Shown in pieces: positions 1 through 50,211 of a stretch of DNA of 50,211 nt. Below the pieces are notes generated by a model that saw only the letters and a list, made by a program, of their open reading frames with translations, made no database searches and was not told the DNA's origin. The first letter of the stretch is position 1; each line of letters begins with the position of its first letter. Location: the NCBI GenBank assembly GCA_902551185.1, contig CACDCN010000008.1, positions 1 through 50,211 on the forward strand, read 5' to 3'. The translations under genes were made by a program, and so were the position numbers. The DNA is from an uncultured SAR86 cluster bacterium. GTDB lineage: Bacteria > Pseudomonadota > Gammaproteobacteria > Magnimaribacterales > D2472.

Positions 1-1
1 A

Positions 2-724
2 ACAGCAAAATTTTGTTGGTCTGGTTGCAGTGCCAAAGAATCAATAGAATCTTTTAAATCAAAGATTAATAAAAATACATGTGCAATTTTAATTGAGCCT
101 ATCCAAGGCGAGGCTGGTATTAGGGTTCCTGAAGATGGATGGCTAAAAGAATTAAGAGATTTATGTACATCAAATAATATATTAATGATTTTAGATGAAA
201 TACAAAGCGGTTTAGGAAGAACTGGAAAACTATTTGCATTTGAACACGAGGATGTTACTCCTGACGGACTTATCCTTGGGAAAGCGCTTGGTGGCGCAAT
301 GTTGCCTATTTCAGCCTTTTTAAGTTCAAAGGAAATCATGAATCATTTTGATTCAGGTTCGCATGGTTCTACTTTTGGAGGAAACCCATTAGCATCAAAA
401 GTTGCAACCAAAGCCATAGAGCTATTATTTGATGAGGGGCTTATTGAAAATAGCAATCGTTTGGGTGATTACTTCATCTCAAAATTAAAAGAAATTGATA
501 ACAAGATTATAAAAGAAGTAAGAGGAAAAGGATTATGGATTGGACTGGAGTTAAATGAATCAAAGGTTAATGCAAAAGATTTATGCTTGATGTTGCTTAA
601 AGAGGGTCTTTTGTGCAAAGAGACACATAAAACTGTTATTAGGTTTGCGCCACCATTGATGATTTCAAAAGATCAAATCGATTGGGCAATTGAGAAAATT
701 ACCAAAATAATAAGATCAATCTAA
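2..724 (+). CDS. rocD: Ornithine--oxo-acid aminotransferase (class III PLP aminotransferase), 5' end outside window; possible frameshift near nt 35-45
   Basis: EPIQGEAG, LDEIQSGLGRTG, LGKALGG, HGSTFGGNPLA and VRGKGLW motifs match the ornithine aminotransferase pattern. Frame is open from nt 2; the ORF track starts at an internal ATG. Confidence 0.8.
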   Translation, partial: TAKFCWSGCSAKESIESFKSKINKNTCAILIEPIQGEAGIRVPEDGWLKELRDLCTSNNILMILDEIQSGLGRTGKLFAFEHEDVTPDGLILGKALGGAMLPISAFLSSKEIMNHFDSGSHGSTFGGNPLASKVATKAIELLFDEGLIENSNRLGDYFISKLKEIDNKIIKEVRGKGLWIGLELNESKVNAKDLCLMLLKEGLLCKETHKTVIRFAPPLMISKDQIDWAIEKITKIIRSI

Positions 725-750
725 ATTAAAAAATTCTTTAATATATGCTA

Positions 751-3228
751 TTAGATCTCTAATGCGTTCGTAGCCTTCCAATTCAAAAATCTATAATGGA
801 CCTTTGTTTTTGCATCACCATATGGAATTTTTGTAAAATTTCTTATATCAATTAACGATGCATAAATGGCTGATTTAGAAATTTCATCGTAATCATCATC
901 ATTTAAGGCACTAATTAGACTATCAACATATTTTGACTGCAGACCCATCTTAAAAGTAGTGGGCATTTCTCTTTGAACAAAAATACCTTCAAACAAATCA
1001 CTCAAAACCTCATCAGGTAAGTAAGTATTCCCATATTGAGAACTATCTACCAATCTTTTCATGACAGTAGGGTGAAGGATATGTGAAATAGCTCTTCCTT
1101 GAAGACCTAAAACTAAATCATGTAGTTGAGGGTCTTCATTGGCTCTTCTTCGTGAGCTATATGCAGCACGTTTTTCACTTTGAAGGTACTTAAGTAAATT
1201 TTCATCAAATGTAAAAGCATTATTTGATAGAAGTTTTTCTACTATTAAATTCATAGCTTTTTTCTGATCTTCATAAGATACAGCTTCAAAAGGAGTTATA
1301 TCTATATTGGAATCATTTATAATCCTATTTGAGTAAACTCCTCCAATGAGTTTAACAACACCATCAAAAAACCTTCCTTTTTCTCTTGTAAGGCTATAGA
1401 AAGCAGATCTAAATTCTGAAGATGTTTCTCCGTCAATAAGAAAAATGCTTGGTAGTTCGGCAATTTTTGCATCTAAAATATTAATACGATCTGATGTGTA
1501 AGAAATTGGATCACTAGACATATCATATCTAACATTTCTAGGATCGATATTCACTCCCGGAGAGGACATTGCATCTCCATCCGTTCCAAAGATGTATTCT
1601 GGTTGAGAAGACTTTGAAAGAATATTTTCCCTTTCCTCGTCACTAAGATTCGGAGTATATCCAAACTCAATTGCCCACATGTCATATGACCCTGGTCCAG
1701 AAGGGAAGAAATTTCCTTGGGTAATTCCTTCAGGAGCAAGGTTTATAGGATCGTAGTCCATTACAGAACCAATGTGGTTATCACCAGTTATTGACACATC
1801 ATGTATTTCTTCAGCATCATAAATCCAACTAGATTTAAAATTGTGTCTTAAACCAAGCGTATGCCCAACTTCATGCATAGTAAGAGACACAATCCATTGT
1901 TCTAAAGGATCATTATCTTCAGAGTATCCCCATAACTTTCTATAGGTATATCCTCTTTTTATAGCATTAAATTCTTGAACAATATCGGCAGCTATAATTT
2001 CACCAGTTCTTGGATTAGCTACACTTGGCCCATATCCCGAATATCTTGGACTTGGAGTTGAGGCCCATCTAACGACATTATATTTAACATCACCCGCATC
2101 CCATTCAGCATCATCAGGTTGTATTTTTGCAACTATTGCATTTTTGAAACCAGCTCTTTCAAAAGCTTTATTCCATCCTTCAATTCCTTTTACAACAAAT
2201 GGACGAATTTCTTCAGGAGTTGAATTTTCAACCCAATAAACAATAGGTTTAACAGGTTCTGAAAGTTCTGCTTCTGGATCTTTTTTTATAAGCCTCCATC
2301 TATTCATTAAGTCTCTAGCATTATTTGGATCATATGTTGATAAGTCAGTAACTTTTTCTGAAAAATAACCAATTCTTTGATCAGCAACTCTAGGTTCAAA
2401 ATTTTCATCTGGCATTTCTACAAAATTATGAAGACCGTCCACAAATGTATATCTTTTATCAGCAACTGAATCTATTGAACCACCAGCTTTTGGTTTTGGA
2501 TTATAAAAACTATACCTAACTTTAAAAGAAGTATTTTTTTCATAGTTTCTCACCTCATCTATATATGTTTTTGATTTATCTGGTTTGCCAAGTATCAAGT
2601 TGTAATATTCGATATATTCTTTTGGAATATTTGGGGTAATACTAACAAGCATCTCACTTAAAAACATTTGATCTATGTTTATCAAGTATTTTGATTCTTC
2701 ATTAACAATAACAGAAAATCTTCCTAAAAATGCTTCAATAATATTTGTTATTTTTGATTGTGATATTTTGTTGGAGTCATCATATATAAACTTTGTATTT
2801 TTTTTATACAAACCAATATCTTCTTTAAACTTTCTAAATTCAAATATAGAACCGTCGCCTAAATCACCTCCACTAGGACCAGCATCTGTTGGCCCATTTA
2901 GAATATAAGTGAAGTAAATGAATTCTTTGTTAAGCTGATCTTCATTGATGATTAAATAGTATTTATCTTTTTCTGTTTCATGAAGAACTTCCATAAAACC
3001 GTTAATAGTAATATATTCACCATCTTCTAAGAATTCTTCTAAAGTCTTATATTCCTTTTCCTTCTCAGGCATGCCTTTTAGTTTTTTTGACATTACATCA
3101 TCGCTTTTCTCTTTAGATGAGGTTGTCTTTTCATTATCTTTTGCAAACATGTTGCTTGAATAAGCATTCAAGCCAATAAAGATTATTGAGAATAAAAATA
3201 TTTTTAACAATTTAGAATTATTTTTCAT
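751..3228 (-). CDS. Zinc-dependent metalloprotease (DUF5117/DUF4953-like), secreted
   Basis: 825 aa with N-terminal signal; HEVGHTLGLRHNF zinc motif; SVMDYDP met-turn-like motif. Confidence 0.85.
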   Translation of the reverse strand: MKNNSKLLKIFLFSIIFIGLNAYSSNMFAKDNEKTTSSKEKSDDVMSKKLKGMPEKEKEYKTLEEFLEDGEYITINGFMEVLHETEKDKYYLIINEDQLNKEFIYFTYILNGPTDAGPSGGDLGDGSIFEFRKFKEDIGLYKKNTKFIYDDSNKISQSKITNIIEAFLGRFSVIVNEESKYLINIDQMFLSEMLVSITPNIPKEYIEYYNLILGKPDKSKTYIDEVRNYEKNTSFKVRYSFYNPKPKAGGSIDSVADKRYTFVDGLHNFVEMPDENFEPRVADQRIGYFSEKVTDLSTYDPNNARDLMNRWRLIKKDPEAELSEPVKPIVYWVENSTPEEIRPFVVKGIEGWNKAFERAGFKNAIVAKIQPDDAEWDAGDVKYNVVRWASTPSPRYSGYGPSVANPRTGEIIAADIVQEFNAIKRGYTYRKLWGYSEDNDPLEQWIVSLTMHEVGHTLGLRHNFKSSWIYDAEEIHDVSITGDNHIGSVMDYDPINLAPEGITQGNFFPSGPGSYDMWAIEFGYTPNLSDEERENILSKSSQPEYIFGTDGDAMSSPGVNIDPRNVRYDMSSDPISYTSDRINILDAKIAELPSIFLIDGETSSEFRSAFYSLTREKGRFFDGVVKLIGGVYSNRIINDSNIDITPFEAVSYEDQKKAMNLIVEKLLSNNAFTFDENLLKYLQSEKRAAYSSRRRANEDPQLHDLVLGLQGRAISHILHPTVMKRLVDSSQYGNTYLPDEVLSDLFEGIFVQREMPTTFKMGLQSKYVDSLISALNDDDYDEISKSAIYASLIDIRNFTKIPYGDAKTKVHYRFLNWKATNALEI

Positions 3229-3289
3229 ATTTACAGTCCTTTAAAAACAGCATGTAATTCTATCTTAGAAAGAAGCTTACTGATAGTAT

Positions 3290-4093
3290 ATGCATATGAA
3301 AAATTATGCATTAATAACCGGAGCATCTTCGGGAATAGGCTTGGAGATTGCTAAAAATCTTGCTGGAAAAGGTTATAACTTAATTTTAACGGCTCGTCGA
3401 AAAGAATTACTTGAATCACTTGCTAAAGAAATTACTGATAAAAATAGTATTCACGTTGACCTTATCTCTATGGATTTAAGTAAATATGAGGCACCAGAAG
3501 AAATATTTGAATTTTGTCAATCTAAAAACTATCAAGTAGATCTTTTAGTAAATAATGCTGGATATGGCATAAAAACATCTTTTCATAATACAAGCATAGA
3601 AGATGAAGAAAATTTTATAAGAGTTTTAGGCACATCTGTAGTTATGTTAACCAAATTGTTTATCCCAAACATGATCAAAAATGGCGGAGGTAAAATAATG
3701 ATTGTCTCATCAGTAGCATCATTTGCCGCACCTTCAGCAATACAACCATTGTATGGTCCTATAAAAACTTTTATGAATAGATTCAGTGATTCCATTAATA
3801 TTAATTACAAGCATAAAGGAATTACTTCAACATCAGTCTGTCCTGGCTTTACAGTAACGGGGTTTCATACTGCAAGTGGAGTTCAAGAGCAAATGGATAG
3901 AGTCCCTAAGTTTATGGTATTTTCAGCTGAAAGAATTGCCAAAGAAGCAGTTGATGCAACTTTGGCTGGTAAAAGTCTATGTGTGCCAACAAAAACGTAT
4001 AAATTTTTAGTATTTATGCTTAAGAATCTTCCACAATCAGTTTTAAGGTTGATTGGAACAGGGCTCGCTCCAGGAAGATACGATAGAAATTAA
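3290..4093 (+). CDS. Short-chain dehydrogenase/reductase (SDR)
   Basis: TGASSGIG cofactor motif, NNAGYG, and a Ser...YxxxK-like region (YGPIK). Start could be 3290 or 3296. Confidence 0.85.
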   Translation: MHMKNYALITGASSGIGLEIAKNLAGKGYNLILTARRKELLESLAKEITDKNSIHVDLISMDLSKYEAPEEIFEFCQSKNYQVDLLVNNAGYGIKTSFHNTSIEDEENFIRVLGTSVVMLTKLFIPNMIKNGGGKIMIVSSVASFAAPSAIQPLYGPIKTFMNRFSDSININYKHKGITSTSVCPGFTVTGFHTASGVQEQMDRVPKFMVFSAERIAKEAVDATLAGKSLCVPTKTYKFLVFMLKNLPQSVLRLIGTGLAPGRYDRN

Positions 4094-4744
4094 TTAAATT
4101 ATTCCAAGAGCTTGATCTGATACAAAGGGGTTAGATAATCTTTCTGCTTCAAAAGTAGACATTGGCCCATGTCCTGGAATAAATTCAATCTCTTTACCAA
4201 GTGGCCATAGTTTATCTTTAACTGAATTTATTAGCTGGTCATGATTTCCACCTGGTAAATCAGTCCTTCCAATCGAGCCATTAAATAAGACATCTCCAAC
4301 CAAAGCTAATTTATTAGCTTCATTATAAAAAATTATATGTCCTGGGGTATGACCTGGGCAAAAGTAGACATCTAATTTCTCATCCCCAAGCTCAACGATA
4401 TCTCCTTCATCTAACCACACATCTGGCTTACAATCTTTAGAAGGTAGACCAAACATTTCACCTTGTTTTTGAAGTTCATCAAGTAAAAATTTATCCTCAA
4501 TATGAGGCCCATGAATTTCTACTTTAAGTATTTCAGATAACTCAGTTGCTCCCCCAGCATGATCAATATGTCCATGTGTTAAAAGTATTTTTTCTGGAAT
4601 TAAATTATTGTTTTTTGCAATTTCTAAAAGAATCTCTAAATCTCCACCTGGATCTACAATTGCGCACTTATTAGTATTGGAACAATAAATAATCGAAGCA
4701 TTTTGTTGAAAAAGAGTGACTGGTTGAATTAAAGCTTTTAACAT
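4094..4744 (-). CDS. MBL-fold metallo-hydrolase (glyoxalase II-like)
   Basis: THGHIDHAGG motif, PGHTPGH, GDVLFNGSIGRTDLPGG, PGHGP. Confidence 0.88.
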   Translation of the reverse strand: MLKALIQPVTLFQQNASIIYCSNTNKCAIVDPGGDLEILLEIAKNNNLIPEKILLTHGHIDHAGGATELSEILKVEIHGPHIEDKFLLDELQKQGEMFGLPSKDCKPDVWLDEGDIVELGDEKLDVYFCPGHTPGHIIFYNEANKLALVGDVLFNGSIGRTDLPGGNHDQLINSVKDKLWPLGKEIEFIPGHGPMSTFEAERLSNPFVSDQALGII

Positions 4745-4779
4745 AACTATTTTATAATATATGTTTTAATTATATAAAA

Positions 4780-6501
4780 ATGAATACCAAACATACAGAA
4801 TCAAAATTATTAACGAGACAGGCATCAAAAGAGGAAAATGATTTATTAATTTCAAGAATAGACTCTACTTATGAAGCAGCTAAACTAAGAAATACTTTAT
4901 ATGATAAATCGCCCGAAAATTTTCACACCCCAGTAGAGTTTTCATGGAGTGCTTTTTGGAAAACTTTCATTTATGAAAATCTACCTCCAGTATTTTTTTC
5001 ACCAATCGCAGCAATTTTTTTAGAAGGATCTCTTTCAAGGGCCTGGCATGTCTCACAAAATAGAAACCTATGTGCTTTATCTACTCAACACAACCCTTTA
5101 CTGGCAATAATAATTTCTTGGTTGATTGTATATCCAGGTTCATGGTTGATGACCATAGCCTTATTTTTGGCATTATTTACAGATAATCAATTAATTCAGA
5201 ATATAGATACCTTTCAAATATGTTTGGCTTACTTATGTTTAGTTATGAGAAGACTTATTATTTCAGCTAAATATGGATTTTTTAGACCTGAAGAATTAGA
5301 AAGACTTTGTCATCCAGCTCCAGAATGGAGTAATGATAAGACACAAAGAAAATTTATTGGTCAGGGATGGAGCAATCCTGAGAAATTTCCTGGATTAATT
5401 GAAGATGAAATGACATCAGCAATGGATGAAAATGATATATGTCTTCATGGCATTCCAATTGAAGTAGATGAAAGTGTTGCTGAATTAATTTCCAAACAAA
5501 AGGGCAGTGATATCTTTTCTGCAAAGACATCCGCAACCAAAGAAAAAGAAATATCATCAGCATTTTTTTTATTTAATATTATAAGATCAGTTTATAAAAA
5601 AGATTTTGTTTCAGGATTTAGACTTGTACTTTATTCAACAATGTTGGCAATTATTTTTACTCCACTTTTGATAAAGTTTGTCTATGGTGTCTACCTATTT
5701 GGTGATAATGCACTAGAAAAATTTATTAGCTCTATGTCAATTTTTGGTTTTGTAATATGTTTCCAACTATTTTTCTTTGGGTTGGTTTGCGCTATAGACT
5801 TTCAACGAAGAATTGAGACAACAAAAAAATTAGGAGAACTTGTCAGATTTCCTGGTATAAAATTCTCCTCTTTATTTGAATCAAAAGATGACACTAATAA
5901 TAATTCAAGAATATTTATTGATCTTCAAAAAAGGGTAAATGTTTTTGCATGGATGAATATTAGAAATGTATTAAGATCTTTTGGAGAATCGTATCTTTAT
6001 AGAATTGAAAGTTATACAGCAATTTTAGTTTTTTATTCTCTATTTTGTGTTGGTATATTAAATTTAATTGTTTGGACAGAGATGAGACATCATATATCAA
6101 CTATTTATCTTATAGTTGCAATTATTGTATGCATCTCAGGCATAAGCATTTATTCAATATTTAAAGCTATAAAACTTCAATCTTTAAGTCAAAAACATAG
6201 AGATTTTGTAAGAAATGAAATATTTATTATTGAAGAAGAAATTTGTGAGCTAGAAGAAGAAAATGCTAATAATGATAGGCTAAATGACCTTAAAAGCTCA
6301 AAAAACTTATTAACACAAGTAGATGCAAATATTAACTACAAAGAACTAATATATAAACCAACAACTATTATGGGATATTCTGCAAATCCAGGCGTCATTG
6401 GATCAGTTCTAGGATTAGTTTTAACTGGTTGTCTTTTTGCTGTTCAGGGTTTTGTATCTACTGGAATAGAATACGATACTGCTGGTTGGTTTAATTTTTA
6501 G
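4780..6501 (+). CDS. Uncharacterised polytopic membrane protein
   Basis: 573 aa continuous ORF with several hydrophobic segments and an acidic coiled segment near the C-terminus; family not recognised. Confidence 0.75.
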   Translation: MNTKHTESKLLTRQASKEENDLLISRIDSTYEAAKLRNTLYDKSPENFHTPVEFSWSAFWKTFIYENLPPVFFSPIAAIFLEGSLSRAWHVSQNRNLCALSTQHNPLLAIIISWLIVYPGSWLMTIALFLALFTDNQLIQNIDTFQICLAYLCLVMRRLIISAKYGFFRPEELERLCHPAPEWSNDKTQRKFIGQGWSNPEKFPGLIEDEMTSAMDENDICLHGIPIEVDESVAELISKQKGSDIFSAKTSATKEKEISSAFFLFNIIRSVYKKDFVSGFRLVLYSTMLAIIFTPLLIKFVYGVYLFGDNALEKFISSMSIFGFVICFQLFFFGLVCAIDFQRRIETTKKLGELVRFPGIKFSSLFESKDDTNNNSRIFIDLQKRVNVFAWMNIRNVLRSFGESYLYRIESYTAILVFYSLFCVGILNLIVWTEMRHHISTIYLIVAIIVCISGISIYSIFKAIKLQSLSQKHRDFVRNEIFIIEEEICELEEENANNDRLNDLKSSKNLLTQVDANINYKELIYKPTTIMGYSANPGVIGSVLGLVLTGCLFAVQGFVSTGIEYDTAGWFNF

Positions 6502-6527
6502 AAAAATGCTATAAAATAGGCATTTTT
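6502..6527 (+). terminator. Hairpin just after the stop codon (AAAAATGC-TATAAAATAG-GCATTTTT), possible terminator
   Basis: 8-bp inverted repeat with T-rich 3' arm, only about 20 nt upstream of folE. Confidence 0.4.
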
Positions 6528-6547
6528 AACATTAATGGAATATAAAA

Positions 6548-7192
6548 ATGAGTAGAAAAGTATCTAAAGAAGAGTCTTTAAAGGCCGTAAAAACTATTAC
6601 CAAAGAGATTTCTGAGAGCTCACTTGAACAAGAGGCGCTTGAGGCAGTCAAAACATTGATACTTTGGGCTGGTGATGATCCTAAAAGAGAAGGGCTAATA
6701 GATACTCCTAAAAGGGTCGTTAAAGCATATAAGGAATTCTTTTCCGGATATGAAGAAGATCCAGAAGAGATATTAAGCAGAACTTTTGAAGAAGTTGAAG
6801 GGTATGATGATGCGGTTATTGTTAGAAACATAAGGGTAGAATCTCATTGTGAGCATCATATGGTCCCAATTGTAGGAGTTGCACATATTGGCTATATTCC
6901 AAAAAAGAGAGTTGTTGGAATAAGTAAATTGGCTAGATTGGTCGATTTGTTTGGAAAAAGACTTCAAACACAAGAAACTATGACTGCACAAATTGCAGAT
7001 ACGATTGATAAAGTTCTTCAACCAAAAGGAGTTGCAGTAGTTATAGATGCTAATCATCAATGCATGAGCACAAGAGGTGTCCATAAAACTGAATCTAGTA
7101 CTATTACTTCAAGAATGTTAGGAACTTTTAGATCAGATAGCAAAGCAAGAGAAGAATTCATAAGTCTTATTCACTCACCAAAAAATCTTTAA
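6548..7192 (+). CDS. folE: GTP cyclohydrolase I
   Basis: ESHCEHHMVPIVGVAHIGYIP, VVGISKLARLVD, QETMTAQIAD, MSTRGV motifs. Confidence 0.95.
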   Translation: MSRKVSKEESLKAVKTITKEISESSLEQEALEAVKTLILWAGDDPKREGLIDTPKRVVKAYKEFFSGYEEDPEEILSRTFEEVEGYDDAVIVRNIRVESHCEHHMVPIVGVAHIGYIPKKRVVGISKLARLVDLFGKRLQTQETMTAQIADTIDKVLQPKGVAVVIDANHQCMSTRGVHKTESSTITSRMLGTFRSDSKAREEFISLIHSPKNL

Positions 7193-7816
7193 ATGAATAG
7201 GTCTCTGGAATTTTCCAGTATCAAGCCTAACATTCCTATTATTCTTGCATCTGGATCTGATAGCAGAAAACAAATGCTTGAAGAAGCAGGAATTATTTTT
7301 GAAGTTATAGTTTCTTCAGCTGATGAAGATTTAATTAAGAATGAAATTTCATCGTTACCATTTGATGAGCAGGTAATTCATCTAGCAAAAGCTAAAGCAA
7401 AATTAATAAGCAAAAAAAACCCTGATAATATTGTAATTGGCGGAGACCAGATGTGTGTGCTTGGAGAAAAACTGCTCCATAAACCAGGTACAAAGGATAA
7501 AGCCATAGAGAGTCTCAAACTTTTATCAAATCAAACACATTTTCAGCATAGCGGAGTTTGTATTTATAAGAACAATGATTGTATTTGGGAATATTCTGAG
7601 TCAGTTGAGCTAAAAATGCATAATCTTAGTGAACCTGAGATTAAGAATTATGTTGAAATGGAAAATCCAATCCATGCCGCAGGATCTTATAAGTTTGAAT
7701 CTTTAGGATGTAATTTATTTTCCCATGTGGGCGGCTCTTCTTACACAGTAAGAGGTATACCACTAATACCGCTATTAAATGCTTTAAGGGAACTGGGTAT
7801 AATTGATTTAAAATAA
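7193..7816 (+). CDS. maf: Maf family nucleotide pyrophosphatase
   Basis: ILASGSDSRKQML, AKAKAK, GGDQMC, AAGSYKFESLG motifs; directly abuts folE. Confidence 0.9.
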   Translation: MNRSLEFSSIKPNIPIILASGSDSRKQMLEEAGIIFEVIVSSADEDLIKNEISSLPFDEQVIHLAKAKAKLISKKNPDNIVIGGDQMCVLGEKLLHKPGTKDKAIESLKLLSNQTHFQHSGVCIYKNNDCIWEYSESVELKMHNLSEPEIKNYVEMENPIHAAGSYKFESLGCNLFSHVGGSSYTVRGIPLIPLLNALRELGIIDLK

Positions 7817-7820
7817 TCTT

Positions 7821-8270
7821 ATGAAAACATACCAAATTATAAAAACATTAGGCCCTGAAAATGGATTTACATGTGCATATCGTCAATGGAGAGCTAAATC
7901 TGATTGTAAATATATCCATGGTTATAGTTTAGGTTTTAGGTTTGTTTTGGAAACTACTGAACTAGATGAAAATTCATGGGTTTATGATTTTGGTAGTTTC
8001 AAAGAGATACGTAAATGGGTTAAAGATAATTTTGACCATACACTATTAATAGCAAAAGATGACCCTGAAAAAGATTTTCTTATGAGTTTTGCTGATAAAA
8101 AAATTGCTAAAGTTATAGAGCTCCCTGACGTAGGTTGTGAAAAGTTTGCTGAATATACTTACAATTTTGTTAGTGAATATATTTCATCAGAAACTAGTGG
8201 ACGGGTAAAATTAATCTCAGTTGAAGTTTTTGAGCATGGAGCCAATAGTGCAACATTTAAAAATATTTAA
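7821..8270 (+). CDS. 6-pyruvoyl-tetrahydropterin synthase / QueD-like family protein
   Basis: CKYIHGYSLGFRF, VYDFGSFKEI, FDHTLLI, CEKFAEY motifs of the PTPS fold; next to folE. Confidence 0.8.
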   Translation: MKTYQIIKTLGPENGFTCAYRQWRAKSDCKYIHGYSLGFRFVLETTELDENSWVYDFGSFKEIRKWVKDNFDHTLLIAKDDPEKDFLMSFADKKIAKVIELPDVGCEKFAEYTYNFVSEYISSETSGRVKLISVEVFEHGANSATFKNI

Positions 8271-9621
8271 TACATTAAATAGTAAAAAAGAAACATTTAA
8301 AGCTATTGATTCTAATCATGTAAAAATATATGCATGCGGACCAACTGTTTATAATTATGCTCATATAGGCAATGCGAGAATGGCAGTTGTTTTTGATACT
8401 TTTGTAAGGACGCTAAGGGCTGTTTATCCAAAAGTAACCTATGTATCTAATATTACAGATATTGACGATAAGATTATTGAAGCAGCAAAAGAACAAGAAG
8501 TTGAAATATCTCAAATAACAGACAAGTACACAAAAATTTATAATGAAGATATGGCAAGACTTAATGTTTTACCGCCAGATGTTCAACCCAAGGCTACAGA
8601 ATTTATCCCTGAAATGATCAATTTAATTGAAGATTTGATTAGTAAAGATTTTGCTTATGAAAAAGAAGGACATGTCTTATTTCATGTGCCTTTGTATTTA
8701 AATTATGGAAAATTATCAAATAGAAATAGGGAAGAACAGATAGCGGGTAGCAGAGTAGAAGTAGCACCTTTTAAAAAAGACCCAGCAGATTTTATTTTAT
8801 GGAAACCAAGTGATGATACACAACCCGGGTGGGATTCTCCATGGGGGATTGGAAGACCAGGATGGCATACAGAGTGCTCAGCTATGTCTGAAAAAACACT
8901 TGGATTGCCATTTGATATACATGGAGGAGGAAGAGACTTAATCTTTCCTCATCATGAAAATGAAATTGCACAAAGTTGCTGCTCTTCAGCAAGTATCGAT
9001 GATCCAACTTCTTATGCTAGATATTGGATGCACAATGGATTTGTTACGATTGATGGAGAAAAAATGTCTAAATCTCTAGGGAATATTATTTTAGTAAAAG
9101 ACTTAATTGAAGATCACCATGGAGAGGTTATTAGGCTAGCACTTTTATCATCTCACTACAGACAAGGACTTGATTGGAATGAAAAAATAATCCATCAATC
9201 TAAAAAACTATTAGATAAACTTTATGCCATTCTTAAAGATTTAGAAAATACTAATCAAGATGATTCAATTCAATCAAACAAAGATGTAATTGGACCATTG
9301 ATGGACGATTTAAATACACCCGGCTTAATTGCAGAATTAAATAAAATAGTTAAAGAATTTAGCACGATAAAAGATGATGAAAAGCCAGCTGTTAAATCAA
9401 AATTAATCTTTATTGGATCGATACTTGGAATCCTTGGAGATAAAAATTTTAATCATGTTTCTGATGAGTTTAAAAATAAAATAGAAGAACTAATTCAAAA
9501 AAGAACAGAAGCTAAGCAGGATAAAAGTTTTGATAAAGCAGATAAAATAAGACAAGAACTACTAGACCTAGGGGTTGAAATAAAGGATAGCAGCGACGGA
9601 ACTAGTTGGAACCTTAAATAG
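8236..9621 (+). CDS. cysS: Cysteinyl-tRNA synthetase
   Basis: YACGPTVYNYAHIGNAR (HIGH-like), GWHTECSAM, GEKMSKSLGN (KMSKS). The ORF track starts at TTG 8221; ATG 8236 is more plausible. Overlaps the end of the PTPS gene. Confidence 0.93.
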   Translation: MEPIVQHLKIFNTLNSKKETFKAIDSNHVKIYACGPTVYNYAHIGNARMAVVFDTFVRTLRAVYPKVTYVSNITDIDDKIIEAAKEQEVEISQITDKYTKIYNEDMARLNVLPPDVQPKATEFIPEMINLIEDLISKDFAYEKEGHVLFHVPLYLNYGKLSNRNREEQIAGSRVEVAPFKKDPADFILWKPSDDTQPGWDSPWGIGRPGWHTECSAMSEKTLGLPFDIHGGGRDLIFPHHENEIAQSCCSSASIDDPTSYARYWMHNGFVTIDGEKMSKSLGNIILVKDLIEDHHGEVIRLALLSSHYRQGLDWNEKIIHQSKKLLDKLYAILKDLENTNQDDSIQSNKDVIGPLMDDLNTPGLIAELNKIVKEFSTIKDDEKPAVKSKLIFIGSILGILGDKNFNHVSDEFKNKIEELIQKRTEAKQDKSFDKADKIRQELLDLGVEIKDSSDGTSWNLK

Positions 9622-10220
9622 TGGGAATTCATTCAACAATTAATCTGCCTGAATCGTATACAGATCTAGATCAAACTCTTAATAGTGCTGATTTAATACT
9701 TTCTGATGCTGTTGCTAATGCAACAACTCTTTTTCATACACCAGTAGTATCTTCAATTAACGGAAAAGAAGTTGTATCAAGAGTGATGGTTTTGAGAGAG
9801 TTTAATTTAGCTAAAAAAATGATGAGATTTCATACCGATTATAGGGCCGCTAAAATAAAACACTTTACAGAAAATAATAACGTATCAGTAATTGGTTATG
9901 ATCCCGATTTAAAAATACAAATAAAATTACAAGGAAAAATTAGAGTTCATTATGATGATGAGGTTACAGAGTCAGCGTGGAAGGAATCTAATGGACGTTC
10001 AAAGAAATGCTATTCAATAAAAGATGGGTCGACAAAAGAAATACTAGAACCATCTGAATATGATATTAAAGATTTTGAAGTTGAAGATGGTTATGAAAAT
10101 TTTGCAGTTTTAATTTTTAACTTTGATTCTTTAGAATTTCTATATTTAAAAAGTTCAGGACATAGACGAGCAATTCATAGATGGGGGAATGATTTAAAAT
10201 CAACTTGGTTAGTCCCTTAA
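9621..10220 (+). CDS. Pyridoxamine 5'-phosphate oxidase-family flavoprotein
   Basis: VVSRVMVLREF, FHTDYRAAKIKH, VQLQGKIRV-like strand and RAIHRW C-terminus; GTG start overlapping the cysS stop. Confidence 0.7.
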   Translation: MGIHSTINLPESYTDLDQTLNSADLILSDAVANATTLFHTPVVSSINGKEVVSRVMVLREFNLAKKMMRFHTDYRAAKIKHFTENNNVSVIGYDPDLKIQIKLQGKIRVHYDDEVTESAWKESNGRSKKCYSIKDGSTKEILEPSEYDIKDFEVEDGYENFAVLIFNFDSLEFLYLKSSGHRRAIHRWGNDLKSTWLVP

Positions 10221-10276
10221 TATAATAAATAATGTATTATTTATACTCATTTTTAAATTTTATCGAGGAGAAAGAA

Positions 10277-10762
10277 ATGAAAAAAATATTTTTATTAAGT
10301 ATTTTAGTTTTTGCTACAGGTTCTATCTTTGCTGATGGGCACACAGCAGCTGAAAAAGAGGTCTTAAAGGCTTTGGCTGAATATTTTGATGCTAGGAACG
10401 CTCAAGATTGGGAAAAAGCTGTCACATTTGAAAGTAAAGCTGGTACTTATAATACAAACTCTGATGGAAGCTTCCATAAACCGTTAATAAAACAATCAGC
10501 TGAAGATTGGGCTAACTCAAATCAAGGCGGATCTTTAAATATTTATTATCCTGAAGCAGTTATGCTTTCTAAAGATGTAGCTTTTGTTAGATTTTATTAT
10601 GAAGGTATGACAGAAGTTTCTGGTATCACAAAACCGTATAGAACCAGAGTTACAATGACCTGGGTTAAAGAAAATGGAAATTGGGTAACTAGAACTCAAC
10701 ATTATTCTGCCGCTGCTTATGGAGGTGTCCATATTTCTCAAGCAAGCGATTTTCAAGATTAA
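10277..10762 (+). CDS. Secreted SnoaL/NTF2-like (DUF4440-type) protein
   Basis: Signal peptide MKKIFLLSILVFATGSIFA after a strong GAGGAGA ribosome-binding site; small alpha+beta cone fold pattern. Start moved to 10277 from ORF-track 10232. Confidence 0.7.
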   Translation: MKKIFLLSILVFATGSIFADGHTAAEKEVLKALAEYFDARNAQDWEKAVTFESKAGTYNTNSDGSFHKPLIKQSAEDWANSNQGGSLNIYYPEAVMLSKDVAFVRFYYEGMTEVSGITKPYRTRVTMTWVKENGNWVTRTQHYSAAAYGGVHISQASDFQD

Positions 10763-10773
10763 TTTTATTTAAT

Positions 10774-10804
10774 AAAAAACCCTCTTACATAGAGGGTTTT
10801 TTAT
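10774..10804. terminator. Bidirectional intrinsic terminator
   Basis: AAAACCCTCT-TACAT-AGAGGGTTTT perfect stem with A/T tracts on both sides; lies between convergent CDS and tRNA. Confidence 0.85.
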
Positions 10805-10879
10805 TGGTGCCCTCTGCAGGAATCGAACCTGCAACTAATCCTTAGGAGGGATTTGTTATATCCATTTAACTAAGAAGGC
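10805..10879 (-). tRNA. tRNA-Arg (anticodon CCT)
   Basis: Minus strand GCCTTCT...AATCC-CTCCTAA-GGATT...GCAGG-TTCGAAT-CCTGC-AGAGGGC-A-CCA folds as a cloverleaf; CCA is encoded. Confidence 0.93.
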
Positions 10880-10949
10880 TTTAAAATTGTTTTTTATTTC
10901 ATAATAAATAACTTTATAAAAAAATTGAGATCCAATCTATAATATATAT

Positions 10950-12875
10950 ATGAAAATTACTTTACCTGACAAAAGTGTAAGAGATTTACCAGATGGATCC
11001 TCTGGTTATGATGTAGCAAAAGATATTGGTCCAGGGTTAGCTAAATCCGCTGTGGCAATCATTGTTAACGGCGAAAAAAAAGATTTACATGATATTATCG
11101 AAAAGGATTCAACAGCGTCAATAATTACAATAGATTCAGAAGATGGTCTTGAAATAATGAGACACACTCTTGCTGCACAGGTTCTAGCAAAAGCTTTAAA
11201 AAATCTTTATCCAAAATCTTATTTAGCAATTGGACCAACGATTGAAGATGGCTTTTATTATGATATTGAAACAAGTCAATCAATATCAGTAGATGATCTT
11301 GAGAAAATTGAAAAAGAAATGAATAAAATTATTTCTTCAAAATCATCTATAACTAAGAGAATCGCAAGTAAGAAAGATGCATTAAAAGTTTTTAAATCCC
11401 TTGAAGAGCCATATAAACAAACAATTATTAATGAATCAGATCAAAAAGATAATTTTCAGCTTTATTATCAAGATCAAGATAGTTTTGTAGATTTATGTAA
11501 AGGACCCCATCTACCAAATTTGAGTTTTATAGGATCTTTTAAGTTAACGAAGGTTTCTGGAGCATATTGGAAAGGAGACTCTAAGAATACTATGCTTACA
11601 AGAATTTATGGTACTGCTTGGAATAGCGACAAAGATCTAAATAAGCACTTAAATTCAATTGAAGAAGCGCAAAAAAGAGATCATAGAAAGCTTGGGAAAG
11701 AAATGGATTTGTTTCACTTTCAAGATGAGGCCCCAGGAATGGTCTTTTGGCATCCAGATGGATGGACCATTTATAGACAATTACAAAACTTTGTAAGACA
11801 AAAGATTGAGAGCAATGGTTATGTTGAGATTAATACACCATTAGTAATTGATAGGAAATTATGGGAAGCATCAGGACATTGGGATAAGTATCGAGAAAAT
11901 ATGTTTATCACTGAAATAGATGAAGAACATGCAAATGAAAAAAGAGTTAACGCATTAAAGCCGATGAACTGTCCTGGCCATGTTCAAATTTATAATCAAG
12001 GAATAAAGTCCTACAAAGATTTGCCATTAAGATTTGCAGAATTTGGTGCCTGCCATAGATATGAGCCATCTGGAACGATGCATGGGCTCATGAGAGTTCG
12101 CGGGTTTACTCAGGATGATGGACATATCTTCTGTACAGAGGATCAAATAGAATCAGAAACAGGACTATTTATAAATTTATTATCCGATATATATGCTGAT
12201 TTAGGATTTAAAGATTTTAATATTAAATTATCTACAAGACCTGAAGTTAGAGTAGGGTCAGATAAAACATGGGATAAGGCTGAGCAAGCACTTGAATCAG
12301 CAATAAAAAATTTGGGATACCCATATAAGCTAGATGAAGGAGATGGTGCATTTTATGGCCCAAAATTAGACTTTGTTTTAACAGATGCAATTGGAAGGGC
12401 ATGGCAATGTGGCACCTTTCAATTAGATTTTAATTTAGCAGATAGGTTGGATGCTGAATTTGTAGGCGAAGATGGAAAAAAACATATCCCAGTTATGATT
12501 CATAGAGCAGTTCTAGGATCTTTTGAGAGATTTATTGGTATTCTTATAGAAAATTATTCAGGTAAGCTACCTTTTTGGCTTGCTCCTAAACAGGTTGTAG
12601 TAGCCTCAATAGTCTCTGAAGTTAACGATTATGTTATGGAAATTCAAGAATTATTTAAAAATAAAGGCATCAGGACTGAAGTAGATCTAAGAAATGAAAA
12701 AATTAGTTACAAAGTAAGAGAACACAGCTCTAAAAAAGTACCTATTATTTTAGCAATTGGAAAAAATGAAAAAGCTAATAATACTGTCTCTATTAGAAGA
12801 ATAGGCAGTAATGATTCGAAAGTGATGGATTTAAATAAAGCAGTTCAAGAAATTACTAAAGAAAATACTATATGA
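10950..12875 (+). CDS. thrS: Threonyl-tRNA synthetase
   Basis: TGS domain start, [56 protein letters not shown] motifs. Confidence 0.96.
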
Positions 12876-13069
12876 TTGCTAAAATCTTCATACTACCAAT
12901 AAGGTTCTATAGATACTTTATTTCACCCTTATTTCCTCCAACATGCAGATTTCAGCCCACTTGTTCAGCATATGCAATTGAGGTAATTTTAGAAAAAGGC
13001 GTTTTTAGGGGCACATTTCTTGCAATACAAAGGGTTTTAAAGTGCCATCCTTGGCATAATTCTCAATAA
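12872..13069 (+). CDS. yidD: Membrane protein insertion efficiency factor YidD
   Basis: [27 protein letters not shown]...CHPW motif; overlaps the thrS stop. Confidence 0.92.
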
Positions 13070-13109
13070 AAACGGGTTTTTTTAGCACCTAAAAAAAATA
13101 TATTTTTCT

Positions 13110-13127
13110 ATCATATTCTTATATGAT
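13110..13127. promoter_or_regulatory. Inverted repeat ATCATAT-TCTT-ATATGAT upstream of TonB receptor gene
   Basis: 7-bp perfect inverted repeat about 50 nt upstream of the start codon; operator-like but unproven. Confidence 0.35.
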
Positions 13128-13177
13128 ATGATTCACACATAATTTATGCGTTCATACGTAGCAATAAAGGGGGTTAT

Positions 13178-16069
13178 ATGAACAATTTTTTAAAAATTAC
13201 ATTTAGTTTTTGTGCATTCTTTTCGTTAGCTTTTTCAACGAATATAGTTTCACAAGAAATTGAAGAAGTTGTTGTTACAGCAACTAAAAAGGAAGAGTCT
13301 ATTCAGGACTTGGCAATATCAATCGAGGCATTTACTGCTGAAAGCATGGAAGAGAATATGATTGAAGATGCTTCTGACTTACAAGAAGTAGTCCCAGGCT
13401 TAATTATCGATAAAGGTATTGGTTCAGGTGCTTCATATGCGATACGTGGTACTGGATCATATGGTGTTGGTGCTGCAGTTGTAGGAGCAGTAGTTGTATC
13501 TACTAACGGACATGATGCAGGCACATCATCATTTGCTGATATAGGTTTCTTTGATGTTGAGCGTGTTGAGGTTCTTAAAGGTCCTCAAGGTACTCTATTT
13601 GGAAGAAATGCTGTTGTAGGTGTTATTAATACCGTTACAAAAAGACCAACATCTGAATTAGAAGGAAGCTGGGATGTTACTATGGGTGACTATGATGCAG
13701 TAACTTCAGAATTTATGTTGAATGTTCCAGTCTCAGACACAATTAGTGCAAGACTTGCATATACTTCAGTTGATAGAGACGGTTTTTCAACAAATATAAG
13801 AGATAATAAGAAATTTAATGATAAACATGCTTATGGAGCAAGATTATCTGTAGATTTCGATGTCAGTGAAAAAACAAGAATTATGTTGACCGCTGATATG
13901 TATAAAACAGATGACAATAGAAATAATATCGGTGCACCATTTTGTGAAAGCCATGGTTTGTTAGGTTGTAACCCACTAACACAAGGTAGTCCAAACGTGC
14001 CAGCTGACTCAAGAGGTAGTACAGCTGCATTATTTAATGTTGTTGCTGGCTTAAAGCAATCAGCTTACAGTAATTCATATGCAGGTATGCCAACACCGGA
14101 TAATTTCCGTGAAGCATATTTAACTAGAAGACCTGAGCAAAATTCAGAATATAATTTCTCTCAGTTACATATAGAGCATGATATAAGCGATGAGCTAATG
14201 TTGTCAGCTAAAGTTTCTTATCAAAAGAGATTCTATTATCACATGAATGATAATGACTACTCCCACACTACTGCACCATTACCAGGGATTCTTAATGCAC
14301 AGCTTGGTGCTTTGATTCCTTCAATAGAATGGATGGGTAGCTTTGGTGGTACCTTTAATGGAAATGAATATGGATTTACTGAGTTGATTACTGGTGATAG
14401 AACTTATGAGTTCTCTCATTCAGACTTCTTTTCAACTCAAGCAGAAATTAACATAATTTCAAGCTTTGACGGCCCAATGAACTATACAGCTGGTATCTAC
14501 ATGTACGATGGTAGAAACCATAACAGATATCAAGTTCAAACAGCTGCATGGAATATGACAGGTAACTTTGGTCAACATCCATATGGAGCTGCTTTATATG
14601 GTGGTGCATTTGCTGCATACGGTGGTATACCTTTCTATCAAACATGGGTTCTTGGTGGTTTATCAGGATCTGCAGTTTGTGGATCTGGTGTATTAGGACC
14701 AGTAGCGGCAGCAGTACCTAGTACAGCTAACCCAGCTTGTTTAAGTGGATTGTTAGCTGCGCAAGGGATCGCACCGTATCATATTCCAACCACAATATCT
14801 GGTTATTTAAATGATGACCATGTTAGAACAAAATCAACAGCAGTATATGGTGAGCTTTACTATGATTTAAGTGAAGATACTATGTTAACAGTTGGTTATA
14901 GATGGAATGATGATGTTGTAAAAGATACTCTTATGACTTGTTTAACAGACTTTGATTGTCCTCTTTACCCTGCCTCTCAATGGGCTACTGGTGAGTATGG
15001 ATTTCATCCAAACTATGAAGTGATTGCAAATGATGCTACTGCATATAAACTTTCTATTAAGCATAATATATCTGATAACCAAATGGTTTATGCTAGTTAT
15101 ACAACTGCTAATAAAGCAGGTGGTAGTAACCCAGTTATCGGACTAATTCCTGATCCATATGACCCTGAAGAGACAGGTGTTTTTGAAATAGGAACTAAAA
15201 GCATTCTATTTGATGGAGCAATGTTATTTAATGCAACCTTCTTCATGAATGATACTAAAGGTATGCTTATTTCAAATATTGAAAATGCTGGATCAGTTAA
15301 CTATAACGTTGATGCTGAAATTACAGGTTTTGAAGGTAATTTAATAGCTTACTTAGGTGAAAGCACAAGCTTGGATATGAGCTGGTTACTTGTTGAAAGT
15401 GAACTAGGTGAGGCAACTATGCCTGATCCTATTAACCCTGGTGGCATAGTAGCGTTATTAGATGTTAATCCAGCGCTATTTATTCCTGGTGTGGGTTGTG
15501 CCACAGCAACAGGGATGTGTCCTCCAACTGCTTTTGGCGGTGGAGTTGATGGATTGCCATTTGATCCAGCTGGCGCTGTTCAATACGGTTATGGTGTTGA
15601 TTCATCTGGAAATATAATTCCTCTATTTAAATCTGCAGGTTACTTATGTACCGCACCGTTTAATCCTTTAGGTGGAGTTTCGTGTCCAGTGGCACCAGCA
15701 CAGTTAAGTCTTAAAGGTAATAGTGTTCCTCAGTCACCTGAGAGTTCATACAGTATTGGTGTTAACCAGGATTTTGCTACAGGCAATGGAATGGTTACAG
15801 CAAGACTTGCTTACAGATATCAAGCTGAAAGAGAAGGTAACGTGTTCAACCAAGATAGAGCAAGAATGCCTGAGACTGATTACATGGATATGAATATTAC
15901 TTATACACCAAATGATGGTGATTGGTATGTTCGTGTTTATGCTAAAAACTTAAATGATGACCAATATGTTGGTACATGGGCTGCTTCTTCTGCATTGCAA
16001 GGTGGTGCTCAATTTGCTACATATACTGACCCAAGAACTTGGGGTATTCAGTTTGGTTCTAAGTTTTAA
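13178..16069 (+). CDS. TonB-dependent outer-membrane receptor
   Basis: Signal peptide, EEVVVTATKKEESIQD, plug motif VERVEVLKGPQGTLFGRNAVVGVINTVTKRP, C-terminal beta strand WGIQFGSKF. Confidence 0.95.
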   Translation: MNNFLKITFSFCAFFSLAFSTNIVSQEIEEVVVTATKKEESIQDLAISIEAFTAESMEENMIEDASDLQEVVPGLIIDKGIGSGASYAIRGTGSYGVGAAVVGAVVVSTNGHDAGTSSFADIGFFDVERVEVLKGPQGTLFGRNAVVGVINTVTKRPTSELEGSWDVTMGDYDAVTSEFMLNVPVSDTISARLAYTSVDRDGFSTNIRDNKKFNDKHAYGARLSVDFDVSEKTRIMLTADMYKTDDNRNNIGAPFCESHGLLGCNPLTQGSPNVPADSRGSTAALFNVVAGLKQSAYSNSYAGMPTPDNFREAYLTRRPEQNSEYNFSQLHIEHDISDELMLSAKVSYQKRFYYHMNDNDYSHTTAPLPGILNAQLGALIPSIEWMGSFGGTFNGNEYGFTELITGDRTYEFSHSDFFSTQAEINIISSFDGPMNYTAGIYMYDGRNHNRYQVQTAAWNMTGNFGQHPYGAALYGGAFAAYGGIPFYQTWVLGGLSGSAVCGSGVLGPVAAAVPSTANPACLSGLLAAQGIAPYHIPTTISGYLNDDHVRTKSTAVYGELYYDLSEDTMLTVGYRWNDDVVKDTLMTCLTDFDCPLYPASQWATGEYGFHPNYEVIANDATAYKLSIKHNISDNQMVYASYTTANKAGGSNPVIGLIPDPYDPEETGVFEIGTKSILFDGAMLFNATFFMNDTKGMLISNIENAGSVNYNVDAEITGFEGNLIAYLGESTSLDMSWLLVESELGEATMPDPINPGGIVALLDVNPALFIPGVGCATATGMCPPTAFGGGVDGLPFDPAGAVQYGYGVDSSGNIIPLFKSAGYLCTAPFNPLGGVSCPVAPAQLSLKGNSVPQSPESSYSIGVNQDFATGNGMVTARLAYRYQAEREGNVFNQDRARMPETDYMDMNITYTPNDGDWYVRVYAKNLNDDQYVGTWAASSALQGGAQFATYTDPRTWGIQFGSKF

Positions 16070-16086
16070 TTAACTAGAATAATTAT

Positions 16087-16116
16087 TAAAGCCCAGTTTT
16101 TACTGGGCTTTTTTTT
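16087..16116 (+). terminator. Intrinsic terminator after TonB receptor gene
   Basis: AAAGCCCAGT-TTTT-ACTGGGCTTT followed by T-run. Confidence 0.9.
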
Positions 16117-16131
16117 ACTTATACTTATACT

Positions 16132-16611
16132 ATGAAACCCTTACCTTACAATCCTGATTCTGTAATAGTCACTAAAGAAATGTGCGATCATAACGGACAT
16201 ATGAATGTTAATTATTATTATCAATTGTTTGATAGCACATACACATCATTTTATATTGATGAATTGGGTTTTGATGAGGCCTATATGGAAAGAGGTTTTT
16301 CAACATTTACTCTAGAAGATAGCATTCGATATTTAAAAGAATTTAGATTAAATGATGTTGTGTATCCATCATTTCAACTATATAAAGCAAACAAAAAACT
16401 TTTACACTTTATTGGAATACTTCAAAACAAAGATAATGAAGTTGCCGCTATTTTTGAAACTGTATTAGGTCATATCGATCTTAATAAAAGAAAGATTGTA
16501 AATTTCTCTGACCAAATGATTGAAAATTTATTAAAAGTTTCTAGTGAACAAAGAAAAATATCAGAATTGCCTTTTGAAGTAAAACTCCATATAAAAGATA
16601 TTGATGAATAA
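16132..16611 (+). CDS. Acyl-CoA thioesterase (hotdog fold)
   Basis: CDHNGHMNVNYYYQLFD motif typical of 4HBT-like thioesterases. Confidence 0.85.
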   Translation: MKPLPYNPDSVIVTKEMCDHNGHMNVNYYYQLFDSTYTSFYIDELGFDEAYMERGFSTFTLEDSIRYLKEFRLNDVVYPSFQLYKANKKLLHFIGILQNKDNEVAAIFETVLGHIDLNKRKIVNFSDQMIENLLKVSSEQRKISELPFEVKLHIKDIDE

Positions 16612-17605
16612 ATTTATTTTTACGATATCTCTAATTTTTATTTTTTATACTCATCTTATCTATGGTTTTGAATTTAGCGCTATGACGCTTAATGCGCAGA
16701 ATTTATTTGATACCACTGATGACTTAAAAAAAGATGATAAAGCATACCTGCCTATTGAATTAAAACAATCCAAAGCACATATAAGTTCTTGTAATAAAAT
16801 AAAAGTTAAATCATGGAGAGAGGAGTGCTTATACCTAGACTGGGATAAAGAAACTAAAGATATAAAGCTTGCCAACTTAGTTAAGAATATTATTTCATAT
16901 GATAAAAATGGCCCAGATATCCTAGCGCTACAGGAGGTAGAGAATATTAATATTCTTAAACAACTATTTTTATTATTAGAACCTTATGGGTATATAGATT
17001 ATGAGTTATTAGAAAGTAATGATTATCGTGGAATTGATACTGCTTTTATTTCAAAATTTAAAATATTGGATTCAAAACTTCACTACATTACTTTTTCTGG
17101 AGAATTTGAAGATAAAGATACTAGACCAATTTTAGATATTTCAATAAATATAAATAATAGGAATGTAAAAATTTATAATGTACATTTTCCAGCTGGTTAT
17201 CATGATGTTTCGATGAGAATAGACTCTCTTAATTTACTTAAAGAATTATTAAATACCCATAATAAGCCAACAATTGCTTTGGGTGATTTTAATGTAAATA
17301 CTAGAGAAGATAGAAAGCATAAGATTTATCAATCCCAAGAAGATAAATGGATTATTGGTCATTTGAATGGGTGCAATGATTGTAAGGGCACCTATTTTTA
17401 TAATTATGATAAATCTTGGAGCTTTTTAGATACGATCTTTCTTTCTAGGAATAGATCAATAAACTTTATTTCTAACTCAGTTGAAATACATCATACGAAA
17501 GAAAATTCATACTTTGATACTGGCAAGCCTATAAGATTTAATCCTGTTAGTAGAAAAGGGGTGTCAGACCATCTTCCAATGGTTGCAAGGCTCGAATTAA
17601 ATTAA
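16601..17605 (+). CDS. Secreted endonuclease/exonuclease/phosphatase family protein
   Basis: Signal peptide; LNAQNLFD, DILALQEVEN, GDFNVN, SDHLPMVARL motifs. Start may be 16604. Confidence 0.88.
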   Translation: MMNKFIFTISLIFIFYTHLIYGFEFSAMTLNAQNLFDTTDDLKKDDKAYLPIELKQSKAHISSCNKIKVKSWREECLYLDWDKETKDIKLANLVKNIISYDKNGPDILALQEVENINILKQLFLLLEPYGYIDYELLESNDYRGIDTAFISKFKILDSKLHYITFSGEFEDKDTRPILDISININNRNVKIYNVHFPAGYHDVSMRIDSLNLLKELLNTHNKPTIALGDFNVNTREDRKHKIYQSQEDKWIIGHLNGCNDCKGTYFYNYDKSWSFLDTIFLSRNRSINFISNSVEIHHTKENSYFDTGKPIRFNPVSRKGVSDHLPMVARLELN

Positions 17606-17618
17606 TTAAAAAAAGATT

Positions 17619-18020
17619 TTATCTTCTATGACAATCTGAGCAATCTAGCTCATTACAAGTTTTATGATTTTTATAGTGTGAGAATGCAAGAATCATTGAG
17701 CCTACTACGGTAAAACCTCTTTCACCCGACTCTCCAATAATATTTTCTAGAAGAACTGCAAGAATAAGTATTGTTAACCCTAGAATACCTGTTAAAAGAA
17801 AAGTAATAGTTTGATGATTTTTATATCCTAAACCTAAAGCAAATAAACTAATTGGAGCAGCCAACATTAATAGTAAATAATGTATAAGTTCACTTTCAAT
17901 CGTGAATGCAGATACGCCATAAGCCAAGATAACAACTGCAGGGGCAAAAAAACAATGAATCACGCAGGCCATGGACAAACCCATTGCTAATTTGTCTGAA
18001 TTTAATTGAGTTTTTATCAT
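17619..18020 (-). CDS. MerC-domain small membrane protein
   Basis: 133 aa; MACVIHCFFAPAV and multiple TM segments; C-terminal Cys/His residues NELDCSDCHRR. Confidence 0.75.
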   Translation of the reverse strand: MIKTQLNSDKLAMGLSMACVIHCFFAPAVVILAYGVSAFTIESELIHYLLLMLAAPISLFALGLGYKNHQTITFLLTGILGLTILILAVLLENIIGESGERGFTVVGSMILAFSHYKNHKTCNELDCSDCHRR

Positions 18021-18048
18021 ATTAGTTTGTTTGGCTTATCATTAAAAA

Positions 18049-18447
18049 TTATTTTCGCCAACCGCCTCTATCAAAGATTCTTAAGTATGTAAGTTGGTCA
18101 TGATCTGAATCATTTACTACTTTACAATAATCTCCTGACTCTACCAAAATAACATCTCCAGCAGATAGTTCATATGAATCTTTGTGCTCTATTCCATGAG
18201 ATGGATTTGTACCATGCCCATCATCAGAGTTCGTATATTCAACAATTTCCATGGTGCCTCTACCATTTGTTATGACATAAACAACATCTGAATCAATAAG
18301 CTTGTGGCCTTTAGTCGATTTTCCAGGCTCAATTACAGTTTTACTTGCAATAATTCTTTGCAGTAAATCATTGGTCCAAACGGTATATTCATCAGTTGAT
18401 TTTTGTGGTGATCCGCCTATTCTAAAATTAGTATATTTTTTAGCCAT
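18049..18447 (-). CDS. Cupin-fold protein
   Basis: Compact beta-rich protein with cupin-like spacing (KGHKLIDSDVVYVITNGRGTMEI...SAGDVILVESGDYCKVVN). Start moved to ATG at 18447 with AGGA upstream. Confidence 0.7.
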   Translation of the reverse strand: MAKKYTNFRIGGSPQKSTDEYTVWTNDLLQRIIASKTVIEPGKSTKGHKLIDSDVVYVITNGRGTMEIVEYTNSDDGHGTNPSHGIEHKDSYELSAGDVILVESGDYCKVVNDSDHDQLTYLRIFDRGGWRK

Positions 18448-18583
18448 ATTAAATTTCCTTGAGACATTATAAGTATTTGTTATGAATATTCTAGTATATA
18501 TTTTATATAAGGGTGTCGCTATTAGGCATAATTTAATATACTTAATAATCAAAATTCATAAGTTTATAGAGGAGTTAAGCCCA

Positions 18584-19876
18584 ATGAGTAAAACGTATAC
18601 AAATCCAGAAACAATCGGTCTTCATGCTGGATGGAGAAAAGATGAGAATACTAATTCAGTAGCAGTTCCAATTCATCAAACATCAAGTTTCCAATTTGAT
18701 GATTGTGATCATGCTGCCAATTTGTTTGCTTTATCCGAGCTAGGAAATATTTATTCAAGGATTATGAATCCAACATGTGCAGTGCTTGAAGACAGAATGG
18801 CAGCACTTGAAGGTGGTGTGGGTGCTTTAGCTGTAGCCTCGGGTCAAGCTGCTTCAGCATATGCCATTCAGAATATTGCTCGTAAAGGAGACAATATAGT
18901 AGCGTCATCGCATTTATATGGAGGCACTTATAACCAATTCAAAAATCCAATGTCTGATATGGGTATTGAAGTTAGATTTGTAGATCCTGCTGATCCTAAT
19001 AATTTTGCGGAAGCAACAGATGAAAATACTCGAGCTTATTATGGAGAGGTGCTTCCAAATCCTAGCTTTGAGGTATTTCCTATTTCTGAGGTTGCTGAAA
19101 TTGGACGACCATTAGGGATTCCATTAATTGTTGATAACACTGCAGCGCCCGTAATATGCAAACCTTTTGATCATGGTGCGGCTGTATTAATTCACTCCAC
19201 AACTAAATTTATAGGTGGTCATGGTACGTCTATAGGGGGAATTATTGTTGATAGTGGAAATTTTGATTGGGAAGCATTTCCTGAAAGACAACCAGCATTA
19301 AATACACCTGATCCTTCATATGGTGGTGCAGTATGGACTGAGGCTGTAAAACCATTAGGACCAATCGCTTACATCCTCAAAGCAAGAACAACCATCTTGA
19401 GGGATATGGGAGCAGCAATGAGTCCTTTTAATGCATTTATGTTTATACAAGGTCTTGAGACTCTTGCATTAAGAATGAGGGAACATTCAGCAAATGCAGA
19501 AATCGTTGCTAAATATCTATCTGAACATGATTCAGTTGAAAGAGTTATATATCCATCAGTTATGGATGGTTATGCCAAAGAAAGAGCTGAAAAATATCTT
19601 TCAAGAGGAAATGGAGGTTTAATGGGTTTTGAAGTTAAAGGTGGCAGAGAGTCTGGTGAGAAATTCATTAATGCACTTGAAATGGTATATCATGTTGCAA
19701 ATATTGGAGACTCACGAAGTCTTGCGATTCATCCTGGTAGTACGACCCATAGCCAATTAACAGAAGAAGAACTTCTATCTGCCGGTATTACCCCAGGCTT
19801 TGTTAGATTATCAATAGGCTTGGAACACCCAGATGATATTATTGCTGACTTTGAGCAAGCCTTATCGAAGATATAA
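18584..19876 (+). CDS. metY: O-acetylhomoserine aminocarboxypropyltransferase / cystathionine gamma-synthase-family PLP enzyme
   Basis: SRIMNPTCAVLEDRMAALEGG, HSTTKFIGGHGTSIGG, NIGDSRSLAIHPGSTTH motifs. Start moved to 18584 after GGAGT; the ORF-track start 18482 lies in the intergenic region. Confidence 0.9.
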   Translation: MSKTYTNPETIGLHAGWRKDENTNSVAVPIHQTSSFQFDDCDHAANLFALSELGNIYSRIMNPTCAVLEDRMAALEGGVGALAVASGQAASAYAIQNIARKGDNIVASSHLYGGTYNQFKNPMSDMGIEVRFVDPADPNNFAEATDENTRAYYGEVLPNPSFEVFPISEVAEIGRPLGIPLIVDNTAAPVICKPFDHGAAVLIHSTTKFIGGHGTSIGGIIVDSGNFDWEAFPERQPALNTPDPSYGGAVWTEAVKPLGPIAYILKARTTILRDMGAAMSPFNAFMFIQGLETLALRMREHSANAEIVAKYLSEHDSVERVIYPSVMDGYAKERAEKYLSRGNGGLMGFEVKGGRESGEKFINALEMVYHVANIGDSRSLAIHPGSTTHSQLTEEELLSAGITPGFVRLSIGLEHPDDIIADFEQALSKI

Positions 19877-19882
19877 TAAGTT

Positions 19883-20398
19883 TTGAGCCAAGAATTAGTT
19901 ACTTACATAGTTCTTGGATCAAATCAAAGACTCAAAAATATAAAAATTCCTTCATCTACCAAGGTGGAGGAATATCTTTTAGCAAATTTTGATGATAATA
20001 ATTTAATTGTAAAAACAATAGATAGTTTAGTTTCTAATGCTAAAGGAAACTTAGTTGTATTGTTGCCACCATCTTCACTACCTAATAAAAAATCCAAAGA
20101 AATTCTTAAAAAGATTTCTATGATTGATTTATCGGCATGGGGCTGGTTTCAATTTAATAAAAAGAATAATGATATTATTCAAAACTTAAAAAAAATATCA
20201 TCTGCTATGAGAAGTATTCCAAATCTAGAACAGGGAATATTTTTTAATAAAAGATTATATTTTTCAGTCGGAGGCATTGGTGCTTTTGGAGCTCAACCTT
20301 TTAAGGAAATATCTAAAAGATTTTATTCAAGAATTGATCCACAAAACCCATTACCACCACTTATAATAAGAACCAAAAATTTAGAATTATTTAAATGA
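19883..20398 (+). CDS. Glycosyltransferase family 2-like (TIGR04283-like) protein lacking the acidic catalytic motif
   Basis: AKGNLVVLLPPSSLP aligns in pattern with 'ARGDVLLFLHADTRLP'; AMRSIPNLEQGIFFNKRLYFSVGGIGAFGAQPFKEISKRFY resembles 'LRSRLTGIATGDQAIFVRRDLFERVGGFP..PLMEDIELSKRL'. TTG start. Confidence 0.55.
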   Translation: MSQELVTYIVLGSNQRLKNIKIPSSTKVEEYLLANFDDNNLIVKTIDSLVSNAKGNLVVLLPPSSLPNKKSKEILKKISMIDLSAWGWFQFNKKNNDIIQNLKKISSAMRSIPNLEQGIFFNKRLYFSVGGIGAFGAQPFKEISKRFYSRIDPQNPLPPLIIRTKNLELFK

Positions 20399-20970
20399 AT
20401 ACAGATCAATTAGTTAGTGCAGAAAATATAGCTTATAAAATTAATGACAATAAACTTTTTCATAATATTTCCTTTATTCTTGAGAAAGGCAAGGCATTAC
20501 ATATCTGCGGATCAAATGGATCTGGGAAATCTACTTTAATTAGAATTATTCTAGGTATAACAACTCAAACTAAAGGTGATATTAGTATTTTTTCTGAAAA
20601 GAAAATTTGTTACTTAGGCCATAAAAATGCAATCAAGTCATATTTGAGCATCGAAGACAATCTTTTGATTATGGGTTTAACAACTCATTCAAATATCAAT
20701 AAATATATAGACATTCTTGAGTTAAGAGATTGCTTGGATGTTATTGTAGGAAACTTGTCTTTTGGACAGCAAAAGAAAGTATCTCTGTTAAGAGTGTTCT
20801 TAAATGATTCAGATTTAATAATATTAGATGAGCCGTTTGTAGGATTAGATTCTTATACCCAAGATCTACTAAATAAATTTTTAATTGAAGAATTAAATTC
20901 AAAAAAAGGGTTGATATTTACGTCTCATATTAAGTGTGAAATAAATTCAAAGACAATTAATCTAGAATAA
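20395..20970 (+). CDS. ccmA: Heme exporter ATP-binding protein CcmA
   Basis: Walker A GSNGSGKST, signature LSFGQQKK, Walker B LIILDEPF; followed by ccmB and ccmC. Confidence 0.92.
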   Translation: MNTDQLVSAENIAYKINDNKLFHNISFILEKGKALHICGSNGSGKSTLIRIILGITTQTKGDISIFSEKKICYLGHKNAIKSYLSIEDNLLIMGLTTHSNINKYIDILELRDCLDVIVGNLSFGQQKKVSLLRVFLNDSDLIILDEPFVGLDSYTQDLLNKFLIEELNSKKGLIFTSHIKCEINSKTINLE

Positions 20971-21617
20971 TGAAAATATTTTATTTAGAGCATTTAAAGC
21001 TAAGAAAAAAAACAAGGAGTTGGCTTGGGCCTATTTTAGTTTTTTCACTTATTATGATCGCATACCCATTAACAGTTGAATTTTTACAAACAAACCTTGA
21101 GAAGAGCTTTTATTCTTTATTATGGATCTCTATATTATTATCTATGATGCTTGCAACTGAAGATATCTTCCTAGAAGATTTTAGCGATGGCACATTAGAG
21201 CAAACGATAATATCAAATACATCATTTCCTTTGTTGATTGCCAATAAGATTTTTATATACTGGTTGATGATTGGTGTCCCAATTTCATTTTTAAGTTTTC
21301 TTTTTTCTTTAAGTCTCACTCAGGATTTCAACTTAAGTTTATCAATATTCCCTTTATCAGTTGTTTCTTCGTATATATTTTTAAATCTTTTTGTATTTGG
21401 TAATGCGCTTAGTCTAAATAAAGGTTCTGTCTTAGGTGCAATCATTACCATGCCATTAGCATTACCAGTTTTAATAATTTTAGGTAAAAGTGTAATTGCT
21501 ATAGAGTTTGGAATAAATTATCTTGAATTTTTGCTCTTATTATTAGGAATCTTATCTATTATAATAACTATAGTACCTTTTATAATATCTTATGTAATTA
21601 AAGCTCATCTAGAGTAA
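20970..21617 (+). CDS. ccmB: Heme exporter permease CcmB
   Basis: Six hydrophobic segments, FLEDFSDGTLEQ motif, position in ccm operon. Confidence 0.9.
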   Translation: MKIFYLEHLKLRKKTRSWLGPILVFSLIMIAYPLTVEFLQTNLEKSFYSLLWISILLSMMLATEDIFLEDFSDGTLEQTIISNTSFPLLIANKIFIYWLMIGVPISFLSFLFSLSLTQDFNLSLSIFPLSVVSSYIFLNLFVFGNALSLNKGSVLGAIITMPLALPVLIILGKSVIAIEFGINYLEFLLLLLGILSIIITIVPFIISYVIKAHLE

Positions 21618-21642
21618 AGATTATTCAAGCACACAAGTAAAA

Positions 21643-22374
21643 GTGATAAAAAGATTTATACATCAATTCGCATCGCCTAAAACTTATTTATTTCAAGTGA
21701 ATAAGGTATATAGATATATTTTTTATATCTCATTAATCATTTACTCATTCTCATTGACATGGGGCCTTTTATTTACTCCGGAAGATTTTGTTCAAGGAAA
21801 TTCATATAGAATAATCTATTTACATGTTCCAGCCTCTTTTATATCACAATCTCTTTATGCGATCATGGCGATAGCAAGTATCACCTACCTTATATGGAGA
21901 GTGAAGCTAGCAGCATATTTTATTATTGCAATTGCACCAATCGGTGCCATGACTACTTTTATAGCACTTATTTCAGGATCAATCTGGGGTATTCCAACAT
22001 GGGGTACATGGTGGCAATGGGATGCAAGGATTACATCAACACTGATATTATTTATTATGTATTTAGGACTTATTTCTCTTCATAATTCTTTTAGTAACTA
22101 CGAAAAGGCAGATAAATTATTGTCATGGTTGGTCATTGTTGGTTTTGTAAATATACCTATTATTAAAAAATCAGTAGATTGGTGGAGTACATTACATCAG
22201 TCTGCTTCGATTACATTAACTGATAAACCATCTATTGATCCTTCAATGTTATACCCTTTGATTGGTTGTATAATTGGCTTCTTTGGACTAATTATTTGCT
22301 TGGTAATTCTTTCTTCAAAATACCAAATCTTTAAAAGAGAAAGAAAAAAGTCATGGGTTAAAGAGTATGTTTGA
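21643..22374 (+). CDS. ccmC: Heme exporter protein CcmC
   Basis: YLHVPAS, WGIPTWGTWWQWDARIT (WWD tryptophan-rich motif). Confidence 0.95.
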   Translation: MIKRFIHQFASPKTYLFQVNKVYRYIFYISLIIYSFSLTWGLLFTPEDFVQGNSYRIIYLHVPASFISQSLYAIMAIASITYLIWRVKLAAYFIIAIAPIGAMTTFIALISGSIWGIPTWGTWWQWDARITSTLILFIMYLGLISLHNSFSNYEKADKLLSWLVIVGFVNIPIIKKSVDWWSTLHQSASITLTDKPSIDPSMLYPLIGCIIGFFGLIICLVILSSKYQIFKRERKKSWVKEYV

Positions 22375-22534
22375 GTTTGCATTTTCATCTGTTAGAGAGG
22401 CTATACACATGAATGGTCATGGTGTATATGTTTGGACTGTATTTTTAATCGTAATAACTAACATCACATACTTCTTTATTAACTATAAAAATAAAATTAA
22501 TAAAATTAAAAATAAATTAGATGCATCCTCATAG
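22367..22534 (+). CDS. ccmD: CcmD-like small membrane protein (55 aa), absent from supplied ORF track
   Basis: Reading from ATG 22367: MFEFAFSSVREAIHMNGHGVYVWTVFLIVITNITYFFINYKNKINKIKNKLDASS*. Single TM with MNGHGVYVW, between ccmC and ccmE, overlapping both. Confidence 0.9.
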   Translation: MFEFAFSSVREAIHMNGHGVYVWTVFLIVITNITYFFINYKNKINKIKNKLDASS

Positions 22535-22931
22535 AAGAAAAAGATTATTCAATATTATACTTGTTCTTTTATTTTCAACCTCAGGAATAGGCTTAATATT
22601 ATATTCTTTAAATACAAATTTAGATTATTTTTTTACTCCCACTGAGCTTAAAAACATTAATATTCAAGAAGATAAGAGAATAAAGATTGGCGGAATGGTT
22701 TTAGAAAATTCTGTAGTTAGAGAACAATCAAAGGTTATATTTACTGTTACAGATTATAAAAACTATATCGAAGTTGTTTATGAAGGTATCGTCCCAGACT
22801 TATTTAAAGAGGGTAGCGGCGTTGTTGCATTAGGCTTTATGCAAAATGAGACTTTTTATGCACAAGAAGTATTGGCAAAACATGATGAAAATTATATGCC
22901 GCCTAATTTAAACATTAATAATGATAATTGA
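22521..22931 (+). CDS. ccmE: Cytochrome c-type biogenesis heme chaperone CcmE
   Basis: RIKIGGMVLENSV, VVYEGIVPDLFKEG, heme-binding LAKHDENYMPP. Confidence 0.95.
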   Translation: MHPHRRKRLFNIILVLLFSTSGIGLILYSLNTNLDYFFTPTELKNINIQEDKRIKIGGMVLENSVVREQSKVIFTVTDYKNYIEVVYEGIVPDLFKEGSGVVALGFMQNETFYAQEVLAKHDENYMPPNLNINNDN

Positions 22932-24807
22932 GATTTCACATTTCCTATCTATCTTAGCAACAGGATTATTTCTCCTTGTTGGATTAATATCTTTTATTAC
23001 AACTGATACCAAATATACTGCAAATTTAATCAGCAGAACTTTTTCCCATGGATTTCTGCTATTACTTGTTTCATTTATTATTTATATATGGCTAGCAATT
23101 ACAGATAACTTTAGTGTTCAATATATTGCAAATCACTCTAATACAGAATTACCAGTTTTTTATAAAATATCTTCTATTTGGAGTGCACATGAAGGGTCAA
23201 TGTTTCTTTGGATAATATTTATAGCATTATGGGGATTTATTTTTAACATCAATATAAAGAATGATGAAGTGTTAAAACCTAAGAGCATTGGTGTTATATC
23301 ATTAATTTTAGTAGGTTTTTTATTATTTCTGCTTTTAACCTCTAATCCTTTTGAAATAATATTACCGATTGCACCATTAAATGGTGCTGATATTAATCCG
23401 GTTCTTCAAGATCCTGCTTTAGCCATTCACCCTCCAACTTTATATTTGGGCTATGTTGGCTTTGTTATCCCATTTGCTTGCGCAATCTCATTTTTAATTA
23501 ATGGAAATCCTGATGTTAGATGGGAAAAGCTAGTTCAAAAATGGTCAGTATTAGCATGGGTTTTTCTAACAATTGGTATAACTTTAGGTAGTTGGTGGGC
23601 ATATTATGAATTAGGATGGGGAGGGTATTGGTTTTGGGATCCCGTTGAAAATGTTGCTTTAATGCCATGGTTAGCTGCTACTGCTTTTCTTCATTCTTTG
23701 AGTGTTTCTATAAAATCTTATCATCTTAGAGTCTGGACAATTTTATTATCAATTTCTGTTTTTTCTTTAAGTCTTTTTGGAGCATTTATAGTCAGGTCAG
23801 GAATAATTGATAGCGTTCATTCTTTTGCAAATGATCCTGATAGAGGCCTATATTTATTAATGTTTATTGGAATAATCTTAATTATTTCTTTATCTCTTTT
23901 TATATTAAGATTTTCTATGATTAGACCAATAGGCAATATAAAACGTTTTTCAAAAGAGTCATTTATATCAATTAATAATATCTTTTTTGGTTCATTAATA
24001 TTCTCGGTGATGCTTGGAGTAACCTATCCACTAGTATATGAATACTTATTTGATCAAAAAATAAGTGTTGGGGCCCCTTTCTATAATGCAATATTTATTC
24101 CAATAGTATTAATAGCTAGCTTATTTTTATTCCTTTCAGTTGACTCTAAATGGTCTCGAAATTTAAATTTTAATTTCTTTAGATCTCCTATGATAGTTTC
24201 AATAATTCTTTCAATAGCCTCAGTAATTGTATTGATATATTTTTTCCAAACAAATAATTTAACATTCTTGATATCAGTTTATGTTGGATTACTAATAATA
24301 TTTAGATACTGTATTGAAATTTTTAATTCCTTTTATTTTAAAAAATTTATTAACCCCTTCAGTGCAATTGCCCATTTGGCACTGGGACTACTTTTATTAT
24401 CAATATCATTTAATAGCTTGTTAAGTACTGAAAGGGCATTAAGTATTAGGCTGGACTCAATAGAAGAATACAAAGATTTAAAGATTTATTTTAAAGATAT
24501 CAAAGTAGTTAAAAATTCCAATCATGATTCAATAAAAGCTTTATTTTTTATTGAAAATTCTAGAGGTAATATAGTTGAATTAAGTCCTGAAAAAAGAAGG
24601 TATCGCACCAGAGGACAAATTACAACCGAAACAGCAATTCATATAAGCCCTTTAAGAGATATTTATATAACAATAGGAGATCAACTTGATAACGGTAATT
24701 GGGTTGTCAATGTGCAACTTAATTATTTTATTAGGTGGATATGGTTCTCTGGATGCTTAATGGCGATGGCAGGAATAGTGTTAATATTTTCTAAAAGGAA
24801 AGTTTAA
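22921..24807 (+). CDS. ccmF: Heme lyase subunit CcmF
   Basis: WSAHEGSMFLW, HPPTLYLGYVGF, WWAYYELGWGGYWFWDPVEN. Confidence 0.96.
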   Translation: MIIEISHFLSILATGLFLLVGLISFITTDTKYTANLISRTFSHGFLLLLVSFIIYIWLAITDNFSVQYIANHSNTELPVFYKISSIWSAHEGSMFLWIIFIALWGFIFNINIKNDEVLKPKSIGVISLILVGFLLFLLLTSNPFEIILPIAPLNGADINPVLQDPALAIHPPTLYLGYVGFVIPFACAISFLINGNPDVRWEKLVQKWSVLAWVFLTIGITLGSWWAYYELGWGGYWFWDPVENVALMPWLAATAFLHSLSVSIKSYHLRVWTILLSISVFSLSLFGAFIVRSGIIDSVHSFANDPDRGLYLLMFIGIILIISLSLFILRFSMIRPIGNIKRFSKESFISINNIFFGSLIFSVMLGVTYPLVYEYLFDQKISVGAPFYNAIFIPIVLIASLFLFLSVDSKWSRNLNFNFFRSPMIVSIILSIASVIVLIYFFQTNNLTFLISVYVGLLIIFRYCIEIFNSFYFKKFINPFSAIAHLALGLLLLSISFNSLLSTERALSIRLDSIEEYKDLKIYFKDIKVVKNSNHDSIKALFFIENSRGNIVELSPEKRRYRTRGQITTETAIHISPLRDIYITIGDQLDNGNWVVNVQLNYFIRWIWFSGCLMAMAGIVLIFSKRKV

Positions 24808-24810
24808 ATT

Positions 24811-25332
24811 ATGAAATTTTTATTTAAGTCCATAGTTTTATTATTACCTTTGGCATTTATAGCAATGTTTTATATCCTTTTGACAGACGAGGATGCATAC
24901 CCTGGAACTGATTATAAAACATTTGATATTCCGAAATTTCAGCTTGAAAATCTAGAAAATACTAAATTAATTGATAATGATGAAATCAAAGGCAGCTTTA
25001 TTCTGAATGTATGGGCTAGTTGGTGCATTACTTGTCGAGTTGAGCACCCATTCTTAATGAATCTTAAAAATCAAGGAATTAAAATAATTGGATTAAATTA
25101 TAAAGATGAAAGATCCGATGCCATTGAATGGTTGGATAAATATGGGAACCCATATGAGATAACAGTTCATGATTTAAAGGGCTCTTTAGCACTCGATCTT
25201 GGTGTAACAGGCGCACCTGAAACATTTTTGGTTAGTAATGGAAAGGTAGTGGCACATTATCAGGGAGAGGTTAATGATGCTATATGGAGTAATGTATTCT
25301 TACCAATTATTAAAGAAAAGGGAATGTTTTAA
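24811..25332 (+). CDS. ccmG: Thiol:disulfide interchange protein CcmG/DsbE
   Basis: Membrane anchor; LNVWASWCITCRVEHPFL; GVTGAPETFLV. Confidence 0.93.
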   Translation: MKFLFKSIVLLLPLAFIAMFYILLTDEDAYPGTDYKTFDIPKFQLENLENTKLIDNDEIKGSFILNVWASWCITCRVEHPFLMNLKNQGIKIIGLNYKDERSDAIEWLDKYGNPYEITVHDLKGSLALDLGVTGAPETFLVSNGKVVAHYQGEVNDAIWSNVFLPIIKEKGMF

Positions 25333-25333
25333 G

Positions 25334-25705
25334 ATGAAAATGTTTTATATTTTTTTAATCTTAATTTCAGCAAATATTTCATCAGATTCTTTATATGGAT
25401 TTGAGAATGAAGCAAATGAAACTAGATTTAATAATTTAATAAAAGATATAAGATGTCCAAAGTGTACTTCGGGCTCATTATCAAGCTCTAATGCTCCGAT
25501 ATCAGAAGACTTAAAATTAAAGATTGTATCAATGATTCAAGAAGGTAAAAGCGATCAAGAAATAAAGGATTATGTGACATCTAGATTTGGGAAAGAATCA
25601 TTATATGAACCAGAATTTAATAATAGTACTTATATTTTATGGCTTGCACCATTTGTAGTTTTATTTCTTGCTTTACTCATTTTTATATATAGAAAGAAAA
25701 CGTAA
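25334..25705 (+). CDS. ccmH: Cytochrome c biogenesis protein CcmH
   Basis: Signal peptide, RCPKCTSGSLSSSNAPISEDL and C-terminal TM. Start moved to 25334. Confidence 0.9.
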   Translation: MKMFYIFLILISANISSDSLYGFENEANETRFNNLIKDIRCPKCTSGSLSSSNAPISEDLKLKIVSMIQEGKSDQEIKDYVTSRFGKESLYEPEFNNSTYILWLAPFVVLFLALLIFIYRKKT

Positions 25706-26490
25706 TGCTTCCATTCTATTTGTTAACTTTTTTTGCAGCTTTGCCAATTCTTGCATATATCATGGCACAGAAGACTAACAATAAAGGAATGGTTATTGGT
25801 TTCACTACAATAGTTCTATCTTTATGTTTAGTGATATTTGTTAGTAAATTTGCAATATTGGGAAGTCTTCAAAAACAAATATTAAATAATAATATTTTTG
25901 ATCAAATATATATTGATTCAAAAATTTCAAGCGAGCATTTAAAAGAAATAGAAGCTCTCCTTAATGAAGATGAATTAAAGAATTGGTTAGTTGGACTTAC
26001 CACCGAAGCAATTAATCTAGAGAAGCTAAATTCAGCTGAAAGTTTAATAACATTTTCTGAAAAGTTTTTTATAACAAACAACGAAAAATTAATATTTTAT
26101 GGGTTGTATACAAATTTAAGAGACGCAAGATTCCCTGAATATAAGAATGTAGTCTTTTCAGTAGATGCTAAATCTGAGTTACCTTGCTCAATTAAAAGCG
26201 GCAATATAGATCTTTTTATAATGAACGGTCCTAACATACCAATAGCCAAGAAAGAAATCGATGATATTAAAGACATGATATTAACCAATCTAGATAGTGT
26301 GATTCCTGGATTTGATTTAGCATCGGCCCACCTTAATCAAGAAACAATAGAATTCAATATTAAAATATCTTGTATTGATAATTCTGACTTTTTTTATGTT
26401 AAAAATCTCATAGTTTTAAATCAAACTAGTACTGATAATAAATATAAAATTAATTTAAATGAATGGTTAAAAACACCACAAGAGTTATAA
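25705..26490 (+). CDS. Divergent protein at the CcmI position: two N-terminal TM segments plus soluble domain, no obvious TPR
   Basis: Overlaps ccmH stop (TAATG); MLPFYLLTFFAALPILAYIM and MVIGFTTIVLSLCLVIFV membrane segments, then about 210 aa soluble region. Confidence 0.6.
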   Translation: MLPFYLLTFFAALPILAYIMAQKTNNKGMVIGFTTIVLSLCLVIFVSKFAILGSLQKQILNNNIFDQIYIDSKISSEHLKEIEALLNEDELKNWLVGLTTEAINLEKLNSAESLITFSEKFFITNNEKLIFYGLYTNLRDARFPEYKNVVFSVDAKSELPCSIKSGNIDLFIMNGPNIPIAKKEIDDIKDMILTNLDSVIPGFDLASAHLNQETIEFNIKISCIDNSDFFYVKNLIVLNQTSTDNKYKINLNEWLKTPQEL

Positions 26491-26514
26491 TATATTCAGT
26501 AAATAACTCTTAAA

Positions 26515-28713
26515 ATGCAGCTAAAACACATAAAACTATCAGGTTTTAAAAGTTTCGTCGATCCAACGAAAATATCATTTTCTACCAATATGGTTGGAGT
26601 TGTGGGACCAAATGGATGCGGAAAATCAAATGTTATAGATGCTGTGCGTTGGGTGCTTGGAGAACTTTCAGCAAAAAACCTTCGTGGTGAATCAATGGTG
26701 GATGTTATTTTTAATGGTTCTGAAAAAAGAAAACCTTCTGGTCAATGCAGCATTGAACTTCTTTTTGATAATTCTAATGCCAAAATTGGTGGCGAATATG
26801 CATCTTTTAATGAAGTTTCAATTAAAAGAGTTATGACAAGAGATGCTCAATCAGATTACTTTATTAATAATACAAAATGCAGGAGAAAAGATGTCCAAGA
26901 TATTTTTCTTGGTACTGGTTTAGGCCCAAGTTCTTATGCAATTATTGAACAGGGAATGGTTAGCAAGCTTGTAAGTGCAAAACCAGATGAACTTAGAACC
27001 CATATTGAAGAAGCTGCTGGGGTATCCAAATACAGAGAAAGAAGAAGGGAAACAGAGTCAAGAATTAAACGCACAAAAGAAAATCTCTCAAGGGTAAAAG
27101 ATATACGCGATGAAATTGGAAGACTTATCAGAAGATTGGAAAATCAAGCCAAAGCTGCAGATAAGTACAATAAACTTAAAAAAGATAAAACAAAATTAGA
27201 GCTTGATAAAGCAATATTATTTTCGATGGAAGCAAAAAATAATCGAGATAAATTGCAGAAGAAATTGGATGCACATAATCGTGACCTGAAAATCAAAAAT
27301 GCTGAATCAGAAACAATCCAATCACAAATAGATCAATTTAGAACTGAGAATGAGTCCTTATTGAGTGAATATGAATTAGCGCAAAAGAATTTCTATGCAG
27401 TTGGTGCAGAAATTGCAAAAAGAGAAGCTAATTTACAAAATATTAATAAATCAGAATCAGAGACTAAATATAGCCTTCAAAAAGCAAAAGATAATTATGA
27501 AAAAGCCAAAGAAACTGAGAAAAATTTTGATGAATTAAGTCCAAGTGAGAAAGCTATGCATATCCTGGATAGCATCATCCTTACAATAGATAAATTTAAC
27601 ATTAATAATGAAAGTATTAGAGAAAAAGCTAAGGAGCTTAAAAAATTACTTACAGAAATTTTAAATGTTGCATCAGCTCAATCAAAAACATTAACCGATG
27701 AATATCTTTCTCGTCAAAATGATTTAGAGGAACAAATCGAGGAAGCAGAAAAGCTTAAGAGCTCTATCCAGGATGAAATGAAAGACTTTGTAAGTAAAAG
27801 CTCAGATGCAGAGTCAATTCTAGTCGCACTTAGACAAAAACAATCAAAATTTAATGATGAAATGAGAGATCTAGAAAATAAAAAATCTATTTCAGATTTA
27901 GACTCTAAATCTATTTCTGAAAAAATAACAAATATTCGTCTTGAGCTCAAAACATATGAAATAAATCTAGATAATTCAAATAAAAAAATTAAGGAAGCTG
28001 GAATAGATATTGATACTGTTAATTTTTCAGATTATGAAGATACGACATTAGATGAAATCGAAGATAACTTAACTGATATAGAAACTAAAATAATTAGATT
28101 GGGCGCAATTAACCTAGCTGCACCAGAAGAGATTGCGGATGAATCAAAAAGAAAAGAAGAACTCGATGAGCAATATGATGACCTTACAGAAGCATTAGAT
28201 AAACTTAATGGCGCTATTAAGAAAATTGATAACGAAACAAAAACAATATTCAAAGATAGTTTTGATGCTGTTAATTTAAAGCTTAAAGAAATGTTTCCAA
28301 AGTTATTTGGGGGAGGTGTTGCTGAGCTCACCTTAACCGATGATGATCCATTGCATGCTGGAGTAGTTTTAATGGCAAGACCTCCAGGAAAAAAGAATTC
28401 ATCTATTTCACAATTATCAGGTGGAGAAAAGGCTTTAACGGCTTTAGCTTTAGTGTTTGCTATTTTTGATCTTAATCCAGCACCATTTTGTTTATTAGAT
28501 GAAGTAGACGCACCTTTAGACGACTTAAATACTCTTCGATTTATAAATATGGTTGAAGAAATGTCAAAGTCGATACAATTTATTTTTATTACTCATAATA
28601 AAGTTTCTATGGAGCGAAGTGATTATTTAATGGGAGTTACAATGCAAGAGGCTGGTGTTTCAAGAATGGTATCCGTTGACGTCAATCAAGCACTTAAATT
28701 AGCTGAATCATAA
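26515..28713 (+). CDS. smc: Chromosome segregation protein Smc, short form without recognisable hinge
   Basis: N-head: LSGFKSFVDPT, GPNGCGKSNVIDAVRWVLGE. C-head: RLGAINLAAPEE, LSGGEKALTALALVFAIF, APFCLLDEVDAPLDDLN, FIFITHNKVSMERSDYLMGVTM. Total 732 aa. Confidence 0.93.
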   Translation: MQLKHIKLSGFKSFVDPTKISFSTNMVGVVGPNGCGKSNVIDAVRWVLGELSAKNLRGESMVDVIFNGSEKRKPSGQCSIELLFDNSNAKIGGEYASFNEVSIKRVMTRDAQSDYFINNTKCRRKDVQDIFLGTGLGPSSYAIIEQGMVSKLVSAKPDELRTHIEEAAGVSKYRERRRETESRIKRTKENLSRVKDIRDEIGRLIRRLENQAKAADKYNKLKKDKTKLELDKAILFSMEAKNNRDKLQKKLDAHNRDLKIKNAESETIQSQIDQFRTENESLLSEYELAQKNFYAVGAEIAKREANLQNINKSESETKYSLQKAKDNYEKAKETEKNFDELSPSEKAMHILDSIILTIDKFNINNESIREKAKELKKLLTEILNVASAQSKTLTDEYLSRQNDLEEQIEEAEKLKSSIQDEMKDFVSKSSDAESILVALRQKQSKFNDEMRDLENKKSISDLDSKSISEKITNIRLELKTYEINLDNSNKKIKEAGIDIDTVNFSDYEDTTLDEIEDNLTDIETKIIRLGAINLAAPEEIADESKRKEELDEQYDDLTEALDKLNGAIKKIDNETKTIFKDSFDAVNLKLKEMFPKLFGGGVAELTLTDDDPLHAGVVLMARPPGKKNSSISQLSGGEKALTALALVFAIFDLNPAPFCLLDEVDAPLDDLNTLRFINMVEEMSKSIQFIFITHNKVSMERSDYLMGVTMQEAGVSRMVSVDVNQALKLAES

Positions 28714-29328
28714 ATGACTACCAATTCAGAAATTTATTTAATTGGACTAGCCATATTAATATTTTTAATAATAGTATTTTTGTATATAAGAAAAATTTCG
28801 AACTCGAGCAAACTTAAACTTAGGATTGAGGACGAGCCTAATTCGCTCGAATCTTCTGAGGTAGATTCAAATATTAATAATCAACAACTCTTTGAATATG
28901 AGGACAGTAAGAAAGAGCAAGAGTTAGCAATTTTAAATTTAATTTCTATAGACAGATCTATGTATGATATAGAGCAGTTCTTTGGATTTCTTTCTAACTA
29001 TGGCGCAAAAATCAACAATAAATTTTTCTCTTTCAATAATGAAGATGGAATGGAAAGATTTAGAGTTATAAATGCATTAAACCCTGGTACTTTTGAAAAC
29101 GATACAAAGACCTTTGCAATTGCAATTGTTGCAGATCTTATGTCGGCAGATGATCCATTAGATACAGTAAAACAAATGGTTGAATTTTCTATAAATTTTG
29201 CTGATAAATTTCACGCATCCCTTTGCGATGAAGAAAGGACCCCAATCACGAAACAAATGATTTCACATATGGAATCCAGGGCTCAAGATGTAGCAAGAAT
29301 AAAACAACTTTCTAACCATAATGATTAA
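28714..29328 (+). CDS. zipA: Cell division protein ZipA-like
   Basis: N-terminal TM anchor, short linker, C-terminal domain with FSFNNEDGMERFRVINALNPGTF; position right after smc. Confidence 0.75.
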   Translation: MTTNSEIYLIGLAILIFLIIVFLYIRKISNSSKLKLRIEDEPNSLESSEVDSNINNQQLFEYEDSKKEQELAILNLISIDRSMYDIEQFFGFLSNYGAKINNKFFSFNNEDGMERFRVINALNPGTFENDTKTFAIAIVADLMSADDPLDTVKQMVEFSINFADKFHASLCDEERTPITKQMISHMESRAQDVARIKQLSNHND

Positions 29329-29345
29329 TAAGGAATGTTAGTTGA

Positions 29346-30632
29346 ATGAATGATCCTTGGAAAATTATCAAAGAATTAGAAAGCGATAATAGCCGTTTAT
29401 TTAAAGAGGATGTTGTTGAAAATAATTTGAATAATATTGAATTTCAAGAAGGTCTTTCAATGTGCTTAGATCCACTTATAACCTTTGGAGTAAAACAAGT
29501 TCCAGAATCAGAACAAGATGGAGATGGTTTGAAATGGGATGACTTTAAGAAAGATATTGATCTATTAGTTGAAAGAGAAAAAACAGGCCATGCAGCTAGA
29601 GATTTAATAATTGACTTAATGAGTTCTGCTAAAAAAGATCAATGGAATGATTGGTATAGAAGAATATTAATAAAAGATCTTAGGTGTGGCGTGAGTGAAA
29701 AAACAGTCAATAATGTTGCAAAAAGAATGGATTTAGAATTTAAAGTTCCAATTTTTTCATGCATGCTTGCACATGATGGTGCAAAACATCCAAAAAAGAT
29801 AAAAGGAGATTGTTTAGTTGAATATAAATATGACGGGGTTAGAGTAATCGCTATAGTTAAGAATGGAAAAGCAACTTTATATAGTCGTAATGGAAAAATA
29901 TTTCATAATTTCCCCCATATCGAGAATGCTTTAAGCAAATCTGAATACAATAATATTGTATTTGATGGAGAGGTTATGAGCGATGATTTCCAAGCTTTAA
30001 TGAAACAAGTTTATAGAAAATCAGGAGCTCAAACAGATGATGCTTATCTTGCTCTATTTGATATTCTTCCATTGAAAGAATTTAATGAAGGTAAAAGTAA
30101 ACTTAGTTCAATTGAAAGAAAAAAGGAATTAAATAAGCTATCAAAGAGTTTTGAAAATGCAATCAAATTAGTAGATTATGAAGTAATAAATTTTGATGAA
30201 AAGAATGGTCAGGATAAATTTGCAAGCATGAATAAAGAAGCTTTAGAGAAAGGCTTCGAAGGCTTAATGATCAAACCAAATGATAATTATTATGAATGCA
30301 AAAGAAGCCATGCTTGGTTAAAAATCAAACCTTTTATTGAGGTTACTTTAAAAATTATAGATATTCAGGAGGGTACTGGAAAACATTCCGGTAAGCTGGG
30401 CGCATTTCATGTAGAGGGTGATGATGATGGAAAATTCTTTTCATTAAGTGTAGGCAGCGGTTTAACTGACGAGGAAAGAGAGAAATTTTGGGCATCAAAA
30501 GACAAACTAATAGGAAGACTTGTTGAAATTAGAGCAGATGCAATAACTCAAAGCATTGAAGGAGAACATTACAGCTTGAGATTCCCTAGATTCAAAAATT
30601 TTAGAGGTTTTAAAAAGGATGAAAAAATATAA
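29346..30632 (+). CDS. ATP-dependent DNA ligase, T4 gp30-like
   Basis: Motif I EYKYDGVRV (KxDG), IVFDGEV (motif III), EGLMIKP (motif IV), WLKIKPF (motif V), LRCGVSEKTVNNV N-terminal element. Confidence 0.92.
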   Translation: MNDPWKIIKELESDNSRLFKEDVVENNLNNIEFQEGLSMCLDPLITFGVKQVPESEQDGDGLKWDDFKKDIDLLVEREKTGHAARDLIIDLMSSAKKDQWNDWYRRILIKDLRCGVSEKTVNNVAKRMDLEFKVPIFSCMLAHDGAKHPKKIKGDCLVEYKYDGVRVIAIVKNGKATLYSRNGKIFHNFPHIENALSKSEYNNIVFDGEVMSDDFQALMKQVYRKSGAQTDDAYLALFDILPLKEFNEGKSKLSSIERKKELNKLSKSFENAIKLVDYEVINFDEKNGQDKFASMNKEALEKGFEGLMIKPNDNYYECKRSHAWLKIKPFIEVTLKIIDIQEGTGKHSGKLGAFHVEGDDDGKFFSLSVGSGLTDEEREKFWASKDKLIGRLVEIRADAITQSIEGEHYSLRFPRFKNFRGFKKDEKI

Positions 30633-31230
30633 AATTAATTATTTTTTATTTCTAATAGCAATTATTTTTATACAATCATGTGCTACAAGACCGCCTGAAA
30701 ATCCTGACAATATATGCTTAATCTTTAAAGAGAAAAAAAATTGGTATAAGGCAGCAATTAGAAGTGAGAAACGTTGGAAAATACCACCATATGTTTTAAT
30801 GTCCTTTGTCTATCAGGAATCAAGTTTTAAAGCTGATGCAAGGCCTGAAAGAGAAAAAATATTAGGTTTTATTCCTTGGTTTAGACCTTCTTCTGCTGTT
30901 GGCTATTCCCAGGCCTTAAAGAATACATGGGAAGATTATAAAGATGAAACTGGAAATAGTAGGGCAAATAGGAAAGATTTTTATGACTCAGCTGATTTTA
31001 TTGGATGGTATGCCAGTAAAGGATACTATCAAGGTTTTGAAAAAACAGATGCTAGATCTTTATATCTTGCCTATCATGAAGGGTATGGAGGTTTTGAAAA
31101 GAAAACCTACAGAAAGAAACAATGGTTGATTAAAGTTGCCGACAGAGTTCAGGCTAAATCAACAAAATATCAAAAACAATACTGGGGATGTGCAAAAGAA
31201 TTAAAAAGAAAAAGGTTTTTATTTTTTTAG
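30619..31230 (+). CDS. Lipoprotein with lytic transglycosylase (SLT)-like domain
   Basis: Lipobox IIFIQSCAT; YVLMSFVYQESSFKADARP; SAVGYSQALKNTW; AYHEGYGGF. Confidence 0.8.
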   Translation: MKKYKINYFLFLIAIIFIQSCATRPPENPDNICLIFKEKKNWYKAAIRSEKRWKIPPYVLMSFVYQESSFKADARPEREKILGFIPWFRPSSAVGYSQALKNTWEDYKDETGNSRANRKDFYDSADFIGWYASKGYYQGFEKTDARSLYLAYHEGYGGFEKKTYRKKQWLIKVADRVQAKSTKYQKQYWGCAKELKRKRFLFF

Positions 31231-34098
31231 CTAAATATTTCTAATATTAAAGTTTAGATTTTTAATTTCTTCAATATAACTTTCACCAGCTATTAATGAT
31301 CTTTTTGATTCATTGAATAAGTATTTTCTTGACACCTCAACAAGATTGTCAATAGTGCAGTCTTTAATTTTAGATCTAAAGGCTAATCTTTTTTCTTTAT
31401 CTTTGTTATCAAGGATATTTATAAAATCATTCATTGCTTCGCCATAGGGTGACAATGGTTTATCGATACTAGATATTACTCCTAGGATACCTTCATTTAA
31501 TTGTTCTTCTGAAATATTCTTTAAGGACCATCGTCTTGATTTTTCGAAGTCATCAAAAGTTTTAGTGCATCTAGGATCTCGATATGAAAAGAATTTAAAG
31601 ATCTTATTATTTGAATCTTGCATTGCGCCAGCACCATATGCACCACCTTTTTCCCTAATAGCTGAATGTAAATATCCATTTCTTAGGACTGCACCAAGAA
31701 CAGTTAGGGCAGGAGCATCATCATGAAATGAATCTACAGTTGGGAATGCTTCAGCACAATAGCAGACTTGTGCACCAGTTATCCATCCTACTGGGTTATT
31801 CTGAATATCAAGATAGTTTTGAATTTCTAGATTACTATCAGAATTTTCAAATTTAAAATTAATATTAGTTTTTTCTTGGTTGAGAGACGATGCTGTAAAA
31901 GTGTATATTGGCGATGTCTTTATTTTATCTTTTATCGATGACAATAAGTTTATATATTCTTCAAGACTATTATTTTGATCTATAGTTTTTGATAAGTTGC
32001 GTGTATTTGTAATAAAGTTCAAACCTGAAGTTATATCATTAGTTGCAGCTATATTATTTATTTGAGCTGCAGCATTACTCATAGCAAGTATATGACCATT
32101 TTGAATAATAGATTTTTCACTATCTGAAGCTACAAAATTTAATAGGTCTTTTATTCGGCTTTCATTAGTAAAATCAGCATCTGAGATAGTTTTAATTAAT
32201 ATATCTTGCATCTTATTCACATTCTTTTCCAAAGATTTTGATGTGATTTTTAAAGCTAATTTATGTTCACTATTGTTACTATTTGGCAGCAATATAAAAT
32301 TTGATGATATACCTCCAGTTATAGCTGCTTGTATTTTTTGCACTTCCTCATAACTCATATTATTGAATCCTATATTCGTAAGTGAATTTGCAAATAAAGA
32401 AGCAATTTTTAACTCATCAGCTGAAAGGTTGGAGCATGGATAGATTATTGAGTGATAGGTAATTCCATTTGTTCCAGTTTTATAAAAGTAATTATTTGTA
32501 TTTCCAATATTGGTAATAGTTGATTCTGCATAATTTCTTGTATGTGGAATATCCTCTTTTGTTACCTTTGGAAGTACCTCAGGGTCGTCAATTGATTCTT
32601 GCCTTTTTTTTAGTTCTGATGAGAGATCAATGATTTGCTGTTTATCATTGTCTGATAAATCTTTTGATTTTTTAGCAATTTTATTTTTAATCTTTTCTTC
32701 ATTTTTATTGTTAAATTCTGGATCAGGAATTAAAGCGTAATTTACTCTATGATTATTTTTAATAATTTTTTCATTAATAATTTTTTCAATATAACCATCT
32801 TCTTTTAAATTATCTTTGATAATTGAAAATGATGAATCTAGATCTAAAACTTTTAAAGGATCATCATTATGAATACATGCTGGCAGACAGCTCAACATAA
32901 TTTGAAGGCCATAAGGCATACCAGATCCAGTAATTTCTCTTTGTCTTATTTCTAATTGATGTAGAGACGACTCAATATGGTCTTTATCAATGCCTTTTTT
33001 TACAACATCTTTTAAACAATTTATTATCAAATCTTGAACCTCTTTTTGCTTATTAGATTGAACACCTTCCAAGCCTGCAGCAAAAACTAGTTCCTTGTGA
33101 TCGGTTTCAAGCCCAGTTAATGGCGATAGTGATTTTCCTAGATCAGTATTCTCAAGAACTTTTCTAAGCGGTGATGCAGAATTATCTAATAAAATATTAG
33201 ACATTAAAAATGATTCTAGTAATTCAACTGGGTTATGACTTTCACCCAAGAGCCAGCTTAAGACGACATGATGATTGTTTTCATCATTTGGCATTGGATT
33301 GTAAAACTCTGCAACAGTTTTTGGTGAGCTTATTCTATTTTCATTTTTAACACTAATTGATTGATCGGACGGCTTAAAATTAGTTAGTACATTTTTATTT
33401 ATGTAGTTTTGCACTTCATCAACATCAATATTTCCATATGTAAAGAAGGTAGCATTTGAAGGATGGTAATGTTTTTTATGAAAGTCAATTAGATATTCAT
33501 GAGTAAGGTCAATGATATTTTCTGGATTTCCACCGCTATTATGTTTATATGTAGACGATGAATATAAATGTTTTGATAATCCATGCCACAATTGGCTAGT
33601 TACAGCGCTCATAGCACCTTTCATCTCATTAAATACAACTCCTTTTACCTCTAATTCGCTATCTATGTTTTTTTGATCACTAAATTCAAGTCTATGACCC
33701 TCTTGATAGAAATCTAATTTATCTAAATTTGGAAAAAAGGATGAATCAAGATATACGCTTAGCAGGTTTTTAAAATCTTTATTATTAAGTGTAGCAAATG
33801 GATATGCGGTCCAATCGCTAGATGTAAATGCATTCATAAAAGTATTAAGGGATCTTCGTATCATCATAAAAAATGGGTCCCTGACAGGATATTTTTTAGA
33901 TCCACACAGCGCGGTATGTTCTAATATGTGTGCAACACCGGTAGAATCCTCAGGTATTGTCCTAAAAGCAACCATAAATACTTTTTCATCGCTATTAGAA
34001 TCTAAATGAATATGCTTGCAATTAAATTCAGATTCAGTATATATTTGTGCATTGAGGTCTAATAATTTTATATATTTTTGGTCTTCTAAATTAAACAT
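31231..34098 (-). CDS. M16C family (presequence protease-like) insulinase-type metalloprotease
   Basis: HILEHTALCGSKKYPVRDPFFMMIRRSLNTFMNAFTSSDWTAYPFAT (HxxEH), M16C-type layout, 955 aa. Confidence 0.92.
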   Translation of the reverse strand: MFNLEDQKYIKLLDLNAQIYTESEFNCKHIHLDSNSDEKVFMVAFRTIPEDSTGVAHILEHTALCGSKKYPVRDPFFMMIRRSLNTFMNAFTSSDWTAYPFATLNNKDFKNLLSVYLDSSFFPNLDKLDFYQEGHRLEFSDQKNIDSELEVKGVVFNEMKGAMSAVTSQLWHGLSKHLYSSSTYKHNSGGNPENIIDLTHEYLIDFHKKHYHPSNATFFTYGNIDVDEVQNYINKNVLTNFKPSDQSISVKNENRISSPKTVAEFYNPMPNDENNHHVVLSWLLGESHNPVELLESFLMSNILLDNSASPLRKVLENTDLGKSLSPLTGLETDHKELVFAAGLEGVQSNKQKEVQDLIINCLKDVVKKGIDKDHIESSLHQLEIRQREITGSGMPYGLQIMLSCLPACIHNDDPLKVLDLDSSFSIIKDNLKEDGYIEKIINEKIIKNNHRVNYALIPDPEFNNKNEEKIKNKIAKKSKDLSDNDKQQIIDLSSELKKRQESIDDPEVLPKVTKEDIPHTRNYAESTITNIGNTNNYFYKTGTNGITYHSIIYPCSNLSADELKIASLFANSLTNIGFNNMSYEEVQKIQAAITGGISSNFILLPNSNNSEHKLALKITSKSLEKNVNKMQDILIKTISDADFTNESRIKDLLNFVASDSEKSIIQNGHILAMSNAAAQINNIAATNDITSGLNFITNTRNLSKTIDQNNSLEEYINLLSSIKDKIKTSPIYTFTASSLNQEKTNINFKFENSDSNLEIQNYLDIQNNPVGWITGAQVCYCAEAFPTVDSFHDDAPALTVLGAVLRNGYLHSAIREKGGAYGAGAMQDSNNKIFKFFSYRDPRCTKTFDDFEKSRRWSLKNISEEQLNEGILGVISSIDKPLSPYGEAMNDFINILDNKDKEKRLAFRSKIKDCTIDNLVEVSRKYLFNESKRSLIAGESYIEEIKNLNFNIRNI

Positions 34099-34107
34099 AT
34101 AATACCT

Positions 34108-34641
34108 ATGAAAAAAACAACAATTCTAACAAGCTTAATACTTCTAATTGGATGCTCAACCACTTATTCTAATCTTAAGATTGATTCAATTGAGACTTTC
34201 AATCTAGATAATTATAACGATTTTAATATAAAGATAAATGATTCAAGCATTAGCGCAGATGTAAATCCTATTATTCTTGAAAAATTTAGACAAAATTTAA
34301 AAAATGCAATTGAAGAGAAAGGATTGCAATATAAAAAAGATTCAAATTTAGTATTTGATATTAACTTCACAACAAAAGATGTAGTGGAGTCTGACAGGTT
34401 AGGCTATTATCCTCCAAATGCTACCTTTATTCATTCAAATTACTATAGGTATAACTATGCTTTTAGAGATCATGTCTATACTTTTACTAACAACATTTTA
34501 AGAGTAAATTTAAAAGATATTGAACAGGATAAGACTGTTTGGACTGTTGTTACTGTATGGAGAGATGGCTCAAGCAGATCAATTTCATCAGAAGATGCTT
34601 CAAATATTCTCGTTGATGAAATAATGATAAGTTTTTTATAA
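34108..34641 (+). CDS. DUF4136-like lipoprotein
   Basis: Lipobox LLIGCST; SSRSISSEDASNILVDEIMISF C-terminus. Confidence 0.65.
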   Translation: MKKTTILTSLILLIGCSTTYSNLKIDSIETFNLDNYNDFNIKINDSSISADVNPIILEKFRQNLKNAIEEKGLQYKKDSNLVFDINFTTKDVVESDRLGYYPPNATFIHSNYYRYNYAFRDHVYTFTNNILRVNLKDIEQDKTVWTVVTVWRDGSSRSISSEDASNILVDEIMISFL

Positions 34642-34649
34642 ATTAAGTT

Positions 34650-36365
34650 GTGTTTAAAAAATTTGCAGCATTTTCCATTATATTTTTTTTATTATCATGC
34701 TCTGACAATCAAGCGGTAGATATTGATGTGCCTACGACCTCTAAAGTTGAAAAATTAATAGAACATTCCAAAGAATTTGAACGACAGGTTATCTCATTTA
34801 AGACACCAGGAGGAAAGATTCATTTTGCAATTGGGTTCGGTATTGCAAACTCAATAATGGTGGAAGGGGATGGAGGAAATATTATTATTGATGCCTCAGA
34901 TAGTGTTTTTGAAGCTGAAAAAATTTATTCCTTATTTGCTGAACAAAATTCCAATCCTATAAAGGCAATTATATATACCCATAACCATGGTGATCATACC
35001 TTTGGGACTGCATTTTATTTAAAGAATCAAAAAGAAAAACCACAAATAATAGCGCATGAAGATACAGATTATTATGTTCAAAGAATAATGGGTATTTTGA
35101 ACCCAATTATTACTCAAAGAAGTACAAGAATGTTTGGAACACTTCTTCCTAAAGAAGACTTTATTAATGTTGGTATTGGAGCTAGTTTAAATGTATCGAA
35201 ATCTCCAACTGGATATATAAAACCTGATATAACCTTTCAAGATACTTTAAAGACAAATATTGCAGGAATAGACATTGAACTCTACCATGCGCCAGGAGAA
35301 ACAGATGATCAGCTATTTGTTTGGTTACCAAATCATAAATCTTTGATGCCAGGGGATAATATTTATAAAACATTTCCAAATTTATACACTATAAGAGGTA
35401 CTTCACATAGAGATGTAATAGGTTGGATCAATAGTATTGATCATATGCAATCATTTGAGCCAGAGTTTCTTTTTCCAAGCCATACTAAGCCAGTAGTTGG
35501 AAAAGATAAAATCAAGGAAGTGCTTATGGTTTATAGAGATGCTATTCAGTATATTCATGACCAAACAATTAGACTGATGAATCAAGGGTACTATCCAGAT
35601 CAAATTGTCGAGATGGTTGAGTTGCCTGAAGATATTTCAAATTCACCCTATTTATATGAGTTTTATGGAACAGTAAGATGGTCTGTTAAAAGTATATTTA
35701 ATGGATATCTTGGATGGTTTAATGGAAATCCTTCAGAATTAGATCCATTATCTAGAGAGGAAAAAGCTAAAAGAATTTCTAAATTAGCTGGCGGTAATGA
35801 CAATTTATTAAGCCAATTAAAAGCAGCTGTTAAAAATGAAGATATGCAATGGGCACTAGAACTAAGTGATTATTTAATTGCTTTAGATTTTTTTAATGAT
35901 GAAGTTAAAAATTTAAGACAACAAGCATTAATATATGAAGGTTCAAGATCATCTAATCCAAATAAAAGAAATTATTTTCTGACATCGGCATTGGAGCTCC
36001 AAAAAGGATTTAATGGTTTTCCTATTTCAGTAACCAATGAGAAGCTCTTAGATGAAATTTCAATAGATACATTTTTTGATGTCCTTTCTGTTAGATTTAA
36101 TCCAAAGAATCATAATAATAATATTTTTAAGGTATGTTTTAATTTTTCTTCTGGAGTAATAAAAAATATTACTTTAAGAAACAGCGTTGCAGTTATATCA
36201 AATTCTAAAGAAACAGGATGTAATATTATTGTTCAAACTAAAGAGGAAGAGTTTAAGAAAATATTAATGGGAATTAGTAACCCAATTACCTCCATAGCTT
36301 CAGGCAATATTGTAGTAGAGGGTGGCAATTCTACTTTTTTAGAATTTCTAACTAAGTTTCAATAA
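34650..36365 (+). CDS. Alkylsulfatase-like MBL-fold lipoprotein (SdsA1/BDS1 family pattern)
   Basis: IIYTHNHGDHTFGT, HAPGETDDQLFVWLP, LMPGDNIYKTFPNLYTIRGT, C-terminal SCP2-like region; lipobox LLSCSD. GTG start. Confidence 0.85.
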   Translation: MFKKFAAFSIIFFLLSCSDNQAVDIDVPTTSKVEKLIEHSKEFERQVISFKTPGGKIHFAIGFGIANSIMVEGDGGNIIIDASDSVFEAEKIYSLFAEQNSNPIKAIIYTHNHGDHTFGTAFYLKNQKEKPQIIAHEDTDYYVQRIMGILNPIITQRSTRMFGTLLPKEDFINVGIGASLNVSKSPTGYIKPDITFQDTLKTNIAGIDIELYHAPGETDDQLFVWLPNHKSLMPGDNIYKTFPNLYTIRGTSHRDVIGWINSIDHMQSFEPEFLFPSHTKPVVGKDKIKEVLMVYRDAIQYIHDQTIRLMNQGYYPDQIVEMVELPEDISNSPYLYEFYGTVRWSVKSIFNGYLGWFNGNPSELDPLSREEKAKRISKLAGGNDNLLSQLKAAVKNEDMQWALELSDYLIALDFFNDEVKNLRQQALIYEGSRSSNPNKRNYFLTSALELQKGFNGFPISVTNEKLLDEISIDTFFDVLSVRFNPKNHNNNIFKVCFNFSSGVIKNITLRNSVAVISNSKETGCNIIVQTKEEEFKKILMGISNPITSIASGNIVVEGGNSTFLEFLTKFQ

Positions 36366-36366
36366 A

Positions 36367-37587
36367 TTAAGAATTGCCTGAAGGAATATCTTTATATGCC
36401 AATCCTTTATCAGCTCGAGGTTCTTGCGGTAGACCTAATACTCTTTCAGCAATAATATTTCTAAGAATTTCATCTGTACCACCTGCTATTCTCATACCAG
36501 GGGCGCCTAGCCAAGCCATTTGAAATTTTTTAATATCTGGATCATCAGTTTTAAGCATTCCTGCCATATCTAATGAATCAATTCCAAAATTACCAATATC
36601 TTGAAGTTTACCAGCACTAACAATTTTTGTAATAGATGCCTCTGGTCCAGGTGTGTCTCCTTTTGAAAGGGCAGACATAGTTCTTAGTTTGGTATTTTTT
36701 AAACCACTTTTTTCACAGTACCAATCAGCAATAGATGATCTAGCGGCTTTGTTATTTAATAAAGGTTCTCCTAAACTATCTTGAGTCTTAGCCCATCTAA
36801 AAGCGTCTTCTACATCTACACCATCAGCATCTCCAACTGCCAATCTTTCATTCATTAAGGTAGTAATTGCAACTTTCCAGCCATCACCAATTTCTCCAAG
36901 TCGTTGTGAATCTGGTATTTCAACATCAGTAAAATAAACTTCATTAAAACTTGAGCCACCAGTTATTTGTTTTATAGGTTTTACTTCGATACCAGGTGAT
37001 TTCATATCAACAAAAAAGAAAGTAAGGCCTTTGTGTTTTTCAAGATTTGGATCATGCCTAACTACTAAAATTCCATAATCTGAAAAGTGTGCACCCGATG
37101 TCCATACTTTTTGACCATTAATAATCCATTTATCACCATCTTGAACTGCTTTGCTTCTTAATCCAGCAACGTCAGATCCAGCAGATGGCTCAGAGAATAA
37201 TTGACACCATATTTCTTTACCCTCTGCCATAGGGGGTAAATATCTTTCTTTTTGTTCTTCAGAAGCATATTGCATCATAACAGGCCCACACATTCCTAAA
37301 CCTATCTCAAAAATACCTTTAGGAACGTCAAATTTAGATTCTTCATTTGCCCAAATGATTCTTTCTATTGGTGAGGCACCTATACCTCCATACTCTTTTG
37401 GCCAATGCAGCATTGCCCAACCAGCATCATATTTTTTCTTTTGCCACAATTTTGCTTCTTCAAGAATATCTTTATTTGCAAAAGATGGTTCTTTTGACGC
37501 ATTGTCTTTATGTTTAGCATTTTTTTCTAGCCATTCTCTGCAAGTTTTTCTAAATTTAGCTTGTTCTGGTGTATCGTTAAAATCCAT
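36367..37587 (-). CDS. Acyl-CoA dehydrogenase family protein
   Basis: QLFSEPSAGSDVAGL, WIINGQKVWTSGAH, GGTDEILRNIIAERVLGLP. Confidence 0.93.
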   Translation of the reverse strand: MDFNDTPEQAKFRKTCREWLEKNAKHKDNASKEPSFANKDILEEAKLWQKKKYDAGWAMLHWPKEYGGIGASPIERIIWANEESKFDVPKGIFEIGLGMCGPVMMQYASEEQKERYLPPMAEGKEIWCQLFSEPSAGSDVAGLRSKAVQDGDKWIINGQKVWTSGAHFSDYGILVVRHDPNLEKHKGLTFFFVDMKSPGIEVKPIKQITGGSSFNEVYFTDVEIPDSQRLGEIGDGWKVAITTLMNERLAVGDADGVDVEDAFRWAKTQDSLGEPLLNNKAARSSIADWYCEKSGLKNTKLRTMSALSKGDTPGPEASITKIVSAGKLQDIGNFGIDSLDMAGMLKTDDPDIKKFQMAWLGAPGMRIAGGTDEILRNIIAERVLGLPQEPRADKGLAYKDIPSGNS

Positions 37588-37597
37588 ATCTATATTC

Positions 37598-38710
37598 CTA
37601 ATTAATATTTGATTGCTCTAAACTAATCACTAATTTTTCTCTCCAATTGCTTAATGAACCTATATTCAAAGATAAAAGCTTTGATCTTCTATAAAACATA
37701 TGACAATCATATTCCCAAGTAAAACCATTTCCCCCATGTGTTTGAATATTTTCTTTTGAGCATAATTGGAAAGCTTTTGTAGCACTAACTCTTGCTGTGG
37801 CAGACGCTGAAGGTAAATCAGAAGCATTAGTCGATAATGCCCATGCAGCATAATAACAGTTAGATTTGGCTAACGTTAAAGCTACATACATATCTGCAAG
37901 CTTATGCTTTATAGCCTGAAAAGATCCAATTGGTCTGCCAAAAGCATATCTTTCTTTTGCATAGTTAATCGCCATATCTAACGATGCTTGCGAACCACCA
38001 ATTTGTTCATATGCAAATAAAACAGCTACTTGGTTGATTAATAATTCGTAAAGATCCCAGCCACTTCCATCATCTCCTATAAGATCACATTTAGCATTTT
38101 CAAAAGCAATTGAAAAATGACCTCTACTTTCATCTATATTTTCTTGGTGTTCAACAGTTACCCCAGACGAGGACAAATCAACTAGTTGAAGAGAAATACC
38201 ATTATTTGTTTTACATACTACTATTGTATGTGTTGCTATTTCCGCATCTGGGACTCCAATTTTTTTGCCATTTAGAGTTCCATTTTCAGATAAAGTTTCA
38301 ATATTATCAGATGTAGGAGCTTGAAATGATTCAGTTATAGCTAGCGTACCTACGACTTCACCGCTAACAAGTTTAGGGAGAAGATCTTTTTTAATCTCAT
38401 CACTTGCATAATTTATGATTGCTTCAGTGAATAAATATACTGAAGAAGAGAATGGAACAGGAGCAAGAAATCTACCTAGTTCTTCAGCAATAACACATAA
38501 TTCAAGGTGACCTAAACCAAGCCCACCATAATCCTCTGGTACTCTTATGCCTGTCCAGCCCAAATCTACAATCTTTTTCCAAAGCTCTTTGTCGACTTTA
38601 TTACTGTTTTCAAGAACAGATCTATTTCTAGAAAGTGTTTGTTCTTTATCGAGAAACTTTCTTGCTTCTTGCTGAAGAAACTTTTGATCATCTGAAAAGT
38701 CTAAATTCAT
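37598..38710 (-). CDS. Acyl-CoA dehydrogenase family protein
   Basis: GIRVPEDYGGLGLG, TLAITES, AKERYAFGRPIGSFQAIKHKLADM, HGGNGFTWEYD. Confidence 0.92.
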   Translation of the reverse strand: MNLDFSDDQKFLQQEARKFLDKEQTLSRNRSVLENSNKVDKELWKKIVDLGWTGIRVPEDYGGLGLGHLELCVIAEELGRFLAPVPFSSSVYLFTEAIINYASDEIKKDLLPKLVSGEVVGTLAITESFQAPTSDNIETLSENGTLNGKKIGVPDAEIATHTIVVCKTNNGISLQLVDLSSSGVTVEHQENIDESRGHFSIAFENAKCDLIGDDGSGWDLYELLINQVAVLFAYEQIGGSQASLDMAINYAKERYAFGRPIGSFQAIKHKLADMYVALTLAKSNCYYAAWALSTNASDLPSASATARVSATKAFQLCSKENIQTHGGNGFTWEYDCHMFYRRSKLLSLNIGSLSNWREKLVISLEQSNIN

Positions 38711-38780
38711 TAATACACTACTAAGTTAAGGTAAAATAGATAATTATTATATGCTAAAAAAAGTTTATTTTTAATTAGAT

Positions 38781-39422
38781 ATGGATAGAGATATAAAAGT
38801 TAATAAAAAACTACCCTCATATCTTGAGAGAGCGGGGAGTGGCGGGCTGCTTGTGGGCTTTATATATGTGGTTGCTTTTATGAGTATATTGTTATTAGGT
38901 ATTTGGCAGACCTTTGAATCAGAGAACAATAAATCTACTTTAACAAGCATTGATGAAAGAATTTCATTAATCGAAGAGCAAATTAATATAGTTGATGAGA
39001 CTAACAATGACTCTATGACTGATATAACATCTTCAATTCAGTTTCTTGATAAAGAAATTAGAAAATTATGGGATTTAAGTAATAAAAGAAATAAAGTAGA
39101 TATTAAAAAATTGACTGAACAGCTTACCAATCTCGATAAATTATTTTCTAAACTACAAAAAGATGTTGAAGCAAATCAATTAAATCTAAACTCTATGAAA
39201 AAAAATATTGATTTAAATTTATCTAAAATTGATGAGTTAGGGCTCTCTGCAGAAGATTTACAGTCATTAAGACTTAGTCTCAGCAACATCAATACCCAAT
39301 TAATGCTTCTAGACGATTCTGTGCAAGCATTAAATAATTATAAGAACCAACTTAATCAAGTAATTTTAGAAATTCAAACTCAGGTATCTAGCATCCAAAA
39401 TCAATCTATCGGTAACAATTAA
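38781..39422 (+). CDS. Single-TM coiled-coil protein, uncharacterised
   Basis: TM FIYVVAFMSILLLGIW followed by about 160 aa heptad-like Leu/Ile/Asn-rich segment. Confidence 0.7.
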   Translation: MDRDIKVNKKLPSYLERAGSGGLLVGFIYVVAFMSILLLGIWQTFESENNKSTLTSIDERISLIEEQINIVDETNNDSMTDITSSIQFLDKEIRKLWDLSNKRNKVDIKKLTEQLTNLDKLFSKLQKDVEANQLNLNSMKKNIDLNLSKIDELGLSAEDLQSLRLSLSNINTQLMLLDDSVQALNNYKNQLNQVILEIQTQVSSIQNQSIGNN

Positions 39423-39465
39423 CCATAAAATTGACAATCATAGTAAATAATAGTTTTATAGGGTT

Positions 39466-39678
39466 ATGAATAAATTTGTTCTACAAGTTTTCTTATTTCT
39501 AGCTTTTATACCGCTTGCTATTTTAATAGGATATGGCGTTCTGGTAATAGCGCCAATTTTTTGTTGTTTTCTTGCAATTAATTCATATAAGTTTAACAAT
39601 TATAGGGAAATGTATATTTGGATGGGCTTTGGAGTTTTATCCTTTTTACTTGCTTTATATATGTTGGGGGTTTTATGA
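39466..39678 (+). CDS. Small hydrophobic membrane protein (70 aa)
   Basis: Two hydrophobic segments; ATGA overlap with the next gene. Confidence 0.6.
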   Translation: MNKFVLQVFLFLAFIPLAILIGYGVLVIAPIFCCFLAINSYKFNNYREMYIWMGFGVLSFLLALYMLGVL

Positions 39679-40073
39679 GATCATTAATTGCAAGATCAAT
39701 ACTTGTAATATTAGGCGGCACTATGGTCGCTATGGCACTAATCACAATTTTTTCTCCTGAAGTTGGTAATAGATTTTTGCCACCAGTTGAGTTAGGTAAT
39801 GCTGCTTTATCTACAATGATTAGAACTTATGCAGGTTTTTGGTTGGGTTGCGGCTATCTTACAATTAGATTTGTATATTCATCTTCTAAAGTACAAATAG
39901 GAAGTGTTTTGTTATATATATTTGGATGTATGATTATAGGTAGATTAGCAAGCATATTTTACGATGGATATAATACTCATTCCTTGATAAGTTTGGGCTT
40001 AGGGATTTTATTATTCTTATCACTTTATACAGTTCATCAATTAAGAAAAAATCAACTAGATTACAATCTTTAA
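39675..40073 (+). CDS. DUF4345-like membrane protein
   Basis: TM segments; FWLGCGYLTIRF, GCMIIGRLASIFYDGY. Start moved to 39675 (ATGA overlap). Confidence 0.65.
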   Translation: MRSLIARSILVILGGTMVAMALITIFSPEVGNRFLPPVELGNAALSTMIRTYAGFWLGCGYLTIRFVYSSSKVQIGSVLLYIFGCMIIGRLASIFYDGYNTHSLISLGLGILLFLSLYTVHQLRKNQLDYNL

Positions 40074-40126
40074 AACACAAAATATTTTTCACTAAAAGAA
40101 CATAACTATATATAATGCATAGGCTT

Positions 40127-40211
40127 GGGGATGTGGTGGAACTGGTAGACACGCTTGGCTTAGAACCAAGTGCCGCAAGGCGTGGGGGTTCGACTCCCTC
40201 CATCCCTACCA
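40127..40211 (+). tRNA. tRNA-Leu (anticodon TAG)
   Basis: GGGGATG...CTTGG-CTTAGAA-CCAAG-variable arm TGCCGCAAGGCG-TGGGGG-TTCGACT-CCCTCC-ATCCCT-ACCA; class II tRNA with encoded CCA. Confidence 0.95.
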
Positions 40212-40220
40212 AATATTATT

Positions 40221-40853
40221 ATGAGCATGAATAAAGTTGCAATTTTTGGGAAAAAAGACTCAATAGCTAAGTATGATCTTACTGACAATAAACCAGTATG
40301 GGTCGGGGAATTACCTAAAGGACAAATACCATATGTAATTGCTCAATATGAGAATTATATTCTTGTCTTTAGTTGGGCTTGGTTTGGATCAAAAATGATT
40401 CATTGTTTTCAAGAAGATTCTGGTGACTCTTTATGGTCACATTACCAAGAAACATTGCACAGCTCGATGATCCCATTTCTCCCTCATACTTTTGAAAATC
40501 ACATGTACTACTTAGCATCTTCAAAAGAGGTAGCAAAATTATCATGGGAGACTGGAAAGATTGTTTTTAGAAAAAGATTTAAAAAATCAATTTTTAATCA
40601 ATATGGGTTAGGAATAATATCTGATGAGGTAGTGTTAATATCAAAAAAAGATGCATTAATTGTTAATAAAGAAACAGGTGATACAAAATCATATCCTGAA
40701 CTTGCCAAGAAATTAAACTTAAAAGAAATAACTTCAGCATTAGGAAACGGAATCACATTTATGTCTTTAATATCTTTAACTCACCCTCAAGCTACAGATG
40801 GCGGAGTTTATGGCGGTGATGGTGGAGGTGGTGGCGGAGATGGCGGAGGATAG
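40221..40853 (+). CDS. Hypothetical PQQ/WD-like repeat protein with Gly/Asp-rich tail
   Basis: Strand pattern IAKYDLTDNKPVWVGELPKG / DSGDSLWSHYQE / WETGKIVFRKRF suggests beta-propeller blades; tail GGVYGGDGGGGGGDGGG. The ORF-track start 40170 lies inside the tRNA, so start moved to 40221. Confidence 0.6.
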   Translation: MSMNKVAIFGKKDSIAKYDLTDNKPVWVGELPKGQIPYVIAQYENYILVFSWAWFGSKMIHCFQEDSGDSLWSHYQETLHSSMIPFLPHTFENHMYYLASSKEVAKLSWETGKIVFRKRFKKSIFNQYGLGIISDEVVLISKKDALIVNKETGDTKSYPELAKKLNLKEITSALGNGITFMSLISLTHPQATDGGVYGGDGGGGGGDGGG

Positions 40854-40881
40854 ATCTATATATAACTAAAAGGAATAAAAT

Positions 40882-41379
40882 ATGGAACCAGATTTTAGAG
40901 CATTACAAGTTTTGGCTGAAGTATCGCTTGGTATTGTTGGGTTTTCTGCAATACTCATAGGACTCAGTAGATCAAAGAAAGGATTTAGCAAACCAGATAA
41001 TTTTAGAATACAACTATTAACCTTTTCTGCATTTGGGGCAATGTTTTGTGCTCTTTTGCCATTTGCAATTTTTAACCAAAATAATATAGATTTAAGCTGG
41101 GCAATTGTAAATTGGACATTATGTTTATACTCAACAATAGGGCTTTTAATTTTTCCAAGACGAGTTTTTGATTTAAGAAGAGAGGGATATAAGGACTTGT
41201 TTCCATTCAAGATTATTGCCTTACAAGTTGGAATATTAATAACTATATTCATTTTGTCAGGATCTATGATCTTGGGTTTGATTGATCAGAAAAATAATTT
41301 TTATATATTCTGCTTAATGTTATTTATTGTTCAAAGCACTGTTGCATTTATTAGAACGATGTTTGTGAGAGTTGAATAA
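40882..41379 (+). CDS. Uncharacterised membrane protein (165 aa)
   Basis: Four hydrophobic segments; clear ribosome-binding site (aaaggaat). Confidence 0.65.
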   Translation: MEPDFRALQVLAEVSLGIVGFSAILIGLSRSKKGFSKPDNFRIQLLTFSAFGAMFCALLPFAIFNQNNIDLSWAIVNWTLCLYSTIGLLIFPRRVFDLRREGYKDLFPFKIIALQVGILITIFILSGSMILGLIDQKNNFYIFCLMLFIVQSTVAFIRTMFVRVE

Positions 41380-41383
41380 TTTG

Positions 41384-41411
41384 TTTACAAAACCTTGATT
41401 ATCTATATACT
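41384..41411 (+). promoter_or_regulatory. Candidate sigma70-type promoter TTTACA-N16-TATACT
   Basis: -35 TTTACA at 41384-41389, -10 TATACT at 41406-41411, upstream of the structured leader. Confidence 0.45.
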
Positions 41412-41446
41412 CTTAATTGTGAAAAATTTATTGATACATCGAAGCC

Positions 41447-41513
41447 GGGGTCAGTCAAGTTAGCTGGTTCTGTTCTTTGGTGAATTTGACCCAGCAGTTG
41501 CTGGGTTTTTTTG
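41447..41513 (+). ncRNA. Candidate 5' leader attenuator/riboswitch-like element
   Basis: GGGTCA (41448-41453) can pair with TGACCC (41487-41492), which overlaps the 5' arm of terminator CCCAGC-AGTT-GCTGGG (41490-41505) followed by T7; about 18 nt before the start codon of a TonB receptor gene. Confidence 0.5.
41489..41513 (+). terminator. Intrinsic terminator in leader of TonB receptor gene
   Basis: ACCCAGC-AGTT-GCTGGGT followed by TTTTTT. Confidence 0.8.
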
Positions 41514-41530
41514 TTTTGGAGGATTAAATT

Positions 41531-43912
41531 ATGAACAAAATAAATTTATTTAAATGCTTCTTTCTTTTGATACCAATTTTGCTGGTTGCTCAAGAGCAGG
41601 AAGTTGAAGAGGTTATTGTTACTGCTAATAAAAAAGCTGAAACTGTTCAAGAAATACCAATGAATATTTCTGTGATTACCGAATCAGCATTAGAAGAAAG
41701 AGGAATAATGAACCCTGAAGATTATTTAAGATCTATCGCAGGTGTATCTACACCAGGTGGCTCTAATTATTATACCTTTAGAGGATTAAATACTTCGACT
41801 TCACAGCGTTCCTCAGGAACCACTTCAACTTATATAGATGAAGTAAGTGGTTCATTAATGGGATTATTTGATGTTGAAAGAATAGAGGTTCTAAGAGGAC
41901 CTCAAGGAACGTTATATGGTTCAAATGCTATTGGTGGAACTATTAGATATATTACAAATAAACCAGATTCAAGTGCATCTTATGGAAAGATAAGAGTTGG
42001 ATATGGTAACAAAGTAAAAGCTGATGACCCTGAAACAAGTATTGAAATGATGTATAACCTTCCTCTTTCTGATAGTTTAGCTGTTAGAGCTGTATATTCT
42101 CAGTTAGTTTCACCTGGAATATATAAAAATATTCAAACTGGTAATACAGTAGGTGAAGAGGATGACTCACAGCTTATGGTGACATTAGCTTTTGATGATG
42201 GTGGTAAGCTTACTGGAAGTTTAAGATATATGAATGTTAATAATAAAGCATACGGTATATTAGAGCCTGGTCAGAGCAAGCCTGGAAGTGCTGATGTTTA
42301 TGTTGCAGACTGTCCACAGGCTTCAAGTTGGTGGTATAACTGGGATGGAGATCCTACTTGCGCACGTTTAAGTGCTATTTCTAATTTTGCAGCCACAGAG
42401 GCTGATTATCCTAATGGCAGCTCTGTTCTTACTAATTATGATCCAAGATTTGCACATGCATTGGCTGTGGATGAGAATGAGGATATTACTAAAGAAGTAT
42501 TTATTGCAAATATTAAATATGATTTTGGTGTTTTTGATGCAAATTTGATTATTTCTGATAAGACAACTAGTGAAGACGCTGTGACAGATTGGGCTAGAAT
42601 TGATATGGATGATTATGTTCCGGCACCACTGATTGTAGATGGCGATGAATATTACCAAGAAACAACAGAGCTAAGATTGGTATCTAAGCCTGGGAAGTTT
42701 GAGTGGACGGTTGGATATTATAATTACAAGTTTAATGAAGAGCCAAACTCAATCTCACAAACTCAATATGCAATTGATGAGTATTGGTTAGATTATGTTA
42801 CTTCAATAGCTGCAGGTGTTGATCCAGCTGTATATGATGCTACTGCTTATTGTCCTCCATTTTGTGAGGGGCATTTAGGTTACCCGTATCTATATTATGC
42901 TTCATATACAGAATATAACGAGCAAGAAGAAACATCTTTATATGGGCAGTTTGACTATAACGTAAATGAAAAATTAACTCTTACATTTGGTATAAGAGAT
43001 TATGAAATTAAAGATAAATCTAAATCATATCAATATGGTATTTTCTATATGGGTAGTAGTGGATGCGATGGAAATGATCCTGCAGGAACAGATTGTTCAG
43101 AGTTATCTGGAAAAGAAGCAGATACAAGAATGAAATATGCAGCTAGCTATAAAATTAATGATGATTTAACTTTATATGCTACAAAAGCGGCAGGGTACAG
43201 ACCTGGAGGCAACCAAGCTCCTCTTCCTCCTTTTTGTAGTAGTGATGAAACTGCACAGGAAACATGGGGGCCAAGATTTAATTCAGATGAAGCTGAGACA
43301 ACAGAATTTGGTGTTAAATCGAGAGGTCAAAATTATACAGCGAATGTAACATATTTCGATGTAGCTTGGGATGGCATTATTATTTCTGTAACCCCTGGTT
43401 GCGGTTGGTCATATAACTTTAATGGCGGTAAAGCTGAAACTTCTGGTTGGGAAGTTGATTTTACTTATGCATTAAATGATGAAATTTCTCTTGATTTTGC
43501 TGGAAGCTCTATGACAGCAGAAACATCAATAGACATAGCTTCTTTGGGTGCTGCAGCTGGCGATAGATTGCCAAATACTGTTGAAACTCAATGGAATTTA
43601 GGACTTGTTTATGACACTACAATTATGTCATATCCATCATATGCGAGACTTGATATGAATTATTATGGCGATAGTTTTAATACTTTTGCAGAAAATCCAA
43701 ATACAAGCTCTCCTGACTATACTAAGATTAATTTTAATTTAGGGTTAGACATAAACGAAAATTCAAAATTACAATTATCAATAGATAATTTAACCGATAA
43801 AAGAACTGAAGCATATATTTATGCTGTAGATGACACATCTTGGAGACCAAGAAACTGGATGCAGTGGATTCCTCCAAGAACTGTATCAGTAAAGTATAGC
43901 TATAGCTTTTAA
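41531..43912 (+). CDS. TonB-dependent outer-membrane receptor
   Basis: EEVIVTANKKAETVQEIPMNISV, VERIEVLRGPQGTLYGSNAIGGTIRYITNKP, terminal VSVKYSYSF. Confidence 0.95.
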   Translation: MNKINLFKCFFLLIPILLVAQEQEVEEVIVTANKKAETVQEIPMNISVITESALEERGIMNPEDYLRSIAGVSTPGGSNYYTFRGLNTSTSQRSSGTTSTYIDEVSGSLMGLFDVERIEVLRGPQGTLYGSNAIGGTIRYITNKPDSSASYGKIRVGYGNKVKADDPETSIEMMYNLPLSDSLAVRAVYSQLVSPGIYKNIQTGNTVGEEDDSQLMVTLAFDDGGKLTGSLRYMNVNNKAYGILEPGQSKPGSADVYVADCPQASSWWYNWDGDPTCARLSAISNFAATEADYPNGSSVLTNYDPRFAHALAVDENEDITKEVFIANIKYDFGVFDANLIISDKTTSEDAVTDWARIDMDDYVPAPLIVDGDEYYQETTELRLVSKPGKFEWTVGYYNYKFNEEPNSISQTQYAIDEYWLDYVTSIAAGVDPAVYDATAYCPPFCEGHLGYPYLYYASYTEYNEQEETSLYGQFDYNVNEKLTLTFGIRDYEIKDKSKSYQYGIFYMGSSGCDGNDPAGTDCSELSGKEADTRMKYAASYKINDDLTLYATKAAGYRPGGNQAPLPPFCSSDETAQETWGPRFNSDEAETTEFGVKSRGQNYTANVTYFDVAWDGIIISVTPGCGWSYNFNGGKAETSGWEVDFTYALNDEISLDFAGSSMTAETSIDIASLGAAAGDRLPNTVETQWNLGLVYDTTIMSYPSYARLDMNYYGDSFNTFAENPNTSSPDYTKINFNLGLDINENSKLQLSIDNLTDKRTEAYIYAVDDTSWRPRNWMQWIPPRTVSVKYSYSF

Positions 43913-43917
43913 CTGAT

Positions 43918-43955
43918 AAACCCCTTACAACAACTATGTTGCTAAGGGGTTTTAG
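43918..43955 (+). terminator. Intrinsic terminator after TonB receptor gene
   Basis: AACCCCTTA-CAACA-ACTA-TGTTGC-TAAGGGGTTTT. Confidence 0.85.
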
Positions 43956-44001
43956 TTTAAGATATATATTGCAAAAATAAACATAATTTTCCAACACATA
44001 T

Positions 44002-45360
44002 ATGTCAAAAGGATTTATCTTATCTGATGAAGTTCTCAATCATGAGATAAATGATCCTGCATATAAAGAAAAATATAACTTTAATCCTTCTGATCAACTA
44101 AACAATTTAGATTTATTTACAAAAGGTCAACCCTTTAGTCTTTATAAAGATCTCAGAGAAAACGCTCCTGTTTTTTATCATGAGCCCATGCCTTCAGACC
44201 CAGAGCCAGGGTACTGGGTTCTAACAAAATATGAAGATATAAAATATGTTTCAATGAATCCAAAAATATTTTCATCTCAATATGCAACTGGAAATTTATT
44301 AACACTCGGGACAGAAGAAAATAGACACCCTAAATTATTTAAATCAACTATAGACCATATGCTTAATCTCGATGGTGAAATGCATCTTGGCTTAAGAAAA
44401 GAACATATGCCTTTCTTTAAACCTGATTATATTAATGTCCTTCGAAAAAAAGTGTCATCAAAAGTTGGTTTATTATTAGATAATATCGCACCTTTAGGAG
44501 AATGTAATTTAGTAAGTGAAGTCTCACAACAATTACCAATATTTACACTTTCAGAAATTTTAGGAATACCTGAAGAAGATAGACAAAAATTAGTATCTTG
44601 GATGGAATTTTTAGAATTAGCTCAGTATTTCACTTACGAAATGATAAAAGAACAGAACGAGGGCAAGACAGAATCAACCCCTGATCCAGCAATGATAGAT
44701 ATGTTTAATGCAATGGTTGATGAAATGTTTGATTATGGAAGATTTATTCTAAATAGCAAAAGAGAAAATCCATCAGAAGATTTATTAAGTGCAATAGCAA
44801 ATGCTGAAATAGAAGGTGAGAAGTTATCACAAGAATTTTTAGATGGATCTTGGTTGCTAATTATTTTTGCTGGAAATGATACGACAAGGAATACTTTGAG
44901 CGGCGGCATTAAACTTTTATACGATAATCAAAAACAAAAAGAACTATTAATAGATGATTTAGAGCTTCTTCCTAATTTTGTAAATGAAACAGTTAGATGT
45001 GTTTCACCGGTAATTCATATGAGAAGAACAACTCTTGAAGAAACAGAAATAAATGGACAAAAAATTGGACCCCATGAAAAAATAGCACTTTGGTATGGTG
45101 CAGCAAATAGAGATCCAGAAATTTTTGAAAATCCAGATGATTTTAATATTTTAAGAGAGAATGCAGATAAACATCTTGCATTTGGCTTTGGAAGGCATTC
45201 ATGTATAGGTAAGCCAGTTGCATTAATGCAATTACAAGAATTTTATTCACAATTTTTAACCAGATTCCCTGATTTTGAGATGAATGGTAAATGGAAAGTT
45301 GCTCCAAACAACTTTGTTCATGCTATACAAGAGATGCCAATTAAATTTTCTCCAAAATGA
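44002..45360 (+). CDS. Cytochrome P450
   Basis: I-helix FAGNDTTRNT, ExxR (ETVR), heme-binding FGFGRHSCIGKPVA. Confidence 0.95.
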   Translation: MSKGFILSDEVLNHEINDPAYKEKYNFNPSDQLNNLDLFTKGQPFSLYKDLRENAPVFYHEPMPSDPEPGYWVLTKYEDIKYVSMNPKIFSSQYATGNLLTLGTEENRHPKLFKSTIDHMLNLDGEMHLGLRKEHMPFFKPDYINVLRKKVSSKVGLLLDNIAPLGECNLVSEVSQQLPIFTLSEILGIPEEDRQKLVSWMEFLELAQYFTYEMIKEQNEGKTESTPDPAMIDMFNAMVDEMFDYGRFILNSKRENPSEDLLSAIANAEIEGEKLSQEFLDGSWLLIIFAGNDTTRNTLSGGIKLLYDNQKQKELLIDDLELLPNFVNETVRCVSPVIHMRRTTLEETEINGQKIGPHEKIALWYGAANRDPEIFENPDDFNILRENADKHLAFGFGRHSCIGKPVALMQLQEFYSQFLTRFPDFEMNGKWKVAPNNFVHAIQEMPIKFSPK

Positions 45361-46631
45361 GAATCCCATATAGATTTAAAGTTATTTTTTTATCATTCGT
45401 TGCTGTATTTATTTGCTATATAGATAGAGTAAATATTTCTGTAGCAATCATACCCATGCAAGAACAATTTGGGTGGTCTGAATTACAAGTAGGAATAGTT
45501 TTAGGAACTTTCTATGTTGGATATATGATTAGCATGACTTTAGGTGGTTATCTAGCAGATAAATATGGAGGCAAGAAAGTTCTTGGCTATGCATTAATAA
45601 TTTGGTCATTATTTACAATTATCACTCCATTTTTTGCATACAGTGGATTATGGTGGCTTATTTTTATAAGAATCCTATTAGGTCTAGGAGAAGGAGTAAC
45701 ATTTCCTGCTTGGCATTCTATTTATGCAAGATGGATTCCATTTAATGAAAGAACAAGAGCAGTAGGTTTTACCAATAGCGGAATAGCAGCAGGTACAGTA
45801 TTTGGGTATGTTGTAGCAGCTATCATAATAGCAAACTATTCTTGGGAGTGGGTTTTTTATTCTTTTGGGCTAATGGGTATATTTTGGTACTTCTTTTGGC
45901 AGAGAATTGTTACATCTTATCCAGAGGATAATAAAAATCTATCAAATAATGAATTGCAATTAATAAAAGCTGAAGCACCTTCAAATTCAACACCTCCGTC
46001 AATACCATTTCTAAAATTAATTAAAAATTGGCCTTTCTTAGCAATAGCAGTTGCAACTTTTTGTAATAATTGGGCTTTATTCACATTTATTTCTTATTTG
46101 CCAAAATTTATCAATGCTCCAATTGCTGATGGTGGAATGGGTATTGATTTAGGATCTAGTGCATTTATTTATTCATTATTAATGCCAAGTCTTGTTGCGA
46201 TGTTTTCACTTATTTTAGGTGGTTATATATCAGATAGTTTTATAAAAAAAGGATATAAGGTAATTAATGTTAGAAAAACTGTTAATTCAATTGGATTTTT
46301 TGGATCAGCTATTTTCTTATATTTAATTTCTCTGCAAGATACTTTATTCAATGCAATTTTTTTATTATGCCTAATTCAACTTTGTACAGGTATTTGCGCA
46401 GGAGGATTTGGAGTAAATCATGCTGATTTAGGTCCAAAATATACAGGAACTTTAGTTGGTATTTCTGGAAGCATAGGTATGATAGCAGCGATTTTCAGCC
46501 CAATGGTTGCAGGCTTGGTTCTTGAAGTTACTAGATCCTGGGATGTTATATTTTATATTTGTTCTGGTATTTTAGTATTTGGCGGCCTTTTTTATCTTAA
46601 ATTTGGAAGCGCTGACAGACAATTTAGTTAA
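45357..46631 (+). CDS. MFS transporter (anion:cation symporter-like)
   Basis: 12-TM pattern; CYIDRVNISVAIIPMQEQFGWSELQVG, GGYLADKYGGKKVLG; overlaps the P450 stop. Confidence 0.9.
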   Translation: MRIPYRFKVIFLSFVAVFICYIDRVNISVAIIPMQEQFGWSELQVGIVLGTFYVGYMISMTLGGYLADKYGGKKVLGYALIIWSLFTIITPFFAYSGLWWLIFIRILLGLGEGVTFPAWHSIYARWIPFNERTRAVGFTNSGIAAGTVFGYVVAAIIIANYSWEWVFYSFGLMGIFWYFFWQRIVTSYPEDNKNLSNNELQLIKAEAPSNSTPPSIPFLKLIKNWPFLAIAVATFCNNWALFTFISYLPKFINAPIADGGMGIDLGSSAFIYSLLMPSLVAMFSLILGGYISDSFIKKGYKVINVRKTVNSIGFFGSAIFLYLISLQDTLFNAIFLLCLIQLCTGICAGGFGVNHADLGPKYTGTLVGISGSIGMIAAIFSPMVAGLVLEVTRSWDVIFYICSGILVFGGLFYLKFGSADRQFS

Positions 46632-47130
46632 TCGATTTCATCTCCTGAAAGAAGTTAAAAATCTCTTGGCTGGATCTATCTCTTGCCGTTCTCCATTCTG
46701 TTGTATTTGAATTATTTAAAAGGTTTTTATTTTTATCAAACACTAAAACTCTTGGAATTCCCTCGGCTGAAGGTATTCCATATTCTTCCATTAATTCCAT
46801 ATTAATTTCATATCTTTTAACGTCTATATATAAAATTTGAAAGTTTTTGTCTATGTATGATTTAATTTTAGGTATATTCATGGTACCTGAAAAAATTCTA
46901 CAATCTGGACACCAATTAGCGCCAAATATTAGTATTGGTTGTTTATCAGACTGAATTGTTGTATTTATGAATTTATTTAAATCATTAATAGAATAAACTT
47001 TTCCATCATACGGCAAAGGAAGAGGTGTGGTTAATATATCACTATCATCAAGCATTATTTCTCCGTTTAATGTTAGACAAAATAAAAAAATGTATGAAAT
47101 CGTATAATATTTTATTAAACTTTTGTACAT
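46624..47130 (-). CDS. Secreted thioredoxin-family protein
   Basis: ILIFGANWCPDCRIFS motif with signal/anchor; cis-Pro region AEGIPRVLVFD. Confidence 0.85.
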   Translation of the reverse strand: MYKSLIKYYTISYIFLFCLTLNGEIMLDDSDILTTPLPLPYDGKVYSINDLNKFINTTIQSDKQPILIFGANWCPDCRIFSGTMNIPKIKSYIDKNFQILYIDVKRYEINMELMEEYGIPSAEGIPRVLVFDKNKNLLNNSNTTEWRTARDRSSQEIFNFFQEMKSIN

Positions 47131-47185
47131 ATTAGATAAATAGATAATATTACTATATTGTAATAAAAAAATTGGAGTATATAAG

Positions 47186-47599
47186 ATGATTTGGGTAATA
47201 AGACTATATTTACTAATAATGGCATTTATATATGCTTTGATTGGAGTATGGGCATTACTTGACCCATTATTGGGAGCGCTTGATCAAGGTTATCCTTCAT
47301 TTTTGAATGCAGTTGGTTTATCCATAACATCTCCGTTAGGTTACTCAGAAATTGCTGGTATATATGGAGGCTTGAATCTATGTATTGGTATTTTATGTTT
47401 AATTGGAATCTTTAAAAGAGATTTAGGAATTTTTGCAATTAAATTTATTACATTTCTAGTTGGCTCTATTGCTCTAGGAAGAATACTCTTTTCTTTACTG
47501 CCAACAACACCTAGTTTCTTTAATTCATATTTTGTATTTGAAGTTTCGGCTTTGGTAATTGGTATATTTTTAATATATATGAGTAAGAAATTAAATTAA
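47186..47599 (+). CDS. DUF4345-like membrane protein
   Basis: Four TM segments; EIAGIYGGLNLCIGILCLIG motif. Confidence 0.65.
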   Translation: MIWVIRLYLLIMAFIYALIGVWALLDPLLGALDQGYPSFLNAVGLSITSPLGYSEIAGIYGGLNLCIGILCLIGIFKRDLGIFAIKFITFLVGSIALGRILFSLLPTTPSFFNSYFVFEVSALVIGIFLIYMSKKLN

Positions 47600-48544
47600 T
47601 TTACTTAAAATTAATAAATATCCAAAATAACTACCAACAAGTAATAAGCCCATCAAACGGATCATCAAAAGATTTATATATTTTGATGAATATAAATTAA
47701 CAAATAAAATAAAGATAATTGTGACAACAATCATAATTAGATAATCTCGTTCAAGCAAAACTGATTCAAGTTGTACACTAGAAAATAAACCAATAATTGG
47801 AACTACCAGCGTAATATTTAAAATATTTGAACCGATTACATTCCCAACAACCATATCTGTCTTCTTCTTTAATAAAGCGCTAATTGTTGCAGCTAATTCT
47901 GGCAAGCTTGTGCCAATTGCAATTATGGTTAAACCAATAACTAAGTTAGAGATATTTAGTAATATTGTAATTTTCTCTGCATATATAACTGCGTAATTAG
48001 AACCAAAAATGAGCGCTAAAAATCCCCCAATAAGAAAAATGTTTGCATTAGAATTATTTGGCATTGTTACATCATCTGAATTGCTAAGATTTCCCAAAGC
48101 TCTATATTTAAATATCACATATAAAAAATATAAAAATACGATTAATAACAATACGCTCTCAGTTGGCGATATTATTAAATCTTGCAAACAAAGACCAAGT
48201 ACTAGCGCAGATATTAAAAAGGGTAAAAATTGAATAAAAGGAGTACTTTTTGGCTTAAAAGATATTCCAATACAAGAAACTCCAAATATCAAAGCAATAT
48301 TAGAAATATTTGATCCAACCACAGTCCCCATTGCGATACCTTCACTTTGATTTAAAACAGACGAAATTCCAACAAAAATTTCTGGTGCAGATGTTCCAAG
48401 AGCTACCACGGTTAAACCAATGGTTAATTCATTTACTCCAAATTTTTTTGCTAACACAGAAGAACTGTCTACAAATTTATCAGCACCCCATATCAAGATA
48501 GCTAAAGAAAATCCCAAACCTATGAAATTTATAAGAAGATCCAT
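47591..48544 (-). CDS. Sodium/calcium exchanger family (CaCA, YrbG-like)
   Basis: Two alpha repeats: VALGTSAPEIFVGISSVLNQSEGIAMGTVVGSNISNIALIFG and AIGTSLPELAATISALLKKKTDMVVGNVIGSNILNITLVV. Confidence 0.95.
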   Translation of the reverse strand: MDLLINFIGLGFSLAILIWGADKFVDSSSVLAKKFGVNELTIGLTVVALGTSAPEIFVGISSVLNQSEGIAMGTVVGSNISNIALIFGVSCIGISFKPKSTPFIQFLPFLISALVLGLCLQDLIISPTESVLLLIVFLYFLYVIFKYRALGNLSNSDDVTMPNNSNANIFLIGGFLALIFGSNYAVIYAEKITILLNISNLVIGLTIIAIGTSLPELAATISALLKKKTDMVVGNVIGSNILNITLVVPIIGLFSSVQLESVLLERDYLIMIVVTIIFILFVNLYSSKYINLLMIRLMGLLLVGSYFGYLLILSKLI

Positions 48545-48638
48545 TAAACAATTTTACATTAGTTATTTGTTAAATAGATTATGTTTCAACAATTTAAAAT
48601 AATATAATTGATAATTAATTTTAAAGAAGAGGCAGATA

Positions 48639-49436
48639 ATGAAAATAGATAACTTGTTCAATATTCAAGATAAAGTAGCCGTTGTTACAGGTGGCTCAAG
48701 GGGAATTGGTGAGATGATTACGGCAGGCTTTTTAGCGAATGGTGCTAAAGTCTACATTTCTGCAAGAAAAGCACCCGCCTTAGTTGACAAAGCAAAAGAG
48801 CTTTCAGATAAATATAACCAAGAATGCATTCCTATACCTTGTGATTTAAGTTCTATGAATGGGATAGAAGAATTCACTAATGAAATTCAAAATAAAGAAA
48901 AAGGAATAGATTTTTTAATTAATAATGCTGGAGCAGCTTGGGGAGAGCCATTGGAAAGTTTTTCTGAAGGTGGTTGGGATAAAGTAATGGATTTAAATGT
49001 TAAATCTTTATTCTTTTTGACTCAAAAATTTAAAAATCTACTTTTAAATAACGCTTCAGTAGAAGATCCATCAAGAGTTATCAATATTGGCTCAATTGAT
49101 GGGTTAAATGTCCCATCAATGGAGACATATTCATATGGCGCTTCAAAAGCAGCTGTTCATCACTTAACTAGGGTTTTGGCAGCAAAATTGGTAAAAGAAA
49201 ATATATTGGTTAATGCAATTGCTCCTGGCCCATATCCAAGTGCTATGTTAGGCTCAGCTTTAAATCATGACTATTCTGAAGTTGCAAAAAGAAATCCAAG
49301 GAAAAGGGTAGGCACGCCAGAGGATATGGCAGGATTAGCTATATTTTTATGTTCTAGAGCTGGAGCTTATACAGTTGGAGAAACAATTACCTCAGACGGT
49401 GGTATTGTTAAGACTTCTACTCATAACTTTAGTTAG
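48639..49436 (+). CDS. Short-chain dehydrogenase/reductase (SDR)
   Basis: TGGSRGIG, NNAGAAWG, YSYGASKAA, NAIAPGPYPS motifs. Confidence 0.93.
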   Translation: MKIDNLFNIQDKVAVVTGGSRGIGEMITAGFLANGAKVYISARKAPALVDKAKELSDKYNQECIPIPCDLSSMNGIEEFTNEIQNKEKGIDFLINNAGAAWGEPLESFSEGGWDKVMDLNVKSLFFLTQKFKNLLLNNASVEDPSRVINIGSIDGLNVPSMETYSYGASKAAVHHLTRVLAAKLVKENILVNAIAPGPYPSAMLGSALNHDYSEVAKRNPRKRVGTPEDMAGLAIFLCSRAGAYTVGETITSDGGIVKTSTHNFS

Positions 49437-49439
49437 TTA

Positions 49440-50211
49440 TTATTTTTGAGCTTCTTTAAAGGCGCTTGTAATTAAATCTTTCATCCAGATATGACCACCA
49501 TCACCTTCATCACTTTTATGCCATATTAAGAAATACTCCATTGATGGTATTTCAATTGGAATTTCAACAAAAGATAGATTATTCCTTTTTGCAAAACTTC
49601 TAGTTGCCATTAATATTAAATCCGTTGACTTTATAATTGGAGGCGCAATTAGGAAATGTTGACATCTAAGAGCAACATTCCTTTTTAGACCTACTTTTTC
49701 AAGCTCCATGTCTATCAGATGTACTCCCATTTTTCTTCGAGAAACATGCAAGTGCTTTTCATTGATAATATCTTCGATTGTTATATTTTTTATTTTTGAA
49801 ATATTATGACCATCTCTATGAATTGCTACAAAATCATCCTCAAAAACTTTTAATGAATTTATTTCATTTGAATTCGGTATTACTGGGTCCACAACAAAAT
49901 CAAGATTATTTGTTGAAAGAGCGTGAACCTGATCAGCTCTTTTATATGCATAACTACCTAAAGAAATATTAGGTGCGTTTTTATAGATCTTTTTCATTAT
50001 AAAAGGAAGGACTCTGCTCTCAGATATATCGCCTAATGACAATTTAAAATTTCTTTTTGATGATCCAGGATCAAAGGCATCGGGCTCATTTACACTTTGT
50101 TGAATCAAGGTAAGTGCATTTTGTATATCTGCAATCATATTTTCTGTTTTTTGAGTAGGCACCATCCCGGAACCTGTCCTAACAAATAAATCATCATTAA
50201 ATTTATCTCTT
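49440..50211 (-). CDS. LysR-family transcriptional regulator, substrate-binding domain (5' end outside window)
   Basis: Frame remains open to the window end (RDKFNDDLFVRTGSGMVPTQKTENM...); 'DDLFVRTGSGMVPT' is the typical LysR linker. Confidence 0.88.
   Translation of the reverse strand, partial: RDKFNDDLFVRTGSGMVPTQKTENMIADIQNALTLIQQSVNEPDAFDPGSSKRNFKLSLGDISESRVLPFIMKKIYKNAPNISLGSYAYKRADQVHALSTNNLDFVVDPVIPNSNEINSLKVFEDDFVAIHRDGHNISKIKNITIEDIINEKHLHVSRRKMGVHLIDMELEKVGLKRNVALRCQHFLIAPPIIKSTDLILMATRSFAKRNNLSFVEIPIEIPSMEYFLIWHKSDEGDGGHIWMKDLITSAFKEAQK

Follow-up and report, generated by a model that had tools for sequence, protein, structure and literature searches.

The chromosomal slot that holds ligA, the gene of the NAD-dependent DNA ligase LigA, in a number of SAR86 cluster bacteria is occupied in others by an ATP-dependent DNA ligase of phage type, which is the sole detectable ligase and thus most likely the replicative one. 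This reading is considered very likely (a probability of approximately 0.88), its replicative part being inferred from the absence of any other detected ligase in the genome, and not from an assay. In general, LigA is viewed as the ligase that is conserved and essential in bacteria, and also as a target for antibacterials. The window (the whole stretch of DNA that was analysed) comprises 50,211 nt of contig CACDCN010000008.1 from SAR86 assembly GCA_902551185.1, and the related genomes in the collection come from SAR86 cluster bacteria, including SAR86A scaffold JH611156 and the complete chromosome CP097973.1. The features of the locus are the following:

26515-28713, + strand: smc, the beginning of the smc-zipA-ligase block (TIGR02168, E=9.5e-245; synteny)
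28714-29328, + strand: zipA, the 5' flank of the ligase slot (PF04354 ZipA_C, 2.9e-11; adjoins either ligase type in relatives)
29346-30632, + strand: ATP-dependent DNA ligase, 428 aa (open reading frame with ATG start; PF01068, PF14743, phrog_114)
29820-29837, + strand: motif I EYKYDG of the ligase, with the predicted adenylated lysine K161 (invariant residues in alignment; homology to motif I of Pmar-Lig)
30619-31230, + strand: SLT_4 lytic transglycosylase gene, the 3' flank (PF19489, 2e-72; in relatives, located behind either ligA or the ATP ligase)

The ligase reading frame is intact, and the encoded protein displays, in order, a helical DNA-binding N-terminus, a nucleotidyltransferase (NTase) domain, and an OB domain. 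Pfam models DNA_ligase_A_M (PF01068) and DNA_ligase_OB_2 (PF14743) match residues 149-328 (1.3e-23) and the C-terminal residues 342-420 (1.4e-11), respectively, while PHROG 114, annotated as 'ATP-dependent DNA ligase', covers residues 6-425 (1.3e-93). The NTase domain carries motif I (KxDG) as well as motifs III-V; EYKYDG, FEGLMIKP, and AWLKIKP are all present, and an alignment with nine relatives reveals that K161, D163, G164, E209, E305, G306, K310, K326, K328, and P329 are invariant. The best solved relative is Pmar-Lig from Prochlorococcus marinus (6RAU), which matches at full length, from residue 6 onwards, with E=4e-137. An AF2 model of the ligase (mean pLDDT 79.6, pTM 0.60) leaves the domain arrangement uncertain; it depicts the N-terminal DNA-binding domain as compact and helical, with seven helices in residues 4-127, and a structure search with this model returned Pmar-Lig first, and T4 ligase (6DT1) next. 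The dN/dS values of 0.05-0.07 measured against three relatives indicate that the gene is kept as a functional protein under strong purifying selection.

Other ligase types were also considered. A domain search of the protein for NAD-type parts (DNA_ligase_aden, zinc finger, HhH, and BRCT) detected none of these, and NCBIfam models for ligases of the LigB, C, D, and E types match only far below their cut-offs (TIGR02779 with 97 of 227 bits, PRK09125 with 75 of 200 bits). The protein is therefore an ATP-dependent DNA ligase of the T4/Pmar type (DBD-NTase-OB), an assignment that is shown at the level of domains; ATP-dependent nick sealing is inferred from Pmar-Lig, for which it has been demonstrated (PMC6698739). 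An earlier note, made from sequence alone, had proposed a 428-residue ATP-dependent ligase downstream of smc-zipA, with motifs EYKYDGVR, EGLMIKP, and WLKIKP, and distinct from the LigD and LigB/C types, and all of these claims held. Its suggestion that the N-terminal layout resembles that of T4 gp30 held only in part, since architecture and fold agree but close kinship is not supported; by sequence, the ligase belongs with Pmar-Lig and marine phage ligases.

Comparison with characterized enzymes underlines both points. Pmar-Lig (6RAR/6RAS/6RAU/6RCE; PMC6698739) is a full-length homologue with about 50% identity in structural alignment and the same three-domain layout, and it does not need the region of the T4 clamp-binding loop; the Prochlorococcus host, however, retains LigA, with Pmar-Lig being one of its three accessory ATP ligases, whereas the SAR86 enzyme is the sole ligase and stands in the ligA slot. 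T4 gp30 shares fold and domain order, but has 487 residues, and the two proteins align only in part, with about 24% identity. SAR86 LigA, in turn, shares the slot and the presumed role, but is unrelated in family and cofactor, the ATP ligase having no zinc finger, HhH, or BRCT.

Evidence for displacement in place comes from the locus itself. Only 17 bp separate zipA from the ligase start, and the ligase stop overlaps the SLT_4 gene by 14 bp; in the LigA-bearing relatives examined, ligA sits between these same two genes. Two such genomes, G133 and G190, belong to the window's own genus and carry ligA in the zipA-SLT_4 slot, while their smc, zipA, SLT_4, and M16 genes are of the kind usual in this genus. 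Since the ligA of relatives, including two members of the same genus, occupies the identical slot, displacement in place is directly evidenced.

Two further observations concern this block. The neighbouring SMC protein has only 732 residues, yet matches the 1181-position bacterial SMC model TIGR02168 (9.5e-245), and no SMC_hinge domain (PF06470) was detected at E<=1 either in this protein or in seven other SAR86 SMCs (from L065, L071, L077, L074, L078, L079, and L082) that span four families and include versions of about 1000 aa. It is conceivable that SAR86 SMC is hinge-less and short-armed. In addition, genome G001 of family f2 carries in its zipA-SLT_4 slot (L076, 4744-6603, - strand) a very divergent NAD-type ligase of 619 aa, which is about 26% identical to other SAR86 LigA, scores under the LigA equivalog cut-offs, and apparently has E in place of the motif IV lysine (DGVVLEV). 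It also displays distant matches to phage NAD ligases (28%), and the search did not find a close viral relative. A further exchange at this slot is a possibility for G001.

The absence of LigA was examined at several scales. No LigA adenylation domain was detected in the window or in the 920-kb assembly it comes from (38 contigs, 77% complete), where a single PF01068 ligase is present and the full-length LigA model yields no more than a weak match, which is not a ligase; given this completeness, the case for absence in the window's own genome leans on relatives. LigA was likewise not found in the complete SAR86 chromosome CP097973.1 (G223/L129, the same 1,325,892-base contig as G030), in G006 (a single contig, 95% complete), or in the other near-complete genomes G002, G022, and G086. 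Divergent LigA candidates were rejected as not being ligases: they matched TIGR00575 weakly (E of 7e-8 or weaker), at model positions 444-568 only, and lay in frames of approximately 560-615 aa. It is of note that in the near-complete single-cell record of G002 (L068) the ligase and the neighbouring M16 genes are both frameshifted; with M16 also broken in the same record, sequencing error is likelier than a ligase pseudogene.

In an order-wide sample of 200 genomes, LigA was found in 130 and the ATP ligase in 41, and every ATP-ligase genome of the order belongs to the window's family. Within this family (n=104), 45 genomes have LigA only, 40 the ATP ligase only, one has both, and 18 have neither, a pattern of mutual exclusion whose Fisher p of 1.3e-13 is descriptive, related genomes not being independent. 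The one apparent two-ligase genome, G172, was rejected as such: it is spread over 260 contigs with 2% contamination, and its LigA fragment has no match to SAR86 LigA at 1e-20. Eight genomes of the window's genus lack both a PF01068 match and LigA; six of these are also without zipA, in G169 zipA lies at a contig end, and in G010 a ligase fragment is cut by the contig end. The locus is thus missing or cut in all eight, which accounts for the lack of a ligase and led to the rejection of a third ligase type in this genus, an explanation that covers the window's genus only and not all 18 family genomes.

A phage connection emerges from ligase trees, in which the SAR86 ligases fall into a single clade (100/99), itself nested in a larger one that otherwise consists of phage ligases. 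Ligases from IMG/VR contigs reach 66% identity over full length, the nearest group (58-66%) being that of uncultured marine T4-like phages, while ligases of cultured phages attain at most 33%. In the sampled IMG/VR contigs, the genes near the ligase include those for a clamp loader, UvsX, a DnaB-like helicase, a single-strand binding protein, and a phage exonuclease; these enzymes of the same clade are hence encoded among phage replication genes, and not in a bacterial operon. Further phage ligases branch outside the joint SAR86-phage clade, as well as around Pmar-Lig, and on these outgroups rests the likely, though not proven, direction from phage to SAR86. The opposite transfer, from bacterium to phage, cannot be strictly ruled out, since a constrained tree in which the phage members of this clade form the sister group of the SAR86 ligases survives the AU test (p=0.26). 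A phage origin has also been proposed for some accessory bacterial ligases (PMC8455567; PMC6698739). As a separate observation, ligases of Rickettsiales MED657, Pacearchaeota ARS103, and a Pelagibacter bin (L138/L139, L137, and L141) sit among viral ones, and that of the MED657 contig is identical to the ligase of IMG/VR contig L256, which suggests that these are probably binned phage contigs.

These results bear on the remaining claims of the earlier note. The statement that the window contains no LigA held and extends to the whole assembly, and the search for a normal ligA elsewhere, which would have refuted replacement, found none there, in CP097973.1, or in G006. The proposed phylogeny groups the ligase with phage enzymes and not with non-phage bacterial ligases, and the survey of smc-zipA neighbourhoods in related genomes encountered either ligA or the ATP ligase in the same slot. 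In-situ displacement by a phage-derived ligase is therefore supported, the phage-derived direction being the best reading; that the newcomer serves as the replicative ligase remains an inference from its being the only one found.

The slot seems to have changed hands more than once. On an rpoB tree, ligase type changes at least 6 times, and the clearest case is that of G098, the other typed members of whose genus g7 (G078 and G185) have LigA. The G098 ATP ligase is 88% identical to those of genus g3 and nests among them, a tree that holds g3 together without G098 being rejected (AU p=0.0003); its zipA, SLT_4, and M16 proteins, by contrast, are closest to its own genus. With a ligase from g3 and native flanks, only the ligase gene moved. 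The LigA of exceptional genomes is ordinary SAR86 LigA by phylogeny, and for G133, G190, G129, and G156 both reversion and a LigA that was never replaced still stand. Acquisition of the ATP ligase is old in the lineage, with later spread by transfer within SAR86.

The proposed history has three steps. A T4-like phage ligase would have entered one SAR86 lineage, a step for which the trees show one SAR86 clade attached to ligases of marine phages, and the direction is inferred. The newcomer would then have taken over the sealing of Okazaki fragments and of repair nicks, NAD-dependent LigA being lost from the slot; mutual exclusion, identical position, and purifying selection are shown here, and function is inferred. 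Lastly, the slot would have come to be filled by either ligA or the ATP ligase, with SAR86 cells exchanging the two genes through recombination in the flanks that they have in common; a ligase-only move is shown for G098, and recombination as the general mechanism is inferred, breakpoints not having been mapped. By homology to Pmar-Lig (PMC6698739), the DNA-binding, NTase, and OB domains are predicted to encircle the nicked duplex, with K161 being adenylated by ATP instead of NAD+, and pyrophosphate being released instead of NMN, before the nick is sealed. Essentiality, clamp contact, and function in vivo are likewise inferred.

From the chemistry of the two ligase types, replacement of LigA ends both the consumption of NAD+ and the release of NMN by the ligase. 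Families f2 and f3 have a true NMN deamidase, PncC (PF02464, about 1e-50), which was absent from the f1 and f4 genomes searched, where only weak matches inside longer frames were encountered. PncC is missing throughout the window's family whichever ligase is present, as well as in f4, which keeps LigA; its loss does not track ligase type, and NMN recycling was therefore rejected as the sole explanation of the switch. The loss of PncC may nevertheless have predisposed the lineage to it, a suggestion that is no more than possible.

A related ATP ligase, about 47-53% identical, also occurs in a conserved chromosomal context in an alphaproteobacterial order of marine bacteria, that of G203, which includes HIMB59-MED-G10 (L140-L165). 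LigA was found in only one of 32 genomes of this HIMB59-like order, and a strong ATP-ligase match in 24. A joint clade of HIMB59-like and SAR86 ligases is rejected (AU p=5.5e-6), and the two acquisitions are therefore separate. The alphaproteobacterial genome G231 has both ligase types, which indicates that their coexistence is possible.

Four other explanations were weighed against displacement by a phage-type ligase. The first holds that the ligase arose in bacteria and was picked up from SAR86 by marine T4-like phages. In its favor, a tree in which the SAR86 and the phage members of the joint clade are each monophyletic could not be rejected; against it, phage ligases also lie outside the joint clade and near Pmar-Lig, LigA is widespread across the order, and the ATP ligase occurs in only a single family of it, which together render this reading unlikely. 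The second, also improbable, does away with repeated exchange by invoking an ancestor with both genes, of which each lineage lost one. The ordinary LigA of the exceptional genomes allows part of the type changes to be differential loss, and G133 and G190 remain compatible with it; both genes, however, share one single slot, they do not occur together in any clean SAR86 genome, and this reading is refuted for G098, whose ligase comes from another genus. The third, considered very unlikely, views the enzyme as an accessory or repair ligase, LigA having been missed in incomplete assemblies and nothing having been replaced. The incompleteness of the window's genome and the retention of LigA in Prochlorococcus alongside Pmar-Lig (PMC6698739) favor it, but LigA is missing in a complete chromosome as well as in several genomes that are >90% complete, mutual exclusion at the same slot is near-perfect, and for CP097973.1 this reading is refuted. 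Lastly, an artefact in which phage contigs entered SAR86 genomes through binning or misassembly, as suggested by bins of other taxa such as MED657, is all but excluded: the SAR86 gene belongs to a chromosomal block that is conserved in single cells and MAGs as well as in a complete chromosome, and the gene order of the latter, CP097973.1 (L070), refutes this reading.

Displacement by a phage-type ligase thus remains the preferred reading. Loss of an NAD ligase in the presence of an ATP ligase is already on record in Babela massiliensis (TM6; PMC4378268), as in SAR86; Babela, however, is an amoeba parasite with a reduced genome, and the relevant passage describes neither same-slot exchange nor a phage phylogeny. 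No report on DNA ligase in SAR86 or HIMB59 was found in the literature searched, outside of which most subscription journals lie, nor did this literature yield anything relevant on the complementation of ligA(ts) by T4 ligase. Same-slot, repeated exchange in free-living bacteria appears to be new.

Among the very abundant bacteria of the ocean, entire lineages appear to rely on an ATP ligase of phage type for replication. Since the exchange took place in one slot, repeatedly, and at least once demonstrably without genes other than that of the ligase, SAR86 can serve as a natural experiment on the swapping of an essential replication enzyme, and could also inform whether a replicative ligase must adapt to the bacterial clamp. 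A bolder reading, for which the evidence tips neither way, is that NAD-type and phage-type ATP ligases have been repeatedly traded in both directions at the SAR86 slot by gene-precise recombination, with a separate replacement in an order of marine Alphaproteobacteria. If true, this would point to a recurrent selective pressure in the ocean to switch the cofactor of an essential replication enzyme, such as NAD economy or phage attack on LigA.
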